Below are positions 1 through 64,000 of a stretch of 64,000 nucleotides of DNA, piece after piece (the stretch's first letter is position 1; each line of letters opens with the position of its first letter). Position numbers and translations under genes: made by a program. The stretch comes from Pseudomonas triclosanedens. GTDB taxonomy: Bacteria; Pseudomonadota; Gammaproteobacteria; Pseudomonadales; Pseudomonadaceae. The DNA lies in contig NZ_CP113432.1 of assembly GCF_026686735.1 (NCBI RefSeq), positions 2,407,001-2,471,000 on the forward strand, given 5' to 3'. The notes beneath the pieces are model-generated. The model did not search any database, had not been told where the DNA came from, and saw only the letters and a program-made list of their open reading frames with translations.

Positions 1-2
1 CC

Positions 3-1313
3 CTCGCGCAGGCCAACCAGGAGCTCACCCAACTGGCGCTGCACGACAACCTGACGCGCCTGCCCAACCGTGTGTTGCTGGAAGACCGCATCGAGCAACT
101 GATCGGCAAGGTCCAGCGCAACGGCGGCAACTTCGCGCTGATGTTCCTAGACCTGGACGGCTTCAAGCCGGTCAACGATGCCTTCGGTCATCACCTGGGC
201 GACCTGCTGCTCAAGGAAGTGGCCCGGCGCCTGCGTGACAACCTGCGCAGCGAAGATACCGTGGCGCGCATCGGCGGCGACGAGTTCGTGCTGCTGGTGG
301 AACTGGCCGAGCCGGAAGACGCGGTGACATTGGCCAGCCAGCAGATCAGCCTGCTGGCGCAGCCGTTCCAGGTGGCCGGCCAGGAGCTGCGCATCGCCGC
401 CAGCATCGGTATCGCGCTGTATCCCGGCGATGGCGCCAGCCAGCAGGAGCTGCTGCGCAACGCCGACGCGGCGATGTACCACGCCAAGGGTAACGGCAAG
501 AACGGCTACAGCTTCTTCGAGCAGTCGATGAACACCAATGCGCGCAATCATCTGCAGCTGCTCCATGACCTGCGGGCGGCACTGGCTCGGGGCGAGTTTG
601 TCCTGCACTACCAGCCCAAGTTCGCCGCCAGCGGCGAGCCGATCGGCGCCGAGGCGCTGCTGCGCTGGCAGCATCCGCAGCGCGGCCTGCTGATGCCCGA
701 CACCTTCATTGCCCTGGCCGAGCGCACCGGGCTGATCATTCCCATCGGCGACTGGGTGCTGGACGAGGCATGCCGGCAGATGCGCCTGTGGTACCTGCAT
801 GGGCGGGAGAGCTGGCGCGTGGCGGTGAATCTCTCGGCCTTGCAGTTCTGCCATGCCGGCCTGGTCGACTCGGTGGCTGCCGCGCTGGAGCGCCACCAGT
901 TGCCGGCGCGCTGCCTGACGCTGGAAATCACCGAGACCACGGCCATGCGCGATGCCGACTCCAGCCTGGAGATACTCGGGCGGCTTTCGGGCATGGGGGT
1001 GGACCTGTCCATCGACGATTTCGGCACAGGCTATTCCAGCCTGCTGTACCTCAAGCGCCTGCCGGCCAACGAGCTGAAGATCGACCGTGGCTTCGTCCGC
1101 GACCTGGAGCAGGACAGCGACGACGCGGCCATCGTTTCGGCCATTGTCGCCCTGGGCCAGGCGCTGGACCTGCGGATCGTCGCCGAGGGGGTGGAAACCT
1201 CCGGCCAGCAGGACTTCCTCACCCGCCTGGGCTGCGATTCGCTGCAAGGCTTTCTGCTCGGCCGGCCAATCCCCGCCGAGCAGTTCCTCGACTGCCTCAG
1301 CGCGACGGCGTGA
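3..1313 (+). CDS. GGDEF-EAL c-di-GMP turnover protein (5' end outside window)
   Basis: The 436 visible codons hold a GGDEF (diguanylate cyclase) domain followed by an EAL (c-di-GMP phosphodiesterase) domain. The frame is open to the window edge and begins just before the usual LxxDxLTxLPNR entry motif, so sensory and membrane parts lie upstream, outside the window. GGDEF is intact (nt 273-287), and an RSED inhibitory I-site sits five residues before it. The EAL motif (nt 651-659), DDFGTGYSS, ELKID and AEGVET elements are all present, so both domains could be catalytically competent. In proteins with both domains often only one activity dominates; the sequence cannot say which. The 3' end overlaps the convergent LysR gene by 17 bp. 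Confidence 0.93.
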   Translation, partial: LAQANQELTQLALHDNLTRLPNRVLLEDRIEQLIGKVQRNGGNFALMFLDLDGFKPVNDAFGHHLGDLLLKEVARRLRDNLRSEDTVARIGGDEFVLLVELAEPEDAVTLASQQISLLAQPFQVAGQELRIAASIGIALYPGDGASQQELLRNADAAMYHAKGNGKNGYSFFEQSMNTNARNHLQLLHDLRAALARGEFVLHYQPKFAASGEPIGAEALLRWQHPQRGLLMPDTFIALAERTGLIIPIGDWVLDEACRQMRLWYLHGRESWRVAVNLSALQFCHAGLVDSVAAALERHQLPARCLTLEITETTAMRDADSSLEILGRLSGMGVDLSIDDFGTGYSSLLYLKRLPANELKIDRGFVRDLEQDSDDAAIVSAIVALGQALDLRIVAEGVETSGQQDFLTRLGCDSLQGFLLGRPIPAEQFLDCLSATA

Positions 1314-2163
1314 CCTCGGCGAGCTGCGCGCACAGGCTGCGCAACTGCTCGCACAGGCTGCGGCCGGCGCTGCCCAGCTCCGGTCGGGCATAGAGCGCGA
1401 GCTCCAGCCCACCGATCGGTGCGAAACCCTGCTCGACGCCCAGCACACGATGGCCGCCGTGGCGCCCGCGCAGCGGCAACAGGCTGACGCCCATTCCCGC
1501 GGCGACCGCCGCCGACAGGCTGGCCAGGCTGCCGCTGCTGTAGCTGATGCGCCAGCGCCGGCCGCTGGCTTCCAGCGCATGGATCATCTCCTGGCGATAC
1601 AGCGCGCCAAGCGGGAACACCACCAGCGGCAAGGGATCGCGGGCCGCCGCCGGGCTCTGCTCGCTGTCCAGCCAGGCCAGGGGCTCGGGCCAGTGCGCCA
1701 GGCAGTCGCTGTCGGCGCCCCATTGCTTGACCAGCGCCAGGTCCAGCTCGCCGCTGCGGTACTGGCGCAGCAGCTCCTGGCTCAACCCGCTGGAAACCTC
1801 CAGGCGCAGGCGTGGGCGCTGTGCGCTGAACGCCGCCAGCAGCGGCATCATCCGTTCGCCGGCGAAGTCCTCGGGCATGCCCAGGCGCAGGACGCCTTCG
1901 CTGTGCTCGCTGCTGAGCGCTTCGCGGGCCTCGCTGCCGAGCTGGAGAATGCGCCGCGCGTAGCCGAGCAACTGCTCACCCTGTTCGGTGGGCAGCACCT
2001 GGCGCTGGCTGCGGTCGAGCAGGCGGCAATCCAGGCTCTGTTCCAGGCGCAGGATCTGCTGGCTGACGGTGGACTGGGTGAGATGCAGCAGTTCGGCGGC
2101 GCGGGTGAAGTTGCCGGCATCCACCACCATCACGAAGCTGCGCAGGAGGTTGGGGTCTAGCAT
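1297..2163 (-). CDS. LysR-family transcriptional regulator
   Basis: This 288-residue protein has the standard LysR layout: an N-terminal winged helix-turn-helix (LLRSFVMVVDAGNFTRAAELL, then a QSTVSQQILRLE recognition segment) and a C-terminal periplasmic-binding-protein-like effector domain. I chose the ATG at 2163 because LDPNLLRSF is the usual family start; a GTG at 2175 would add four residues. It is divergent from the ankyrin-deaminase-transporter group, with about 110 bp between, so it is a plausible regulator of that group. The effector is unknown. Its gene end overlaps the GGDEF-EAL gene. In PAO1 a LysR gene (PA2497, from memory) occupies the same position near mexEF-oprN. Confidence 0.9.
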   Translation of the reverse strand: MLDPNLLRSFVMVVDAGNFTRAAELLHLTQSTVSQQILRLEQSLDCRLLDRSQRQVLPTEQGEQLLGYARRILQLGSEAREALSSEHSEGVLRLGMPEDFAGERMMPLLAAFSAQRPRLRLEVSSGLSQELLRQYRSGELDLALVKQWGADSDCLAHWPEPLAWLDSEQSPAAARDPLPLVVFPLGALYRQEMIHALEASGRRWRISYSSGSLASLSAAVAAGMGVSLLPLRGRHGGHRVLGVEQGFAPIGGLELALYARPELGSAGRSLCEQLRSLCAQLAEVTPSR

Positions 2164-2273
2164 TCTGATTTCCACTGAAAGGCATGATTCTATTTAATTT
2201 CAACATAGAAAACGCCTTCGTCATACTGCGAGCGCTCAGTCGAGGCACGACAGCCAACATGGGGGAGCGCCAC

Positions 2274-2909
2274 ATGGACATGCCAACCATCCAGACCGAG
2301 GACGTACACAGCCGCGCCGCCGCCGATGCGCTGCTCGGCGCCGCCAGCGATGGCCGCGCGAGCGAGGTCGCCGCGCTGCTCAAGCGTGGCGTGCCGGTGG
2401 ATGTCAGCGACGGGCAGGGCAACACGCCGCTGCTGCTGGCCACCGCGCATGACCGCGTGGAAGTGGCCCGCGTGCTGCTTGCCGCCGGCGCCGACGTCAA
2501 CCGGCAGAACCGCATCCACGACAGCGCCTACCTGCTGGCCGGAGCGTCAGGCCGCCTGGAGATACTCAGGCTGACCCTGGCCAACGGCGCCGACCTGCGC
2601 AGCACCAACCGCTACGGCGGCACGGCGCTGATCCCGGCCTGCGAACGTGGCCACGTGGAGGTGGTCGAGACGCTGCTCGAGGCCGGCGTCGATCCCGACC
2701 ACGTCAACAGGCTCGGCTGGACCGGGCTGCTCGAAGCCATCCTGCTCAGCGATGGCGGCCCGCGTCACCAGGCCGTCGTGCAACGACTGATAGATGCCGG
2801 GGCGAACCTCGACCTGGCCGACAACGACGGCGTTACGCCGCTGCAACACGCCCGCCAGCGCAACCAGACCACCATTGCCAGGATGCTGGAAGCCGCTGGC
2901 GCGCATTGA
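2274..2909 (+). CDS. Ankyrin-repeat protein
   Basis: This 211-residue protein is built almost entirely of ankyrin repeats: recurring G.TPLLLA...VEVARVLLAAGADVN units can be followed through about five copies. Ankyrin repeats are protein-binding scaffolds, and no catalytic domain is attached. There is no obvious signal peptide from the chosen start, so it is probably cytoplasmic. I chose ATG 2274 because GGGGGAG at 2261-2267 is ideally spaced six bases before it; an upstream ATG at 2259 and a further in-frame start at 2184 lack such a site. It lies 12 bp before the deaminase gene and is probably co-transcribed with it. The partner protein is unknown. Confidence 0.85.
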   Translation: MDMPTIQTEDVHSRAAADALLGAASDGRASEVAALLKRGVPVDVSDGQGNTPLLLATAHDRVEVARVLLAAGADVNRQNRIHDSAYLLAGASGRLEILRLTLANGADLRSTNRYGGTALIPACERGHVEVVETLLEAGVDPDHVNRLGWTGLLEAILLSDGGPRHQAVVQRLIDAGANLDLADNDGVTPLQHARQRNQTTIARMLEAAGAH

Positions 2910-2921
2910 CTGGATACTGCC

Positions 2922-3377
2922 ATGCAACATGACGACTTCATGCGCGAGGCCCTGCAACTGGCCCGCGACAATATCGAGGCCGGCGGCCGCCCGTTCGGCG
3001 CCGTTCTGGTGAAGGACGGCGAGATCATCGCTCGTGCCGCCAACTCCATTCACCTGGACCACGACCCGACCGCTCACGCCGAGCTGCTAGCCATCCGCCG
3101 CGCCGCCGCCGTACTGGGTATGCCGCGTCTGGACGGCTGCGTGATCTATGCCAGCGGCCATCCCTGCCCGATGTGCCTGGCGGCCATGCACCTGTGTGGC
3201 GTCGAGGCCGCGTATTTCGCCTATTCCAATGACGACGGCGAGCCGTTCGGGCTGTCCACGGCGGCGGTCTACCAGCAGATGACCCAGCCGCCGCAGTGGC
3301 AGGCACTGCCGTTGCGGCCATTGCGCCCGGCGGGAGAGGAGGGCCTGTACGCCCGCTGGCAGGAGCGCCGCCCATGA
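2922..3377 (+). CDS. Nucleoside/guanine deaminase-like zinc enzyme
   Basis: This 151-residue protein belongs to the cytidine/deoxycytidylate deaminase superfamily. It has the zinc and catalytic signature HAE (in PTAHAELLAIRRA, about residues 50-62) and the PCPMC zinc ligand motif (about residues 87-91). The DPTAHAE and EPFG context is closest to bacterial guanine deaminases (guanine to xanthine plus ammonia), but tRNA or other nucleobase deaminases share it, so the substrate is inferred. The stop codon overlaps the start of the transporter gene (ATGA at 3374-3377), which points to translational coupling. A deaminase coupled to an uptake protein suggests salvage of a nitrogenous base. Confidence 0.85.
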   Translation: MQHDDFMREALQLARDNIEAGGRPFGAVLVKDGEIIARAANSIHLDHDPTAHAELLAIRRAAAVLGMPRLDGCVIYASGHPCPMCLAAMHLCGVEAAYFAYSNDDGEPFGLSTAAVYQQMTQPPQWQALPLRPLRPAGEEGLYARWQERRP

Positions 3378-4579
3378 GCCACAGCCTGGCTGCCGAGGCC
3401 GAGGGGGCGGCCCGCACGGGGTGGGTCGGCCTGCTGGTGATCGTTGCCCTGGGCATCAACCTGCGACCCATCCTTACCTCCATCGGCCCGCTGCTCACCG
3501 ACATCCGCGAGGCCACCGGCCTGGGCTTCCAGGGCGCATCGATGCTCACTGTGCTGCCGGTGCTGTGCATGGGGCTGTTTGCCCTGGCGCTGCCCTGGAT
3601 CGGCCCGCGCCTGGGCGAAAGCCGTGGCATGGTGGGCGGCCTGCTGGCCATCGGCGCTGCCTGCTTCTGGCGTCTGCTGCTGGACAGCGGCATGGCGCTG
3701 ATCGCCAGCGCGGTGCTGGCCGGCACTGGCGTTGCGATCATCCAGGCGCTGATTCCCGGAGTGATCAAGCGCTGGTTCCCGCACAAGGTGCCGTCCGCGA
3801 TGGGCCTTTACTCGGCTTCGCTGATGGCCGGTGGCGGCAGTGCGGCGGTGCTGGCGCCGGTGGTCTCCGAGCATTTCCAGCGCTGGCAGGACGGGCTGGG
3901 CGCCTGGCTGCTGCTGGCGCTCGTCGGCCTGCTGCTGTGGGCCGTGGCGCGGCCGCGCGAGACGCCGGTTGCGGCACCCGCGCGGCAGGCTGTGCAGCAC
4001 TACTTCGGCAGCCGCCGCGCCTGGCTGCTGGCGACCTATTTCGGGCTGATCAATGGCGGCTACACCAGCATGGTCGCGTGGCTGCCGGTGTACTACCGCC
4101 AGCTCGGCTGGAGTGCCCAGGGCAGCGGCCGGCTGATCGGTCTGATGACCATCTTCCAGGTGATCGCCGCGCTCACCATCCCCTTGCTGATCCGCCGCTC
4201 GCCGGACCGCCGCGGCTGGCTGTGCGTGTGCCTGCTGATCCAGTTGGCCGGGTTTGTCGGGCTGATTTGCGCGCCGCTGAACCTCTCGGGCGTCTGGGTG
4301 GCGCTGATCGGCTACGGGCTGGGCTCGTGCTTCGCCCTGAGCCTGACGCTGACCCTCGACCATCTGCCCGATGCCGGCGCGGCGGGGCGGCTGGCAGCCT
4401 TCGTCCAGGGCATCGGCTTCATCATCACCGGCGTCGTGCCCTACGTGACCGGCTGGCTGCGCGACAGCACCGGCAGCTTCCAGGCGTCCTGGGTGCTGCT
4501 GGCGGTATCGGTGGTGATGATGCTGGGAGTGACGGTGCGCTTCTCGCCCAAGGGCTATACCCGGGCGATGGCGCGCTAG
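3374..4579 (+). CDS. CynX/NimT-family MFS transporter
   Basis: This 401-residue polytopic membrane protein has about 12 hydrophobic segments. It carries the INLRPILTSIGPLL signature near the first helix, which is typical of the CynX (cyanate transporter)/NimT branch of the major facilitator superfamily. The start is the ATG overlapping the deaminase stop codon; an open frame upstream is only readthrough of the deaminase region. Cyanate itself is not implied, because no cyanase gene lies nearby. Coupling with a base deaminase makes a nucleobase or other small nitrogen compound a reasonable but unproven substrate. PAO1 has a similar deaminase-MFS pair (PA2499-PA2500, from memory). Confidence 0.85.
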   Translation: MSHSLAAEAEGAARTGWVGLLVIVALGINLRPILTSIGPLLTDIREATGLGFQGASMLTVLPVLCMGLFALALPWIGPRLGESRGMVGGLLAIGAACFWRLLLDSGMALIASAVLAGTGVAIIQALIPGVIKRWFPHKVPSAMGLYSASLMAGGGSAAVLAPVVSEHFQRWQDGLGAWLLLALVGLLLWAVARPRETPVAAPARQAVQHYFGSRRAWLLATYFGLINGGYTSMVAWLPVYYRQLGWSAQGSGRLIGLMTIFQVIAALTIPLLIRRSPDRRGWLCVCLLIQLAGFVGLICAPLNLSGVWVALIGYGLGSCFALSLTLTLDHLPDAGAAGRLAAFVQGIGFIITGVVPYVTGWLRDSTGSFQASWVLLAVSVVMMLGVTVRFSPKGYTRAMAR

Positions 4580-4599
4580 CCGCGCGCCGGAGGAGCGCG

Positions 4600-4800
4600 C
4601 TACACCGAGGTGGCGAGATAGATGCGGTAGGTGATGATCGACAGCATGCTCAGCACGCCGACCCACATGAGGAACACCCCGATGCCGCGGTGGCGAATGG
4701 TGAAGCCGATCCCCAGCATGAACATCCCGAAGACGATGATCGCCAGGGTGATGAAGAGGGATGTGGAATCCAGGGGGATGAAATGAGCGGTGGCGTCCAC
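4600..4800 (-). CDS. Small two-helix membrane protein
   Basis: This is a 66-residue hypothetical protein. Two hydrophobic stretches (about residues 16-33 and 41-57) flank a short basic loop (RHRGIG), which predicts a small inner-membrane hairpin protein. An AAGGA ribosome binding site lies six bases before the ATG. It sits between the convergent transporter gene and the mexEF-oprN terminator. PAO1 has a small hypothetical gene (PA2496, from memory) in the equivalent place. No function can be assigned. Confidence 0.7.
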   Translation of the reverse strand: MDATAHFIPLDSTSLFITLAIIVFGMFMLGIGFTIRHRGIGVFLMWVGVLSMLSIITYRIYLATSV

Positions 4801-5118
4801 GGCGAATCCTTGTCTGAAGTGTCCGGTTCATGAATCTTAGGCCAGGGCGAGTCCGAACACGTTTGATCCCTGGCAAGCCGGTCTGGATCATAGCGGCATG
4901 GAGCGCATAGCCCAAGGCTCTGGCGCGCACCTTGCGCCGCAGGCCTGCCTGCCCTGGCCGCCTGCAGGCCGCGCAAACCGGCGAATCATGGGGTGTCGGG
5001 CATGTGCTCCAGGCGGTGCGTAATCGATGCTGGCGTCGGCCATAAAAAAGCCCCGCGGTCAGGAGCGCAGACCGCAGGGCCAGAAGGTCGACGACATCTC
5101 GACCGGGGGAGGAACGGG
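4801..5118. other. Intergenic region downstream of oprN
   Basis: This 318-bp stretch has no convincing gene. It holds the leader of the small membrane protein gene at its left end and the Rho-independent terminator of the efflux operon at 5044-5080. The middle (about 4900-4985) is very GC-rich with short imperfect inverted repeats. I see no RNA gene in it. Confidence 0.6.
5044..5080 (-). terminator. Rho-independent terminator of mexEF-oprN
   Basis: On the minus strand an 11-bp stem (arms 5070-5080 and 5050-5060, one G-T wobble) with a nine-base loop is followed directly by six Ts (5049-5044). It lies 38 bp after the oprN stop codon. Confidence 0.88.
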
Positions 5119-6519
5119 TCAGGCGGACGGCTGCCAGCCGCCACCCAGGGCCTTGTAGATGGCGACGATGCCGCGATAGACATCCACTTCCGCCAGTGCC
5201 TGGGCGTCTTCGGCGGCCAGTTGTTCGCGCTCGGCGTCCAGCAGGTTGAGGAAGTCCACGGTGCCCTCGCGGTATTGCAGGCCGGCCTGCTGCGCCGCGT
5301 TGCGGCTGGCTTCGGACTGGCGCACCAGGGAAACCAGGCGCTGCTGGCGCTTGCCGTAGTCGCTGAAGGCGTTGGAAGACTCTTCCAGAGCCAGCAGTAC
5401 CTGCTGTTCGTAGGTCGCCAGGGCGCCGTCGGCATCGGCCTTGGCCGCGCGCAGGCGGGCCCGCACGCTGCCCAGGTCAAAGGCTGCCCAGGTGATGCTT
5501 GGCGCGACGCCCCAGGCGCTGGCGGCGGACGAGCCGATCTGCGAGCCGCGCCCGGCGGTGTAGCCGAGGAAGCCGCCGAGGCTGACTTTCGGGAACAGAT
5601 CGGCGGTGGCCACGCCCACGTCGGCGGTGGCGGCGGCCAGGCGGCGTTCGGCGGAAGCCACGTCCGGGCGGCGCCGCAGCAGCTCACCCGGGTCGCCGAT
5701 GGGCAGGGCCTTGGCGATGGCCGGCAGCTTCTTCGGCGAGAGATCCACGCTCAACGCGTCCGGGCGCTGGCCGAGGAGGGTGGCGATGCGGTTGCGCTGG
5801 CGTACTTCCTCGGCCTGCAATTGCGGCACGCTGGCTTCGGTTGCGGCCAGGCGAGCTTCGGCACGCTGCACGTCCAGCTCGCTGCCGACACCGGCGTCGC
5901 GTAGCTGGATGGTCAGGTCGCGGGATTCACGCTGATTGTCCAGGTTGCTCCTGGCAATGCTCTCGCGCAGTTGCGCGCCGCGCAGTTGCCCGTAGGCATC
6001 GGCGAGCTCGGCGACCAGGCTGACCTGCAGTTGCTGGAGATCGGCGACCGTGGCGGCGCTCAACGCATCGCTGGATTCCAGTTGGCGGCGCACGCGGCCG
6101 AACAGGTCGACTTCCCAGATCATGTCCAGGCCCAGGTCGTAGCGTTCCTGGTTGACCCGGTCCTCGGTCTGGCCGGGCACCTGGCCCTTGCCGACCTGGC
6201 CCTCGGCACGGCTGGTGACCGTCGGGAAGCGGTCGTTGGCCACGTCGTCGCGGATCGCCCGCGAGGCCAGCACGCGGGCATAGGCCACGCGCAGCTCGCG
6301 GTTTTCCTTCAGCGCCTGGTCGACCAGTTGGCTCAGCACCGGGTCATCGAACTGCTTCCACCAGGCGTCCTCGAACCGCGTGCGGTCGTAGCCCGGCGCC
6401 TGGTCGTCGGTGGCGACCCGGGCCGGCGCGGTGTCGGGCTTCTGGTAGTCGGGGCCGACCATGCAGGCGCTGAGCGACAGCGCCAGCAGGGCCGGGGCGA
6501 AGAGTTTCACGGACTTCAT
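5119..6519 (-). CDS. oprN: OprN outer-membrane efflux channel lipoprotein
   Basis: This 466-residue TolC-family outer-membrane factor forms the exit duct of the MexEF-OprN pump. The N terminus is a lipoprotein signal peptide ending in the lipobox LSAC (Cys at about residue 19), followed by MVGPDYQKPDT, typical of this family. The duplicated OEP domain continues to the end, including RRPDVASAERRLAAATADVG. The start ATG (6517-6519) overlaps the mexF stop codon (ATGA); the open frame runs upstream in mexF but has no separate start signal. It is last in the operon and is followed by a strong terminator. PAO1 OprN is of similar length. Confidence 0.95.
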   Translation of the reverse strand: MKSVKLFAPALLALSLSACMVGPDYQKPDTAPARVATDDQAPGYDRTRFEDAWWKQFDDPVLSQLVDQALKENRELRVAYARVLASRAIRDDVANDRFPTVTSRAEGQVGKGQVPGQTEDRVNQERYDLGLDMIWEVDLFGRVRRQLESSDALSAATVADLQQLQVSLVAELADAYGQLRGAQLRESIARSNLDNQRESRDLTIQLRDAGVGSELDVQRAEARLAATEASVPQLQAEEVRQRNRIATLLGQRPDALSVDLSPKKLPAIAKALPIGDPGELLRRRPDVASAERRLAAATADVGVATADLFPKVSLGGFLGYTAGRGSQIGSSAASAWGVAPSITWAAFDLGSVRARLRAAKADADGALATYEQQVLLALEESSNAFSDYGKRQQRLVSLVRQSEASRNAAQQAGLQYREGTVDFLNLLDAEREQLAAEDAQALAEVDVYRGIVAIYKALGGGWQPSA

Positions 6520-9500
6520 GCAGTGTGGGCCTCGCTGTTGGCCTGGTGGCTCAGGCGCTGTTGTTTCTTCGCTTCGCGGGCTTCCATGAAGCGGCGGATC
6601 AGCACATAGAAAACAGGCGTCAGCAGCAGGCCGAAGAAGGTCACGCCGAGCATCCCGGAGAACACCGCGACACCCATTGCGTGGCGCATTTCCGCGCCAG
6701 CGCCGGACGACAGCACCAGGGGCACCACGCCCATGATGAAGGCGATGGAGGTCATCAGGATCGGGCGCAGACGCAGGCGGCAGGCTTCCAGCACCGCGCT
6801 GATGCGGTCCATGCCTTCGTCCTGCTTGTCCTTGGCGAACTCGACGATCAGGATCGCGTTCTTGCACGCCAGGCCCACCAGTACGATCAGGCCGATCTGG
6901 GTGAAGATGTTGTTGTCGCCACCGGACAGGATCACGCCCGCGATGGCCGACAGCAGGGTCATCGGCACGATCAGGATCACCGCCAGCGGCAGCCCCCAGC
7001 TCTCGTACAGCGCGGCCAGCACCAGGAAGGCGAGCAACACGCAGAGCGGGAATACGTAGATCGCCGAGTTGCCGGCGAGGATCTGCTGGTAGGTCAGGTC
7101 GGTCCACTCGAAGGTCATGCCGTTGGGCAGCTCCTGCTTGAGCAGGCGTTCGATGGCGGCTTCGGCCTGGCCGGAGCTGTAGCCCGGCGCGGCGGCACCG
7201 TTGATCTCGGCGGTGATGAAGCCGTTGTAGTGCATCACCCGGTCGGGGCCGGAGGTGTCGCTGATCCTGATGAAGGTGGCCAGCGGCACCATCTCGCCGA
7301 GGTTGTTGCGCACCTTCAACTGACCGATCTGCTCAGGTTCCAGGCGGAAGCTCTGGTCGGCCTGGACGTTCACCTGGTAGGTGCGGCCGAAGCGGTTGAA
7401 GTCGTTGGTGTACAGCGAGCCGAGGTAGACCTGCAGGGTGTCGAAGATGTCGCTGATCGCCACACCGTGGGTCTTGGCCTTTTCGCGGTCGATGGCGGCG
7501 TCGACCTGCGGCACGTTCACCTGGTAGCTGGTGAACAGCGACATCGGGTCCAGCTCCGGCAGCGCGCGGGCCTTGGCCAGGATGTTCTGGGTCTGGCTGT
7601 ACAGCTCCTCGTAACCCAGGTTGCCACGGTCTTCCACCTGCAGGCGGAAGCCGCCGATGGTGCCCAGGCCCTGTACCGGCGGCGGCGGGAAGATGGCGAT
7701 GTAGGCGTCCTGGATATCGGCGAACTGCTTGTTCAGCTCGGCGGCGATTTCACCGGCGGACATGCCCGGCCCCTTGCGCTGGTCGAAGTCCTTGAGCGTG
7801 GTGAAGACGATGCCGCTGTTGGGGCTGTTGGTGAAACCGTTGATCGACAGGCCGGGGAAGGCCACGGTGTTCTCGATGCCGGGGTGCTTGCCGGCAATCT
7901 CCGACATGCGCTTGATCACCGCTTCGCTGCGATCCAGCGTGGCCGCGTCGGGCAACTGGGCGAAGGCCACCAGGTACTGCTTGTCCTGCTGCGGCACGAA
8001 GCCGGTGGGGGTGCTGGAGAAGCCCAGCCAGGTCAGGCCGATCAGCCCCGCATACAGCAGAAGTGCGATGGAACTGCCACGCAGAACGCGGGTAACGGTG
8101 CCGACGTAGCCGTGGCTGGCGCGGTCGAAGAAGCGGTTGAACGGGCGGAACAGCCAGCCGCCCAGCAGCTTGTCCAGCAGCACCGAGAAGCGGTCCTTCG
8201 GCTCGTGGTGTCCCTTGAGCAGCACGGCGGACAGCGCAGGCGACAGGGTCAGCGAATTGATCGCCGAGATCACTGTGGAAATCGCGATGGTCAGCGCGAA
8301 CTGCCGGTAGAACTGCCCGGTGAGGCCAGAGATGAATGCAGTTGGGATGAACACCGCGCACAGCACCAGTGCGGTGGCGATGATCGGCCCGGTCACTTCG
8401 CGCATGGCACGCTTGGTCGCTTCGATCGGTGTGAGGCCCAGCCCGATGTTCCGTTCGACGTTCTCCACCACCACGATGGCGTCGTCCACTACGATGCCGA
8501 TCGCCAGCACCAGGCCGAACAGCGAGAGCGCGTTGAGCGAGAAGCCGAAGAAGTGCATCACCGCGAAGGTGCCGATCAGCGATACCGGCACGGCGGCCAG
8601 CGGGATGATCGAGGCGCGCCAGGTCTGCAGGAACAGCACGACCACCAGCACCACCAGCACCAGGGCTTCGAACAGCGTATGCACCACCGCCTCGATGGAG
8701 CCGCGGACGAAGATGGTCGGGTCGTAGACGATGGAATAGTCCACCCCCTGCGGGAAGTTCTTCTTCAGCTCGGCCATCTTCTCGCGCACCTCGTTGGAGA
8801 TGGCGATGGCGTTGGAACCGGGGCGCTGGAAGATCGGCAGGGCCACGGCAGGCTGGTTGTCCAGCAGCGAGCGCAGGGCGTACTGGTTGGAGCCCAGCTC
8901 CACGCGGGCGATGTCCTTCAGGCGAGTGATTTCGCCGTCCGGACCGCTGCGGATGATGATGTTCTCGAACTCTTCCTCGTTGACCAGACGACCCTGGGTG
9001 TTGATTGACAGCTGGAAGCTGGTGGCGCTCGGCGAGGGCGGTGCGCCGAGGGCGCCGGCGGCGACCTGGCGGTTCTGCTCGCGGATCGCCGCCACCACGT
9101 CGCTGGCAGTCAGGTTGCGCGAGGCCACCTTGTTCGGATCGAGCCACACGCGCAGCGAGTAGTCGCCCATGCCGAACAGTTGGACGTCGCCCACGCCCTC
9201 CAGGCGCGCCAGCTCATCCTTGATGTTGAGGATGGCGTAGTTGGACAGGTAGAGCATGTCGTAGCGGTTGTCCGGCGAGGTCAGGTGAACCACCATCGTC
9301 AGGTCCGGCGATGCCTTGTCGACGGTGATGCCGATGCGGGTGACTTCTTCCGGCAGCTTGGGCTCGGTACGGGTCACGCGGTTCTGCACCTGCACCTGCG
9401 CGTTGTCCAGGTCGGTGCCCAGGGCGAAGGTGATGGTCAGGGTCATCTTGCCGTCGGCGGTGGACTGCGAGGACATGTAGAGCATGTTCTCGACGCCGGT

Positions 9501-9713
9501 GATGGCCTGCTCCAGCGGTGCGGCAACGGTCTCGCCGATCACCTTGGGGTTGGCGCCGGGGAAGTTGGCGCGCACCACCACGGTTGGCGGCACCACTTCG
9601 GGGTATTCGCTGATCGGTAGCTGGAACAGCGAGATGGCCCCGCCGATCAGGATGATCAGCGAGAGCACGGCGGCGAAGATCGGCCGCTGGATGAAAAATT
9701 GCGAAAAGTTCAT
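6516..9713 (-). CDS. mexF: MexF RND-type multidrug efflux transporter
   Basis: This 1065-residue inner-membrane proton/drug antiporter of the HAE-1 RND family is the energised part of MexEF-OprN, which in P. aeruginosa exports chloramphenicol, fluoroquinolones, trimethoprim and quinolone-signal precursors. The start MNFSQFFIQRPIFAAVLS is the canonical family N terminus, and an AGGA site precedes it. Two large periplasmic loops and 12 membrane helices are evident. The charged TM4 motif GIVVDDAIVVVEN carries the proton-relay Asp pair. The length matches PAO1 MexF closely. The gene overlaps oprN by 4 bp, but it is separated from mexE by an unusually long 166-bp gap. Confidence 0.97.
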   Translation of the reverse strand: MNFSQFFIQRPIFAAVLSLIILIGGAISLFQLPISEYPEVVPPTVVVRANFPGANPKVIGETVAAPLEQAITGVENMLYMSSQSTADGKMTLTITFALGTDLDNAQVQVQNRVTRTEPKLPEEVTRIGITVDKASPDLTMVVHLTSPDNRYDMLYLSNYAILNIKDELARLEGVGDVQLFGMGDYSLRVWLDPNKVASRNLTASDVVAAIREQNRQVAAGALGAPPSPSATSFQLSINTQGRLVNEEEFENIIIRSGPDGEITRLKDIARVELGSNQYALRSLLDNQPAVALPIFQRPGSNAIAISNEVREKMAELKKNFPQGVDYSIVYDPTIFVRGSIEAVVHTLFEALVLVVLVVVLFLQTWRASIIPLAAVPVSLIGTFAVMHFFGFSLNALSLFGLVLAIGIVVDDAIVVVENVERNIGLGLTPIEATKRAMREVTGPIIATALVLCAVFIPTAFISGLTGQFYRQFALTIAISTVISAINSLTLSPALSAVLLKGHHEPKDRFSVLLDKLLGGWLFRPFNRFFDRASHGYVGTVTRVLRGSSIALLLYAGLIGLTWLGFSSTPTGFVPQQDKQYLVAFAQLPDAATLDRSEAVIKRMSEIAGKHPGIENTVAFPGLSINGFTNSPNSGIVFTTLKDFDQRKGPGMSAGEIAAELNKQFADIQDAYIAIFPPPPVQGLGTIGGFRLQVEDRGNLGYEELYSQTQNILAKARALPELDPMSLFTSYQVNVPQVDAAIDREKAKTHGVAISDIFDTLQVYLGSLYTNDFNRFGRTYQVNVQADQSFRLEPEQIGQLKVRNNLGEMVPLATFIRISDTSGPDRVMHYNGFITAEINGAAAPGYSSGQAEAAIERLLKQELPNGMTFEWTDLTYQQILAGNSAIYVFPLCVLLAFLVLAALYESWGLPLAVILIVPMTLLSAIAGVILSGGDNNIFTQIGLIVLVGLACKNAILIVEFAKDKQDEGMDRISAVLEACRLRLRPILMTSIAFIMGVVPLVLSSGAGAEMRHAMGVAVFSGMLGVTFFGLLLTPVFYVLIRRFMEAREAKKQQRLSHQANSEAHTA

Positions 9714-9769
9714 GGCTGGTTCCTGTCGCGAACGCTGCGGTTCGCCAAACCCGGGACAAAGTTCACCCA

Positions 9770-9791
9770 AGGCCCTGGTGGGACAGGGCCT
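9770..9791. other. Hairpin in the mexE-mexF gap (1)
   Basis: Perfect 8-bp inverted repeat (arms AGGCCCTG at 9770-9777 and CAGGGCCT at 9784-9791) with a six-base loop. No T tract follows on the minus strand, so it is more likely an mRNA stability or processing element than a terminator. Confidence 0.6.
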
Positions 9792-9839
9792 GGTACATCG
9801 ATCCTTTGGTGATCTCGCCGATGGTCCGCCTGTGCTTGC

Positions 9840-9855
9840 CGAGGCTTGCGCCTCG
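9840..9855. other. Hairpin in the mexE-mexF gap (2)
   Basis: Perfect 6-bp inverted repeat (CGAGGC at 9840-9845, GCCTCG at 9850-9855) with a TTGC loop. It starts about 25 bases after the mexE stop codon on the minus strand. Confidence 0.5.
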
Positions 9856-9879
9856 ATAATTTCAGGTCGGATGAATCAA

Positions 9880-11115
9880 TCAGCTACGCGGTGCGCCTGG
9901 CTTGGCGGTCTTCTCGGCGACCTTCGGCGCTTCGCTCTGCTCCAGCGCCTGGCGTTGCCGGGCGAGGGTGGCGAGGGTCGACTGGCTGGCCATCTCGACA
10001 CCCTGGGCATCGACCTGGGCTCCGGGACGAACCCGCTGCAGGCCGTTGACCACGATGCGGTCGCCCCTGGCCAGGCCGTTGCGCACGATGCGCAGGCCTT
10101 CCAGCTTCGGACCGATTTCGATGCCGCGGTATTGCACCTTGCTGTCCTTGTCGACCACCAGCACGAATTTCTTGCCCAGGTCGGTGCCGACCGCTTCGTC
10201 TTTGATCAGCGCTGCGGGGTAAGTGCCGCTGCCGACCAGCTTGATGCGCGCATACAGGCCGGGGGTGAACTGGTTGGCGGCGTTGTCGAACACCGCGCGG
10301 CCACGGATGGTGCCGGTCTTGGGGTTGACCTGGTTGTCCAGGAAATCCAGCCGGCCCTCGTGGGGGAAGCCGTCCTCGCCAGTCAGGCCGAGGTACACCG
10401 GGCTGCTGCCGCGAGCGTCCGGGCCACCCTTGCGGGCCAGGTCGACGTACTTGAGGTAGACGCGCTCGTCGGCGTCGAAGTAGGCGTAGACCTTGTCGGT
10501 GGAAACCAGGGTGGTGAGCAGACTCTGGCCGCTGTTGACCAGGTTGCCGGCGGTAACTTCGGCGCGGGAAACGCGGCCGTCGATGGGCGCGGTGACCTGG
10601 GTGAAGGACAGGTTGAGGCGGGCGTTGTCCAGTTCCGCCTGGGTCGCCGCGACCACCGCCTTGGCTTCGGCGGCGGCTGCGCTGCGGGCGTCGGCCAGTT
10701 CCGCGGAGATGGCGTTGGTGGCGCGCAGGCGCACACCGCGGGCGTCTTCGTTGGCGGTGCGGGTCTGGTTGGCGCGGGCCTGCTGCAGTTGGGCTTCCAG
10801 GCGATGCACTTCGGCCTGGAACGGGCGCGGGTCGATCTGGAACAGCAGGTCGCCTTTCTTCACCAGCGCGCCTTCGCGGAAGGTCACCCGGTCGATGTAG
10901 CCCGAGACGCGGGGTCGCAGTTCGACGGACTCCGGGGCTTCCAGGCGGCCTGTGAATTCGTCCCACTCGTTGATCGGCTGCTCGATGACTTCCGCCACGC
11001 TGACCTTGGGTGCGGGCATGTTCTGCGCCGCATCCTGGGCCTTGCCGCAGGCACTGAGCACCAGTGCGGCGGCTAACGCCAGCGGAATACGCAAGGTGTT
11101 GAGATTTCGCTCCAT
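9880..11115 (-). CDS. mexE: MexE periplasmic membrane-fusion lipoprotein
   Basis: This 411-residue membrane-fusion protein bridges MexF and OprN in the periplasm. It has a lipoprotein signal with lipobox LSACG (Cys at about residue 23). The biotinyl-lipoyl-like halves follow (LRPRVSGYIDRV and SFTQVTAPIDGRVSRAEV), flanking a coiled-coil hairpin rich in Ala, Gln and Arg (about residues 100-165). The beta-barrel and membrane-proximal domains complete the family layout. It is the first gene of the mexE-mexF-oprN operon, and mexT lies upstream on the same strand with a 249-bp gap. In P. aeruginosa this operon is normally silent and is activated by MexT. Confidence 0.96.
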   Translation of the reverse strand: MERNLNTLRIPLALAAALVLSACGKAQDAAQNMPAPKVSVAEVIEQPINEWDEFTGRLEAPESVELRPRVSGYIDRVTFREGALVKKGDLLFQIDPRPFQAEVHRLEAQLQQARANQTRTANEDARGVRLRATNAISAELADARSAAAAEAKAVVAATQAELDNARLNLSFTQVTAPIDGRVSRAEVTAGNLVNSGQSLLTTLVSTDKVYAYFDADERVYLKYVDLARKGGPDARGSSPVYLGLTGEDGFPHEGRLDFLDNQVNPKTGTIRGRAVFDNAANQFTPGLYARIKLVGSGTYPAALIKDEAVGTDLGKKFVLVVDKDSKVQYRGIEIGPKLEGLRIVRNGLARGDRIVVNGLQRVRPGAQVDAQGVEMASQSTLATLARQRQALEQSEAPKVAEKTAKPGAPRS

Positions 11116-11205
11116 GGAAAGACTCCAGCGTTCTAATTAGTTATGGGACTTCTGATGGGGCGGAGTCTGCTTTCGGGCGCGCCAAGTAACTAATCGAACG
11201 AGCGA

Positions 11206-11231
11206 ATTTTGATTATCACGTGGAGTGATAA
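11206..11231 (-). promoter_or_regulatory. Candidate MexT (nod-box-like) site upstream of mexE
   Basis: About 90-115 bp before mexE there is a perfect 7-bp inverted repeat (TTATCAC at 11213-11219, GTGATAA at 11225-11231, five-base spacer), which fits the LysR T-N11-A pattern. Read on the minus strand, 11229-11206 matches 10 of 15 fixed positions of the nod-box ATCA-N5-GTCGAT-N4-ACYAT reported for MexT targets. The palindrome is certain; its link to MexT is inference. Confidence 0.45.
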
Positions 11232-11364
11232 ATGCCTTTGCGCCATGCGCAGGAATAGATAGTGAGGCTGGGCACGGGAATTGCCGGGATAGAGCGCTCC
11301 CGCAGGCGACAGACGCCTGCGGGGGGCGAAGCGCCGACGCGCTTCACGCCAGGGGAGCGGTGCC

Positions 11365-12279
11365 TCAGAGGCTGTCCGGGTCGCCCACGAACATGGTGAT
11401 GCGCGAGCGCAGCCAGCGCTCGGCGGGGTCGTTGTCCTGGGCGCCGCGCCATACCATCGACAGCTCGGCCAGGCGGGTGGGGAAGGGCGGTTCTTCGGCA
11501 CGCAGGCCGCCGGCGGCGGTGAGCGCCGCCGCCACGTATTCCGGCACGGTGGCAATGATGTCGGTGCCTGCCAGCAACTGGGCGAGGCCAACGAACTGCG
11601 GTACGGCCAGCACCACCTGGCGTTTGCGGTCCATCTCGGCGAGCGTCTGGTCGACGAAGCCGTCCAGGTCACCGGCATAGGAAACCAGGGCGTGCGGGCG
11701 CGCGCAGTAGTCGTCCAGCGTCAGCGTGCCGGGAATCGAGTCGGCGCGCAGGACTTTCCAGGTGCTGCGGCGCAGGGTCTTGCGCTTGGCGTTGGCCGGC
11801 AGTTCGTCGGTGTAGCTCACGCCCACGGAGATTTCCCCGGAGGCCAGCAGCTGTGGCATCAGCAGGTAGTTGGCGCGGCGCACCACCAGGACGATCCCTG
11901 GCGCCTCGGAGCGCAGGCGGCGCAACAGCGCGGGCAGCAGGCCGAATTCCACGTCATCGGACAGGCCGATGCGGAACACCGCCTTGCTGGTGGCCGGGTC
12001 GAAGTCAGCGGCGCGGCTCAGCGCGGTGGAGATGGAGTCCAGTGCAGGGGACAGGTGCCCGAAGATTTCCTGGGCGCGCGCGGTGGGTTCCATGCTGCGC
12101 CCGGTACGAACGAACAGCGGGTCGTCGAACAGACCGCGCAGGCGCGCCAGGGCTGCGCTGATCGCCGGCTGGCCGAGGAACAGCTTCTCGGCTGCGCGGG
12201 TCACGCTGCGCTCGTGCATGAGTGTTTCGAAAACGATCAACAGGTTGAGGTCAACCTTGCGTAGGTCGTTGCGATTCAT
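11365..12279 (-). CDS. mexT: MexT, LysR-type activator of mexEF-oprN
   Basis: This 304-residue LysR-family regulator has an N-terminal winged HTH (LIVFETLMHERSVTRAAEKL, then QPAISAALARLR) and a C-terminal effector domain. Identity rests on family, position (directly upstream of mexE on the same strand and divergent from mexS) and length. 304 residues is the size of the active MexT form, whereas the PAO1 reference carries an 8-bp insertion that alters the reading frame. No frameshift or internal stop is visible here, so MexT looks potentially functional. In P. aeruginosa MexT responds to redox or metabolic stress and also activates mexS. Confidence 0.93.
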   Translation of the reverse strand: MNRNDLRKVDLNLLIVFETLMHERSVTRAAEKLFLGQPAISAALARLRGLFDDPLFVRTGRSMEPTARAQEIFGHLSPALDSISTALSRAADFDPATSKAVFRIGLSDDVEFGLLPALLRRLRSEAPGIVLVVRRANYLLMPQLLASGEISVGVSYTDELPANAKRKTLRRSTWKVLRADSIPGTLTLDDYCARPHALVSYAGDLDGFVDQTLAEMDRKRQVVLAVPQFVGLAQLLAGTDIIATVPEYVAAALTAAGGLRAEEPPFPTRLAELSMVWRGAQDNDPAERWLRSRITMFVGDPDSL

Positions 12280-12593
12280 GGGGACTCCCTGACGATGGGG
12301 GAAAAGTGAGGCCGACCGTGCCTTGAGTCAAGTCTGTCAGATAAGTCCTTGATCAATTTCCACTTTTTTATCGAGAATCACGCCCCGGCCCAGTCGGTCG
12401 ATTCGGGCGTCCAGACTGCTGCGCGATGCCGCGCGCAAACCCGGCGCAGAGCGCCCGGGCCGCGCCAGGCAAGGGTTGGAGGCGGACGCCGAATCATCGC
12501 CATTTATGTCAATTATCAATGGTGGACGGTGGCGTCACCCCGAAAGCCCGGATAGAGTCCGTGGCTATGAAGCAATAGAACGCGAGGTATGTG
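12280..12593. other. Divergent mexT-mexS regulatory region
   Basis: This 314-bp gap between divergent genes has no gene of its own. It is notably more AT-rich at 12330-12385 and 12490-12520 than its surroundings, as expected for promoters. It contains the palindrome TTGATCAA at about 12348-12355 and a nod-box-like sequence at 12493-12516. No clear -35/-10 pair could be fixed. Confidence 0.6.
12493..12516 (+). promoter_or_regulatory. Candidate nod-box (MexT site) upstream of mexS
   Basis: This stretch reads ATCA-N5-ATTTAT-N4-ATTAT. It matches 11 of 15 fixed positions of ATCA-N5-GTCGAT-N4-ACYAT, including the whole first half-site, and lies about 80 bp before mexS. MexT is known to activate mexS in P. 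aeruginosa. Assignment here is by pattern only. Confidence 0.4.
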
Positions 12594-13613
12594 ATGTCCC
12601 GCATGATCCGTTTCCACCAGTTCGGTGATGCCTCGGTCCTGAAGATCGAGGAAATGCCGACCCCGCAACCGGGGCCGGGTGAAGTGCTGATCCGTACCCA
12701 GGCGCTGGGCGTCAGTTGGCGCGACGTGCTCTGGCGGCAGAACCTCGCCCCGGATCAGGCCAAGCTGCCGGCGGGCATCGGTTATGAATTGTCCGGCATC
12801 GTCGAAGCCGTGGGCGACGGGGTCGATGACCTCGAGCCCGGCGTTGCGGTTGCCAGCTTTCCGGCGAATTCGCCGAATCTGTACCCGGCCTGGGGCGACC
12901 ACGTCGTCCTGCCGCGCACGTCGCTGACTCGCTACCCGGAAGTACTCACCCCGGTCGAAGCCGCCGTGCACTACACCGGCCTGCTGTATTCCTATTTCGC
13001 GCTGGTCGAGCTGGCGCAGATCAAACCCGGCCAGCGCGTGCTGATCACCGAGGCCGGCCATTGCCTGGCACCCCAGGCGGTACAACTGGCCAAGGCGCTT
13101 GGCGCGCAGGTGATCGCCACCACCAGCCATGAGGAAACCCGCGAGTTCCTCAAGGGCCTGGGGGCGGACAAGATCATCTATACCGAGGAACAGGACCTGG
13201 TGCTGGAAGTCGAGCGCTTCACCAAGGGCCAGGGCGTCGAGATCGTTCTCGACCAGTGCGCCGGTCCGCAGATGAAGCTGCTGGGTGATGTTGCGGCCCC
13301 GCGCGGCAAGCTGATCCTCTATGGCATCAACGGCGGCAACGACGCAGCCTTCCCGGCCTGCGCGGCGTTCAAGAAGCACCTGCAGTTCTATCGTCACTGC
13401 GTGCTGGACTTCACCGGCCAGCCCGATATCGGCCTGGTTCGCAACGATGAGGCCGTGCAGCGGGCGCTGACCGCGATCAACCAGATGACCGCCGACCAGT
13501 TGCTCAAACCGAGCATCGACCGCGTGTTCGACTTCGCCCAGTACCACGACGCGAACTGCTACATGGAAACCTGCCCTGGCGGTGGTCGTGTCGTGATGAA
13601 GATGCCGGAGTGA
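12594..13613 (+). CDS. mexS: MexS, MDR-family quinone/NAD(P)H oxidoreductase
   Basis: This 339-residue medium-chain dehydrogenase/reductase of the zinc-free quinone oxidoreductase type has an N-terminal GroES-like domain (PGPGEVLIRTQALGVSWRDVLW) and a Rossmann NAD(P)H domain (about residues 140-290). Divergence from mexT and the length match PAO1 MexS. I chose ATG 12594 over the GTG at 12591 because the GAGG site at 12584-12587 is better spaced for it. In P. aeruginosa loss of MexS raises MexEF-OprN through MexT, presumably because a toxic electrophile accumulates. The gene is intact here, so low basal pump expression would be expected. A strong terminator follows. Confidence 0.93.
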   Translation: MSRMIRFHQFGDASVLKIEEMPTPQPGPGEVLIRTQALGVSWRDVLWRQNLAPDQAKLPAGIGYELSGIVEAVGDGVDDLEPGVAVASFPANSPNLYPAWGDHVVLPRTSLTRYPEVLTPVEAAVHYTGLLYSYFALVELAQIKPGQRVLITEAGHCLAPQAVQLAKALGAQVIATTSHEETREFLKGLGADKIIYTEEQDLVLEVERFTKGQGVEIVLDQCAGPQMKLLGDVAAPRGKLILYGINGGNDAAFPACAAFKKHLQFYRHCVLDFTGQPDIGLVRNDEAVQRALTAINQMTADQLLKPSIDRVFDFAQYHDANCYMETCPGGGRVVMKMPE

Positions 13614-13632
13614 TCCATCATCGGTGAGAATG

Positions 13633-13660
13633 AAAAGCCACTCTTCGGGGTGGCTTTTTT
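13633..13660 (+). terminator. Rho-independent terminator after mexS
   Basis: Perfect 9-bp stem (AAAAGCCAC at 13633-13641, GTGGCTTTT at 13650-13658), eight-base loop and a T run to 13660, located 20 bp after the mexS stop. The A-rich 5' side could also serve the minus strand. Confidence 0.9.
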
Positions 13661-13765
13661 GTGCCGGCGGATTTTGGCCCGCGGCCAGCGCCCAGGGTTC
13701 CGCCAGGGCATCGAACGCCAGAAACGAAGCTTGGGAGAGCTTGCGATCCCCATCAGCGGAGCCGC

Positions 13766-13786
13766 GTGATACCCGATGGGCATCGC
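13766..13786. repeat. Short intergenic repeat, GATGGGCATCGC type
   Basis: A near-palindrome (GATACCC, three bases, GGGCATC; one mismatch) lies in the gap between mexS and the GFA-family gene. It resembles elements at 19665-19718 and 56527-56552 that share the GGG(T/C)ATCGC core. Confidence 0.4.
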
Positions 13787-13840
13787 TGCGCTGGGGGAGT
13801 GTCCATGCGCCAACCGGTCCGCTGTTTCGCGGTCTTCCCG

Positions 13841-14188
13841 CTACAGGCTCTTGCCGTCGTGATGCCGCACCGTCAGCGTCGAGATGTCGACTTCCGGCAG
13901 GCAGCGCACGTTGATGGCGGCCATCGGCTTGCCGTCGGGCGCGCTGGCGAACGCCAGTGGCGCGCAACCGCAGGTGGGGCAGAAGCGGTGCTGGATGCGG
14001 TGGGTGTTGAAGGTGTAGCTGCTCATGGCGCTTTCGGGCGTGCTCAGTTGCAGCTTGTCCCTGGGCACGAACCACAGCAGCGAGCCTCGCCGGCTGCAAA
14101 TCGAACAGTTGCACTCGATGACCTCGCCGACCTCGCCCTGCACCTCGAAAGCGATGCCGCCACAATGGCAGCTTCCCTGATAGCGCAT
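13841..14188 (-). CDS. GFA-family (CENP-V/GFA domain) zinc-binding protein
   Basis: This 115-residue protein has the Cys pattern of the glutathione-dependent formaldehyde-activating (GFA/CENP-V) family: CHCGG near the N terminus, CNCSIC at about residues 27-32 and CPTCGCAP at about residues 70-77. These residues bind structural and catalytic zinc. Most family members have no proven activity; S-hydroxymethylglutathione formation is known for only a few. Start ATG 14188 follows a GGAGAG site; longer upstream reading frames have no start signal. It is a single-gene unit divergent from the lipoprotein gene. Confidence 0.88.
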   Translation of the reverse strand: MRYQGSCHCGGIAFEVQGEVGEVIECNCSICSRRGSLLWFVPRDKLQLSTPESAMSSYTFNTHRIQHRFCPTCGCAPLAFASAPDGKPMAAINVRCLPEVDISTLTVRHHDGKSL

Positions 14189-14290
14189 GATCGCTCTCCT
14201 CGTAGAGTGGACGAACAGCCAGTGTAGCCGGCATGTGCGGCGGAGGCCGTCTAAGCTGGAAATCGCCTGCACAACACCACGGAGATCGAT

Positions 14291-14569
14291 ATGAAGGCAC
14301 TCTATGCAGTACTGGCGGCCAGCCTGCTGCTGGCCGGCTGCTCCGGCACCACGGTCAACCGCGATAGCTGCGCCAACGAACTGAACGCCGCCTGGAAGGA
14401 GCTGGACCTGGCCAAGGCCGAGGGTTTCGCCGGTACCGTCAGCTATTCCAAGGCCCTGACCCTGATCACTGCCGCCAAGACCGAACAACAGGTCGAGTCC
14501 TACGGCGGCTGCCTGGATCAGGCCAGCAAGGCGCGCTTCTACATCAAGGAGTCGCGGGCCGGGCGCTGA
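14291..14569 (+). CDS. Small secreted lipoprotein of unknown function
   Basis: This 92-residue protein has a clear type II signal peptide: a basic N terminus (MKALYAV), a hydrophobic core and lipobox LLAGC with Cys at about residue 17. The residue after Cys is Ser rather than Asp, so outer-membrane sorting is expected. The mature part is a short alpha-helical domain (LNAAWKELDLAKAEGF...) with two more Cys that could form a disulfide. It stands alone between the GFA-family gene and the flavin reductase gene. I recognise no specific family. Confidence 0.8.
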   Translation: MKALYAVLAASLLLAGCSGTTVNRDSCANELNAAWKELDLAKAEGFAGTVSYSKALTLITAAKTEQQVESYGGCLDQASKARFYIKESRAGR

Positions 14570-14651
14570 TACGAGCGTCGCCCGGAGGCTCTGGCGCGGG
14601 CATAATCGCCGGACGGACATTTTGATCCGTCCGGCAGTCAGGGGAACACGC

Positions 14652-15260
14652 ATGCAGCTCGATTTCAGCACACTCGCGCCAGCCGATGCCTATCGCTGGC
14701 TGGCCTCCACCGTCACTCCACGCCCGATCGCCTGGGTCTGCACGCTGTCCGCCGACGGCAAGAGCAACCTGGCGCCGTTCAGCTTCTTCCAGGTCATCAG
14801 CGACGAGCCGCCGACCCTCATGGTGAACACCAGCGTGCGTGACGACGGCAGCGTCAAGGACACCCTGCGCAACGTGCGCGAAACCGGCGAGCTGGTTATC
14901 CACCTGGTCAGCGCGGCCCAGGCCGACGCCATGAACGCCACCGCCGCCTGGCTGCCCCACGGCGTCAGCGAGATCGAGCACGCCGATCTCGCCACCGTAC
15001 CCAGCGAGCGGGTCACGCCGCCACGGGTACTGGGCGCGCCGGTGGCATTCGAGTGCCAACTGGCGGAAATCATCCCGTACCCGGCGGACAAGCCCAGCAG
15101 CTACCTCATCTTCGCCCGCGTGCTGCTGGCGCACGTGGACGACGGCGTCATGCGCGACGAACGCCATGTCGACCCGGCGAAGCTCGACCTGGTGGGGCGC
15201 CTGGGCGGTACCCAGTACAGCTACACTCGTGACACCTTCAACATGATTCGCCCGAAGTAG
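14652..15260 (+). CDS. Flavin reductase-like (FMN-binding split-barrel) protein
   Basis: This 202-residue protein belongs to the flavin reductase domain family. The N-terminal segment PADAYRWLASTVTPRPIAWVCTLSADGKSNLAPFSFFQ (shown only as its key parts TPRPIAWV and NLAPFSFF) is the FMN-binding signature of the single-component group. It probably binds FMN and uses NAD(P)H, perhaps as a partner of a monooxygenase, but none is adjacent. I chose ATG 14652, preceded by AGGGGA; an in-frame start at 14622 has no such site. The 3' end overlaps the convergent hypothetical gene by 23 bp. Confidence 0.85.
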   Translation: MQLDFSTLAPADAYRWLASTVTPRPIAWVCTLSADGKSNLAPFSFFQVISDEPPTLMVNTSVRDDGSVKDTLRNVRETGELVIHLVSAAQADAMNATAAWLPHGVSEIEHADLATVPSERVTPPRVLGAPVAFECQLAEIIPYPADKPSSYLIFARVLLAHVDDGVMRDERHVDPAKLDLVGRLGGTQYSYTRDTFNMIRPK

Positions 15261-15612
15261 CGCAAGGGCCGGCGGCCTCCTCGAAGTGCCAGCGGTTGCC
15301 GCTCAGGTACGCCACTTCCAACTGTTCGCTGAACATGAACAGTTCGTCGAGCAGCGTCGTGGCGTTGTCGAAGCGCTGCGGGTCGCGGTGGACGCAGCAG
15401 ATCAGCTCATGGGCCAGCCGGCGGCCGTCGTCGGCGCGGAACCAGTCGCTGGCGGGGCCCGGCGGGCAGACGAACTGCCGCAGCGGCGCCAGCCCGCGTT
15501 CGGCGAACATGCGTTCGATGAGTGCGGTCTGGCGGTACAGCGCCGGGAACTCCAGGCGAGTGCCGAAGCCTGGTGCGGGATGTTTAAGGACCAGTCGATA
15601 ACGGGCTTGCAT
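15238..15612 (-). CDS. Hypothetical protein
   Basis: This 124-residue protein matches no family I recognise. It is soluble-looking, with no signal peptide or membrane segment, and contains a few Cys (VCPPGP, LICCVH). An excellent AGGAGG site five bases before ATG 15612 supports it as a real gene, and a longer upstream frame lacks a start signal. It is convergent with the flavin reductase gene (23-bp overlap) and divergent from the chemoreceptor gene. No function is proposed. Confidence 0.65.
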   Translation of the reverse strand: MQARYRLVLKHPAPGFGTRLEFPALYRQTALIERMFAERGLAPLRQFVCPPGPASDWFRADDGRRLAHELICCVHRDPQRFDNATTLLDELFMFSEQLEVAYLSGNRWHFEEAAGPCATSGESC

Positions 15613-15874
15613 GTCGCCTCCTGATTGATGTGGGCGACGGACTGTGCCTGACAAGGCGAGGATTGGCTGTCGGAAGGCTCTGCTTTGGTGGTGGGAACTC
15701 GCTGTGACTGTTCTGGATGCGACCTCTGCATATCCGTGCGCAGCATCAGAGTGCCATCACCGCCATCGGCTCTTGTTCGGCATCCGACGGCGCTCCTAAT
15801 GTTCCCCGCAAAAGCGACGACAACGATCAGGAGACCTTCGCATCGAAGGATCGCCTGCACGCGGGGAGGATGGC

Positions 15875-17830
15875 ATGGTTGCCTTCATGCAACGACGTCT
15901 GGCCGACATGGGAACGGCAAGGAAACTGGCCATCGGATTCGGCTTGGTGCTGCTGTTGACGGCGCTGGTGGCGGTGATCGGTGTCACCTCGTTGCGCTCG
16001 ATTTCCCAGCGCTTCGATGTGCTCAACGACATGTCGGCGATCAACCGCATCGTGCTGGAGATGCGCCAGAGCGAAAAGGATTTCGTACTGGACGCCAATC
16101 CCGCTGCGGCCCAGGCGCTGCGGCAGCATGCCGGGGATTTGAGCGAACGGGTCGCGCGGCTCAAGGCCCTGCCGGAGCAGGCAGCGACCATGGATCGGGT
16201 GGAGCAGGGCATCGCCGGCTACCTGGCCGCCTTCGAGAGCTTTGAGAAATCCAGCAAGAGCCGGCGGCTGTCGCTGGATGCGGCGACCTGGTCGGTCAGC
16301 GGCGCCTCCAACAGCCTCGACATCCTGCAATCGAGCCTGGCCGACGACGGCGCCTACGAACTGAAGGAATCCCAGGGACAGAAGGGCGAGGAGCTGCTGC
16401 AACAGGCGGCGCAGGTCAGCCAGTTGTATCGCCTGGTGTTGCAGGGCCTGAATGAAGCCCGCTCGCGGGTGGAGAGCGGCGGCGCGGACAAACCCGCGGA
16501 TGGCCGCATCAAGTCCGCCGGCGAGGCGCTGCAACTGTCCAGCCAGCTCCAGGCGAGCATCACCGACCCGACCTACGTGTCGGTGCTCAAGGATGTGATC
16601 ACCAATATCAACGCCTTCGTCGAGAAGCTCGACGAGTACACCTCCGCCCTCGACCAGGAAAAACAGGTACATGCGCAGATGAGCGAGCGCGCCGCCGAAG
16701 TCATGCAGCTGGTGGACGACGCCTACGCCGCGCAGCAGTCGGCCATGCTCGCCGGCCTGCGCACCAACGCCGCGCTGATCCTCGGTTCCGCCGCGCTGGC
16801 GCTGCTGGTGGGAGCGCTGGCCTCGCTGCTGATCACCTGGATGATCGTGCGCCCGTTGCGCCAGGTGATCGCCCTGGCCAGCCGGATCGCCGAGGGTGAT
16901 CTGAGCGCCAGTATCGAGGTGAGCCGCAAGGACGAAGTGGGGCAACTGATGAGTGCCGTGGCGAGCATGGCCGACAGCCTGCGCAGTATCGTCAGCCGGT
17001 TGCGTGACGGCGTGGGCCAGATCACCGCCTCGGCGCAGGCGCTGTCCGGCGTTACCGAGCGTACGCAGCTCGGTGTCAACAACCAGAAGGCCGAGACCGA
17101 TCAGGTGGCCACGGCGATGAACCAGATGGCCTCCACCGTCCATGACGTGGCGCGCAATGCCGAGGAGGCCGCCAACTCCGCCGAACAGGCTGACGGCAAG
17201 GTGGCCAGCGGGCAGGAAGTGGTGCGCCAGACGCTCGGCCGCATCGAGCAATTGGCCGACGCGGTGCGCGCAGCCACCCAGAGCATCGAACAACTGGGGC
17301 GCGAGAGCCAGAGCATCGGCAGCGTGCTGGACGTGATCAAGAATGTTGCCGAGCAGACCAACCTGTTGGCGCTCAATGCCGCCATCGAGGCGGCGCGGGC
17401 CGGCGAACAGGGGCGCGGTTTCGCCGTGGTCGCCGACGAGGTGCGGGCGCTGGCGCGGCGTACCCAGCAATCCACCGCCGAGATCGAAGGGCTGATCGCC
17501 GCCCTGCAGAATGGCGCCAGCACCTCGGTACAGCGTATGCAGCACAGCCATGCGCTGGTGGAAATGACCGTCAGCGATGCCGTACAGACCGAGGCCGCGC
17601 TGGGCACCATCGCATCGGCGGTGGCGGTGATTCACCAGATGAACCAGCAGATCGCCGCCGCATCCGAACAGCAGAGCGCGGTGGCCGAGGAAATCAGCCG
17701 CAGCGTCACCAGTATCCGTGGCATCGCCGACGAGTCGTCACAGGCGATGGAGTCCACCGCCTCGTCGAGTGTCGAGCTGGCGCAGTTGAGCCGCGAACTA
17801 CAGGGGCTGGTCGGTCAGTTTCGACTCTGA
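15875..17830 (+). CDS. Methyl-accepting chemotaxis protein with large helical sensor domain
   Basis: This 651-residue transmembrane chemoreceptor has TM1 at about residues 17-38, a periplasmic all-helical ligand-binding region of about 255 residues, TM2 at about 297-320, a HAMP domain ([24 protein letters not shown]) and a methyl-accepting signalling domain. The hairpin-tip signature is intact ([20 protein letters not shown]). The sensor length fits the HBM (helical bimodular) class, which in Pseudomonas binds organic acids such as TCA-cycle intermediates; the ligand here is unknown. There is no C-terminal CheR-binding pentapeptide. GGAGG at 15865-15869 fixes the start. The 3' end overlaps the SulP gene by 33 bp on the opposite strand. 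Confidence 0.93.
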
Positions 17831-19534
17831 GGGCTGGTCCCAGGCGTGCTCCGCCTTGCGTTGCTGGTGCCAGCGGCGATAGGCGTTGACCCCGGCGCGC
17901 ACCGAGCTGAATACCAGCGGCGGCTTCACTTCACCGAGCAGGCCGGAACGCTTGAGCATCGCCAGCGTCTCTCCCGTCACCCGTGCCAGGGACAGGTGAA
18001 CACCCTTGGCCTCCAGAGTCTGCTGCACCTCGCGCAGGGTGGTCAGGCCGCTGATGTCCAGGTTGAGGATACCTTCGGCGTTGAGCAGCACCGCGCGCGG
18101 CTGGTGAGCCTTGGCCACCACTTCCAGCAGGCGCTGCTTGAAGTAGTCGGCGTTGAAGAACAGCAGGGGCGCGTCGAAGCGGTAGATCACAAGGCCCGGC
18201 AGGGTGCGTGCGTTGGGGTACTGCTCCAGTTCCACCTGCCCGTCGATGCCATGCACCCAGCCCATCACCGCATCGTGCGGCCGATAAGTGAGATAGAGCA
18301 GGCGCAGCAGCGCGAGCATGATCGCCACGAAGATCCCCGGCAGCACGCCAACGCTCAGCACGCCCACGGTGGTCAGCACGCACAGCGCGAATTCGAACCG
18401 GCTAAGGCGCCAGAAACCGCGCAGCGCGCGGAAATCGATCAGCCCCCAGCCGGCCATCAGCAGCACCGCGCCCAGCGCCGGCATCGGCACCCAGCCCAAC
18501 GGCTTGCTGAACAGCAGCAGGACCAGTCCGATCACCAGCGCGGCGACGATGCCGACCATCTGGCTCTTGCCGCCGACCATATCGTTCACGGCGGTGCGCG
18601 AATCCGCGCCGCTGATCACGAAACCCTGGGAAATCCCCGCGCCGATATTGGCCATGCCCAGCGCCATGAACTCGTGGTTGGCGTCCACGCTGTAGCCGTG
18701 GCGCGCGGCAAAGCTGCGCGCGGTGAGCATCGCGCTGCAGAAGCTGATGATGGTGATCCCCATCGCGTCGCGGAACAGGCTGCCCAGCTCCTCGTAGGTG
18801 GTGTGCGGGAACATCAGCGTCGGCAACCCCTGCGGCACTTCACCCAGCAGCTTGATGCCGTACTGGTCCAGCCCCAGCAGCGCCGCCGCCAGCGTGGCGA
18901 ACAGCACGCCCACCAGCGCGCCTGGAACCTTCGGGTAGAAACGCGGCAGCACAACCATCAACAGCAGTGTGGAAACCCCCAGCGTCAGCGTTGGCAGGTG
19001 CGTGTTGGAGAGGTTGCGCAGCAATGCGATCAAGCCCCGCACGAATCCGCTGGTTTCGCTGTGGTAGCCCAGCAGCTTGCCGAGCTGGCCGGCGATCAGG
19101 CTCAGGCCGATACCGTTCAGGTAGCCCACCAGGGTTGGCCGCGAAAGGAAGCTGGCGACGAAGCCGGCGCGGGCGAAACCGGCAGCGATCGACAGCGCGC
19201 CAACCAGCACCGCGACGATCATCGACAACTGCAGCAGGCGCTGCGGATCGCCCGCCGCCAGTGGCGTGATGGCAGCGGCGACCATCGCCGCGGTGGCAGC
19301 GTCCGGGCCTACCATCAGTTGTCGCGAGCTGCCCACCAGCGCGTAGATCAGCATCGGCAGGATGCAGGCATACAGCCCGACCTGGGGCGGAAAGCCGATG
19401 ATCTGCGAATAGGCGATGGCGGTAGGAATCTGCACGGCGGCCACCGACAGGCCCGCCTGGATATCGCGAGGCAGCCAGTCACGACGGTAGTGCAGCAGAC
19501 TGTCCAGGCCGGGCAGCCAGCGGGCTAGGGGCAT
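17798..19534 (-). CDS. SulP-family anion transporter with STAS domain
   Basis: This 578-residue inner-membrane protein has the SulP fold: an N-terminal motif ([26 protein letters not shown]), about 12-14 membrane segments with alternating short inverted repeats, and a cytoplasmic C-terminal STAS domain (about residues 430-545, including the [11 protein letters not shown] segment). Family members move sulfate, bicarbonate, fumarate or other anions, usually with Na+ or H+. There is no fused or adjacent carbonic anhydrase and no sulfur gene next to it, so the substrate is open. The gene is monocistronic, and its end overlaps the chemoreceptor gene on the other strand. Confidence 0.9.
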
Positions 19535-19664
19535 GCGGAATCTTCCTTGGAATCGACCAAGGGAAATCTTAGATGGAAAGCCTGCCTACGGCTTGTCGGA
19601 AATCATCGAGATAGCGAGCGAAGTGCCGTATGCCTACGCTCTCTCACTTCCTGTGTGGAATGCC

Positions 19665-19718
19665 GCGATACCCGGCGGCGGAGGGCAGGTCCTGGCGCAC
19701 CGCCTGTATGGGTATCGC
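19665..19718. repeat. Inverted repeat, GGGTATCGC type
   Basis: Perfect 9-bp arms (GCGATACCC at 19665-19673, GGGTATCGC at 19710-19718) separated by 36 bases, lying just after the end of the CurA-like gene. It shares its core with elements at 13766 and 56527. Confidence 0.5.
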
Positions 19719-19726
19719 GCTGCGGA

Positions 19727-20731
19727 TCAGACTTTCAGCACCAGCTTGCCGAAGTTCTCGCCGCTGAACAGCTTCGCCAGCGTTTCGGGGAAGGTTTCCA
19801 GTCCCTCGACGATGTCTTCCTTCGATTTCAGCTCGCCCGTGGCGATCCAGCCCGCCATGTCCTTGAAGCCTTCCGGGAAGCGCTGGGCGTAGTCCATTAC
19901 CACCATGCCCTCCATGCGCGCACGGTTCACCAGCAGCGACAGGTAGTTGGCCGGGCCGCGCACCGACTCCTTGTTGTTGTACTGGCTGATCGCACCGCAG
20001 ATCACCACCCGCGCCTTGGGGGCCAGGCGGGCCAGCACCGCATCGAGGATGTCGCCGCCCACATTGTCGAAGAACACGTTCACACCCTTGGGACACTCGC
20101 GCTTGAGGCCGGCGTTGACGTCTTCGGCCTTGTAGTCGATGGCGCCGTCGAAGCCCAGCTCGTCTATCAGATAGCGGCATTTGTCGGCGCCGCCGGCGAT
20201 GCCCACCACGCGGCAACCCTTGATCTTCGCGATCTGTCCGACCACGCTGCCCACCGCGCCGGCGGCGCCGGAAACCACCACGGTATCGCCGGCCTGCGGC
20301 TTGCCGACATCGAGGAAGCCGAAGTAGGCCGTCATCCCGGTCATGCCCAGCGCCGACAGGTACAGCGGCAGTGGCGCGCGCTGGCTGTCCACCTTGTAGA
20401 AGCCCTTGGGCTCGCCGAGGAAGTAGTCCTGCACGCCGAGCGCGCCGTTCACCTCGTCGCCGACCTTGAAGTCCGGGTGCTGCGAGGCGATCACCTTGCC
20501 TACGCCCAGGGCGCGCATCACCTCGCCGATGGCCACCGGCGCGATATACGACTTGGCATCGTTCATCCAGCCGCGCATGGCCGGGTCCAGCGACAGGTAC
20601 TGGTTCTGCACCAGGATTTGCCCCGGCCCCGGTTCGCCAACCGGCGTCTCGACATAGGCGAAGGTATCGCGGGTGGCTGCGCCGACAGGGCGCTGGGCGA
20701 GCTGGAACTGGCGGTTGAGTTGGGCAGGCAT
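19727..20731 (-). CDS. CurA/PTGR-type NADPH-dependent alkenal/one reductase
   Basis: This 334-residue medium-chain reductase is of the zinc-free leukotriene B4 12-hydroxydehydrogenase/CurA group. It has the YLSLDPAMRGWMND segment typical of this group, a Rossmann motif GAAGAVGSVVGQIAK (about residues 155-170) and a C-terminal LVLKV end. Family enzymes reduce the C=C bond of unsaturated ketones or aldehydes with NADPH, often in detoxification. It is a single gene, divergent from an SDR gene 226 bp away. The exact substrate cannot be told from sequence. Confidence 0.9.
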   Translation of the reverse strand: MPAQLNRQFQLAQRPVGAATRDTFAYVETPVGEPGPGQILVQNQYLSLDPAMRGWMNDAKSYIAPVAIGEVMRALGVGKVIASQHPDFKVGDEVNGALGVQDYFLGEPKGFYKVDSQRAPLPLYLSALGMTGMTAYFGFLDVGKPQAGDTVVVSGAAGAVGSVVGQIAKIKGCRVVGIAGGADKCRYLIDELGFDGAIDYKAEDVNAGLKRECPKGVNVFFDNVGGDILDAVLARLAPKARVVICGAISQYNNKESVRGPANYLSLLVNRARMEGMVVMDYAQRFPEGFKDMAGWIATGELKSKEDIVEGLETFPETLAKLFSGENFGKLVLKV

Positions 20732-20957
20732 GGCAGTGGCCTCGTCAAGGGGAAAGCCTAGGTGATAGTCCGCGCCGCCGGTGGCGGCAAGTTCCGTCCG
20801 CCAGGGGAATGTTCGCCCATCGCTGTGAGTGATGCCGGCTTGTACGCATCATCATCGGGATGGATGCACCGCCTACGCGCCGCCTGATAGTGCTTCGCGC
20901 CGGCGGAGCGCTGGCTAGACTGCGACGGTTCTCTCCACACTGCTTCGAGGTCCGCTC

Positions 20958-21719
20958 ATGAGTCAGTTGCTTTCCGGCCAGGTTGCCCTGGTCACTGGCG
21001 CCGGTAACGGCATTGGTCGCGCCACCGCCCAGGCGTTCGCCCGCGAAGGCGTCAAGGTCGTGGTATCCGATGTCGACGCCAAGGGCGGTGAGGCGACTGT
21101 CGAGCTGATTCGCGCGGCGGGCGGCGAAGCCACCTTCATCCGCTGCGACGTCACCCGCGACGCCGAGGTCAAGGCGCTGGTGGAAGGTACCGTAGCCGCC
21201 TATGGCCGCCTCGACTACGCCTTCAACAACGCCGGCATCGAGATCGAGAAGGGCAAGCTTGCCGATGGCGAGGAAAGTGAGTTCGACGCCATCATGGGCG
21301 TCAACGTCAAGGGCGTCTGGCTGTGCATGAAGCACCAGATTCCGCTGATGCTCGCCCAGGGCGGCGGCGCCATCGTCAATACCGCTTCCGTGGCCGGTCT
21401 CGGCGCCGCACCGAAAATGAGCATCTACGCCGCCTCCAAGCATGCTGTGATCGGCTTGACCAAATCCGCAGCCATCGAGTACGCGAAGAAGAAAATCCGC
21501 ATCAACGCCGTCTGCCCGGCGGTGATCGACACCGACATGTTCCGCCGCGCCTACGAAGCCGACCCGAAGAAGGCCGAGTTCGCCGCCGCCATGCACCCGG
21601 TCGGCCGAGTCGGCAAGGTCGAGGAAATCGCTGGCGCCGTGCTCTACCTGTGCAGCGACAACGCCGGCTTCACCACCGGCATAGCACTGCCGGTGGACGG
21701 CGGCGCGACGGCCATCTGA
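20958..21719 (+). CDS. Short-chain dehydrogenase/reductase (SDR)
   Basis: This 253-residue classical SDR has the cofactor motif TGAGNGIG (about residues 14-21), NNAG at about residues 90-93, a catalytic Ser in the NTASVAG segment and the YAASK catalytic Tyr/Lys pair at about residues 156-160. Asp at the end of beta-2 (VVVSDVDA) favours NAD(H) over NADP(H). It most resembles 3-oxoacyl-reductase or glucose-dehydrogenase-like SDRs, whose substrates are hard to predict. It lies alone between the CurA-like gene and the P-type ATPase gene and is closed by a strong hairpin. Confidence 0.88.
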   Translation: MSQLLSGQVALVTGAGNGIGRATAQAFAREGVKVVVSDVDAKGGEATVELIRAAGGEATFIRCDVTRDAEVKALVEGTVAAYGRLDYAFNNAGIEIEKGKLADGEESEFDAIMGVNVKGVWLCMKHQIPLMLAQGGGAIVNTASVAGLGAAPKMSIYAASKHAVIGLTKSAAIEYAKKKIRINAVCPAVIDTDMFRRAYEADPKKAEFAAAMHPVGRVGKVEEIAGAVLYLCSDNAGFTTGIALPVDGGATAI

Positions 21720-21725
21720 CCGCGC

Positions 21726-21762
21726 GCCGGGCGAATCCGGCGCAGCCGCCGATTCGCCCGGC
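21726..21762. terminator. GC-rich hairpin between convergent genes
   Basis: Perfect 12-bp stem (GCCGGGCGAATC at 21726-21737, GATTCGCCCGGC at 21751-21762) with a smaller stem inside the loop. It fills the 49-bp gap between the SDR and ATPase stop codons. There is no T tract, so termination is probable but not certain. Confidence 0.6.
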
Positions 21763-21768
21763 AGCCCC

Positions 21769-24510
21769 TCAGCCGCGTTCCGCCAGCCGCGTTGCCAGCC
21801 CGGTGCGGCGGATCACCCATTTCTCCAGTTCCGCCACCAGGAACACCAGCAGCCCCGCGCCCAGCACCTTCGACCATTCCAGCGGGCTCAGGCCAGCCGA
21901 GCCGAACAGGTTCTGCATCCACGGCGCATAGGTGAATGCCAGTTGCAGTGCAATGCACACCGCGATGGCCGCCAGCGCATAGCGGTTGCCCAGCAGCCCT
22001 TCGCGGTTGAGCACCGACGCGAAGATCGAGCGGCTGTTGATCAGGTAGAACATCTCCGCCATCACCACCGCGTTGACCGCCATCGTCCGTGCGGCCTCGA
22101 TGCCCGTACCGCTCTGCAACTCCCAGACGAACAGCCCGAACGCGCCGATCATCATCAGCACCGAGACCATCAGCACCCGCCAGATGAAAAAACCCGACAG
22201 CAGCGCGCTGCCCGGCGGGCGAGGGCGGCGCCGCATGATGCCGTCTTCGGCGGGTTCGAAGGCCAGCGCCAGGCCCAGGGTGCCGGAGGTGACCATGTTG
22301 ATCCACAGCACCTGTGCCGGCGTCAGCGGCAGGCCCAGGCCGAGCATCAGCGCGGCGATCACCACCAGTGCCTCGCCGCCGTTGGTGGGCAGCATGAACA
22401 AGATGAACTTCTTCAGGTTGTCGTAGACCGCGCGGCCCTCACGCACCGCGCTGGCGATGCTGGCGAAGTTGTCGTCGGCCAGCACTACGTCCGCCGCTTC
22501 CTTCGCCGCTTCGGTGCCCTTGTTGCCCATCGCCACACCAACGTCTGCGCGCTTGAGTGCCGGAGCATCGTTCACCCCGTCGCCAGTCATCGACACCACC
22601 TGGCCGTCGTCCTGCAGCGCCTGCACCAGACGCAGCTTGTGCTCGGGGCTGGCGCGGGCGAACACATCCACTTCCATCGCCACCCGGCGCAGCGCTGCGT
22701 CGTCCATCAACGCCACTTCCGCACCTGTCACCGCCGGCTTGCCGACACCGATGCCCAACTGCGCACCGATGGCTCGGGCGGTTTCGCCGTGGTCGCCGGT
22801 GATCATCTTTACCCGGATGCCGGCCGCATGGCATTCCGCCACCGCATCGATGGCCTCGCTGCGCGGCGGATCGATGATTCCCACCAGCGCCAGCATGGTG
22901 AAACCTTCCGCCACATCCTCGAAGCCCAGCATCTCGCCCGCCGGTGCCGCACGCCTGGCGGCCAGGGCCAGCAGGCGCAGCCCCTGGGCGGCGGTATCGG
23001 TGGCCATGCGCCGCCAGTAGTCCGGGTCCAGCGGCTCCTCGCCGTGGGCGCTGCGCTGCCGTGAGCACATTTCCAGCAAACGCTCCGGTGCGCCCTTGAC
23101 CAGCAGCCACGACTCGCCCGCCGGGTCCACATGGTGGCTGGCCATGAAGCGATGCTGGGACTCGAAGGGAATGCTGTCGCGGCGGGGCCATTGGGCATTG
23201 CTGGCGTCCTGCGTCTGGCCAGCCTTGGCGCCCAGCACCAGCAGCGCGCCTTCGGTGGGGTCGCCGTCGACGTGCCACTGGCTGTCGGCGTTCACATGCA
23301 GGGAGGCGTCGTTGCACAGCACGCCGGCCTGGATCGCCTGCTGCAATGCCGGGTAGTGGGTGAGATCGATGATCCGCCCGTCCAGGGAAAAGTCCCCGAC
23401 CGGGGCATAACCCACGCCCCCCACCTCGAACACGTGGCCGGCGCAGACAACTCGCTGCACCGTCATCTCGTTGCGGGTCAGCGTGCCGGTCTTGTCCGAG
23501 CAGATCACCGTCACCGATCCGAGGGTTTCCACCGCCGGCAGTCGGCGGACGATGGCCTGCTGGCGTGCCATGCGCTGTACTCCGAGGGCGAGGGTGACGG
23601 TCATGATCGCCGGCAGCCCCTCGGGAATCGCCGAGGCCACCAGCGCCACCACCATCATGAACATCTCTGCCGGCGTTTCGCCGCGCCACAGCGTGCCGAG
23701 CAGGAACACCAGCGCGCCGAGGCCGAGGATGGCGACGGCCAGCAGCCGGCCGAAGCGGTCGATCTGCCGCAGCAGCGGCGTGGTCATGCTGTCTACGCTG
23801 CTGAGCATCTGGTTGATCTTGCCCAGCTCGGTATCGGCCCCGGTGGCTACCACCAGGCCGCACGCCTGGCCGTACACCACCAGCGTGCCGGAGTAGGCCA
23901 TGCCGTGGCGGTCGCCCAGCGGCGCGTCCGCCGCCACCGCGTCGGTGGATTTCTCCACCGGCAGCGACTCACCCGTCAGCGCCGCCTCCTCGATGCGCAA
24001 TTCCTTGCTGTTGATCAGGCGCAAATCGGCCGGCACCCGGTCGCCGGAGGCCAGCAGGACACGGTCTCCGGGCACCAGTTGGGCAGCGTCGATCTGCTGG
24101 CGCTTGCCGTCGCGCAGCACCATCGCGGTGGACGACAGCATGTCGCGGATGGCATCCAGCGCCGACTCCGCCTTGCCCTCCTGTACGAAACCGATCAGCG
24201 CGTTGATCACCACCGCGCCCATCAGCACGCCCGTATCGATCCAGTGGCCGAGCAGGGCGGTGACCAGCGCGGCGGCCATCATCACGTAGAGCAGAATGTT
24301 GTGGAACTGCAACAGCAGGCGCATCCAGGGGCCGCGCCGTTTGGGCGGCGCCAGGCGGTTCTCGCCGTATTCGGTCAGGCGCTGCTGTACCTGGGCGTCG
24401 CTCAGGCCGCCGGGATCGTCGCCCAGTTGCTGCCGGACCTGCTCGGTGGAGAGCGTGTGCCACGGTGGCGGCACCCGTCCGGCGGTGCGCGGGGCGCGGC
24501 GTTGGGTCAT
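21769..24510 (-). CDS. P2-type cation-transporting ATPase
   Basis: This 913-residue P-type ATPase has a cation-ATPase N domain (HTLSTEQVRQQLG), the actuator motif TGES (about residue 176), the phosphorylation loop DKTGTLT, the hinge motif TGDGVNDAPALKRADVG and a six-helix C-terminal membrane bundle. The TM4 motif PEGLP places it among P2 ATPases (Ca2+, Mn2+ or Na+/K+-like), not heavy-metal pumps (CPC). Family members export Ca2+ or monovalent cations; the ion is not predictable here. Single gene, divergent from the symporter-family gene 209 bp away, where I found no clear regulator site. Confidence 0.92.
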   Translation of the reverse strand: MTQRRAPRTAGRVPPPWHTLSTEQVRQQLGDDPGGLSDAQVQQRLTEYGENRLAPPKRRGPWMRLLLQFHNILLYVMMAAALVTALLGHWIDTGVLMGAVVINALIGFVQEGKAESALDAIRDMLSSTAMVLRDGKRQQIDAAQLVPGDRVLLASGDRVPADLRLINSKELRIEEAALTGESLPVEKSTDAVAADAPLGDRHGMAYSGTLVVYGQACGLVVATGADTELGKINQMLSSVDSMTTPLLRQIDRFGRLLAVAILGLGALVFLLGTLWRGETPAEMFMMVVALVASAIPEGLPAIMTVTLALGVQRMARQQAIVRRLPAVETLGSVTVICSDKTGTLTRNEMTVQRVVCAGHVFEVGGVGYAPVGDFSLDGRIIDLTHYPALQQAIQAGVLCNDASLHVNADSQWHVDGDPTEGALLVLGAKAGQTQDASNAQWPRRDSIPFESQHRFMASHHVDPAGESWLLVKGAPERLLEMCSRQRSAHGEEPLDPDYWRRMATDTAAQGLRLLALAARRAAPAGEMLGFEDVAEGFTMLALVGIIDPPRSEAIDAVAECHAAGIRVKMITGDHGETARAIGAQLGIGVGKPAVTGAEVALMDDAALRRVAMEVDVFARASPEHKLRLVQALQDDGQVVSMTGDGVNDAPALKRADVGVAMGNKGTEAAKEAADVVLADDNFASIASAVREGRAVYDNLKKFILFMLPTNGGEALVVIAALMLGLGLPLTPAQVLWINMVTSGTLGLALAFEPAEDGIMRRRPRPPGSALLSGFFIWRVLMVSVLMMIGAFGLFVWELQSGTGIEAARTMAVNAVVMAEMFYLINSRSIFASVLNREGLLGNRYALAAIAVCIALQLAFTYAPWMQNLFGSAGLSPLEWSKVLGAGLLVFLVAELEKWVIRRTGLATRLAERG

Positions 24511-24719
24511 GGGAGGCTCCTGTCGTGTGGGACCACGTTATGCAAGCAGGATGGCGACCCTGCCGCCAACCCGGCTTGACCCATGACAGACACGGCGAAA
24601 AGGGCTGCAACAAAGTTTTGCATTCTGTTACAGGAAGAAGTGGTTTTGGCACGCAGGGACAGTTACAAGCGCTGGAGCGGCCCAAAGAATCCGCCTTCCC
24701 GAGTTGGAGAATAACGACA

Positions 24720-25610
24720 ATGACCAACGATCCCTTGCTGACACTCTTCATGCCTATCGCCCTGGGCATCATCATGCTCGGTCTGGGCCTGTCCCTGACC
24801 ATCGCCGATTTCGCCCGCGTCGTGCGCTATCCCAGGCCCGTGCTCATCGGCCTGGTGTGCCAGATCGTCCTGCTGCCGCTGGCCTGCTTCCTGATCACCA
24901 TCGGCTTCGCCCTCGAAGCCGCGCTGGCCGTTGGCATGATGCTGCTGGCCGCGTCCCCCGGCGGCACCACCGCCAACCTGTACAGCCACCTGGCCCACGG
25001 CGACGTGGCACTGAACATCACCCTCACTGCAGTGAACTCGGTGATCGCCATTCTCACCATGCCGCTGATCGTCAACCTGTCGCTGTGGTACTTCATGAGC
25101 GACGGCCAGACCATCCCGTTGCAATTTGCCAAGGTCGTGCAGGTGTTCATCATCGTTCTGGGCCCGGTCGCCATCGGCATGCTCATCCGCCGCCAACTGC
25201 CGGGTGTGGCGGAAAAGCTGCACAAGCCGGTGAAGATTCTCTCCGCGCTGCTGCTGGCGGTGATCATCGGCGTTGCCGTGACCAAGGACTGGCAAACCTT
25301 CGTTGCCTACGCCCCGATCGTCGGCGCGGCGGCCCTGAGCTTCAACCTGCTCAGCCTCGCCGTGGGTTACTGGGTGCCGCGCCTGCTCAAGCTGCCCAAG
25401 CCGCAGGCCATTGCTATCGGCATGGAGATCGGTATCCACAACGGTACCCTGGCCATCGCCCTGGCGCTGAGCCCCATGCTGCTGAACAACAAGACAATGG
25501 CGATTCCGGCGGCCATCTACGGCGTGCTGATGTTCTTCACCGCCGCCATCTTTGGCTGGTGGGTGAGCCGTGGCGTGATGAAGTCGGCGGCGGAACGGGC
25601 ACCGGCCTGA
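24720..25610 (+). CDS. Bile acid:sodium symporter family (BASS/SBF) transporter
   Basis: This 296-residue membrane protein of the BASS family has ten hydrophobic segments and the motifs ASPGGTTANLYSHLAHGD (about residues 79-96) and GIHNGTLAI (about residues 240-248), the crossover regions that bind Na+ and substrate. In bacteria such proteins carry organic anions such as pantothenate or keto acids rather than bile acids. ATG 24720 follows GGAGA at 24706-24710, and the protein starts directly with a membrane helix; an upstream in-frame extension overlaps the ATPase leader and is not credible. Confidence 0.88.
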   Translation: MTNDPLLTLFMPIALGIIMLGLGLSLTIADFARVVRYPRPVLIGLVCQIVLLPLACFLITIGFALEAALAVGMMLLAASPGGTTANLYSHLAHGDVALNITLTAVNSVIAILTMPLIVNLSLWYFMSDGQTIPLQFAKVVQVFIIVLGPVAIGMLIRRQLPGVAEKLHKPVKILSALLLAVIIGVAVTKDWQTFVAYAPIVGAAALSFNLLSLAVGYWVPRLLKLPKPQAIAIGMEIGIHNGTLAIALALSPMLLNNKTMAIPAAIYGVLMFFTAAIFGWWVSRGVMKSAAERAPA

Positions 25611-25740
25611 GGCTGGGCCGCGGTTCCACGGTTTCATGCCGCCTGGAGCCCGCGGCGTATCGCCTGGCGGTTGCTTGGCTCGGCCCAGGCAACGTGGCGA
25701 GCATCTGCGCGCTCATGCGCGCGCCGCCGGGGAGTCGATC

Positions 25741-25830
25741 ATGGGTTTCACCACCGACATTCCGGCAGCGGACGACCAATTTGCCTTGTCGCTCGCCTCC
25801 AGCAACGGCTGCCGGCCTGTGAACGGCTGA
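25741..25830 (+). CDS. Possible 29-residue small protein
   Basis: This short frame starts at ATG 25741 with GGGGAG correctly spaced six bases before it and ends at TGA 25830. The product is soluble, polar and resembles nothing I know. It lies in the 258-bp gap between two convergent transporter genes. It may equally be a chance frame or a remnant. Confidence 0.25.
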   Translation: MGFTTDIPAADDQFALSLASSNGCRPVNG

Positions 25831-25868
25831 GCAATGCGCCGATTCGCCGAAGTGGCGCCAGTGTCCCC

Positions 25869-27074
25869 TTACGGGGCGCGGCGCCAGTTCAGTACCAGTT
25901 GCGTCAGCAGTCCGGCCACCAGGCCCCAGAAGGCCGAGCCCACGGAGAACAGGGTGAAGCCGGAGGCGGTCACGAGGAATGTGACCATCGCCGCTTCGCG
26001 CTGGCGGGCATCGCTCATGGCGTTGGTCAGGCCGTTGGTGATCGAGCCGAGCAGCGCGAGCGCGGCGATGGATAGCACGAGGGCCTTGGGCAATGCGGCG
26101 AACAACGCCGCCAGGGTGGCGCCGAAGATGCCGGCCACGCCATAGAACAGGCCGCACCAGAGCGCGGCGGTGTAGCGCTTGTGCGGGTTTTCGTGGGCTT
26201 CCGGGCCGGTGCAGATGGCGGCGCTGATCGCGGCGAGGTTGATACCGTGGGAGCCGAACGGGGCCAGCAGCAGCGAGGCGATACCGGTGGTGGAGATCAG
26301 CGGGGAGGCTTGCACCTGATAGCCGTCGGCGCGCAGTACCGCCAGGCCCGGCATGTTCTGCGAGGCCATCGCGACGATAAACAGCGGAATTCCGATGCTG
26401 ATGGTGGCGGCCAGGGAGAAGCTGGGGGTGGTCCATACCGGGCGCGCGACTTCCAGTTGGAAGTGGCTGAAGTTGAGCAGGCCAAGGCCGCCAGCCAGGG
26501 CGATGCCCACCAGAAGCGCGGCAAACACTGCGTAGCGTGGCGACAGGCGCTTGGCGAACAGGTAGCTGAGGAACATGGCTACCACCAGCAGGGTTTGCTG
26601 TTCGGCGGCGCGGCAGATTTCGATGCAGATGCGGAACAGTACGCCGGCCAGCAGGGCGGCGGCGAGCGAGCCGGGCACCTGGCGCATCAGGCGCTCGAAG
26701 CTGCCGGTCACGCCGCACAGGGTGATCAGGCCGGCACAGACGATGAAGGCACCAATGGCCTCGCCGTAGGGCACGCCGGGCAGGCTGCTGATCAACAGGG
26801 CGGCGCCAGGGGTGGACCAGGCGATGACGATAGGCGTGCGATAGCGCAGGGTCAGGCCGATGGTGGTGACGGCCATGCCGATGGACAGTGCCCAGATCCA
26901 TGAGGATATCTGCGCGCTGGAGAGGCCCGCAGCCTGACCGGCCTGGAACATTAGTACCAGCGAGCTGGTGTAGCCGGTGAGCATGGCGACGAAGCCGGCG
27001 ACTACCGCGGCGGGGGAGGAGTCGGCGAGCGGGCGCAGGCGATCCGGGGACGGGGTGGGGGTGAGTTCGGTCAT
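25869..27074 (-). CDS. benE: BenE-family benzoate/H+ symporter-like protein
   Basis: This 401-residue polytopic protein of the BenE family has about 12 membrane segments. Features include the N-terminal VVAGFVAMLTGYTSSLVLMFQA, the IAWSTPGAALL half-helix region and the GSHGINLAAISAAICTGPEAH segment typical of BenE. Characterised BenE proteins take up benzoate with protons. No benzoate-catabolic (ben/cat) gene is nearby, so this may be a paralogue with a different aromatic or purine-like substrate. It lies 13 bp downstream of the LysE-type gene and probably shares its transcript. Confidence 0.85.
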   Translation of the reverse strand: MTELTPTPSPDRLRPLADSSPAAVVAGFVAMLTGYTSSLVLMFQAGQAAGLSSAQISSWIWALSIGMAVTTIGLTLRYRTPIVIAWSTPGAALLISSLPGVPYGEAIGAFIVCAGLITLCGVTGSFERLMRQVPGSLAAALLAGVLFRICIEICRAAEQQTLLVVAMFLSYLFAKRLSPRYAVFAALLVGIALAGGLGLLNFSHFQLEVARPVWTTPSFSLAATISIGIPLFIVAMASQNMPGLAVLRADGYQVQASPLISTTGIASLLLAPFGSHGINLAAISAAICTGPEAHENPHKRYTAALWCGLFYGVAGIFGATLAALFAALPKALVLSIAALALLGSITNGLTNAMSDARQREAAMVTFLVTASGFTLFSVGSAFWGLVAGLLTQLVLNWRRAP

Positions 27075-27087
27075 GCGCGGATTTCCG

Positions 27088-27690
27088 TCAGGCGCTGGTG
27101 AGCAGCGGGTAGAGCGAGGCGACCAGCAGGATGGCCATGCCCAGGTTGAACAGTCGCAGGCGCAGCGGGTCTTCCAGCCAGCGGCGCAGCAGGCTGCCGA
27201 TGATAGTCCAGACGCCCACGCTGGGCAGGTTGACCACGGCGAACAGGGTGGCGATGAGGATGACGTTGCCGATCACGCTGTCGGGCGGCAGGTAGGTGGC
27301 GATGGCACCCACTGCCATCACCCAGGCCTTGGGATTGACCCATTGGAACGCGGCGGCTTGCAGGAAGGTCATGGGACGGGCACTGTCTTCGCCCGCCGCT
27401 TCGGGGGCTCCGGCGCGTGCGATCTTCCAGGCGAGATATAGCAGGTATGCCCCACCGGCATAGCGCAGCGCCTGGTAGGTGGCAGGGATGCGTTCGAACA
27501 ACTGGTGCAGGCCAAGGCCGACGGCGACGACCAGCAGCAGGAAGCCGATGCTGATGCCGAGCATGTGGGGGATGGTGCGGCGGACCCCGAAGTTCACGCC
27601 CGAGGCCAGCAGCATCATGTTGTTGGGGCCGGGCGTGATGGAGGTGACGAAGGCGAACAGCACGAAGGCGCCGAGGAGTTCGATGGGCAT
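27088..27690 (-). CDS. LysE/RhtB-family amino-acid exporter
   Basis: This 200-residue membrane protein has about six helices and the LysE-family signature FAFVTSITPGPNNMMLLASG (about residues 12-31). The family exports amino acids or their derivatives (homoserine, threonine, lysine, cysteine pathway products). I chose ATG 27690; the frame continues upstream but lacks the hydrophobic start expected for this family. The gene precedes benE by 13 bp on the same strand. The exported compound is unknown. Confidence 0.87.
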   Translation of the reverse strand: MPIELLGAFVLFAFVTSITPGPNNMMLLASGVNFGVRRTIPHMLGISIGFLLLVVAVGLGLHQLFERIPATYQALRYAGGAYLLYLAWKIARAGAPEAAGEDSARPMTFLQAAAFQWVNPKAWVMAVGAIATYLPPDSVIGNVILIATLFAVVNLPSVGVWTIIGSLLRRWLEDPLRLRLFNLGMAILLVASLYPLLTSA

Positions 27691-27855
27691 GGTGGCGGCA
27701 CATGAGTCTTGTTGTTTCCGCAGACTAATCCGCCGCTGGCGGGCTGTCCCGTAACAGACAGGCGCCGAGTCGCCCGTACAGTCGGGATTGTAATGGCGTG
27801 ACCGGAAGTGCCCCGCTATGGTGCAGGTACGCTGTACAACGATGGAAAGGCTTGT

Positions 27856-28497
27856 ATGAAACACAATCCTTATGCCGCCCCCAAGGTCGAGCTGGTGGAT
27901 CAGCCTGCTCCCGGGGACTTGCTCAATGGGCGCTGGAACCCCGGTCGCCTGCGCCTGCTCGCCGGTCTGAGCGTGGCGCTGCTGTTGTGCGACCTGGTGT
28001 TGTTCGGCCTCTCGTTCGCCGCGCCGCTGGACGGCGCGCCATCCCTGCAGAGCTACGAGTTGTGGCTGGGGGCGCTGTGCACGCTGCTGGGCAGCTTCCT
28101 GCTGTGGCGCAGCAAGGTATTCCTGGAAGACCGCTTCGCCGCGCGCGGCCTGGCCTGGCCGGTGGTGTTGTCGATCATCCTGGCGGTGGCGATGCAGGTC
28201 TACGGGGTGCTCTTCGATGCCCAGCTCAGCGGCGAATTCAACGGCGCGCTGATGGGCTTCATGGGGATGTTCGTGCCCAGCGGCGTCGTTACTCTGTGGT
28301 ACGGCATCCGCCTGCTGAAGATCGGCCTGCCGTATCCGTCGGTGAAGATCATGGGCTGGCTGGAGGTGGCTTCGGGCGTGTGCCTGCTCAGCGTCCTGCT
28401 GTTCCTGCCCGGTACCCTGCTGGCGGTGATGAGCCTGCTGCCGCTGGCGCTGATGTTCCTGCGCGGGGCGCGGGAGCTGGATAGCGCCACGGCCTAG
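27856..28497 (+). CDS. Four/five-helix membrane protein, unknown
   Basis: This 213-residue protein has an N-terminal NPYAAPK motif, common to a loose set of proteobacterial membrane proteins, followed by hydrophobic segments at about residues 36-58, 68-88, 100-120, 128-150 and 170-205. No catalytic motif is visible. I chose ATG 27856, which follows GGAAAGG, over an upstream in-frame ATG at 27808. It is convergent with the MarR gene, and the stops overlap by 4 bp. The role is unknown. Confidence 0.7.
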   Translation: MKHNPYAAPKVELVDQPAPGDLLNGRWNPGRLRLLAGLSVALLLCDLVLFGLSFAAPLDGAPSLQSYELWLGALCTLLGSFLLWRSKVFLEDRFAARGLAWPVVLSIILAVAMQVYGVLFDAQLSGEFNGALMGFMGMFVPSGVVTLWYGIRLLKIGLPYPSVKIMGWLEVASGVCLLSVLLFLPGTLLAVMSLLPLALMFLRGARELDSATA

Positions 28498-28937
28498 TCG
28501 TGCTGCCGCGGATGGGCTATCGCCTGGTTCACCGCCAGCCAGCCCTTTACCGCCTCTTCGCCGGCTTCGTTGAAGGCGCGCTGTAGCAGCAGATCCTGTT
28601 CGCGGCGCAGGGCCTTCTCCAGCCTGTTGCCTTCGGCTGTGAGTTCCAGCAGCCGCTTGCGCTTGTCGCTATCGGCGGCTTCGCTGCGGATCAGGTGCAT
28701 TTCCGTCAATTGGCGCAACGGGGTGTTCAGCGCCTGCTTGGTCACACCCAGGGCGCCGAGCAACTGGCTGACGCTCAGGCCCGGATTGCGCGCGATGAAG
28801 AACAGGATGCGGTGATGGACGCGGCTCAGCCCGCGGCGGGCGAGCATTTCGTCGGGTTTTGCGGTGAAGGCCCGGTAGCTGTAGAAGAACGCTTGCATGG
28901 CCTGGAGCTGAAGGCTGTTTTTTATTAGGTCAGGCAT
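28494..28937 (-). CDS. MarR-family transcriptional regulator
   Basis: This 147-residue winged-helix repressor has the MarR layout: N-terminal dimerisation helix, HTH with recognition helix VTKQALNTPLRQL (about residues 65-77), wing (AADSDKRKRLLELT) and C-terminal dimerisation helices. It is divergent from the aminotransferase gene across 82 bp that hold an inverted repeat, so it probably controls that gene and the following GST gene. MarR proteins typically release DNA when they bind a phenolic or other small ligand. Confidence 0.9.
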   Translation of the reverse strand: MPDLIKNSLQLQAMQAFFYSYRAFTAKPDEMLARRGLSRVHHRILFFIARNPGLSVSQLLGALGVTKQALNTPLRQLTEMHLIRSEAADSDKRKRLLELTAEGNRLEKALRREQDLLLQRAFNEAGEEAVKGWLAVNQAIAHPRQHD

Positions 28938-28970
28938 ATTGACGTATCCGTGGTGGGCGTCGTAGCTTCG

Positions 28971-28985
28971 GTCAAGCAGTTTGAC
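28971..28985. promoter_or_regulatory. Candidate MarR operator
   Basis: Inverted repeat GTCAA-N5-TTGAC in the MarR/aminotransferase divergent gap, 34 bp before each start on average. A second perfect palindrome (CGTGCGCACG) follows at 28995-29004. The palindromes are certain; binding by the adjacent MarR protein is inference. Confidence 0.35.
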
Positions 28986-29019
28986 TCATTCTTCCGTGCG
29001 CACGCTACCCGGTGACCTC

Positions 29020-30177
29020 ATGGCCTTCTCCGAACGCATTGCCCGTCTGAAAAGCTCCCTGATTCGCGAAATCCTGGCTGCGGCGCAGCGTCCGGAGGTG
29101 ATGTCCTTCGCCGGCGGCCTGCCGGCGGAGCCGATGCTGCCGAAGGTCGATTGGGCAGACATGCCTGCGAGCATGGGCCAGTACGGCATGAGCGAGGGCG
29201 AGCCGGCCCTGCGCGAGGCCATTGCAGAGCAAGCGCGCCGTCAGGGCGTGCCCTGTGAAGCGAGCCAGGTACTGGTAGTCAGTGGCTCGCAGCAGACGCT
29301 GGACCTGGCTGCCAAGCTGTTCGTCGACCCGGGTACCGAGGTGCTGCTTGAAGCGCCGACCTATCTTGCGGCGTTGCAGGCATTCCAGTTGTTCGGCGCG
29401 AATTGCGTGACTGTTCCGCTGGGCGCCGAGGGGCCGGACGTGGCTGTCCTGCGCCAGCGCCTGGAGCAGCACAAACCGGCCTTTGCCTACCTGATTCCAA
29501 CGTTCCAGAATCCCTCCGGCGTGCGTTACACCGAGCAGCGCCGCGACGAAGTCGCCGCCGTGCTCGACGAGTTCGGGGTGACCTTGATCGAGGACGAACC
29601 GTACCGCGAGCTGGTGTTCGACGAGGGCGCTGCCACGCCATTGGTGAGCCGCCTGAAAAAGTCGAGCTGGATCTACACCGGCACAGCGTCCAAGACGTTG
29701 CTGCCGGGCTTGCGCGTGGGTTTCCTGATCGCCACGCCCGATCTGTTCCCGCACCTGCTGCGCCTGAAACAGTCCGCCGACCTGCACACCAACCGCATCG
29801 GTCAGTGGCAGGCGCTGCAGTGGTTCGGCAGCGAAGCCTATCGCGGCCATCTGGCGGAGCTGCGTGATTTCTACCGCATCCGCCGCGATGCCATGCAGGC
29901 GCAACTGCAAGAGCATTTCGCCGACCTGGCCGAATGGAACGTGCCCCAGGGCGGACTGTTCTTCTGGCTCACGCTCAAGCAGCCACTGGATACCCGCACG
30001 CTGCTCGACGCGGCGTTGAAGCAGAATGTAGCGTTCATGCCCGGCGAGCCGTTCTTCACCGACCCGGACGCCCACCCCGGCCATCTGCGGCTGAACTTCA
30101 GCCACGTGGCCCCCGAACGCGCAGGCGAGGGCTTGCGCCGCCTGGCCGCTGTCATTCGTGAAGCACAGGCCTGTTGA
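29020..30177 (+). CDS. PLP-dependent aminotransferase (class I, 2-aminoadipate/aromatic type)
   Basis: This 385-residue fold-type I aminotransferase resembles the catalytic half of MocR proteins and LysN-type enzymes. Signatures are MSFAGGLPAEPMLP near the N terminus, PTFQNPSG (cofactor Asn) at about residues 157-164, IEDEPYREL (Asp and Tyr binding the pyridine ring) and the PLP-binding lysine in YTGTASKTLLPGLRVGF at about residue 226. There is no HTH domain, so it is an enzyme, not a regulator. A TTG start at 28981 is possible but less likely. The GST gene follows nine bases later. Confidence 0.88.
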   Translation: MAFSERIARLKSSLIREILAAAQRPEVMSFAGGLPAEPMLPKVDWADMPASMGQYGMSEGEPALREAIAEQARRQGVPCEASQVLVVSGSQQTLDLAAKLFVDPGTEVLLEAPTYLAALQAFQLFGANCVTVPLGAEGPDVAVLRQRLEQHKPAFAYLIPTFQNPSGVRYTEQRRDEVAAVLDEFGVTLIEDEPYRELVFDEGAATPLVSRLKKSSWIYTGTASKTLLPGLRVGFLIATPDLFPHLLRLKQSADLHTNRIGQWQALQWFGSEAYRGHLAELRDFYRIRRDAMQAQLQEHFADLAEWNVPQGGLFFWLTLKQPLDTRTLLDAALKQNVAFMPGEPFFTDPDAHPGHLRLNFSHVAPERAGEGLRRLAAVIREAQAC

Positions 30178-30186
30178 GGAGCGATT

Positions 30187-30789
30187 ATGTATACCGTCTA
30201 CGGCGATCAACTTTCCGGCAACTGCTACAAGGTCAAGCTGGCCCTGCACCTGCTCGGCCTGCCTTACCAGTGGCGCGACATCGATATCCTCAAGGGCGAG
30301 ACGCAGACACCCGAGTTCCTGGCGAAGAACCCCAATGGCAAGGTCCCAGTGCTGGAGCTTGAGGACGGAACCTGCCTGTGGGAGTCGAACGCGATCCTCA
30401 ATTTCCTGGCTGACGGCAGCGACCTGTTGCCGGCCGAGCCGCGCCTGCGCACCCAGGTCCTGCAGTGGCAGTTCTTCGAGCAGTACAGCCACGAGCCGTA
30501 TGTGGCGGTGGCGCGCTTCATCGAGTTCTACCAGGGCCTGCCGGAGGAGCGCCGCGAGGAATACAACGTTTGCCACAAGCGCGGCTACAAGGCACTGAAG
30601 GTGATGGAAAAGCAACTGGAACAGACGCCGTACCTGGTGGGCGATAGCTACTCCATTGCCGATATCACTCTGTACGCCTATACCCACGTGGCGCACCAGG
30701 GTGGTTTCGACCTGTCGAACTTCCCGGCGATCAATGCCTGGCTGGCGCGCGTTGCCGAACATCCCCGGCATGTGACGATGCAGGATTGA
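30187..30789 (+). CDS. Glutathione S-transferase
   Basis: This 200-residue GST has an N-terminal thioredoxin-like domain (MYTVYGDQLSGNCYKVKLAL) with the cis-Pro segment NGKVPVLEL and the glutathione-binding WESNAILNFLA motif (about residues 65-75), then an all-helical C-terminal domain. The catalytic residue is probably the Ser or Cys around residues 10-13. A GAGGAG site precedes ATG 30187. Co-transcription with the aminotransferase suggests a shared inducer or a detoxification role. A strong terminator follows. Confidence 0.9.
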   Translation: MYTVYGDQLSGNCYKVKLALHLLGLPYQWRDIDILKGETQTPEFLAKNPNGKVPVLELEDGTCLWESNAILNFLADGSDLLPAEPRLRTQVLQWQFFEQYSHEPYVAVARFIEFYQGLPEERREEYNVCHKRGYKALKVMEKQLEQTPYLVGDSYSIADITLYAYTHVAHQGGFDLSNFPAINAWLARVAEHPRHVTMQD

Positions 30790-30811
30790 TCGACGCGACC
30801 TGCTCTTTGAG

Positions 30812-30843
30812 AACCCGCCCTCCAGGCGGGTTTTCTCTTTTTT
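30812..30843 (+). terminator. Rho-independent terminator after the GST gene
   Basis: Perfect 8-bp stem (AACCCGCC at 30812-30819, GGCGGGTT at 30825-30832), loop CTCCA, followed by a T-rich run to 30843. Confidence 0.9.
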
Positions 30844-31019
30844 CTATCGGAATTTTCTGAAAAGCTCTCTATCTCGATCTTCTTCATAGCCTGACGCTTG
30901 ACCGGCATCATGGCGACGTTTAGTCGCTCTCCCTAACCTTGCCGAACTGCCACGCGGTCGTATCGATGTGGCCGGGCGAGACTTCAAGGCAGTGTCGCAG
31001 CCCGGCAAGTGAGGGGAAG

Positions 31020-31481
31020 ATGGCCTATCTGGTCTGGCAGGCGGATCTCGACACCGGGATTCAGGTGATCGATACACAGCACAAGCGCATCGTCGAGATG
31101 ATCAATCAGTTGCACGACGCCCAGGCGCAGCACGACCGTGCCTTGCTGGGCAACGTGATCGAAGAGCTCGTCGACTACACCATTTCGCATTTCGCCTTCG
31201 AAGAGACCCTGCTGGAGGATTCCGGCTACCAGTTCACCCGCGCCCACAAAAAGGTGCATGAACTCTTCATCAAGCGAGTTTCCGACTATCGCATGCGCTT
31301 CGATTCCGGCGAGGACGTGGCGGAAGAGCTGAAGGGGCTGCTGGGCCGATGGCTGTTCAACCACATCCGTAACGACGACGCCAACTATGTGGAGTCGGTG
31401 AAGGCCAGCATGCAGGAGCTGACCCGCGATCAGAGCCATAGCGGCTGGCTGTCGCGTTCGATGAAACGCTTCTTCGGCTGA
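31020..31481 (+). CDS. Bacteriohemerythrin
   Basis: This 153-residue hemerythrin-domain protein binds O2 at a non-heme di-iron site. Ligands can be traced: His in IDTQHKRI, His and Glu in [11 protein letters not shown], the pair in AHKKVHELF, and His with Asp in [11 protein letters not shown]. The length and single-domain form match bacteriohemerythrins proposed to carry or buffer oxygen. AGGGGA before ATG 31020 fixes the start; a longer upstream frame has no site. PAO1 has a bacteriohemerythrin (PA1673, from memory) next to its folE gene, as here. Confidence 0.93.
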
Positions 31482-31503
31482 ATCGACGGGGGGAACGGCC
31501 TTT

Positions 31504-31532
31504 TTGCGACGCGAATCCTCCAGGGCTATCTA
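31504..31532 (+). promoter_or_regulatory. Sigma-70-type promoter of the double-Cache gene
   Basis: TTGCGA (31504-31509) and TATCTA (31527-31532) are spaced 17 bp apart. The implied transcript start near 31539 excludes the upstream ATG at 31532 and supports translation from 31577. Confidence 0.5.
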
Positions 31533-31576
31533 TGCTCAGTGCACAACGACAAGACATGCCCTGGGGGTTCATCGGT

Positions 31577-32428
31577 ATGAAAACGCTGTTGAAATCGCTG
31601 TTGCTGGTTTCCCTTCTGACTACTTCCCTTTCTTCGCTGTTCGCCGCGCAGGCTGCCGACAATGCCGAGGCCAAGCGCGCCCAGGCGCTGCTGGCCAAGG
31701 CCGTTGCCTACTACAAGAAGGAGGGTGACAAGGCGTTTGCCGCGTTCAGCCGCCAGGGTGAGTTTGTCGATGGCGATCTCTATGTGTTCGTGGTGGACAG
31801 CAAGGGCACCATGCTGGCCAGCGGCGGGCCTTCGGTAGTGTTGATCGGCCGCGATGTTTCCTCGACGCTCGATCCTTCCCTGCGCGAACAGTTCACCAAG
31901 GCGCTGGCGTCTCCGGCGAGCAGCAAGGTGCAGCAGGCCGACTACCGCTGGAAGAACTGGGCCGACGGTCGGGTTGAACGCAAGCACGTGTACTACCAGC
32001 GGGTTGGCGAGCGTTTCATCGCTACTGGCTACTACCTGCCGCGCGCCACGCCGGAGCGGGCGGTGGCGATGCTGGACAAGGCGGTGAAGGCCGTGGAAAT
32101 CGACCCGAACGGCACCTTCGGCAAGATCAATGCGCTGGACGGCAGTTTTATCGAGGACGATCTCTACGTGTTCGTCGTCGATCTCGATACTTCCAGGTTC
32201 GTTGCCCACGGCTTCAACAGCCGCATGGTCGGCACCGACTTCGCCTCGCTGAAGGATCCGGGTGGCAACCCGGTCGGCCACGCGATGCTGGAACTGGCGC
32301 GGACCCAGGGCGAAGGGGAGTTCGAGTACCAGTGGCGCAACCCGGTAACGATGCGCGTCGAGAACAAGCACGCATACCTGTGCAAGGCCGGGCACTACCT
32401 GGTCGCGGTTGGCTACTACACACGCTGA
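31577..32428 (+). CDS. Exported protein with two tandem Cache domains
   Basis: This 283-residue protein has a signal peptide (MKTLLKSLLLVSLLTTSL..., cleavage near AAQAAD) and then two copies of a single-Cache (sCache_2-like) domain. The copies align clearly: FVDGDLYVFVVDSKGTMLASG with FIEDDLYVFVVDLDTSRFVAHG, then a W-containing strand and KHxYY/KHAYL end. Cache domains bind small ligands, normally as receptor sensors, but no membrane helix or signalling domain follows. The product is therefore a free periplasmic binding protein or a partner of a separate receptor. A bidirectional terminator closes the gene. Confidence 0.85.
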   Translation: MKTLLKSLLLVSLLTTSLSSLFAAQAADNAEAKRAQALLAKAVAYYKKEGDKAFAAFSRQGEFVDGDLYVFVVDSKGTMLASGGPSVVLIGRDVSSTLDPSLREQFTKALASPASSKVQQADYRWKNWADGRVERKHVYYQRVGERFIATGYYLPRATPERAVAMLDKAVKAVEIDPNGTFGKINALDGSFIEDDLYVFVVDLDTSRFVAHGFNSRMVGTDFASLKDPGGNPVGHAMLELARTQGEGEFEYQWRNPVTMRVENKHAYLCKAGHYLVAVGYYTR

Positions 32429-32436
32429 TCGGCAGG

Positions 32437-32472
32437 CATGAAAAAACCGGCCCTTGGGCCGGTTTTTTCATG
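32437..32472. terminator. Bidirectional terminator, double-Cache gene/folE
   Basis: Perfect 16-bp stem (32437-32452 with 32457-32472) and CTTG loop, with six As on the left arm and six Ts on the right, so it can end transcripts from both convergent genes. Confidence 0.93.
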
Positions 32473-32485
32473 GCGGGAGTTCGCT

Positions 32486-33031
32486 TCAGCGGATCAGGCT
32501 GAGGAATTCGCTGCGGGTGGCGGCGTTTTCGCGGAATTCGCCGAGCATCACCGAGGTGACCATCGAGGAGTTCTGCTTCTCGACGCCGCGCATCATCATG
32601 CACATGTGCTTGGCCTCGATCACCACGGCCACGCCCAGCGCGCCGGTGACCTGTTGCACGGCCTCGGCGATCTGCCGGGACATGTTCTCCTGGATCTGCA
32701 GGCGGCGGGCATACATGTCGACGATGCGCGCGACCTTGGACAGACCCAGGACCTTGCCGTTGGGGATGTAGGCCACGTGCGCCTTGCCGATGAAGGGCAG
32801 CAGGTGGTGTTCGCACAGCGAGTAGAGTTCGATGTCCTTGACCAGCACCATTTCGCTGTTGTCGGAGCTGAACAGGGCGCCGTTGACGATCTCCTCAAGC
32901 GTCTGCTGGTAGCCGCGGCAAAGGTACTGCATGGCCTTGGCGGCACGCTTGGGCGTATCGACCAGACCTTCTCGGGTGACGTCTTCTCCGAGTTGGCCGA
33001 GGATCGCGGAGTAGTGTTGTTCCAGGGACAT
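32486..33031 (-). CDS. folE: GTP cyclohydrolase I
   Basis: This 181-residue type IA GTP cyclohydrolase I converts GTP to 7,8-dihydroneopterin triphosphate, the first step of folate synthesis (and of related pterins and queuosine precursors). The zinc and catalytic motif CEHHLLPF (about residues 73-80), the [14 protein letters not shown] segment and the third zinc Cys in [20 protein letters not shown] are intact. The length is standard. P. aeruginosa has two folE copies; context here fits the one near PA1673-PA1675 (from memory). It stands apart from the Smr gene by 132 bp. Confidence 0.95.
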
Positions 33032-33163
33032 GGATCTACCTGTGGCAATGACAAAAGTGAAAACAGTGGCGCAGGGTAGGGCGCGCTGTCCCCTCTGGCA
33101 AGCGCCCGCTGCCTGTTGGCGCTGGGTTGTCGCCGGGCGTACGGCGCTTCCCTGGGCAGCCGA

Positions 33164-33721
33164 TTACTCGTCGCGCCCTTCGAGCATGGTGCGCCGCAGC
33201 ATCACGTAGACGGCGCCGGCACCGCCGTGGCGGGGCAGGCAGGAGGTGAAGCCGAGTACCTGGGGGTGCTGGCGCAGCCAGGTGTTCACGTGGCTCTTGA
33301 CCAGCGGACGCTTGCCGTCGATGCGTGCGGCCTTGCCGTGGGTGACGCGGACACAGCGGATCTCGAAACGGGTGGCTTCGGCGAGAAAGTCCCAGAGGGT
33401 TTCGCGGGCTTTCTCGACGCTCATGCCGTGCAGGTCGAGGCTGCCTTCGAAGCCGATCTGGCCGAGCTTTAGCTTACGCATCTGGCCTTCCTGAACCCCG
33501 TCGCGGGCCCAGTGCAGCTCGTCCTCCGCACCCACGTCGATGACGAACTGATCCGACAGGCCATCGACCTTGATGGCTTCGTTACGCACGGTGGCGTTCT
33601 GCCGACGTTCGTTGAGCTGCTGGCGGTCGGGCTTGGGTTTTCCGGTGTCGGCCTGGTCCACGGAGATGCGCTTGACGCCGCGCATCTCGCGGGCGAACTG
33701 GGAAAAATCGTCGTCTTGCAT
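33164..33721 (-). CDS. Smr-domain protein (YfcN/SmrB-like)
   Basis: This 185-residue protein has a charged N-terminal half and a C-terminal Smr domain (about residues 95-180). The motifs are LDLHGMSVEKARETL and VTHGKAA, with a GGAGAVYVML strand at the end. Smr domains are nucleic-acid nucleases; E. coli SmrB cleaves mRNA at collided ribosomes. The DLHG and HGK motifs are intact, so nuclease activity is plausible. ATG 33721 is preferred because GAGG lies five bases upstream; a GTG six bases earlier is the alternative. Confidence 0.88.
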   Translation of the reverse strand: MQDDDFSQFAREMRGVKRISVDQADTGKPKPDRQQLNERRQNATVRNEAIKVDGLSDQFVIDVGAEDELHWARDGVQEGQMRKLKLGQIGFEGSLDLHGMSVEKARETLWDFLAEATRFEIRCVRVTHGKAARIDGKRPLVKSHVNTWLRQHPQVLGFTSCLPRHGGAGAVYVMLRRTMLEGRDE

Positions 33722-33783
33722 GCGCACCTCACTTCCTCGAAGAGCCGCGCAGTTTAGCGGATCGTTCGCGCGTTGCGGAGGGC

Positions 33784-34104
33784 TCAGTCGCGCTTCTTCA
33801 TCAGCCTTGGCGACAGGCTCAGACCATCGCGGCCGCGTGCGCGGCGGCGGGCGGCGCGCCAGAACATGACGCCCAGCCAGAGGGCGAACAGGCCGATGGC
33901 CAGCAGGATGCCGCCGGCGCCTGGTTCGATGTGCATGACGCCCGCTGCCGGTTGGCGATGGAGCAGGGCGGCGACGCCTGCCATCGCGGCAAGAATGCCA
34001 AAGGCGGCGATCACCGCGGCCAGGGCGGCGGCAAAGCGCCAGCGCCAGCGTCCCGGGCGCTTGGGACGCAGGGAGCGTGGATCGAAACTATCGGACAACT
34101 TCAT
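33784..34104 (-). CDS. Small membrane protein, unknown
   Basis: This 106-residue protein has a basic N terminus (RPKRPGRWRWRF), two hydrophobic segments (about residues 25-47 and 62-83) and a strongly basic tail (RRARGRDG...KKRD). It predicts an inner-membrane hairpin with both ends in the cytoplasm. It lies between the Smr gene and the isochorismatase-like gene on the same strand. I recognise no family. Confidence 0.65.
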   Translation of the reverse strand: MKLSDSFDPRSLRPKRPGRWRWRFAAALAAVIAAFGILAAMAGVAALLHRQPAAGVMHIEPGAGGILLAIGLFALWLGVMFWRAARRRARGRDGLSLSPRLMKKRD

Positions 34105-34180
34105 CCCGGCATCCTCATCTATTGAACGAGGCTATGACCGGTCAGGACTGGAGGGGTTCCAATCCTGAGGTCTGGAGGCC

Positions 34181-34211
34181 CGGCGGCCCTGCCTTCCGGG
34201 CAGGGCCGCCG
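34181..34211. other. Strong GC-rich hairpin downstream of the isochorismatase-like gene
   Basis: Perfect 13-bp stem (34181-34193 with 34199-34211) and a TTCCG loop, about 67 bases after the isochorismatase-like stop on the minus strand. There is no T tract. It may act as an mRNA 3'-end block or partial terminator. Confidence 0.6.
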
Positions 34212-34277
34212 ACTCTGCGCCTAAGCTGAGCCCAACTGCCGGCGATTGTCGCTGCCGCCCGTCGGGACAGAGGGGCG

Positions 34278-34874
34278 TCAGACCAGCGCCTGGGCCTGGG
34301 CGACTACGGCGGCGAAGTTGTCGCCCAGGGCGGCGATCTCCGCGCGATGCAGGTCACGGGCGGCGAGCACGCCACCTTCCGGGGTGGGAATGTCGCGGGT
34401 GGCGCAGGCGGCATCCACCAGGGTGCAGCGGTAGCCGTAGTCCTTGGCGGCGCGCACGGTGGTGCTGATGCTGGAGTGGGTCATGAAACCGCAGACGATC
34501 AGGTCGAGACGACCGTGGGCCTGCAGGCGGTCATGCAGGTCGGTGCCGGCGAAGGCGTTGGGCAGGCGCTTGTCCACCACGACCTCGCCCGGCAGCGGTG
34601 CGAGTTCAGGCAGGAACTGGCCACGCGGGCCCTGGGGATCCAGCACGCCGCCCCGTACGCCGAGGTGATGCACGTGAACGATCGGCGTATTCATGGCCCG
34701 GGCCGACTCCAGCAGCAGGCTGATCTGCGCCACCGCTGCATCCAGGCCCGGCAGCGCCAGCACGCCGCTGCGGTACTCCTCCTGTGCGTCGATGATCAAC
34801 AGAGTGCTCTGGCGCAGCGTGGCCGGCGGATAACCGCGTCCACTGATCTGCAGCATGCTGAGCGGATGGGACAT
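34278..34874 (-). CDS. Isochorismatase-like hydrolase with Ser in place of the catalytic Cys
   Basis: This 198-residue protein has the isochorismatase/cysteine hydrolase fold. The triad Asp is present (LLIIDAQ, D29) and the Lys is present (VDKRLPNAF, K102). In the position of the nucleophilic Cys (usual pattern MTHMCVSST) the sequence reads MTHSSISTT, giving Ser135 (nt 34470-34472). Family members with Cys hydrolyse amides such as nicotinamide or N-carbamoyl compounds; those without it, like isochorismatase domains, cleave vinyl ethers. The substrate is therefore uncertain. It is divergent from prmB. Confidence 0.87.
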   Translation of the reverse strand: MSHPLSMLQISGRGYPPATLRQSTLLIIDAQEEYRSGVLALPGLDAAVAQISLLLESARAMNTPIVHVHHLGVRGGVLDPQGPRGQFLPELAPLPGEVVVDKRLPNAFAGTDLHDRLQAHGRLDLIVCGFMTHSSISTTVRAAKDYGYRCTLVDAACATRDIPTPEGGVLAARDLHRAEIAALGDNFAAVVAQAQALV

Positions 34875-35053
34875 GTCTCAACTCCTGATAATCCATGTAT
34901 CTGCATTGTGGGCTGTTACGCGCGCCCTGTGAATCTTTGCGAACTCGCCTCAAAGTGGTATTGGCAAGAATGACGTTAGCTGGCCAGAGGCGCGCCAGCG
35001 CGCGAGTGTTCCGTTAGAATGCGCCCCTTTTGCCGAGCTGCGAGGACTGCGCC

Positions 35054-35968
35054 GTGACTCAATCCCGTTTGCTGACCCTGCGTGATTACATCCGCTGGGC
35101 CGTCAGCCGTTTCCACGCCGAAGAGCTGTTCTTCGGTCACGGTACCGACAATGCCTGGGACGAGGCCCGTCAACTCGTGCTTGGGGCGCTGCATCTGCCC
35201 TGGGAAATGGCCGACGCGTACCTAGATTGCCACCTTGAAGACGAAGAGCGCGAGTACCTGATGCACCTGCTGCGCCGCCGCATCGAGGAACGCGTGCCGA
35301 CTGCCTACCTGCTGGGCGAGGCCTGGTTCTGCGGCCTGCCGTTCGTGATAGACGAGCGTGTGCTGGTGCCGCGCTCGCCCATCGCCGAGCTGATCGAGCG
35401 CCGCTTCGAGCCCTGGCTGGCGGCCGATCCCGCACGCATCCTCGACCTGTGCACCGGTTCGGGCTGCATCGGCATCGCCTGCGCCCATGCCTTCCCCGAG
35501 GCCGAGGTGGTGCTGGGCGACCTGTCGTTCGATGCGCTGGAGGTGGCCAACATCAATATCGAGCGGCACGAGCTGGGCGAGCGGGTCTACACCGTGCAGG
35601 GCGATGGTTTCGGTGGCCTGCCGGGGCAGCGTTTCGACCTGATCGTCTCCAACCCGCCTTATGTCGATGCTGAAGATTTCGCCGACATGCCTCCCGAGTA
35701 TCACCATGAGCCCGCGCTGGGCCTGGCCTGCGGTGACGATGGGCTGGACCTGGTGCGGCGCATGCTGGCTGAGGCGGCCGATCACCTGAGCGAGCGTGGC
35801 AGCCTGGTCGTCGAGGTCGGCAACAGCCAGGTGCACGTGGCGGGGCTATACCCGGAAGTGGATTTCACCTGGCTGGAGTTCGATCACGGTGGTCACGGCG
35901 TGTTCCTGCTCTCCGCCGAGCAGTGCCGTCAGCACCAGGCGCTGTTCAAGTCGCGAGTGAAAGGCTGA
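35054..35968 (+). CDS. prmB: Ribosomal protein uL3 glutamine N5-methyltransferase
   Basis: This 304-residue SAM-dependent methyltransferase of the HemK/PrmC family modifies the Gln of ribosomal protein uL3 and helps 50S assembly. The SAM-binding motif [13 protein letters not shown] (about residues 130-142) and the amide-methylating NPPYVD motif (about residues 203-208) are intact, and the N-terminal helical domain has the PrmB-type [12 protein letters not shown] start. GTG 35054 is preceded by GAGGA seven bases upstream; an earlier in-frame start has no site. A TAGAAT -10-like element lies at 35015-35020. The gene ends in a hairpin shared with the convergent neighbour. Confidence 0.94.
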
Positions 35969-35986
35969 CGCCTGTGACCGGGTGGT

Positions 35987-36014
35987 GATCGCCACGCCTC
36001 AGTGCGTGGCGATC
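35987..36014. terminator. Hairpin at the convergent prmB/GNAT-like gene ends
   Basis: Perfect 11-bp stem (35987-35997 with 36004-36014), loop CTCAGT. The loop contains the minus-strand stop codon, and the right arm is the last codons of that gene. Without a T tract it is a likely but unproven terminator. Confidence 0.5.
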
Positions 36015-36772
36015 CAGATCAGCAGGCCGGCCTGGAACACCGCGAACACCGTCAGGCATGCGATGGTGAAGCGCAGGCTGGTGTCGTCGCGGCGGAAGGT
36101 TTCGATGCGTTGCTCCAGGCGGCGTATCTCGCTGGCCTGGGTGGCGAGGTTCTGGTCGGCCTGTTCGAGCATCGCCGAGGCGTCCAGCAGCGGCAGGATC
36201 TGTACCTTTTCCTTGTGCCAGTCGTCATACAGTTCGCTGACGCGGCCGACACTGTAGCGCGCCTTGAGCATCCGCGAGTCTTCGTAGATCACGTCGAATC
36301 CCTGGGCGCGCAGGAAATGGTCGCGGCGCTGCCGGGCTTCCTCGCTGGGCACGTCTTTCATCGCCAGTGCGCCGCCTTCGACGCGGTAGTGCGCCCACTT
36401 CTTCTTTGCCCAACTGACCCCCTGGGCCAGCAGGAAGCGCCCCAGGCCGCGGTTCAGCGGCTCGGTGGAGAAGCCAGAGTCGGCGCCGAAGCGGATTTCC
36501 TTGTTGCGGTGGTCGGCCCAGACCTCCAGCAGATTCACTTCCTTGCGCAGGACCTGGCCGGGCAACTGGATGGTCAGGCGCAGCAGGCTCTGCTCGCCGC
36601 TGTGGCGCTCCACGCGGCCGAACTGGACGAAGCGCAGCGGGCGCGTGCCGGTGGTGCGGTCGGTAGGCAGCGGCGCCAGGCGCAGCAGTCGGTAGTGCTC
36701 CGGGCTGAGCTCGGCCCACGGATGCGGCTGGGTAGGGCTTTCCACGGAGGATGTCTGTTCGGCTTGGGTCAT
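35999..36772 (-). CDS. GNAT-like domain protein with C-terminal coiled coil and membrane anchor
   Basis: This 257-residue hypothetical protein has an N-terminal two-thirds that looks like a GNAT-type fold by pattern: strands around LLRLTIQLPG, a RGLGRFLLAQGVSWAKKKW helix and the RRDHFLRAQGFDVIYED segment typical of acetyltransferase ends. This is inference, because no clear acetyl-CoA P-loop (QxxGxG/A) is visible. After it come a heptad-rich stretch (about residues 200-230, ASEIRRLEQRIETF) and one C-terminal membrane helix (about residues 234-254). It is therefore a tail-anchored cytoplasmic protein. Convergent with prmB. Confidence 0.7.
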   Translation of the reverse strand: MTQAEQTSSVESPTQPHPWAELSPEHYRLLRLAPLPTDRTTGTRPLRFVQFGRVERHSGEQSLLRLTIQLPGQVLRKEVNLLEVWADHRNKEIRFGADSGFSTEPLNRGLGRFLLAQGVSWAKKKWAHYRVEGGALAMKDVPSEEARQRRDHFLRAQGFDVIYEDSRMLKARYSVGRVSELYDDWHKEKVQILPLLDASAMLEQADQNLATQASEIRRLEQRIETFRRDDTSLRFTIACLTVFAVFQAGLLIWIATH

Positions 36773-36819
36773 GGGGTGTTCCTCGGGCCTGGCGGGCGCG
36801 GCCAGGGCTGTCCCGAGGG

Positions 36820-37851
36820 TTATCGACGGATCGCGCCGTTTCTTGAGACGTTCGCTCCAGATGTCGCCAGGGTGGCGTCGGGGAGGGTCCTGGCGTTCTT
36901 CACGAAGGCCACGATGCGCTGCACCAGCTCGCGCGCCAGCGGCAGGTTGGGGTTGTTGTAGGAAGCCAGTTGCTGCGGGCCGCTGGCCGGAACGATGCGC
37001 AGGATGTGGTTCATGCCGTCGATCAGGTACAGCTCGCTGTCGGGCTTGGCCTGCTTGAGTCCCAGCGCGTCTTCTTCGCCGACCTGGATGTCATGGCGCC
37101 CCTGCAGAATCAGGGTTGGCAGCTTCAGGGCGTGAAAGGCTTGCGCGGGGTCTTGCCGGAACAGCGAGATCAGGTAGGGCTGCACGCTGGGTCGGAACAG
37201 GGCGAGCAGCGGCTCCGGGACGCGCCGTTGCAGATGCCCGGCGTTGAGACCGTCGATCAGGCGCTCGGCCTCGGCCAGCAGGGAGGGCGGCAGGCGGCCC
37301 TGCAACTGGTCGCGCAGGACTTCGCCGATGGGGCGCGAGCTGCCGGAAATGGACACCAGTTCGTCGGCATGGGACGCGGGGGCAGCAAGGCTGGCGATCA
37401 GCGCGCCTTCGCTGTGGCCGATCAGCACCTGGCGGCCGAAGCGCGGGTCGCGGGAGAGCTTGTCGCTCCAGGCGATCACGTCGGCGACGTAGCCGTCCAC
37501 GCTGAGTTCTTCTTCGCGCGGCGCCGCCGGCAGGCTGCGCGCCACGCCGCGCTTGTCATAGCGCACGCTGGCAATGCCGTTCTCGGCCAGCGCCTCGGCC
37601 AGTTTGCGCAAGTAGCCATTGTTGCCGCCCTCGGGGTTGTTGCCGTCGCGGTCGGTGGGGCCGGAACCGGCGATCAGCAGGGCTACCGGCGGCGGGGTGG
37701 CGGTCTGTGGCAGCAGCAGGGTGCCGCGCAGCACGCCGTGGCCGGTGTCGAGGTCGTAGGGACGCTGCAGGATGCTGGTGGGGGCGGCCTGTGCGAACGA
37801 TCCGAGCAGGCCGGCGCACAGGCAGAGGCAGAGGAGGGCGAGACGGCGCAT
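36820..37851 (-). CDS. Exported alpha/beta hydrolase
   Basis: This 343-residue protein has a Sec signal peptide (MRRLALLCLCLCAGLLGS, cleavage near AQAAP) and an alpha/beta-hydrolase fold. The oxyanion region is GSGPTDRDGNNP, the nucleophile elbow GHSEG (about residues 143-147), the probable acid Asp is in GRHDIQV and the His is in DGMNHIL. It resembles periplasmic serine-aminopeptidase-like or acyl-esterase hydrolases (YqiA/DLH-like) of unknown substrate. Divergent from aroC across 121 bp. Confidence 0.85.
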   Translation of the reverse strand: MRRLALLCLCLCAGLLGSFAQAAPTSILQRPYDLDTGHGVLRGTLLLPQTATPPPVALLIAGSGPTDRDGNNPEGGNNGYLRKLAEALAENGIASVRYDKRGVARSLPAAPREEELSVDGYVADVIAWSDKLSRDPRFGRQVLIGHSEGALIASLAAPASHADELVSISGSSRPIGEVLRDQLQGRLPPSLLAEAERLIDGLNAGHLQRRVPEPLLALFRPSVQPYLISLFRQDPAQAFHALKLPTLILQGRHDIQVGEEDALGLKQAKPDSELYLIDGMNHILRIVPASGPQQLASYNNPNLPLARELVQRIVAFVKNARTLPDATLATSGANVSRNGAIRR

Positions 37852-37903
37852 CGATGGCTTCGCGGTGGGGTGATGGCGGTTTGATCCTCACGGCCGCAGA
37901 AGG

Positions 37904-37932
37904 TTCGCAGGGCGGATTGACGCAGGTATACT
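37904..37932 (+). promoter_or_regulatory. Promoter of aroC
   Basis: TTCGCA (37904-37909) and TATACT (37927-37932) with 17-bp spacing, about 40 bp before the aroC start. The -10 is a near-consensus match. Confidence 0.6.
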
Positions 37933-37972
37933 GCTCGGCCTTTTCGATTTCCTGTCTTCCGCGGAGCCTCGC

Positions 37973-39064
37973 ATGTCCGGCAACACCTACGGCAAGCTGT
38001 TCACCGTCACCACCGCTGGCGAGAGCCACGGCCCGGCGCTGGTCGCCATCGTCGACGGCTGCCCGCCCGGTCTGGAAATTTCCCTGGAAGACCTGCAGCG
38101 CGACCTGGACCGCCGCAAGCCCGGCACCAGCCGCCACACCACTCAGCGCCAGGAAGCCGACGAGGTGGAAATCCTTTCCGGCGTGTTCGAGGGCAAGACC
38201 ACCGGCACCCCGATCGGCCTGCTGATCCGCAACACTGACCAGAAGTCCAAGGACTATTCGGCGATCAAGGACCTGTTCCGCCCGGCCCACGCCGACTACA
38301 CCTACCACCACAAGTACGGCATCCGCGACTATCGCGGCGGCGGCCGTTCCTCGGCGCGCGAGACCGCCATGCGCGTGGCCGCCGGCGCAATCGCCAAGAA
38401 AGTCCTGGCGGGCATGGGCATCACGGTGCGCGGTTACATGAGCCAGCTCGGCCCGATCGAGATTCCGTTCAGGACCTGGGACAGCGTCGAAGACAACGCA
38501 TTCTTCAGCCCCGACCCGGACAAGGTGCCGGAGCTGGAGGCGTACATGGACCAGTTGCGCCGCGACCAGGATTCGGTGGGCGCGAAGATCACGGTGGTTG
38601 CCGAAGGCGTGCCTCCGGGGCTGGGCGAGCCGATCTTCGACCGCCTGGACGCCGAACTCGCCCATGCGCTGATGAGCATCAACGCGGTGAAGGGCGTGGA
38701 AATCGGCGCCGGTTTCGCCAGTGTCGCCCAGCGCGGCACCGAGCACCGCGACGAGCTGACCCCACAAGGCTTCCTGTCGAACAATGCCGGCGGCATCCTC
38801 GGCGGCATTTCCTCGGGCCAGCCGATCGTCGCCCACCTGGCGCTCAAGCCGACTTCCAGCATCACTACGCCCGGCCGTTCCATCGACGTGGACGGCAACC
38901 CGGTGGATGTGATTACCAAGGGCCGTCACGACCCGTGCGTGGGAATCCGCGCCACGCCCATCGCCGAGGCGATGATGGCCATCGTGCTGCTTGACCACCT
39001 GCTGCGCCATCGCGCGCAGAACACCGACGTGCGCGTCGGTACGCCGGTCCTGGGCCAGCTCTGA
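37973..39064 (+). CDS. aroC: Chorismate synthase
   Basis: This 363-residue enzyme converts 5-enolpyruvylshikimate-3-phosphate to chorismate with reduced FMN, the last shikimate step and branch point to aromatic amino acids, folate and quinones. The family signatures are all present: the start [47 protein letters not shown] and the C-terminal [18 protein letters not shown]. The length is standard. The gene probably reads into the MFS transporter 61 bp downstream. Confidence 0.97.
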
Positions 39065-39125
39065 GTGACGCCGGCCTCCCGCGAGCCGCCCGGCTTGCGG
39101 GAGTGTCACCCGAGTCGCGCCGCTG

Positions 39126-40286
39126 ATGGCACAGGTTCCCTACTGGCGGCTGTCCAGTTTCTACTTCTTCTACTTCTGCCTGCTGGGTGGAACGGCTCCG
39201 TTCCTGGCGTTGTACTTCGACCACCTGGGGTTCTCCGCCGCACGCATCGGCGAGCTGGTTGCCATTCCCATGCTGATGCGTTGCGTCGCTCCCAACCTGT
39301 GGGGCTGGCTGGGCGACCGCAGCGGCCAGCGGCTGGCCATCGTGCGCTTTGGCGCGGTTTGCACGGCGCTGTGCTTCGCCGGCATTTTCCTCGGCCACGG
39401 TTATGCCTGGCTGGCACTGGTGATGGCCGGGCACGCGTTTTTCTGGCACGCGGTGCTGCCGCAGTTCGAAGTGATCACCCTGGCACACCTGAAAGGGCGC
39501 ACCGAGAGTTACAGCCGCATCCGCCTGTGGGGCTCCATCGGCTTCATCTGCACGGTGGTCGGCCTGGGCTGGCTGTTCGAGTCCGCCAGCCTGGATGCCT
39601 ATCCGCTGGCGCTGCTGGCGATCATGCTCGGCATCGTTGGCGCCAGTTGGTGGGTGCCCAATGCCCAGCCGCCAGCGCGCCACGACGAGGCTCGCGCCGG
39701 CGGTTTCCGCCAGCAGTTGCTGCGTCCCGGCGTACTGGCGTTCTACCTGTGCGTCTGCCTGATGCAGTTGTCCCACGGCCCGTACTACACCTTTCTGACC
39801 CTGCACCTGGAAGCGCTTGGCTACGCTCGCGGGTTGATCGGCCAGCTCTGGGCGCTGGGCGTGGTGGCCGAGGTGCTGTTGTTTCTGGTCATGCCGCGCC
39901 TGCTCAAGCGCTTTTCCCTGCGCCAGGTGCTGGCGGCGAGCTTCCTGCTGGCAGCGCTGCGCTGGCTGCTGCTGGGCACGCTGGCCGGGCAGCTTCCGGT
40001 GCTGTTGTTCGCCCAATTGCTGCACGCGGCGACTTTCGGCAGCTTTCATGCCGCCGCCATTCATTTCGTCCAGCGCAGTTTCCAGGCGCGCCAGCAGGGG
40101 CAGGGCCAGGCGCTCTATGCGGCGCTGGCCGGTACCGGCGGCGCCCTGGGTGCTCTTTACTCCGGCTACAGCTGGGGTAGCCTTGGCCCGGGCTGGACCT
40201 TCACTATTGCCAGCATGGCTGCGCTGGCCGCTGCCTTCATCATCTGGACCCGTCTGAACGAGGACCCGCATGAACGACACCCGTGA
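39126..40286 (+). CDS. MFS transporter (HcaT/nucleoside-symporter-like)
   Basis: This 386-residue transporter has 12 membrane segments in the MFS_1-like (HcaT, 3-phenylpropionate) branch. Signs are the N-terminal YWRLSSFYFFYFCLLGGTAPFLALYF and the GWLGDRSGQR loop, a form of the MFS motif A. The gene lies 61 bp after aroC, and its last 17 bases overlap the start of mtnB, so it is translationally coupled to methionine salvage. An uptake role for a methylthio-sugar or related compound is possible, but that is inference from context. Confidence 0.85.
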   Translation: MAQVPYWRLSSFYFFYFCLLGGTAPFLALYFDHLGFSAARIGELVAIPMLMRCVAPNLWGWLGDRSGQRLAIVRFGAVCTALCFAGIFLGHGYAWLALVMAGHAFFWHAVLPQFEVITLAHLKGRTESYSRIRLWGSIGFICTVVGLGWLFESASLDAYPLALLAIMLGIVGASWWVPNAQPPARHDEARAGGFRQQLLRPGVLAFYLCVCLMQLSHGPYYTFLTLHLEALGYARGLIGQLWALGVVAEVLLFLVMPRLLKRFSLRQVLAASFLLAALRWLLLGTLAGQLPVLLFAQLLHAATFGSFHAAAIHFVQRSFQARQQGQGQALYAALAGTGGALGALYSGYSWGSLGPGWTFTIASMAALAAAFIIWTRLNEDPHERHP

Positions 40287-40896
40287 ACAGTTGACCCGGC
40301 AGATCATCGATGCCGGCCGCTTCCTCTATGGCCGCGGCTGGTCACCGGCCACCAGCAGCAACTACTCGGCGCGCCTGTCGACCGGTCGGGCGCTGCTCAC
40401 CGTGTCCGGCAAGCACAAGGGCCAGCTTGGCGTCGATGACGTGCTGGAAACCGACCTCGCCGGCAACAGCCTGGAGCCGGGAAAGAAGCCCTCCGCAGAA
40501 ACCTTGCTGCACACCCAGCTCTATGCCTGGCGCCCGGAGATCGGCGCGGTGCTGCACACCCACTCGGTCAATGCCACGGTGCTCTCGCGCCTGACGCCCG
40601 GCGATTGCCTGGAGCTGGAAGACTACGAGCTGCAGAAAGCCTTCGCCGGGGTGACTACCCACGAGGGCCGCGTCAGCGTGCCGATCTTCGACAACGACCA
40701 GGACATCGCCCGCCTGGCCGCCAGGGTGCAGCCCTGGCTCGATGCACACCCGGAGTGCCCGGGTTATCTGATCCGCGGCCACGGTCTGTACACTTGGGGG
40801 CTGCGCATGAGCGACGCGCTGCGCCAGGTGGAGGCATTCGAGTTCCTCTTCGAGTGCGAACTGAAAGTCATGACCCTTCGCGGCGGTGCGCGTTGA
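40270..40896 (+). CDS. mtnB: Methylthioribulose-1-phosphate dehydratase
   Basis: This 208-residue class II aldolase-family zinc enzyme dehydrates 5-methylthioribulose-1-phosphate in the methionine salvage pathway. Zinc ligands are visible as HTHSVN (about residues 96-101) and RGHGLYTWG (about residues 168-176). The N-terminal GRGWSPATSSNYSARL motif is typical of MtnB. It overlaps the MFS gene by 17 bp and precedes mtnD by 45 bp, forming the mtnB-mtnD-mtnC cluster. mtnA and mtnK or mtnP are not in the window. Confidence 0.95.
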   Translation: MNDTREQLTRQIIDAGRFLYGRGWSPATSSNYSARLSTGRALLTVSGKHKGQLGVDDVLETDLAGNSLEPGKKPSAETLLHTQLYAWRPEIGAVLHTHSVNATVLSRLTPGDCLELEDYELQKAFAGVTTHEGRVSVPIFDNDQDIARLAARVQPWLDAHPECPGYLIRGHGLYTWGLRMSDALRQVEAFEFLFECELKVMTLRGGAR

Positions 40897-40941
40897 CCCA
40901 TCCACGCCGCTTTGAGAAGAAACCCCACAAGGATAACGACC

Positions 40942-41487
40942 ATGAGCAGCCTGACTGTCTACCAGGAATCCGCCCCCGAGCAGCCGCTTAAGCTGCTGAC
41001 GCACGCCGAGGACATCGCCGCCACGCTGGCGGAGCTTGGCGTGCGTTTCGAGCGCTGGCAGGCCAGTGCGCCCATCGCGCCCGGCGCCAGTCAGGACGAG
41101 GTGCTGGCCGCCTATGCCACGGAAATCCAGCGACTGAAGGACGAGCAGGGATACGTCACCGTCGATGTGGTCAGCCTGACCGCCGATCATCCGCAGAAGG
41201 ATGAGCTGCGCGCCAAATTCCTCGACGAGCACCGCCACGGCGAGGATGAAGTGCGCTTCTTCGTGGCCGGGCGCGGGCTGTTCACCCTGCACATCGAGGA
41301 TCACGTCTATGCCGTGCTGTGCGAGAAGAACGATCTGATCTCGGTGCCGGCCGGCACTCGTCACTGGTTCGATATGGGCGAGCGCCCGCATTTCGTCGCC
41401 ATCCGACTGTTCAACAACCCCGAAGGCTGGGTTGCGAAGTTCACCGGCGACGAGATCGCCAGGCGTTTCCCGTTGCTGGAAGACTGA
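40942..41487 (+). CDS. mtnD: Acireductone dioxygenase
   Basis: This 181-residue cupin enzyme oxidises 1,2-dihydroxy-3-keto-5-methylthiopentene to the methionine precursor 2-keto-4-methylthiobutyrate and formate. Metal ligands are the HRHGEDE motif (His, His, Glu) and the later His in AGTRHWFD. With Fe2+ it performs the salvage reaction; Ni2+-bound forms in other bacteria make CO instead. I chose ATG 40942; upstream in-frame codons lack a start site. It lies between mtnB and mtnC on the same strand. Confidence 0.95.
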
Positions 41488-41575
41488 CCGGCAACATCGC
41501 TGCTGCCCCGGTGTGGCCGGGGTGCGCGGACGCAGTCCGCTTCCTATGAATGTCATCGCCGCACCGGAGTTTTCC

Positions 41576-42259
41576 ATGCCGATCAAAGCCATCCTCACCG
41601 ACATCGAAGGCACCACCAGCGCGGTCAGCTTCGTGTTCGACGTGCTCTTCCCCTATGCCGCCGCGCACCTGCCGGACTTCATCCGCGAGCACATCGACGA
41701 AGCCCGTGTGGCGGAGCAGCTTGCTGCCGTGCAGCGCGAGAGCGGTGAAATGGATGCCGATCCCGAGCGCTGCATCGAAATCCTCCTCGGCTGGATCGCC
41801 GAAGACCGCAAGGCCACGCCGCTCAAGGCTCTGCAGGGCATGGTCTGGGAGCAGGGCTATCGCGCCGGCCAGCTCCGCGGGCACATCTACCCGGACGCCG
41901 CCGACGCCTTGCGTCACTGGCATGCCGAGGGTTTCCGCCTGTATGTGTACTCGTCCGGCTCGATCCAGGCGCAGAAGCTGATCTTCGGTTGCTCGGAGGC
42001 CGGCGACCTGAGCCCCCTGTTCAGCGGCTACTTCGACACCACCAGCGGTCCCAAGCGCGAGGCCGATTCTTACCGCCGCATCGCCGCCGCCATCGGCCTG
42101 CCCGCCGAGGAAATCCTCTTCCTCTCCGACGTGGTGCAGGAGCTGGATGCCGCACAATTGGCCGGTATGCAGACCATCGGCCTGGCCCGCGAGGGCGGCG
42201 TGCTGGAAGGTCACGATACGGTGGCCAGCTTCGCGGTGATCGACCCGGCGCGAGTCTGA
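41576..42259 (+). CDS. mtnC: Enolase-phosphatase E1
   Basis: This 227-residue HAD-family enzyme performs both the enolisation and dephosphorylation of 2,3-diketo-5-methylthiopentyl-1-phosphate to acireductone. The HAD motif I is LTDIEGTTS (the DxE form typical of MtnC, in place of DxD), motif II is the YSSGS Ser, and motifs III/IV are a Lys in [10 protein letters not shown] and [15 protein letters not shown] 41576 follows GGAG; the longer upstream frame overlaps the spacer and is not used. It completes the mtnB-mtnD-mtnC group. Confidence 0.95.
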
Positions 42260-42445
42260 CGCGCTACCGGCCGATCCAGATCGGGCGCCGGCAGGGCTAA
42301 GCCCCAACCCCCCGCGCCGGGGCAGCAGCGCGTGGCTGAGGGTTCTCAGATAGCGGTGCGGCTGACTTTCTTCCATGTTGACGTCTGGCTGGGCGCAGGC
42401 TGGCTATTCTAGGGAAACCTTCCTTTGCGCAGAGAGAATCTCCTC

Positions 42446-42637
42446 ATGGGCTCTACCCTTAGCGGTCTGATCAGTCTGGTCATCTTCGCCCTGGATATCT
42501 GGGCGATCATCAACGTGGTGAGAAGCGGCGCCGACATGTCGATGAAGATCATCTGGATCCTGGTGATCGTCATCCTGCCGGTGCTGGGGCTGATCATCTG
42601 GGCCATCGCCGGACCGCGCGGGAACGTGCGTATCTGA
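42446..42637 (+). CDS. PLDc_N-domain small membrane protein
   Basis: This 63-residue protein has two hydrophobic helices and the PLDc_N (phospholipase D/nuclease N-terminal) consensus: W at the start of the first loop (IWAIINVVRS), a KIIWILVIVILPVLG segment and a final IIWAIAGPRG. Such small stand-alone PLDc_N proteins are common in Pseudomonas, with no known function. Start ATG 42446 is chosen because the protein then begins directly before the first helix; an upstream in-frame start at 42425 would add seven residues. Confidence 0.75.
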   Translation: MGSTLSGLISLVIFALDIWAIINVVRSGADMSMKIIWILVIVILPVLGLIIWAIAGPRGNVRI

Positions 42638-42674
42638 GCTTGCGGTATGGCCGTCGCCGGCAGACACTCTTTCG

Positions 42675-43208
42675 ATGCATTACTGCCTGATCGAAACAGA
42701 ACTCGGCTGGTTCGGGCTCGCCTGGAGCCCGAACGGCATCACCCGCGCCTACCTGCCGGGCGATTCCGTGCACAGCTTGCGCGAGCGCTTCGACAGATTC
42801 GGCTGCGAAACCGCCCACTGGCCGCCGTTCATCGATGAGGCGCGTCGACTGATTCTGGGGTACGCGCGGGGCGAGCCGGTGTGCTTTGACTGCCTGCCGC
42901 TGGATCTGTCGGGCGTCAGCGAGTTTTACCGCCGTGTCTACGACGACATTCTCGGGCTTGGTCGCGGCGAGACCACGACCTACGGCGATATCGCCCGGCG
43001 CCTGGGCGACGTCGGTCTGTCCCGCGCGGTGGGGCAGGCGATGGGCTCCAATCCGATCCCGCTGATCATTCCGTGCCATCGTGTGCTCGCCAGTGGCGGC
43101 AGGAGCGGTGGCTTCTCGGCGCCGGGCGGCAGTGCCTCGAAGATGCGCATGCTGGCGCTGGAAGGCTTCCAGAACCCGCAGGATGCGCAGACCGCCTTCG
43201 ATTTCTAA
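42675..43208 (+). CDS. O6-alkylguanine-DNA alkyltransferase family protein (first copy)
   Basis: This 177-residue protein has the MGMT (O6-alkylguanine-DNA alkyltransferase) domain at its C terminus. The alkyl-acceptor motif is intact as IPCHRV (about residues 133-138), preceded by a DNA-binding HTH segment (TTYGDIARRLG) and the SRAVGQAMGSNP turn. The N-terminal part is divergent. The family transfers O6-alkyl groups from guanine to its own Cys in a suicide reaction. The gene is convergent with a second MGMT gene, and the stops overlap by 4 bp. Confidence 0.88.
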   Translation: MHYCLIETELGWFGLAWSPNGITRAYLPGDSVHSLRERFDRFGCETAHWPPFIDEARRLILGYARGEPVCFDCLPLDLSGVSEFYRRVYDDILGLGRGETTTYGDIARRLGDVGLSRAVGQAMGSNPIPLIIPCHRVLASGGRSGGFSAPGGSASKMRMLALEGFQNPQDAQTAFDF

Positions 43209-43681
43209 GCCAGCCCCAGGGCACCCTCCAGGCGCAGCAACTGCTCCTTGCGCGGCAGGCCGCCGGCGTAACCGGTCAGGCTGCCGTCGCGGCCGAGCAC
43301 CCGGTGGCAGGGCACGATGATGCTGATCGGGTTGGCGCCGTTGGCCGCACCAACCGCGCGGATGGCCTTGGGCCGCCCGATGCGTTGCGCCAGTTCGGCG
43401 TAGTAGGTGGTACGGCCATAGGGGATTTCCAGCAGCGCCTGCCAGACCTGGCGCTGGAATTCGGTGCCGCCGGTATTGAGGCGAACCTCGAAGCGCTTGC
43501 GCTGGCCGGCGAAGTACTGGTCGAGCTGGCGTGCCACGTCATCCAGCAACGGGTGGTCCCGATGCCAGTCCGGCTCGGGGTAGTGCCGTTGTTCCAGGTC
43601 CATGTAGAGCATCCTCAAGCCGCTCTCATCGCCGGCGAGCAGCAGGCGGCCGGTGGGGCTGTCGTGGTAGCGGTAGTGCAT
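43205..43681 (-). CDS. ogt: Methylated-DNA-protein-cysteine methyltransferase (Ogt type)
   Basis: This 158-residue suicide repair protein has the acceptor motif VPCHRV (about residues 122-127) and the HTH segment GRTTYYAELAQRIG, with the Arg finger in KAIRAVGAANGANP. It removes alkyl groups from O6-alkylguanine and O4-alkylthymine. The GGAGG at 43688-43692 favours ATG 43681; the ATG at 43687, which overlaps the alkA stop codon, is the alternative start. It forms an operon with alkA on the minus strand, joining base excision and direct reversal of alkylation damage. Confidence 0.93.
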   Translation of the reverse strand: MHYRYHDSPTGRLLLAGDESGLRMLYMDLEQRHYPEPDWHRDHPLLDDVARQLDQYFAGQRKRFEVRLNTGGTEFQRQVWQALLEIPYGRTTYYAELAQRIGRPKAIRAVGAANGANPISIIVPCHRVLGRDGSLTGYAGGLPRKEQLLRLEGALGLA

Positions 43682-43683
43682 GG

Positions 43684-44589
43684 TCATCCTCCGGTGCGGC
43701 CGCCCTGGGAATAGGCGTGCCAGAGATAGACGGCGGCGTAGGCCCGCCAGGGACGCCAGGCTTCGGCGCGGCGCTGCAGGTCACGGGCGGCGATGCCTTC
43801 GCTCCCCCAGACCGGTGACTTGAGCAGCCCAAGGTCTGCGCTGGGGAAGGCGTCCGGGTCGCCGAACGCGCGCAGGGCGACGTACTCCGCCGTCCACGGG
43901 CCGATGCCGGGCAGGGCGCACAGGCGCCTGACCAGCTCCTGCGCGCCGTCATCGATATGCAGGGCCAGCGCGCCGCTGGCGCAGGCCGCCGCGAAGCGTT
44001 GCAGGGTTTCCACGCGCTTGCCGGGCATGCCGATGCCGGCGAGGTCCGCACCGGCCAGTGCCTCGGGCGTGGGGAACAGGCGGCCGGGTTGTTGTTCGCC
44101 GGCGCCGGGTAGCGCCTCGCCCAGGCGTTGCACCAGCCGACCAACGATGGTGACGGCAGCCTTCACCGTCACTTGCTGGCCGACGATGGCGCGCACCGCC
44201 TGCTCGAACGGATCGAAGGCGGTAGGCAGGCGCAGCCCCGGCGCTTGCCGGATGAGCGGGCCGAGCGTTGGGTCGTTACCCAGGTGTTCGGCGATCAGGC
44301 GCGGGTCGCTGTCCAGGTCGAACATCTTGCGCACCCGCTCCGCCAGGGCCGGAGCATGTTGCGGTGCGAGGTGGATTTCCAGTTCCAGTTCGGCGCGCTC
44401 TTCCAGCGGTTGCACGCTGAACCAGCCGGTGTCGCCGCCCATGCGCACGCTGCGGGCATAGCGCCGCGGCGACAGGTACTCGACGCCCGCAAGGCTGCGC
44501 AGCGCGAAGTGATCGTGGAACTGCTGCCAATCCCACGGGGCGCGGTAGGGCAGGCGGATAGCGAAGGGTGGGGCGGTCATGTCGTTCAT
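43684..44589 (-). CDS. alkA: DNA-3-methyladenine glycosylase II
   Basis: This 301-residue HhH-GPD superfamily glycosylase excises alkylated bases such as 3-methyladenine. It has an AlkA N-terminal domain (about residues 15-100), the glycosylase domain with IVGQQVTVKAA, the helix-hairpin-helix LPGIGPWTAEYV (about residues 222-233) and the catalytic Asp in FPSADLGL. There is no Ada regulatory domain fused to it. ATG 44589 is chosen by family length; ATG 44580 is possible. It is upstream of ogt and overlaps it. No Ada-type regulator lies in the window. Confidence 0.93.
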   Translation of the reverse strand: MNDMTAPPFAIRLPYRAPWDWQQFHDHFALRSLAGVEYLSPRRYARSVRMGGDTGWFSVQPLEERAELELEIHLAPQHAPALAERVRKMFDLDSDPRLIAEHLGNDPTLGPLIRQAPGLRLPTAFDPFEQAVRAIVGQQVTVKAAVTIVGRLVQRLGEALPGAGEQQPGRLFPTPEALAGADLAGIGMPGKRVETLQRFAAACASGALALHIDDGAQELVRRLCALPGIGPWTAEYVALRAFGDPDAFPSADLGLLKSPVWGSEGIAARDLQRRAEAWRPWRAYAAVYLWHAYSQGGRTGG

Positions 44590-44663
44590 GGGGCGAACAT
44601 ACCCGTTGCGCGGGGCGCTGTCCTCCCGGGGCTGACTTTCTAATTCGCCGGGCGACGACGGGG

Positions 44664-44693
44664 TTCGACCTGTCATCCTCGGGCACGTAGAAT
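44664..44693 (+). promoter_or_regulatory. Promoter of speE
   Basis: TTCGAC (44664-44669) and TAGAAT (44688-44693), spaced 18 bp apart, 65 bp before the speE start. The TAGAATGCGC context recurs before prmB. Confidence 0.5.
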
Positions 44694-44758
44694 GCGCGCC
44701 TCTTTCGGGGCGGCGTGGCCGTCCCCTCCTATTGTCTTGTCCCGACGGGAGCCCGCCC

Positions 44759-45619
44759 ATGCACGATTACCAGGAAACCCTCTACGACGGCTATGGCCAG
44801 CGATTCAGCGTCGACAGGATGCTCCACGAGGTGCGTACCGAACACCAGCACCTGGTGATCTTCGAGAATGCCCGCATGGGGCGGGTGATGGCGCTCGATG
44901 GTGTGATCCAGACCACCGAGGCCGACGAGTTCATCTACCACGAGATGCTCACCCACGTGCCGATCCTGGCCCACGGCGCCGCCAGGCGCGTGCTGATCAT
45001 CGGCGGTGGCGACGGCGGCATGCTGCGCGAGGTGTCCAAGCACGCCAGCGTCGAGCACATCACGATGGTCGAGATCGATGGCACGGTGGTCGACATGTGC
45101 AGGGAGTTCCTGCCCAACCACTCCCAGGGCGCCTTTGACGATCCGCGCCTGAACCTGGTGATCGACGACGGCATGCGCTTCGTCGCCACCACCGCAGAGA
45201 AGTTCGATGTGATCATCTCTGACTCCACCGACCCGATCGGTCCGGGCGAGGTGCTTTTCTCGGAGAATTTCTACCAGGCTTGCCACCGTTGCCTGAACGA
45301 GGGCGGCGTGCTGGTCACCCAGAACGGTACGCCGTTCATGCAGTTGGACACCGTGCGCAATACCGCCGGACGGATGAACGGCCTGTTCGCCGACTGGCAC
45401 TTCTATCAGGCTGCGGTACCTACCTATATCGGCGGCGCCATGACCTTCGCCTGGGGCTCCACCAACCCGGCGCTGCGCCATGTCGATGTCGCCACCCTGC
45501 AGCAGCGTTTCGCCGCCAGTGGCGTGCAGACCCGCTACTACAACGCGGCGATCCACCAGGGCGCCTTCGCCCTGCCGCAGTACGTGCTGCAGGCCATCGG
45601 CAAGCCGGCCAACGACTGA
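44759..45619 (+). CDS. speE: Spermidine synthase
   Basis: This 286-residue aminopropyltransferase makes spermidine from putrescine and decarboxylated SAM and releases methylthioadenosine. The Rossmann motif [11 protein letters not shown] (about residues 83-93), the [14 protein letters not shown] nucleoside-binding strand and the catalytic Asp region [14 protein letters not shown] (about residues 158-171) are intact. The standard length and a GGGAG site support the start. It shares its neighbourhood with mtnB, mtnD and mtnC, which recycle the methylthio group of its by-product. PAO1 speE (PA1687, from memory) has the same context. Confidence 0.96.
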
Positions 45620-45752
45620 TGCCGATCTGGAGAAGGAGGCGTTGTCAGCCACGACGCTTTCTTCACAGTCGATGGTGCACGATATGCGCCCGCTGGCGGC
45701 TGGGAAGACCTGCCGGTGGGCCGTAGCATCCGGAAACGATTGTCCGTCCAAC

Positions 45753-45785
45753 CTTAATGCCTGATTAAGGGGCGCCAAATAAAAT
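45753..45785 (+). promoter_or_regulatory. PmrA-type box with -10 element before the LtaS-like gene
   Basis: CTTAAT-N5-ATTAAG (45753-45769) matches the HTTAAD-N5-HTTAAD box reported for P. aeruginosa PmrA at every defined position. A -10-like TAAAAT follows at 45780-45785, ten bases after the box, as in activator-at--35 promoters. The box is also a perfect 7-bp inverted repeat (45752-45770). It lies about 120 bp before the phosphoglycerol transferase gene. Binding by PmrA is inferred. Confidence 0.5.
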
Positions 45786-45903
45786 GCGCCGCCGGAGCTT
45801 TTGCGGTGTAATGCCGCAGTCCTTTTCGTGCCCTCCCAGGTAGCGTTTCTCGCCTGGCCTGGCGGCGCACCTCGAACCCGAACGTTCACAACGGAACCAA
45901 GAA

Positions 45904-47979
45904 ATGGGCCAATCAGAAGTCCTGAATAGTCGCCAGCTCGGTGCCAGCCTCTCGCGGCCCACCGTATCCAGTCACCTGGCGTTCACCTTGCTCAGCGTCG
46001 TTGCGCTGATGGTGATGTTCTCCCTGCTACGGCTTGCGCTATTCATCTATAACCGCGAGTTGATCGGCTCGACACCTGCGGCCACCTTCGTCGAGGCGTT
46101 CATCACCGGGATGCGTTTCGACATCCGCATGGTGGTCTACCTCATCGCCCCGCTGGTCTTCGCCGTCGTCAGCGTGCGCGCCATGAGCTGGCGCGGCGTG
46201 TGGCGCGCCTGGCTGACCGCCACCGCCAGCCTGACGATGTTCCTCGGCGTGCTGGAAATGGACTTCTACCGCGAGTTCCACCAGCGCCTGAACAGTCTGG
46301 TGTTCCAGTACATGTCCGAAGACCCGCGCACCGTCATGAGCATGATCTGGTACGGCTACCCGGTCGTTCGCTACCTGTTGGCCTGGGCCGTCGCCACCTG
46401 GATGCTGTACCTGCTGTTCAAGGGTATCGACCGCGCCACCCGCCCGAGCGCCAACGGCCCGACGGCCGCTGCCTGGTACGTCCGCGTCGCCGTGCTCCTG
46501 GTGGTGGTGGTCGCCTGTGTCCTCGCTGCCCGTGGCACTCTGCGCCAGGGCCCGCCGCTGCGCTGGGGCGATGCCTTCACCACCGATTCGATGTTCGCCA
46601 ACCATCTCGGCCTGAACGGATCCCTCAGCCTGATCAAAGCCGCCGAGAGCCGCTTCTCCGAGGACCGCGACAACATCTGGAAGGCCACGCTGCCCGTCGA
46701 GCAGGCCCGCGACACCGTGCGCCAGATGCTGGTGATGCCTGACGACAAGCTGGTCGATGCCGATGAGGCCGCCGTGCGCCGCGACTACACCCCGCCGGCC
46801 AATGGCACCCTGCCGGTGAAGAACGTCGTGGTGATCCTGATGGAAAGCTTCGCCGGCCATTACGTCGGCGCGCTGGGTGCTCCGGGCAACATCACACCGT
46901 ACTTCGACAAGCTGTCGAAGGAAGGTCTGCTGTTCACCCAGTACTTCTCCAACGGCACCCACACCCACCAGGGCATGTTCGCCACGATGGCGTGCTTCCC
47001 GAACCTGCCGGGCTTCGAATACCTGATGCAGACGCCGGAAGGCGGCCACAAGTTCTCCGGCCTGCCGCAACTGTTGTCCGCGCGCCAGTTCGAGGATGTC
47101 TACGTCTATAACGGCGACTTCGCCTGGGACAACCAGTCCGGCTTCTTCGCCAATCAGGGCATGACGACCTTCATCGGCCGCAACGACTTCGTGAACCCGG
47201 TGTTCTCCGACCCGACCTGGGGTGTATCCGACCAGGACATGTTCGCTCGTGGCAACGAGGAGCTGGACAAGCTGCACGCGACCGGCAAGCCGTTCTACGC
47301 ACTGTTGCAGACCCTCTCCAACCACGTGCCGTACGCACTGCCCAAGGACCTGCCGGTGCAGCCGGTAACCGGTTACGGCAGCCTGGACGAGCACCTGACC
47401 GCGATGCGCTACTCCGACTGGTCGCTCGGCCAGTTCTTCGAGAAGGCCAAGAAGTCGCCGTACTACAAGGACACCATCTTCGTCGTCGTGGGTGACCACG
47501 GCTTCGGTACGCCGGAGCAACTGACCGAGATGGACCTGTTCCGCTTCAACGTACCGCTGCTGATCATCGCGCCCGGCATCCAGGACAAGTTCGGCGCGAC
47601 CCGCGACACCGTCGGCACCCAGATCGACATCGTGCCGACCATCATGGGCCGCCTGGGTGGCGTTGCGCGCCATCAGTGCTGGGGCCGCGACCTGCTGAAC
47701 CTGCCCGAAGGCGACAAGGGCTTCGGCATGATCAAGCCTTCAGGCAGTGGCCAGGACGTGGCGCTGGTATACGGCAATCGCATCCTGATCAAGCAGAAGG
47801 AAGGCGATGTTCGCGTCTACGACTACAAGCTGGGCAAGGACTTCGGCGTGACTCGCATCGAGAACACCCCCGAGCAGTCGGAGATGAAGGCCCGCCTGGA
47901 GTCGTTCATCCAGACCGCTACCAAGAGCCTGCTGGACAACACCACTGGCGTGGTGGACAGCAAGCCGCAAAACAAGTGA
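45904..47979 (+). CDS. LtaS-like sulfatase-family phosphoglycerol transferase
   Basis: This 691-residue inner-membrane protein has about five N-terminal helices (residues 25-215) and a periplasmic sulfatase/alkaline-phosphatase-fold domain (about residues 305-620). It has the N-terminal metal-site ILMESFAGHY, the nucleophile region SNGTHTHQGMFATM (a Thr or Ser acceptor), and VVVGDHGFGTPEQ (metal Asp and His) near residue 535. The family moves phosphoglycerol or phosphoethanolamine onto glycans or lipids, as in lipoteichoic acid synthase and OpgB. The acceptor here is unknown. A PmrA-type box lies upstream and a terminator follows. Confidence 0.88.
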   Translation: MGQSEVLNSRQLGASLSRPTVSSHLAFTLLSVVALMVMFSLLRLALFIYNRELIGSTPAATFVEAFITGMRFDIRMVVYLIAPLVFAVVSVRAMSWRGVWRAWLTATASLTMFLGVLEMDFYREFHQRLNSLVFQYMSEDPRTVMSMIWYGYPVVRYLLAWAVATWMLYLLFKGIDRATRPSANGPTAAAWYVRVAVLLVVVVACVLAARGTLRQGPPLRWGDAFTTDSMFANHLGLNGSLSLIKAAESRFSEDRDNIWKATLPVEQARDTVRQMLVMPDDKLVDADEAAVRRDYTPPANGTLPVKNVVVILMESFAGHYVGALGAPGNITPYFDKLSKEGLLFTQYFSNGTHTHQGMFATMACFPNLPGFEYLMQTPEGGHKFSGLPQLLSARQFEDVYVYNGDFAWDNQSGFFANQGMTTFIGRNDFVNPVFSDPTWGVSDQDMFARGNEELDKLHATGKPFYALLQTLSNHVPYALPKDLPVQPVTGYGSLDEHLTAMRYSDWSLGQFFEKAKKSPYYKDTIFVVVGDHGFGTPEQLTEMDLFRFNVPLLIIAPGIQDKFGATRDTVGTQIDIVPTIMGRLGGVARHQCWGRDLLNLPEGDKGFGMIKPSGSGQDVALVYGNRILIKQKEGDVRVYDYKLGKDFGVTRIENTPEQSEMKARLESFIQTATKSLLDNTTGVVDSKPQNK

Positions 47980-47993
47980 CCGGCCGGCAATAA

Positions 47994-48025
47994 ATGAAAA
48001 GGGGACCTTCGGGTCCCTTTTTCAT
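47994..48025 (+). terminator. Rho-independent terminator after the LtaS-like gene
   Basis: 14-bp stem with one G-T wobble (47994-48007 with 48012-48025), TTCG tetraloop and T-rich right arm, 15 bp after the stop codon. Confidence 0.92.
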
Positions 48026-48076
48026 TGCCTTCGAAGTGGCGCATGCATGTCGCCGCGCGGCTGTCGCGGCAGGGCG

Positions 48077-48094
48077 CTTATTCCGCTTATTCCG
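48077..48094 (+). promoter_or_regulatory. Tandem CTTATTCCG repeat in the TSUP gene promoter region
   Basis: Two adjacent copies of CTTATTCCG (48077-48085 and 48086-48094) start an AT-rich stretch (48076-48135), about 100 bp before the TauE/SafE-type gene. TTATTCC motifs occur in CysB-regulated sulfur promoters of enteric bacteria, so a sulfur-starvation activator site is possible; that link is speculative. Confidence 0.3.
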
Positions 48095-48195
48095 GTTATA
48101 AAGTAAGACCATAACGATATAGTGGCTTATATGAAAAATCGCTATCCTGCCGCGCACACCACGAGGTGATCAGTTTCGCCAGTCAGGACGCGTAG

Positions 48196-48981
48196 ATGGA
48201 TGTTGGCAATATCGGTTTCGTAGTCGCGGGTCTTGTCGTTGGCTTCATCGTTGGTATGACCGGGGTGGGTGGCGGATCGCTGATGACCCCCATCCTGCTC
48301 TGGTTCGGCATCAATCCCGCCGCCGCAGTAGGCACCGATCTGCTGTATGCCGCCATCACCAAGTCCGGCGGCGTCCTGGTTCACCGCAAGAACGACAACA
48401 TCGACTGGCGCATCACCGGCTGGCTCGCCCTGGGCAGTGTGCCGGCGGCGGGGCTGACCCTGCTGTTCCTGCACAATCTGCACGCCGACACCGCCGCCAT
48501 GAACAGCATCATCAAGAATGCCCTGGGCGTCGTGCTGCTGCTCACCGCTCTGGCCGTGCTGTTCAAGAAGCAGGTGCTGGCCTTCGCCCAGCGTCACGCT
48601 GGCGACAGCTTCCACTTCAGCGGTCCGAAGCTCAACGGCCTGACCGTCGCCACCGGCGCCATCCTCGGTGCGATGGTTGCACTCACTTCCATTGGCGCCG
48701 GTGCGCTGGGCACCGTTGCACTGTTCGTGCTCTATCCCTTCCTGGCCACTCGCCGCCTGGTCGGTACCGAGATCGCGCATGCCGTGCCGCTGACACTGGT
48801 TGCCGGTCTCGGTCATGCCAGCATGGGCAACATGGATTGGGGGCTGCTGGGCTACCTGCTGCTCGGCTCGCTGCCGGGTATCTACGTCGGCAGCCACTTG
48901 GCCGGGCGCATCCCAGACGGGGTGTTGCGCCCGTGCCTGGCGCTGATGCTCGCGATGATCGGCTACAAGCTGGTCTTCTGA
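48196..48981 (+). CDS. TauE/SafE (TSUP) family anion permease
   Basis: This 261-residue membrane protein with seven or eight helices has two internal repeats, each starting with the glycine-rich TSUP motif (VGMTGVGGGSLMTPILLWFGINP near the N terminus and LTSIGAGALGTVALFVLYP at about residues 157-175). The family moves sulfite, sulfoacetate, sulfate or other sulfur organic anions. The AT-rich upstream region with a tandem repeat suggests strong regulation, perhaps by sulfur supply. No sulfonate enzyme gene lies next to it, so the substrate is not set. Confidence 0.88.
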   Translation: MDVGNIGFVVAGLVVGFIVGMTGVGGGSLMTPILLWFGINPAAAVGTDLLYAAITKSGGVLVHRKNDNIDWRITGWLALGSVPAAGLTLLFLHNLHADTAAMNSIIKNALGVVLLLTALAVLFKKQVLAFAQRHAGDSFHFSGPKLNGLTVATGAILGAMVALTSIGAGALGTVALFVLYPFLATRRLVGTEIAHAVPLTLVAGLGHASMGNMDWGLLGYLLLGSLPGIYVGSHLAGRIPDGVLRPCLALMLAMIGYKLVF

Positions 48982-49016
48982 ATCACGTTCCGCCAGTCTT
49001 TCCCCGACAGTCTGGG

Positions 49017-50033
49017 CTAACCGCGGCGAAAACGCCCCGGCGCCACGCCCTTCCAGCGGCGGAAAGCGTGAATGAAGTTCGACACCTCGCCATAGCCGAG
49101 CCGCTCGGCAATCTCTTCCAGCCGGATCGCCCCGGTGGCCAGCAACTCCTCGGCCAGGGCCTGGCGCACCTCGTCCACCAGAGCCCGGTAACTGCTGCCT
49201 TCGGCCTCCAGCCGGCGGCGCAGCGTGCGTGAGGTCATGTGCATCGCCTGGGCGACCTGCTCCATGTCTGGAAGCTGCCCCGGGGTACTCAGCAGACGGT
49301 CGCGGATGCGCCCGGACAGCCCGGTGCGTACCTGGCGGCGGGCGAGCAGGGCACGGCACTGTTCCTCGCAGCGCAGCGCCACCTCTGGATTGGCACCGGG
49401 CAGCGGCAATTCGAGGATGCGGCTGTCGAAGACGATGCGGTTCTCGGGCTGGCCGAACTGCGGCCGCACGCCCAGTTCGTCGATGTACGGCTGCAGGTCG
49501 GCTGGCGCCTCGCGGCGGAAGCTGGCGTAGCGGATGGGCGGAGACTGGTTGGTCAGGTCGCGCTGAATGCGCAGCACGCCACCGCCGTCGCGGTCGATGA
49601 GAAACTCCCGCAGGTCTTCCGGGACCGCCTGGTCGTCCAGCACCAGGTGCGCCTCGCCTTCGTGTTCCTCCAGTGTCATGCGGTGGAACGCGTAGGTCAG
49701 GTCCAGGTAGCGCAGGCCCAGGCGCGCAGCTCCGAGAAAAGTGGCGCTGCTGAGCAGGGCGAAGCCCCAGATGCCATAGGTGTTGAGGTGATAGCGCAGG
49801 CCGGCCTTCAGGCCGATGCCGGGAATGTGGCCGAGATGGCGGGCGAGGTTGCGCACCAGATCCAGCTCCTGCTCCGCGCCGACTTCCGCGCCGGGGTCGG
49901 CGAGCACGCCGATATCCAGCCCGGTGCCTTCCAGGCATTGCTCAAGGCTCAGGCCGTGGTCGAGGGCGAACTGCGTCAGCAACTGAACGCTGACCGCACT
50001 GCGGCGGGACGACCAGGGAGTGGTGGCGGGCAT
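49017..50033 (-). CDS. AraC-family regulator with arabinose-binding-type N-terminal domain
   Basis: This 338-residue regulator has a C-terminal AraC HTH (about residues 240-335, with LPDMEQVAQAMHMTSRTLRRRL and the second helix pair IAERLGYGEVSNFIHAFRRWKGVAPGRFR) and an N-terminal domain of the OruR/AraC-binding type (PF12625-like). It is divergent from the BVMO-esterase-SDR operon across a 118-bp AT-richer gap, so it is very likely its activator. The effector is unknown; in such cassettes it is often the ketone or alcohol substrate. Confidence 0.9.
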   Translation of the reverse strand: MPATTPWSSRRSAVSVQLLTQFALDHGLSLEQCLEGTGLDIGVLADPGAEVGAEQELDLVRNLARHLGHIPGIGLKAGLRYHLNTYGIWGFALLSSATFLGAARLGLRYLDLTYAFHRMTLEEHEGEAHLVLDDQAVPEDLREFLIDRDGGGVLRIQRDLTNQSPPIRYASFRREAPADLQPYIDELGVRPQFGQPENRIVFDSRILELPLPGANPEVALRCEEQCRALLARRQVRTGLSGRIRDRLLSTPGQLPDMEQVAQAMHMTSRTLRRRLEAEGSSYRALVDEVRQALAEELLATGAIRLEEIAERLGYGEVSNFIHAFRRWKGVAPGRFRRG

Positions 50034-50151
50034 GGCGTTCTCGTTGACCGAAATTCACAATTTTATGTCCGACTATGCCATAACCTGTCGCCGCATGTAG
50101 CTCTAGGATGTTCCCGTCCGCCACTGCGCGGAGAACCATCGGGAGACAACA

Positions 50152-51627
50152 ATGACAAACACTTCCCGTCGATCGGCAGCCGTGCGCGTGCTGATTATCG
50201 GTGCCGGCTTTGCCGGCCTGGGGTTGGCTATCCGCCTGAAGCAGGCCGGTATCGACGACTTCCTGATCCTTGAGAAAGCCGACGATGTCGGTGGTTGCTG
50301 GCGCGAGAACCGCTATCCTGGCGCCGCCTGCGATGTGCCTTCGCACCTGTATTCCTTCTCCTTCGAACCCAAGGCCGACTGGTCGCGAAAATTCGCCCCG
50401 CAGGCGGAGATCCTCGACTACGCCCGCCACTGCGCTGACAAGTACCAGCTCCGCGAACGCATCCGCTTCGGCCGTGAGGTCAGTGACGCGGTTTTCGACG
50501 AGTCCGCCGGGCAGTGGCGGATAACCTGCGCCAACGGTGAGCAATGGCGCGCCCAGTCTCTGGTCTGCGCCCTGGGACAGTTGAGCCGGCCGGCGATCCC
50601 GCGTCTGGAAGGCATCGAGCGCTTCCGTGGCAAGGCTTTCCATTCCGCGCAGTGGGATGCCGGGGCGCCGCTGGATGGTCAGCGTGTCGCGGTGATCGGA
50701 ACCGGTGCCAGCGCCATCCAGTTCGTCCCGCAGATCGCGCCTAAGGTTGCCGAGTTGCTGCTATTCCAGCGCAGCGCGCCCTATGTGATTCCCAAGCCTG
50801 ACCGTCCCTACGCCGACTGGGAGCGCCGCCTCAAGGCCCGTCTGCCCTGGCTGCAACGCCTGGACCGCGGCCTGAAGTACATCCAGCACGAAGCGCGGGC
50901 GCTGGCCTTTACCGTTTTCCCGCCGCTGATGAAGGCGATGCGCCTGAACTTCCACCTGCACATGCGCAGGAGCATCGGCGATGCGCAATTGCGCGCACGT
51001 CTGCAGCCGGACTACCCGATGGGCTGCAAGCGTATCCTGATCAGCAACGACTACTACCCGGCACTGGCGCGCAGCAACGTGCGGCTGGTGGACAGCGGTA
51101 TCCGCGAGGTCACCGAGGATGCCATCGTCACCCGCGACGGGCAGCGTCACCCGGTGGATACCATCATCTACGGTACCGGTTTCGCCGCCACCGAATTCCT
51201 CGCGCCGATGAGCGTCCGCGGCCTGGGCGGGCGCGAGCTGAACCAGGCCTGGCGGGACGGCGCCGAAGCCTACAAGGGCATCAGCGTCAGCGGCTTCCCG
51301 AACCTGTTCATCCTCTACGGGCCGAACACCAACCTGGGGCACAACTCGATCATCTACATGCTGGAGAGCCAGTTCCCCTACGTGCTGGCCTGCCTGCGGC
51401 TGATCCACGACGAACACCTCAAGTACCTGGACGTGAAGCCCCAGGTACAGCAGCGCTTCAACCAGCGCTTGCAGCACGACCTCAGCCATACCATCTGGGA
51501 GCGCGGCTGCGATAGCTGGTACAAGACTGCCGCTGGCCGCAACACCAACAACTGGCCGGGATTCACCTTCCGTTACCGCCAACAGACCCGTCAGCCGGAG
51601 TTTGCCGACTATGACTGCATCCGTTGA
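50152..51627 (+). CDS. Baeyer-Villiger/flavin-containing monooxygenase
   Basis: This 491-residue FAD- and NADPH-dependent monooxygenase has two Rossmann motifs, GAGFAGLG (about residues 17-24) and GTGASA (about residues 182-187). The type I BVMO fingerprint FxGxxxHxxxW(D) is present as FRGKAFHSAQWD (about residues 161-172). It inserts one oxygen atom next to a ketone carbonyl, giving an ester or lactone. GGGAG precedes the start. The esterase gene overlaps its 3' end by 17 bp. The ketone substrate is not evident from sequence. Confidence 0.92.
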   Translation: MTNTSRRSAAVRVLIIGAGFAGLGLAIRLKQAGIDDFLILEKADDVGGCWRENRYPGAACDVPSHLYSFSFEPKADWSRKFAPQAEILDYARHCADKYQLRERIRFGREVSDAVFDESAGQWRITCANGEQWRAQSLVCALGQLSRPAIPRLEGIERFRGKAFHSAQWDAGAPLDGQRVAVIGTGASAIQFVPQIAPKVAELLLFQRSAPYVIPKPDRPYADWERRLKARLPWLQRLDRGLKYIQHEARALAFTVFPPLMKAMRLNFHLHMRRSIGDAQLRARLQPDYPMGCKRILISNDYYPALARSNVRLVDSGIREVTEDAIVTRDGQRHPVDTIIYGTGFAATEFLAPMSVRGLGGRELNQAWRDGAEAYKGISVSGFPNLFILYGPNTNLGHNSIIYMLESQFPYVLACLRLIHDEHLKYLDVKPQVQQRFNQRLQHDLSHTIWERGCDSWYKTAAGRNTNNWPGFTFRYRQQTRQPEFADYDCIR

Positions 51628-52558
51628 ACCCGTGGTGCCGCTGTCCGCTGCCCAGAAAATCCTCACCGCCAGCCTGCGCGGGGTACTTAACCTGCTGTTC
51701 CGTGGTCTGATGGGGCCTCAGTTGCCGGTCAAGGCACAGCGCGCGCTGTTGCGTGCGCTGACGGCGGCGACGCTGGCGCCACGCGGCGTTCACCGTGAGG
51801 CCGCGACCCTTGGCGGACTGCCCTGCGAGGTCTGGCGGCCCACTGTCGGCGGGGCAGGGAAGGTCATCCTCTACCTGCATGGCGGTGCCTACCTGATCGG
51901 CTCGCCGGCCACGCACCGGGCGATCACCGCCAGTCTGGCGCGGCGGTGTGCGGCGGAAGTCTGGGTGGTGGACTACCGGCTGGCGCCAGAGCACCGCTTC
52001 CCGGCCCAGCGCGACGATGCCGTGGCGGCCTATCGGGCCTTGCTGGACAAAGGTATCGCCGCCGAAGCGATTACCATCGCCGGTGACTCCGCAGGCGGCC
52101 ACCTGACCCTGCAACTGGCGTTACAGGCGAAGGCTCTCGGCCTGCCCGCGCCCGGTGCGCTGGTGACCTTCTCGCCGGTGACCGACCTCACTGCTGCGCA
52201 CCTGCATGTGCCGGCGGCGGGCGACCCGATGATTACCCGCGCCTGGATCGACAGCGCGATGGAAATGTTCTGCCCCGAGGGGCTTGCGCGGGATGATGCG
52301 CAACTGTCGCCGCTCTACGCTGAACTCGAAGGCCTGCCGCCGCTGCTGATTCAGGTCGGCGAGGACGAACTGCTGCGCAATGACAGCCTGCGCTTTGCCG
52401 AGGCGGCGCGGCGCCAGGGTGTGACTGTGAAGCTGCAGCGCTATCCGGGCTGCTGGCACGTATTCCAGGCCCACGCCGGAGTGCTCGATGTGGCCGACCG
52501 CGCGCTGCAGGACGTTGCGCTGTTCATCGACCAGCAACAGCAGGGAGTCAGCCGATGA
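51611..52558 (+). CDS. HSL-family esterase/lipase (alpha/beta hydrolase)
   Basis: This 315-residue alpha/beta hydrolase of the hormone-sensitive lipase (GDXG) family has the oxyanion motif HGGAY (about residues 91-95), nucleophile motif GDSAGG (about residues 161-166), Asp in VGEDELLRND and His in CWHVFQ. It hydrolyses short acyl esters, consistent with cleaving the ester made by the upstream BVMO. ATG 51611 overlaps the BVMO end by 17 bp; an earlier TTG in frame is less likely. The stop overlaps the SDR start (ATGA). Confidence 0.92.
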   Translation: MTASVEPVVPLSAAQKILTASLRGVLNLLFRGLMGPQLPVKAQRALLRALTAATLAPRGVHREAATLGGLPCEVWRPTVGGAGKVILYLHGGAYLIGSPATHRAITASLARRCAAEVWVVDYRLAPEHRFPAQRDDAVAAYRALLDKGIAAEAITIAGDSAGGHLTLQLALQAKALGLPAPGALVTFSPVTDLTAAHLHVPAAGDPMITRAWIDSAMEMFCPEGLARDDAQLSPLYAELEGLPPLLIQVGEDELLRNDSLRFAEAARRQGVTVKLQRYPGCWHVFQAHAGVLDVADRALQDVALFIDQQQQGVSR

Positions 52559-53316
52559 ACAACATTCTCATCAGTGGCGCGGCATCGGGAATTGGCGCGG
52601 CCACCGCCAGGCTGTTCCACGGGCGCGGCTGGCGTGTCGGCCTGCTCGATCTCAATCCCGAGCCGCTGGCGACGCTGGCGGACGAACTGGGCGGTGTCTG
52701 GCGCAGGGCGGTGGATGTCACCGATGCGCAGGCCCTGGTGGATGCCGTGGGCGAGTTCGGCCAGGTCAGCGGCGGCACGCTGCGTCTGCTGTTCAACTGC
52801 GCAGGAATCCTGCGTTTCGGGCGTTTCGAGGACATCAGCCTGGCCGAGCACAATCGCATCATCGAGATCAACGTGCAGGGCGTGATGAACTGCTGCCATG
52901 CCGCGCTGCCCTTGCTCAAAGGCACGCCGGGAGCGCAGGTGCTGAACATGGGCTCGGCATCCGGGCTGTATGGCGTGCCGCAGATGGCCAGCTATTCCGC
53001 GTCCAAGTTCGCCGTGCGCGGCCTGACCGAGGCGCTGGAGCTGGAATGGCGCGAGCACGGCATCCGCGTCGCCGACCTGATGCCACCCTTCGTGCGCACG
53101 CCGATGGTCGCCAGCCAGACCGTCGAGCCGCCGGTACTGCGCCGCCTGGGCGTGACCCTGACGGCCGAAGACATCGCCGAAGCGGCGTGGCGACAGGCGC
53201 AGAGCCGTGCGGTTCATCGTCCGATCGGCGCGTTGTTCCGGGCGATGTACTGGTCCGGCCAGCTATTGCCGCCGGCGATAAATCGCTGGGTCATGGCCTG
53301 GCTCAGCCGCGCCTGA
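52555..53316 (+). CDS. Short-chain dehydrogenase of the BVMO cassette
   Basis: This 253-residue SDR has the cofactor motif SGAASGIG (about residues 6-13), NCAG (about residues 82-85) and catalytic Ser and YSASK (about residues 147-151). Asp after beta-2 (LLDLNPE) favours NAD(H). The gene overlaps the esterase gene by 4 bp, so the three enzymes are translationally linked: alcohol or ketone redox by this SDR, oxygen insertion by the BVMO and ester hydrolysis by the esterase. The substrate remains unknown. Confidence 0.9.
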   Translation: MNNILISGAASGIGAATARLFHGRGWRVGLLDLNPEPLATLADELGGVWRRAVDVTDAQALVDAVGEFGQVSGGTLRLLFNCAGILRFGRFEDISLAEHNRIIEINVQGVMNCCHAALPLLKGTPGAQVLNMGSASGLYGVPQMASYSASKFAVRGLTEALELEWREHGIRVADLMPPFVRTPMVASQTVEPPVLRRLGVTLTAEDIAEAAWRQAQSRAVHRPIGALFRAMYWSGQLLPPAINRWVMAWLSRA

Positions 53317-53359
53317 AGACGAGCGGTTAGACTGCATGGGCGGCGGAGGAGGCCGACCC

Positions 53360-54043
53360 ATGCAGGAAAACCCGGAGCAACACCCATCCGCCTGGCAGCG
53401 CGTGCTGCAGGACATCACCACGCCCTTCGACCGGGTGAGCGAGATGACCTATGGCGTGATCATGACCCTGACCATCATTTCGGTGATTTCTGCCGCCAGC
53501 GGCGGGGCTGCGCGCCAGGACCTGATCGTTGCCGCGCTGGGCTGCAATCTCGCCTGGGGCCTGGTCGATGCGCTGATGCTGATGGTGCGCCTGCGGGTCG
53601 AGCGGGTACACCAGCATGGCCGCCTGCGCGCACTGCGCGGCGTGTCCAGCGACGCCGACTTCCGCGACGGACTCGACGAGTTCCTGCCGCCACGGCTGGT
53701 GGCGGCGCTGCAACCGGAGGAGGTGCTGCGCCTGCGCCGCCGGCTGTTGGCCTCGAACCTGGGGACCGGCGAGGCGCGCGGGGGCGGCGTCGAGGCCTGG
53801 CTCGCCGGGCTGCTGATTGTCCTGCTGGTCACCGGCATCACTCTGCCGATGATCCTGCCGTTGTGGCTGGTGTCGGACGATCTGCTGGCGCTGCGCCTGG
53901 CCCAGGGCATCGGTGTAGTCATGCTGTTCGGCCTTGGCTGGTTGCTGGCGCGCTGGGCTGGCGACTCGCCGTGGCCGGGTGCGCTGGGCTTCACCACCCT
54001 CGGTGTGGCCATGACCGGGCTGTGCATTGCCCTGGGCGGTTAG
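53360..54043 (+). CDS. VIT-family-like membrane protein
   Basis: This 227-residue membrane protein has a first block FDRVSEMTYGVIMTLTIISVIS and AALGCNLAWGLVDALMLMV that match the VIT1/CCC1-like pattern of two N-terminal helices. A charged middle domain follows (RLRALRGVSSDADFRDGLDEFL, about residues 85-135), then three C-terminal helices. VIT relatives move iron or manganese into compartments; in this divergent subgroup metal ligands are not obvious, so transport is uncertain. GGAGGAGG before ATG 53360 sets the start over an ATG at 53336. Confidence 0.75.
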   Translation: MQENPEQHPSAWQRVLQDITTPFDRVSEMTYGVIMTLTIISVISAASGGAARQDLIVAALGCNLAWGLVDALMLMVRLRVERVHQHGRLRALRGVSSDADFRDGLDEFLPPRLVAALQPEEVLRLRRRLLASNLGTGEARGGGVEAWLAGLLIVLLVTGITLPMILPLWLVSDDLLALRLAQGIGVVMLFGLGWLLARWAGDSPWPGALGFTTLGVAMTGLCIALGG

Positions 54044-54136
54044 TGCTTCAGGGCTTGCGCCGTGGAGCCCATGCCCGGATGCTGGAGAGTCGCCCGGCGT
54101 GTCGAGGACGCCACAACCTGATGCAAGGATGCCGTC

Positions 54137-55045
54137 ATGCCATTTGCCTTCGCCTGCCTGGCCCTGTCGATGCTGCTCGTCGGAGTCAACATCGCCATCG
54201 GCAAGCTGATCCTGGCCGAAGTCCCGGTCTACCTGTTCGCCGCGTTGCGCTTCCTGATCGCAAGTCTGGTGCTGTTGCCGGGAATGTTCATCGCGAAGGT
54301 GCGACGTGGCCTGGACCGCCGCGCCTGCGGCGGACTCTTCCTGCAGGCGTTCTTCGGCTGCTTCCTGTTCAGCCTGTGCATGCTGCATGGTGTACTGCTG
54401 ACCTCTGCGACCAGTGCGGGGATCATCACCAGCGCCACGCCCAGCGTGATCGCGCTGCTCGCCTGGCTGTGGCTGCGCGAGCACATTGGCGCGCCACAGT
54501 TACTGGCTATCGCACTGGCAGTGGCCGGCATCGCCGCACTGAATCTGCTGGAGCATTCGCAGGCTGGCGGTGGCAGCGTCGCCGGCAACCTGCTGGTGCT
54601 CGGCGCGGTGCTGGCCGAGGCTCTGTTCGCGGTGTTCTCGCGCCGGCTAGCGCTGAGCGTGCGGCCCTGGGCTATGGCGTTCGGCGTCAACCTGGCGGGT
54701 CTTCTGCTGTTTCTGCCGTTGGCGCTGCCCGAGGCGCTGGCCTTCGGCTGGAGCGCCCCCGGTGTCGGGACCTGGGCCTGGCTGTTGTTCTACGCGCTGA
54801 GCGCCAGTGTGCTGTCCTTCCTGCTCTGGTACCGGGGAATTTCCCGGGTGCCGGCCAGTATTGCCGGGCTGTTCACCGGCTTGATGCCGGTCAGCTCGGC
54901 GCTGGCCGGCGTGTTTCTGCTGGGGGAGCGTTTCAGTGTCGGTCATGCGCTTGGCATGGCGCTGGTGCTGGCCGCGTTGCTGTTGGGCACGCGACGTGGC
55001 GGGATGCCGCCCGTCGCCGCTAGTGAGGCTGGTACGGCGAAGTAG
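54137..55045 (+). CDS. EamA/DMT-family transporter
   Basis: This 302-residue protein with ten helices has the two EamA repeats of the drug/metabolite transporter superfamily: VNIAIGKLILAEVPVYLFAALRF in the first and RRLALSVRPWAMAF ... FLLWYRGISRVPASIAGLFTGLMPV in the second. AAGGA precedes the start. Members export amino acids, nucleosides or small metabolites. It stands alone, and the substrate cannot be inferred. Confidence 0.87.
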   Translation: MPFAFACLALSMLLVGVNIAIGKLILAEVPVYLFAALRFLIASLVLLPGMFIAKVRRGLDRRACGGLFLQAFFGCFLFSLCMLHGVLLTSATSAGIITSATPSVIALLAWLWLREHIGAPQLLAIALAVAGIAALNLLEHSQAGGGSVAGNLLVLGAVLAEALFAVFSRRLALSVRPWAMAFGVNLAGLLLFLPLALPEALAFGWSAPGVGTWAWLLFYALSASVLSFLLWYRGISRVPASIAGLFTGLMPVSSALAGVFLLGERFSVGHALGMALVLAALLLGTRRGGMPPVAASEAGTAK

Positions 55046-55273
55046 CGGCAACCCGACAGAGGAGGCGCTACGCTGAAGAGGGTGGCCGGTTGATTTCGTC
55101 GTGGGAACTTGCCTCACCGGCATGTTCGACGCAGTTGGCTACCAGTTGGGGGACGTTGATTCAATTGGCGTTTCCTGCGGCACATCGAAGTGCCCGGAAC
55201 GCATCCGCGCCTTTGGCAGGGTGCGTTCGTTGGCGGGGAATAACTCTGAACGTCTCGACAGGAGGTGCGTACC

Positions 55274-55615
55274 ATGGAAAAGCCCCTCTCGGAGGATATC
55301 AGCGTCAACGTGTTGCGCCGGATGAAAGAAGGTGGTTTCGATTTCGCTCGTATTCATCCCATCGATTTTTTCGCCATCTTTCCCGATGAACAGAACGCGC
55401 GTAAGGCCGCCCGGCAGTTTCGTGGCGAGTCGCTGAGAGCGCAGGTCGAGGCCCGCGACGATGGCGGCTGGAACCTGCAGATCAGCAAGGTGATGTTCGC
55501 TACCCATGCCGCCATCGGCGATTTCGAACACGACCTTGAGGAAGTCGTGGTCCCCCTGGGCGGCATACTCGATGGCTGGGGCGTGACCCAGGAGGTCACC
55601 ACGTTGCGGCCATAG
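55274..55615 (+). CDS. RraB-like regulator of RNase E family protein
   Basis: This 113-residue protein matches the RraB domain by pattern: an N-terminal NVLRRMKEGGFDFARIH segment, a ferredoxin-like strand FFAIFPDEQNARKAARQF and the C-terminal GGILDGWGV end, typical of the family (GGxYDGWG). In E. coli RraB binds RNase E and limits its action on some mRNAs; whether this short relative does so is unknown. GGAGG at 55261-55265 lies eight bases before ATG 55274. Confidence 0.75.
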   Translation: MEKPLSEDISVNVLRRMKEGGFDFARIHPIDFFAIFPDEQNARKAARQFRGESLRAQVEARDDGGWNLQISKVMFATHAAIGDFEHDLEEVVVPLGGILDGWGVTQEVTTLRP

Positions 55616-55769
55616 TCCGTGTCGGCAATATGTCGTCGAGCCGTCATCCGACGGCCAATCCGCAAACCGGAGTCGCGTCGTCGCCAGCAGTGACGGCGCG
55701 TATTTCCGTGCGGGTACGACGGGTTTCCCGGCGCCCACCGATGCGGCAGACTGCCGCGCGGAGGTGACC

Positions 55770-56474
55770 ATGACCGATATCCTGATTCTTACTCACGTCG
55801 ACTTCTGCCCGCCGGGCCACCTGGCCGCGGTGCTCGACCGCGCCGGCCTGTCGTTCGAGGAACGCCGCGCCGACCTTGGCGCCCTGCAGGGCTACGACCT
55901 GGAGCGGCCGAAGGCGGTTGCCATCATGGGCGGGCCGATGAGCGTCAACGACGATACGCCGTGGCTGCGCGAGGAGATCGCGGCGATCCGCCGCTTCATC
56001 GAGCGCGACGTGCCTATGATCGGCCACTGCCTGGGCGGCCAGTTGCTGGCCAAGGCGCTGGGCGCGGACATCCAGCGCATGCCGTATTCGGAGATCGGCT
56101 GGCAGCCGATGCGCCGCCTGGAAACGCAGAGCCCGTGGCTTGCGCACCTGCCTGAAGAGTTCCCGATCTACCAGTGGCACGGCGATACCTTCGACCTGCC
56201 CGAAGGCGCCACGCACCTGCTCTCCAGCCCCTGGTGCGCGAACCAGGCGTTCAGCTACGGCGAACGCATCCTTGGCTTGCAGGGGCACCCGGAAATGACC
56301 GAGGAGCTGGTCAGCGGCTGGGTGAATGGCTTCCCCGAGTATCTCGACGCCAGCCAGCCCAGCCAGGAGCGTTCGGACGTGATGCTCGCCGACCTGGCGC
56401 AGCGCGTGGCGGCGATGAACCGCGTGGCGGAGGGTTTCTACCGTCACTGGCTGACGCTCGCCGGGTTGGTCTGA
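55770..56474 (+). CDS. Class I glutamine amidotransferase (GMP-synthase-like)
   Basis: This 234-residue protein has a class I GATase domain with nucleophile GHCLGGQ (about residues 86-92), the MGGPMSVND oxyanion strand (about residues 53-61) and the catalytic His in GLQGHPEMTEE (about residue 174). Stand-alone members of this type act as gamma-glutamyl hydrolases or amidotransferase subunits, for example in polyamine-glutamate pathways. No synthetase partner is adjacent. GGAGG five bases before ATG 55770 sets the start rather than the GTG at 55764. The polyamine operon downstream is convergent. Confidence 0.87.
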   Translation: MTDILILTHVDFCPPGHLAAVLDRAGLSFEERRADLGALQGYDLERPKAVAIMGGPMSVNDDTPWLREEIAAIRRFIERDVPMIGHCLGGQLLAKALGADIQRMPYSEIGWQPMRRLETQSPWLAHLPEEFPIYQWHGDTFDLPEGATHLLSSPWCANQAFSYGERILGLQGHPEMTEELVSGWVNGFPEYLDASQPSQERSDVMLADLAQRVAAMNRVAEGFYRHWLTLAGLV

Positions 56475-56526
56475 CCGGGCGAGCAGTGCGCATCGCGCCC
56501 ATGATCGGGCGACGTGCACCGGTGTT

Positions 56527-56552
56527 GATGGGTATCGCAGGCTCCACCCATC
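56527..56552. repeat. Short intergenic repeat, GATGGGTATCGC/CCACCCATC type
   Basis: 7-bp inverted repeat (GATGGGT at 56527-56533, ACCCATC at 56546-56552) with a 12-base loop. The same core appears at 13766-13786 and 19665-19718. It lies between the convergent GATase and patD genes. Confidence 0.45.
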
Positions 56553-56621
56553 CTACGGCGGAGCTTCAACTCCGGCAGACGGTGCATTTGTAGCTGCTAC
56601 CGGCGCAAAGCCGAGTCACAG

Positions 56622-56649
56622 GGCGTACAACCCTTCCCGGTTGTACGCC
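56622..56649. repeat. Perfect hairpin downstream of patD
   Basis: 11-bp perfect arms (GGCGTACAACC at 56622-56632, GGTTGTACGCC at 56639-56649) with loop CTTCCC, ending 13 bp before the patD stop codon. No T tract on either strand. It is probably an mRNA 3'-end structure of the polyamine operon or a dispersed repeat. Confidence 0.6.
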
Positions 56650-56662
56650 GCTTCCGCCGGGC

Positions 56663-58087
56663 TCAATGCTTGAACATGATATGCCGCGCGACGGTGTAGT
56701 CCTCCAGGCCGTACATCGACAGGTCCTTGCCGTAGCCGGACTGCTTGAAGCCGCCGTGGGGCATTTCGCTGCACAGCATGAAGTGGGTGTTCACCCAGGT
56801 GCAGCCATACTGCAGTCGCGCCGCGACCCGTGAGGCGCGGCCGACATCGCGGGTCCACACCGACGAGGCGAGCCCGTAGTCGGAGTCGTTGGCCCAGCGC
56901 ACCGCTTCGTCCGCGTCGCTGAAGGGGGTCACCGACACCACCGGGCCGAACACCTCGCGGCGGACGATCTCATCGTCCTGCTGGGCGTTGGCCACTACCG
57001 TTGGCGCGTAGAAGAAGCCCTTGCCGCTGACCGGGCTGCCGCCTGTGGCGATGCTGATGTGCGGGCTGGCCTTGGCCCGCTCGACGAAGCCGGAGACTCG
57101 GTCGCGCTGCGCCGCGGTGATCAGCGGGCCGAGCTCGGTGGCCGGGTCGTTCTGCAAACCCGTCTTGAGGCTCGATACCGCGCTGGCCAGGTCGGCCACG
57201 AAGTTGTCGTAGATCTTCTTGCCCGCATAGATGCGGCAGGCGGCGGTGCAGTCCTGGCCTGCATTGTAGAAGCCGAAGGTGCGGATACCGGCCACCACGT
57301 CCGCAAGGTCGGCATCGTCGAAAACGATCACCGGCGCCTTGCCGCCCAGCTCCATGTGCAGGCGCTTCACGCTATCGGCGGCGCTCCGGATGATCGCCTT
57401 GCCGGTTCCCACCGAACCGGTCAGCGAGACCATTCGCACCAGGTCGTGGCCGACCAGCGGTGCGCCCACGCTCGGGCCACGGCCGAACACCAGGTTGACT
57501 ACGCCGGCGGGGAACAGTTCGGCGATGAATCCGGCCACCCGCAGCGCGGTCAGCGGGGTCTGCTCCGAGGGCTTGAGCACCACGCAGTTGCCGGCGGCCA
57601 GCGCCGGGCCGAGTTTCCACGCCGCCATCATCAGCGGGTAGTTCCAGGGCGCGATGGAGGCAACCACGCCGACCGGGTCGCGGCGGATCATCGAGGTGAA
57701 ACCGGGCAGGTATTCACCGGCGGCGGAGCCGGGTAGCACACGGCAGGCGCCGGCGAAGAAGCGGAACACGTCGGCAATGGCCGGGATTTCATCGTTCAGC
57801 GCGGCGGCATAAGGCTTGCCGCAGTTGTCCGATTCCAGCCGGGCCAGTTCTTCGGCGTGTTCCTCGATGCGGTCGGCCAGGCGCAGCAGGAGCATGGCGC
57901 GATCCTTCGGCGCGGTCTGCGACCAGCCATCGAAAGCGGCGTCGGCCGCGCGCACGGCGGTGTCCACCTGGGCTTCGCTGGCTTCGGCGATCTGGCCGAT
58001 GACTTCGCCGGTGGCGGGGTTGAGGATGTCCAGTTTCTCGCCTTCGCCGTCGACGAACTGGCCGTTGATCAGGAGTTGGGTTTGCAT
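56663..58087 (-). CDS. patD: Gamma-aminobutyraldehyde dehydrogenase
   Basis: This 474-residue NAD-dependent aldehyde dehydrogenase has the catalytic Glu in [14 protein letters not shown] (about residue 247) and the catalytic Cys in [15 protein letters not shown] (about residue 281). The [14 protein letters not shown] context is characteristic of PatD/Prr-type aminobutyraldehyde dehydrogenases, which oxidise 4-aminobutanal from putrescine to GABA. Position directly after a polyamine-type ABC transporter supports this: the order is that of E. coli ydcSTUV-patD. A transaminase for putrescine is not in the window. Confidence 0.92.
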
Positions 58088-58127
58088 CGCATGTCCTCCG
58101 TGCAGGTGCGGTTGGTGGGCGCGCGGG

Positions 58128-58940
58128 TTACTTGCCGCTCCCGGCCACGTCGCTGGTGCCCCGCGTCAGGTAGTAGGCGCCGAGGATCGGCAGCATGGTG
58201 GCGAGCATCACCAGCATGGCGACCACGTTGGTCACCGGGACATCGCGCGGGCGGCTCAACTGGTTGAGCAGCCACAGCGGCAGGGTGCGTTCGTGGCCGG
58301 CGGTGAAGGTGGTGACGATGATTTCGTCGAACGACAGTGCGAATGCCAGCATGCCGCCGGCCAGCAGTGCCGTGGCGATGTTCGGCAGGATGATGTAGCG
58401 GAAGGTCTGCCAGCCGTCGGCGCCCAGGTCCATCGAGGCTTCGATCAGGCTGAACGAGGTGCGGCGCAAGCGCGCGATGACGTTGTTGTAGACGATCACT
58501 ACGCAGAAGGTCGCGTGGCCGACCACGATGGTCAGGAAGCCGGGATCGATACCCAGCGTCTTGAACGCCGAGAGCAGCGCGATGCCGGTGATGATGCCGG
58601 GCAGGGCGATGGGCAGGATCAGCATCAGCGAGATGCTTTCCTTGCCGAAGAAGTCGCGGCGGTACAGCGCGCCGGCGGCGAGGGTGCCGAGGAACATGGC
58701 GATCAGCGTGGCGATGCAGGCGATTTTCACCGACAGCCAGATGGCCTCGAGCACGTCGCTGCGCTGGGCGGCGATGCTGAACCATTTCAGGGTGAAGCCT
58801 TGCAGCGGGAAGCTGTAGGCCGACTCTTCGGTGTTGAAGGCGTAGAGCAGGATCACCAGGATAGGGAAGTGCAGGAACACCAGCCCGCCCCACGCGGCCA
58901 GGCGCAGGAACCAGGACGGGCGGTTGTCGTCAGAGCGCAT
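58128..58940 (-). CDS. Polyamine-type ABC transporter permease (PotC/YdcV-like)
   Basis: This 270-residue inner-membrane permease has six helices and the EAA loop [20 protein letters not shown] (about residues 165-184) that contacts the ATPase. The [12 protein letters not shown] segment is typical of PotC-type spermidine/putrescine permeases. It overlaps the upstream permease gene by 11 bp and precedes patD by 40 bp. With its partner it forms the membrane channel of the importer. Confidence 0.92.
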
Positions 58941-59832
58941 CGAAGGCCCCCAGCCGCTTGGCGATGGACAGGTACACGGCGATCAGCACGATGGGCACCA
59001 GGGTGAACGCCGCCGCCAGCGGCATATTGCCCACCGCGCCCTGCTGGACGTAGACCATCGTGCCGATGAACAACCCGCTGGGGCCGATCAGTTGCGGGAT
59101 GATGAAGTCGCCCAGGGTCAGGCTGAAGGTGAAGATAGAGCCGGCCACCACGCCGGGGAAGGCCAGCGGCAGGATCACCTGGAAGAAGGTCTGCCGCGGG
59201 TGCGCGCCGAGGTCGGCGGAGGCTTGCAGCAGCGAGGGTGGCAGGCGTTCCAGGGCAGCCTGGATCGGCAGGATCATGAATGGCAGCCAGACGTAGGTGA
59301 ACACCCAGAAACGCCCCAGGTGTGAGGTCGACAGGGTGTTGCCGCCCACGCCCGGCACCTCCAGCAGCAGGTCCAGCAGGCCGAGCAGGTGCAGGCGTTC
59401 GATCACCCAGTAGAGGATGCCGCCCTTGGCCAGGATCACCGTCCAGGCATACGCCTTGACGATGTAGCTGGCCCACATCGGCAGCATCACCGCGATGTAG
59501 AAGAAGGCTTTCTCCTTCGGCCCCGCGTAGCGCGCCATGTAGTAGGCGATGGGGAAGGCGAGGATGGCGCTGGCCACCGATACGGCGATGGCCATGCCGA
59601 AGGTGCGCAGGACGATATCGTAGTTGGCCGGGTTGAACAGCGCCCTGTAGTTGGCCAGGGTCAGCTCCGGCGTCACCGTCATGGTGAAGTCGTCGAAGGT
59701 GTAGAAGCTCTGCCAGAGCAGGGCGAACAGCGAGCCGATGTAGATCACCCCGAACCACAGCAACGGCGGGATCAGCAGCATCAACAGGTACAGCGTGCTG
59801 CGCCGGTAGAGGAAGCTTGAGATCGCCCTCAC
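58930..59832 (-). CDS. Polyamine-type ABC transporter permease (PotB/YdcU-like)
   Basis: This 300-residue permease has six helices and the EAA loop [20 protein letters not shown]. The [17 protein letters not shown] segment is typical of PotB-type subunits. I chose GTG 59832, which overlaps the ATPase stop codon (GTGA) and has GGAGGAG eight bases before it; a longer upstream frame lies inside the ATPase gene. It pairs with the PotC-type permease downstream. Confidence 0.9.
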
Positions 59833-60848
59833 GCTGCCGGCTCCTCCAGAAGCGGCACCAGCGCGCTGCGTGCCCAGCAAGCCGTAACCGCATCGCCCGG
59901 CCTGGGGCGCTGCTCCTCCCGCTCGCCGTTGGGCAGTGCCGCAACCAGCCTTACGCCGTTCTCCAGTTCGATCTCGTAGCGGCTGCTGGCGCCCATGTAC
60001 TGCACGTCGAACAGCGTGCCGCTGACTTCCAGCTCTCCCTCTCCGGCATGGCCGAAGCGCACGTGCTCGGGGCGCAGCGAGTGCGGGCGGGCCTCGCCGA
60101 GCAGGCGCTGGGCGAGGTCGCCACGCAGCACGTTGGCGGTGCCGACGAACTCGGCGACGAAGCGCGTGGCGGGCTTCATGTAGAGGTTGCGCGGGGTATC
60201 GACCTGCTCGATGCGCCCCTTGTTGAACACCGCCACGCGGTCGGACATGGATAGCGCTTCGCCCTGGTCATGGGTGACGAAGATGAAGGTGATGCCCAAC
60301 TGCCGCTGCAGTTTCTTCAGTTCCACCTGCATCTGCTCGCGCAGTTTCAGGTCCAGCGCGCCGAGGGGTTCGTCCAGCAGCAGAACGCGAGGGCGATTCA
60401 CCAAGGCGCGGGCCAGTGCCACGCGCTGGCGCTGGCCGCCGGAGAGCTGCGCCGGCTTGCGCTTGCCGTAGCCGGTGAGGGCGACCATGCCGAGGGCTTC
60501 TTCGGCGCGGTGATAGCGTTCGCTCCTGGCGACGCCTTTCACCTTCAGCCCGTAGGCCACGTTGTCCAGCACGTTCATGTGGGGGAACAGCGCGTAGTCC
60601 TGAAACACGGTGTTCACGTCGCGCTCGTAGGGCGGCAGCCCGCCGGCTTCGTGGCCGTGGATGCGGATAGAACCCGAGGTTGGCTGTTCGAAACCGGCGA
60701 TCAGGCGCAGGCAGGTGGTCTTGCCCGAGCCGGATGGGCCGAGCATGGAGAAGAACTCGCCGTCACGGATCTCGATGGACACTCGGTCGACGGCGCGCAC
60801 GTCGCCGTAGTGGCGGCTCACCTCGGTGAACTGGACGGCTGTGGTCAT
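59829..60848 (-). CDS. Polyamine-type ABC transporter ATPase (PotA/YdcT-like)
   Basis: This 339-residue ABC ATPase has Walker A GPSGSGKTT (about residues 37-45), Q-loop VFQDYALFPHMNV, signature LSGGQRQRVALARAL (about residues 136-150), Walker B LLLDEPLGALD and H-loop FVTHDQGEAL. A C-terminal TOBE domain (about residues 260-335), common to polyamine and sugar importers, follows. It energises import. The upstream binding-protein gene is separated by 157 bp that contain a strong hairpin, which suggests the binding protein is made in excess. Confidence 0.95.
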   Translation of the reverse strand: MTTAVQFTEVSRHYGDVRAVDRVSIEIRDGEFFSMLGPSGSGKTTCLRLIAGFEQPTSGSIRIHGHEAGGLPPYERDVNTVFQDYALFPHMNVLDNVAYGLKVKGVARSERYHRAEEALGMVALTGYGKRKPAQLSGGQRQRVALARALVNRPRVLLLDEPLGALDLKLREQMQVELKKLQRQLGITFIFVTHDQGEALSMSDRVAVFNKGRIEQVDTPRNLYMKPATRFVAEFVGTANVLRGDLAQRLLGEARPHSLRPEHVRFGHAGEGELEVSGTLFDVQYMGASSRYEIELENGVRLVAALPNGEREEQRPRPGDAVTACWARSALVPLLEEPAA

Positions 60849-60952
60849 GCTGCTGGCTACCTGCGTGGCGGGGCCGCATCAGAAAAGGTAGCGCATGGGG
60901 GCGGTGGCGCCTGGTGCGCGTCCACGGCGCGCCGTTGAATCCATCGGCGTCG

Positions 60953-60983
60953 TGCGCAGGAGCACGGTGCTGGCTCCTGCGCA
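60953..60983. other. Intercistronic hairpin after the binding-protein gene
   Basis: Perfect 11-bp stem (TGCGCAGGAGC at 60953-60963, GCTCCTGCGCA at 60973-60983) with a nine-base loop, in the gap between the solute-binding-protein and ATPase genes. No T tract. Such structures often protect the binding-protein mRNA and lower downstream expression. Confidence 0.65.
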
Positions 60984-61005
60984 GGCGGCTGGCACGGATG
61001 TCGCG

Positions 61006-62163
61006 TCAGCGTCCGCCCATGATCGCGATGTAGTCCTGCGTCCATCGGCTGTAGGGCACGCACTGTCCCTGGTCGCACTTGGCCTGCGGGGTTTTCCAGA
61101 AGGCGATGCGGTCGAACTGGTCATAGCCGTTGGTGGCGCAGCCCTGGGGGCCGAGCAACTGGCTGCCGCTGCAGCCGGCGGGCGAGGCGGGGACCGAGCC
61201 GAACCAGGCGGCGACGTCGCCCTGGACCTTGGGTTCCAGCGACCAGTTCAGCCACTTGTAGGCGCAGGTCGGGTGCTTGGCGTCGACGTGCATCATGGTG
61301 GTGTCGGCCCAGCCGGTAACGCCTTCCACCGGGATGGTCGATTCGATCGGCTGCTTCTCGCCGAGCAGCGCGTTGACCTGGTAGGGCCACGAGCCGGAGG
61401 CGGCCACGCCTTCGTTCTTGAAGTCGCTCATCTGCACCGTCGCATCATGCCAGTAGCGGTGGATCAGCCTCTGCTGCTCGCGCAGCAGCTTCAGCGTGGC
61501 GGCGTACTGTTCCTCGTTGAGCTCGTAGGGGTCCTGGATGCCCAGCGCGGGCTGGGTGGTCTTCAGGTACAGCGCGGCGTCGGCGATGTAGATCGGCCCG
61601 TCGTAGGCCTGTACGCGGCCCTTGTTGCTCTTGCCGTCGGGAAGTTTCTGCTCGGTGAACACCACGCTCCAACTGAGCGGAGCCTTGGGGAATACCTTGG
61701 TGTTGTACATCAGCACGTTCGGCCCCCACTGGTACGGCGTGCCGTAGTGCGCGCCGTCCACCGTGTGCCACGGCGCGTCCTGCAAGCGCTTGTCGACGTT
61801 CTTCCAGTTGGGGATCAGCGAGACGTTGATCGGCTGCACGCGCTTGCCGTAGACCAGCCGCAGCGAGGCGTCGCCGGAGGCGGTGACCAGATCGTAGCCG
61901 CCCTTGGCCATGAGGCTGACCATTTCGTCCGAGGTGGCGGCGGTCTTCACGTTGACCTTGCACCCGGTGTCCTTCTCGAACTGGGTCACCCAGTCGTAAT
62001 TCTTGTCGCTTTCGCCGCGTTCGATGTAGCCGGGCCAGGCGATGATATCGAGGGCGCCTTCGGGTTGGCCCAGTTGCTTGAGCGCCTCGGCGGCCTGGAG
62101 AGAGGCGCTGCATAGCAGGCTGACGCTGGCGAAGGCCAGCGCCGCGAATTTCATTGATGACAT
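61006..62163 (-). CDS. Polyamine-type periplasmic solute-binding protein (YdcS-like)
   Basis: This 385-residue protein has a signal peptide (MSSMKFAALAFASVSLLCS, cleavage near LQAAE) and the family 1 spermidine/putrescine-binding fold: DIIAWPGYIERGESD near the start, YDLVTASGDASLRLVYG, and PYQWGPNVLMYN in the ligand cleft. The C terminus has the extra Cys-rich part typical of YdcS-type proteins (GCSGSQL, GCATNGYDQF, CDQGQCVPY). It captures the substrate for the importer. GGAG precedes ATG 62163. First gene of the operon, divergent from the ATP-grasp gene. Confidence 0.93.
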   Translation of the reverse strand: MSSMKFAALAFASVSLLCSASLQAAEALKQLGQPEGALDIIAWPGYIERGESDKNYDWVTQFEKDTGCKVNVKTAATSDEMVSLMAKGGYDLVTASGDASLRLVYGKRVQPINVSLIPNWKNVDKRLQDAPWHTVDGAHYGTPYQWGPNVLMYNTKVFPKAPLSWSVVFTEQKLPDGKSNKGRVQAYDGPIYIADAALYLKTTQPALGIQDPYELNEEQYAATLKLLREQQRLIHRYWHDATVQMSDFKNEGVAASGSWPYQVNALLGEKQPIESTIPVEGVTGWADTTMMHVDAKHPTCAYKWLNWSLEPKVQGDVAAWFGSVPASPAGCSGSQLLGPQGCATNGYDQFDRIAFWKTPQAKCDQGQCVPYSRWTQDYIAIMGGR

Positions 62164-62362
62164 GGGACGACTCCTGTTGTTCTAGGTTCTTGGAGCCTCT
62201 GCGGCCGAACCGCGCCGAAAGTTGGCACCCAGTTGACAGCAGCGCGCCCAACTCCGAAGGGCACGCTCTTGCAGCGTAGTTCTGGCCCCAGTGGCTGACA
62301 AGAACGCCTCCCGGCGCCTTACGGCCCCAAACGGGGCGTGCTGCGGGAGCGAGCCTTGCGTT

Positions 62363-62381
62363 GCGCACCAATCGGGTGCGC
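62363..62381. promoter_or_regulatory. NtrC-type enhancer site
   Basis: Perfect 7-bp inverted repeat GCGCACC-N5-GGTGCGC, which contains the GCACC-N5-GGTGC core of the NtrC consensus (TGCACC-N5-GGTGCA). Its centre is about 86 bp upstream of the start site predicted for the adjacent sigma-54 promoter, a typical enhancer distance. Confidence 0.7.
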
Positions 62382-62431
62382 GGTCTTTCGTGGCGTATCG
62401 CAAGCCATTGAAAAATGAGGGAACAGGCCCC

Positions 62432-62446
62432 TGGCACGGGGCTTGC
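62432..62446 (+). promoter_or_regulatory. Sigma-54 (RpoN) promoter of the ATP-grasp gene
   Basis: TGGCACG-N4-TTGC matches the sigma-54 -24/-12 consensus at every core position, with GG and GC ten bases apart. Transcription should start near 62458, about 32 bases before ATG 62490. Confidence 0.8.
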
Positions 62447-62489
62447 CACGACTTCTTTGCCGAGCACGAGCGGCCGCAAGGAGTTCAGG

Positions 62490-63899
62490 ATGGCACGGGT
62501 TTTCTATGATGAGATGCACGACGCCACCGGCGTCTGCCGACCCCATTACAGCGGCTTTGCCCGCTGGCTGGCGGACATGCCCGCGGAGCAGTTGCAACAG
62601 CGCCGCCGAGAGGCCGACCTGCTGTTCTACCGCGCAGGCATCACCTTTACCCTGTACGGCGATGATCAGGGCACCGAGCGCCTGATTCCCTTCGACACCA
62701 TCCCGCGCAGCATTCCCGCCAGCGAGTGGAAGATCATCGAGGCCGGGTGCATCCAGCGGGTGCAGGCGCTCAACCTGTTCCTCGCCGATCTCTACCACGA
62801 CCAGCTCATCCTCAAGGAAGGCCTGATCCCGCCCGAGCAGGTGCTGGCCAACGACCAGTACCAACTGGCGATGCAGGGGCTGGACGTGCCCGGCAATGTC
62901 TACGCGCATATCGCCGGCGTCGACCTGGTGCGAGATGGCAACGGCGCGTACTACGTGCTGGAGGACAACCTGCGAACCCCCAGCGGCGTCTCCTACATGC
63001 TGGAGAACCGCAAGATGATGATGCGCCTGTTCCCCGAGCTGTTCGGCGGCCAGCGCGTGGCGCCCATCGATCACTATCCGAACCTGCTGCTCGACACTCT
63101 GCGCCAGGCCAGCGAGGTGGAGCAGCCCAACGTCGTGGTGCTCACGCCGGGGCGCTTCAACAGCGCGTACTTCGAGCACGCCTTCCTGGCCCGCGAGATG
63201 GGCGTGGAGCTGGTGGAGGGCGCCGACCTGTTCGTCCGCGACGAGCGCGTCTACATGCGCACCACCGCCGGGCCGCAGCAGGTCGATGTGATCTATCGGC
63301 GGATCGACGACGACTTCCTCGACCCGCTGGCCTTCAACCCCGACTCCATGCTCGGTGTGCCCGGCCTGCTGGCGGCATACCGCGCCGGCAGCGTGGTGCT
63401 GGCCAATGCCATCGGCACCGGCGTGGCCGATGACAAGTCGGTGTATCCCTATGTGCCGGAAATGATCCGCTTCTACCTGGACGAGGAGCCCATCCTGCAC
63501 AACGTGCCGACCTGGCAGTGCCGCCGGCCGCAGGACCTGTCCCATGTACTGGCGCACCTGCCGGAACTGGTGGTCAAGGAAGCCCAGGGCTCCGGCGGTT
63601 ACGGCATGCTGGTGGGGCCGGCGGCGACCACCGCGGAGATCGAGGCCTTTCGCGCCCGCCTGATCGCGCGGCCGGAAGCCTACATCGCGCAGCCGACCCT
63701 GAGCCTGTCCACCTGCCCGATCTTCGTCGACAGCGGCATCGCCCCGCGTCATATCGACCTGCGCCCCTTTGTGCTGTCCGCGCCGGAGAACACCCGCCTC
63801 GTGCCGGGCGGGCTGACACGTGTGGCGCTGCGCGAAGGTTCGCTGGTCGTGAACTCGTCCCAGGGCGGCGGCACCAAGGACACCTGGGTAGTGGAGTAA
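62490..63899 (+). CDS. Circularly permuted ATP-grasp protein (DUF404/DUF407 type)
   Basis: This 469-residue protein belongs to the circularly permuted ATP-grasp family. Key parts are [19 protein letters not shown] (about residues 156-174, metal and ATP binding), PNVVVLTPG with [24 protein letters not shown] and, near the end, [13 protein letters not shown] and HIDLRPFVL. Such enzymes are proposed amide or peptide ligases found in operons with alpha-E and transglutaminase-like proteins; no reaction is established. AAGGAG precedes ATG 62490. An NtrC site and sigma-54 promoter lie directly upstream. Confidence 0.93.
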
Positions 63900-63967
63900 G
63901 CGATGCGCCCTCACCGTCACCCGCTGCGCCCCGAAAGACGCAAGGCAAGGAGGAGAAGGAGGTTGCG

Positions 63968-64000
63968 ATGAATGCCGATGAAACAGGGGTTTTGCCAGCT
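63968..64000 (+). CDS. Start of next gene in the ATP-grasp operon (truncated by window)
   Basis: ATG 63968 is preceded by a GGAGAAGGAGG stretch and opens a frame running to the window end (first residues MNADETGVLPA). It lies 68 bp after the ATP-grasp stop on the same strand. In this family the next gene is often an alpha-E-domain protein or a transglutaminase-like protein, but eleven residues do not allow an assignment. Confidence 0.5.
   Translation, partial: MNADETGVLPA

Follow-up and report, generated by a model that had tools for sequence, protein, structure and literature searches.

A predicted NtrC-activated, sigma-54-dependent promoter ahead of a CP-ATP-grasp, alpha-E, transglutaminase and Anbu operon in Pseudomonas triclosanedens

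The region at 62363-62489 of the window, a 64,000-nucleotide stretch of Pseudomonas triclosanedens DNA, lies directly ahead of an ATP-grasp gene and carries a series of promoter-like sites. The first is an NtrC-type dyad, GCGCACC-AATCG-GGTGCGC (62363-62381, plus strand), which is read directly from the sequence and whose core is kept across the Pseudomonadaceae. The second is a sigma-54 -24/-12 element, TGGCACGGGGCTTGCC (62432-62447, plus strand), which has 11 of 12 consensus letters, with its GG and GC ten bases apart. The GCACC of the dyad begins at 62365 and the TGG of the element at 62432, a spacing of 67 bp. An earlier note on this DNA had placed GCGCACC-N5-GGTGCGC at 62363-62381 and TGGCACG-N4-TTGC at 62432-62446 ahead of the ATP-grasp ATG; on re-reading, the coordinates of the dyad proved exact and the position of the element was confirmed. 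Between the two lies a putative IHF site that the note did not contain, TTTCAATGGCTTG (62401-62413, minus strand), which matches eight of the nine fixed letters of WATCAANNNNTTR. Transcription is predicted to start at 62458 on the plus strand, 12 bases past the GC of the -12 element, ahead of a ribosome-binding site, AAGGAG (62478-62483, plus strand), around which CAAGGAGT is invariant in an alignment of the window with 20 upstream regions from the genus. An Rfam search of 60000-64000 returned just two matches, far below the gathering scores.

The ATP-grasp gene (62490-63899, plus strand, 469 aa) is the first of its operon, and its ATG at 62490 lies 43 bases 3' of the sigma-54 element. Its product matches CP_ATPgrasp_2 (PF14403, E 1e-167), in agreement with the earlier description of the gene as a circularly permuted ATP-grasp. 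The operon has the order ATP-grasp, alpha-E, transglutaminase, Anbu, with the last three genes just past the window (locus L002), where profile matches identify alpha-E (PF04168, E 2e-91) and transglutaminase (PF08379, PF01841). The proteasome-family protein scores 23.7 bits against PF00227 (cut-off 22.4) and matches solved Anbu chains (5lox at E 5.5e-100, and also 5nyw, 5loy, 5nyj and 5nyf). Its translation contains the residues T1, D17 and K32, which correspond to the catalytic Thr1, Asp17 and Lys32(33) given for Anbu in the abstract of PMC6376114. Structural work has been done on Anbu and its operon, and the relevant sections of these studies describe substrate and role as not known (PMC5666114, PMC6376114, PMC8665760). 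In passages of PMC6376114, the ATP-grasp protein is reported to release phosphate, and peptidase activity of Anbu was not seen.

The ATP-grasp and alpha-E genes are separated by a 57-codon ORF that has a strong ribosome-binding site; its first part occupies 63968-64000 of the window (plus strand), and it runs past the window end, spanning 169-342 in locus L002. A relative sits at the same place in genomes G023 and G007, each time with an internal stop, and in G022 and G013 the ATP-grasp and alpha-E genes are directly joined without it. Its residues 11-46 resemble scattered stretches of other genomes, and it has a weak match, below cut-off, to the Mu Gp11 C-terminal domain. A sister cluster (L105-L110) with 843-aa frames of about 42% identity has no -24/-12 element of at least 11/12 letters in its six 4.4-kb loci. 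On the far side of the promoter, and divergent from it, the window contains a ydcSTUV-patD-type polyamine/GABA operon (56663-62163). YdcS scores above cut-off for NF041888, and the dehydrogenase scores above cut-off for PRK13473 (the aminobutyraldehyde dehydrogenase subfamily) and below it for TIGR03374.

Conservation was assessed in 146 upstream regions (the window, 20 from the genus, 94 from further members of the family and 31 from named Pseudomonas loci), with gene starts placed by coordinate; 142 of these are distinct over 200 bp. The set includes genes other than close orthologs, namely seven g5 matches out of 19 listed (identity 53-54%) together with 11 second-type copies (about 80% identity), all of which have no element at -25 to -75. 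Among the matches listed at an identity of at least 79%, G045, G058, G060, G071 and the second G103 copy were left out. A sigma-54 element of at least 9/12 letters is found at -25 to -75 in 115 of the 142 distinct upstream regions and is lacking there in 27, and 91 of the 115 have a dyad of at least 8/10 letters at exactly 67 bp; owing to kinship among the sequences, and to named and unnamed loci that may share species, these counts do not represent independent events. Dyad scores at 67 bp were 10 in 28 sequences, 9 in 55, 8 in 8 and lower in 24, and the runner-up distance, 96 bp, accounted for 5/115. With the dyad allowed at any distance in 109 sequences, other spacers reached at most 4 (N3), 13 (N4), 4 (N6) and 27 (N7), and N5 reached 86. 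The dyad and the -24/-12 element, whose conservation the earlier note had proposed to check, are both kept in orthologous regions at fixed spacing.

Mean information per base follows the outline of these sites. It is 1.12 in each half-site of the dyad, 0.31 in the N5 centre, 0.25 in the gap between the dyad and the IHF-like block, 0.74 in that block and 1.63 in the sigma-54 element. The half-sites are conserved, the centre and flanks are variable and most scores are 9 or 10, which indicates that the window's perfect dyad represents one version of a putative NtrC site that is conserved but often imperfect. The consensus GCACC-N5-GGTGC, which we take to be that of an NtrC site, agrees with glnA of the same genome. 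Enteric glnA typically has tandem NtrC sites, although these are not required, whereas one conserved NtrC-type site is seen at the ATP-grasp promoter: between -110 and the dyad there is no conserved block that could represent a second one (mean information 0.34, a measure that registers conserved sites only).

The spacer between dyad and promoter contains the conserved block CAAnnnnTTGAA. An IHF-like match of at least 8/9 letters on the minus strand occurs within the 52-bp spacer in 91 of 115 sequences, compared with a mean of 5 and a maximum of 11 in mononucleotide shuffles, which ignore the relatedness of the sequences; in 77 of the 115 spacers it stands at a single common position. The nine letters compared are the fixed ones of the IHF consensus WATCAANNNNTTR, and IHF is the obvious candidate for the protein that would bind here.

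The genome encodes both NtrC (TIGR01818, above cut-off, at 5722290-5723660) and RpoN (one TIGR02395 match above cut-off). Its glnA promoter (L137, G000:C1:5715299-5715401) shares the GCACC-N5-GGTGC core and TGGCACG-N4-TTGC with the ATP-grasp promoter, but its dyad and element are 88 bp apart rather than 67 bp and it has extra dyad-like sites upstream. A dyad core also precedes a second glutamine-synthetase-type gene (L139), with no element of at least 10/12 letters in the fetched stretch. At L138, the longest histidine-kinase frame, which lies just ahead of ntrC at 5722290, has a core near its beginning, ahead of the PAS domain (residue 144 onward); the true ntrB start is taken to lie downstream of this dyad. 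Several cores among 20 fetched stretches lie inside long frames, so not every genomic dyad core looks regulatory.

Similar arrangements occur outside the family, in a set of 49 named loci from other gamma- and beta-proteobacteria. A -24/-12 element of at least 10/12 letters lies within 200 bp in 30 of these (shuffles: mean 0.66, maximum 3; opposite strand: 0/49), and a dyad of at least 9/10 letters lies within 150 bp in 21 of the 35 loci that have an element of at least 9/12 (shuffles: mean 0.65, maximum 5). Other dyad spacers gave 0 to 2, and the distance from dyad to element varies. No element of at least 9/12 was found within 200 bp in 14 of the 49. Ten of these are Oxalobacteraceae (L041, L043, L051, L055, L059, L063, L066, L068, L069 and L076), and the rest are Kushneria and three Burkholderiales MAGs. 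The placing in Oxalobacteraceae is our assumption from the genus names (Undibacterium twice, Duganella, Rugamonas, Pseudoduganella, Noviherbaspirillum, Glaciimonas, Collimonas, Massilia and Janthinobacterium). Alpha-E, transglutaminase and Anbu are still downstream in eight of these ten loci.

Some Pseudomonas genomes carry a second ATP-grasp/alpha-E copy (L027-L031, L234-L236, L247-L249). A sigma-54-like GGCACA-N5-TTGC lies 190-210 bp ahead of its ATP-grasp start. The stretch of some 190 bases that follows is a strongly conserved leader, which may contain hairpins or an 8-codon leader ORF. An alignment of 11 leaders has a mean column identity of 78%, flanks included, and the leader occurs in 6 of 198 family genomes, always ahead of the second copy. 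Its predicted structure is unproven: both partners differed in one of 39 pairs, the covariation term was +0.17, and a search with one locus gave no real Rfam match. Dyads of at least 9/10 letters lie farther upstream in 4 of 10 second copies (shuffles: mean 0.27, maximum 2), so NtrC control of the second copy is possible. Other copies, which start with MSRxFFNEMY (L004, L010, L026, L201, L204, L233), have no element at -25 to -75, as is also the case for L005, which does not start in this way. Anbu adjoins the element-less copies L004, L010 and L204, and an Anbu operon without the NtrC/sigma-54 promoter therefore also exists.

From the arrangement and conservation of its sites, the region at 62363-62489 is very probably an NtrC-activated, sigma-54-dependent promoter of the CP-ATP-grasp, alpha-E, transglutaminase and Anbu operon. 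In keeping with established knowledge of NtrC, NtrB would phosphorylate NtrC when nitrogen is short, and phosphorylated NtrC would bind the predicted dyad site, whose centre lies some 86 bp before the predicted start. Bending of the DNA at the IHF-like site would carry it to RNA polymerase with sigma-54 at the -24/-12 element, where the ATPase of NtrC would then open the promoter, as it is established to do. The enzymes produced would most likely form amide bonds, given an ATP-grasp ligase and a transglutaminase fold, and would modify or salvage peptides during nitrogen starvation. Anbu, which is missing in many Pseudomonas, would act as an accessory hydrolase.

COG3484 is presumably Anbu. This group is among the predicted sigma-54 targets in the part of PMC12316311 that treats them. 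Excerpts of PMC5666114 and PMC6376114 cite Hervas 2008 for induction of Anbu in nitrogen-limited P. putida. The KT2440 genes PP_2688-PP_2685 include, as described in print, genes for a CP ATP-grasp of type 2, a transglutaminase and a proteasome beta-like protein, and they are induced under nitrogen limitation in the relevant sections of PMC8050072 and PMC7801951. The expression data given in PMC8050072 comprise log2 values of 3.99 for PP_2688 and 4.44 for PP_2685 with nitrate versus ammonium, and a 3.7-fold response of the PP_2688 promoter fragment to nitrogen depletion, with the fragment upstream of PP_2685 constitutive. The values listed for PP_2685, PP_2686 and PP_2687 (PP2685-PP2687 there) in the first value column of a table in PMC3325844 are 11.1, 6.6 and 7.1, and this column is taken, going by its footnote, to compare nitrogen with carbon limitation. 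In Burkholderia cenocepacia H111, loss of ntrC strongly reduces a transglutaminase-type cluster, I35_5080-83, which is common to the NtrC and sigma-54 lists in the corresponding passages of PMC5491218; it contains a large transglutaminase-domain protein, and its likeness to the Anbu operon is one of description. Passages from the main text of an RNA-seq study on ntrBC in P. aeruginosa contain no mention of transglutaminase, proteasome or ATP-grasp (PMC7214821). A literature search found no paper containing Anbu and NtrC as whole words, and the promoter may already be reported.

The proposal in the earlier note that the system is made in nitrogen starvation agrees with these P. putida responses, with the fixed spacing of the conserved sites and with the core shared with glnA. 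Its wording, "made only when nitrogen is scarce", overstates the case: excerpts of PMC5666114 describe moderate constitutive expression, unchanged under various conditions, and those of PMC7801951 report induction in an rpoN mutant. In the latter data set, PP_2686, PP_2687 and PP_2688 rise 12.61-, 11.04- and 14.66-fold in the wild type, 37.31, 16.57 and 32.8 in a relA/spoT strain and 14.16, 16.02 and 19.61 in the rpoN mutant, and PP_2685 stands at 1.12, 4.81 and 1.45 in the same order; the putative regulator of PP_2686-2688 is given as NtrB/NtrC (PMC7801951). Set against the NtrC/sigma-54 reading are the near-flat wild-type value of PP_2685 and the constitutive fragment upstream of it, the single conserved NtrC-type site, the 24 family regions with the element but no 8/10 dyad at 67 bp, the 27 regions and 14 outside loci in which the element was not found, and the varying dyad distance outside the family. 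The strongest objection to a simple reading is the induction of PP_2688 in the rpoN mutant. It is suspected to stem from the strain or its growth phase, because urtA behaves alike in that data set (11.12 and 12.7, same excerpts), but a second promoter may also account for it. The promoter described here could accordingly work as one of several, with another giving substantial expression that does not depend on nitrogen or RpoN; this is unlikely on balance but deserves serious weight, as both the constitutive expression and the rpoN result favor it, while a simple, crude scan of 62100-62560 found no sigma-70-like site.

It is improbable that the -24/-12 element is real but is worked by another enhancer-binding protein that owns the dyad. 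The genome has 106 matches to NtrC-like domains, receiver-only ones included, and among fetched loci the element is kept without a dyad of 8/10 letters at 66-68 bp in 4/4 from genus g17 and 8/8 from g6, the latter having a 7/10 dyad at 65 bp in seven distinct sequences and in a named L018-type sequence. The core of the dyad is nevertheless the same as that before glnA, and the published induction, in the passages cited above, comes from nitrogen limitation. The activator in g17 may differ from NtrC. The g17 loci (L193, L195, L202, L218) carry TGGCATGAGCTTTGCG at -47 in 4/4; none of them has a good dyad around 67 bp, and searches of their genomes gave no Anbu match.

Also improbable is a dyad that serves the divergent ydcSTUV-patD operon, whose ydcS starts at 62163, instead of or besides the ATP-grasp operon. 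The two operons share the intergenic region, and YdcS and aminobutyraldehyde dehydrogenase are polyamine/GABA functions; however, the best minus-strand -24/-12 candidate has 9/12 letters and overlaps the plus-strand element, and a tblastn search of the flanks fetched for the 80 named relatives (up to 5 kb) turned up no ydcS relative. A shared promoter for the divergent operon was rejected for want of a good minus-strand element.

Taken singly, the sites are not rare. The 19-bp dyad with at most one mismatch occurs once in the 64-kb window versus 0.14 expected, and TGGCACG-N4-TTGC with at most one mismatch occurs five times versus 2.9 expected, so the -24/-12 element alone is weak evidence. The genome has 8 exact copies of it (3 of a control pattern) and 45 places with the dyad core GCACC-N5-GGTGC (control 5), so a lone dyad is not unusual either. 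That GC-rich DNA should have matched these short consensus patterns by chance is nonetheless hardly credible, since a dyad followed after 38-68 bp by TGGC-N7-TTGC occurs once in the 6.25-Mb genome, a single contig (control 0), and both sites are conserved at fixed spacing across orthologous upstream regions. This conservation takes away most of the remaining doubt over chance.

The promoter of the ATP-grasp operon is also kept where Anbu is missing. In a family subset of 115 loci, with the window included and named loci excluded, 80 have the element and a dyad of 8/10 letters at 66-68 bp, 17 have the element only and 18 have no element (7 g5 loci at 53-54% identity, 6 second-type copies, 2 g10 loci and 3 others). 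Among the 80 full-promoter loci, 48 are in genomes with Anbu, 31 are in genomes without it by whole-genome search (E 0.001), and the remaining one is in G052, where Anbu lies next to a different, element-less copy. A cytochrome c gene sits after Anbu in the genome of the window, and in 18 of the 31 named Pseudomonas loci such a gene lies within about 360 bp of transglutaminase, with Anbu not found; cytochrome c directly after transglutaminase reads as loss of Anbu. Anbu is present in the fetched flanks of 41 of the 49 outside loci, so its presence looks ancestral.

Anbu is thus gone from operons whose NtrC, IHF-like and sigma-54 spacing is kept, which points to the core as the nitrogen-controlled part. 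There is about an even chance that the nitrogen-starvation device is the ligase/alpha-E/transglutaminase core, with Anbu as a dispensable partner. The passages of the main Anbu papers that concern its loss and distribution do not mention promoter retention after Anbu loss, and the word fluorescens is absent from these papers. The picture is mostly known, as the nitrogen response has been described in P. putida; the new elements are the conserved promoter footprint and the retention of the promoter in Anbu-less operons. The promoter in Pseudomonadaceae, alongside like arrangements in Burkholderiales and enterobacteria, makes nitrogen starvation the condition in which to study this system, and the Anbu-less operons show which part of it deserves the first test. 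If the core is indeed the device, the search for function would shift from protein degradation to amide-bond formation.
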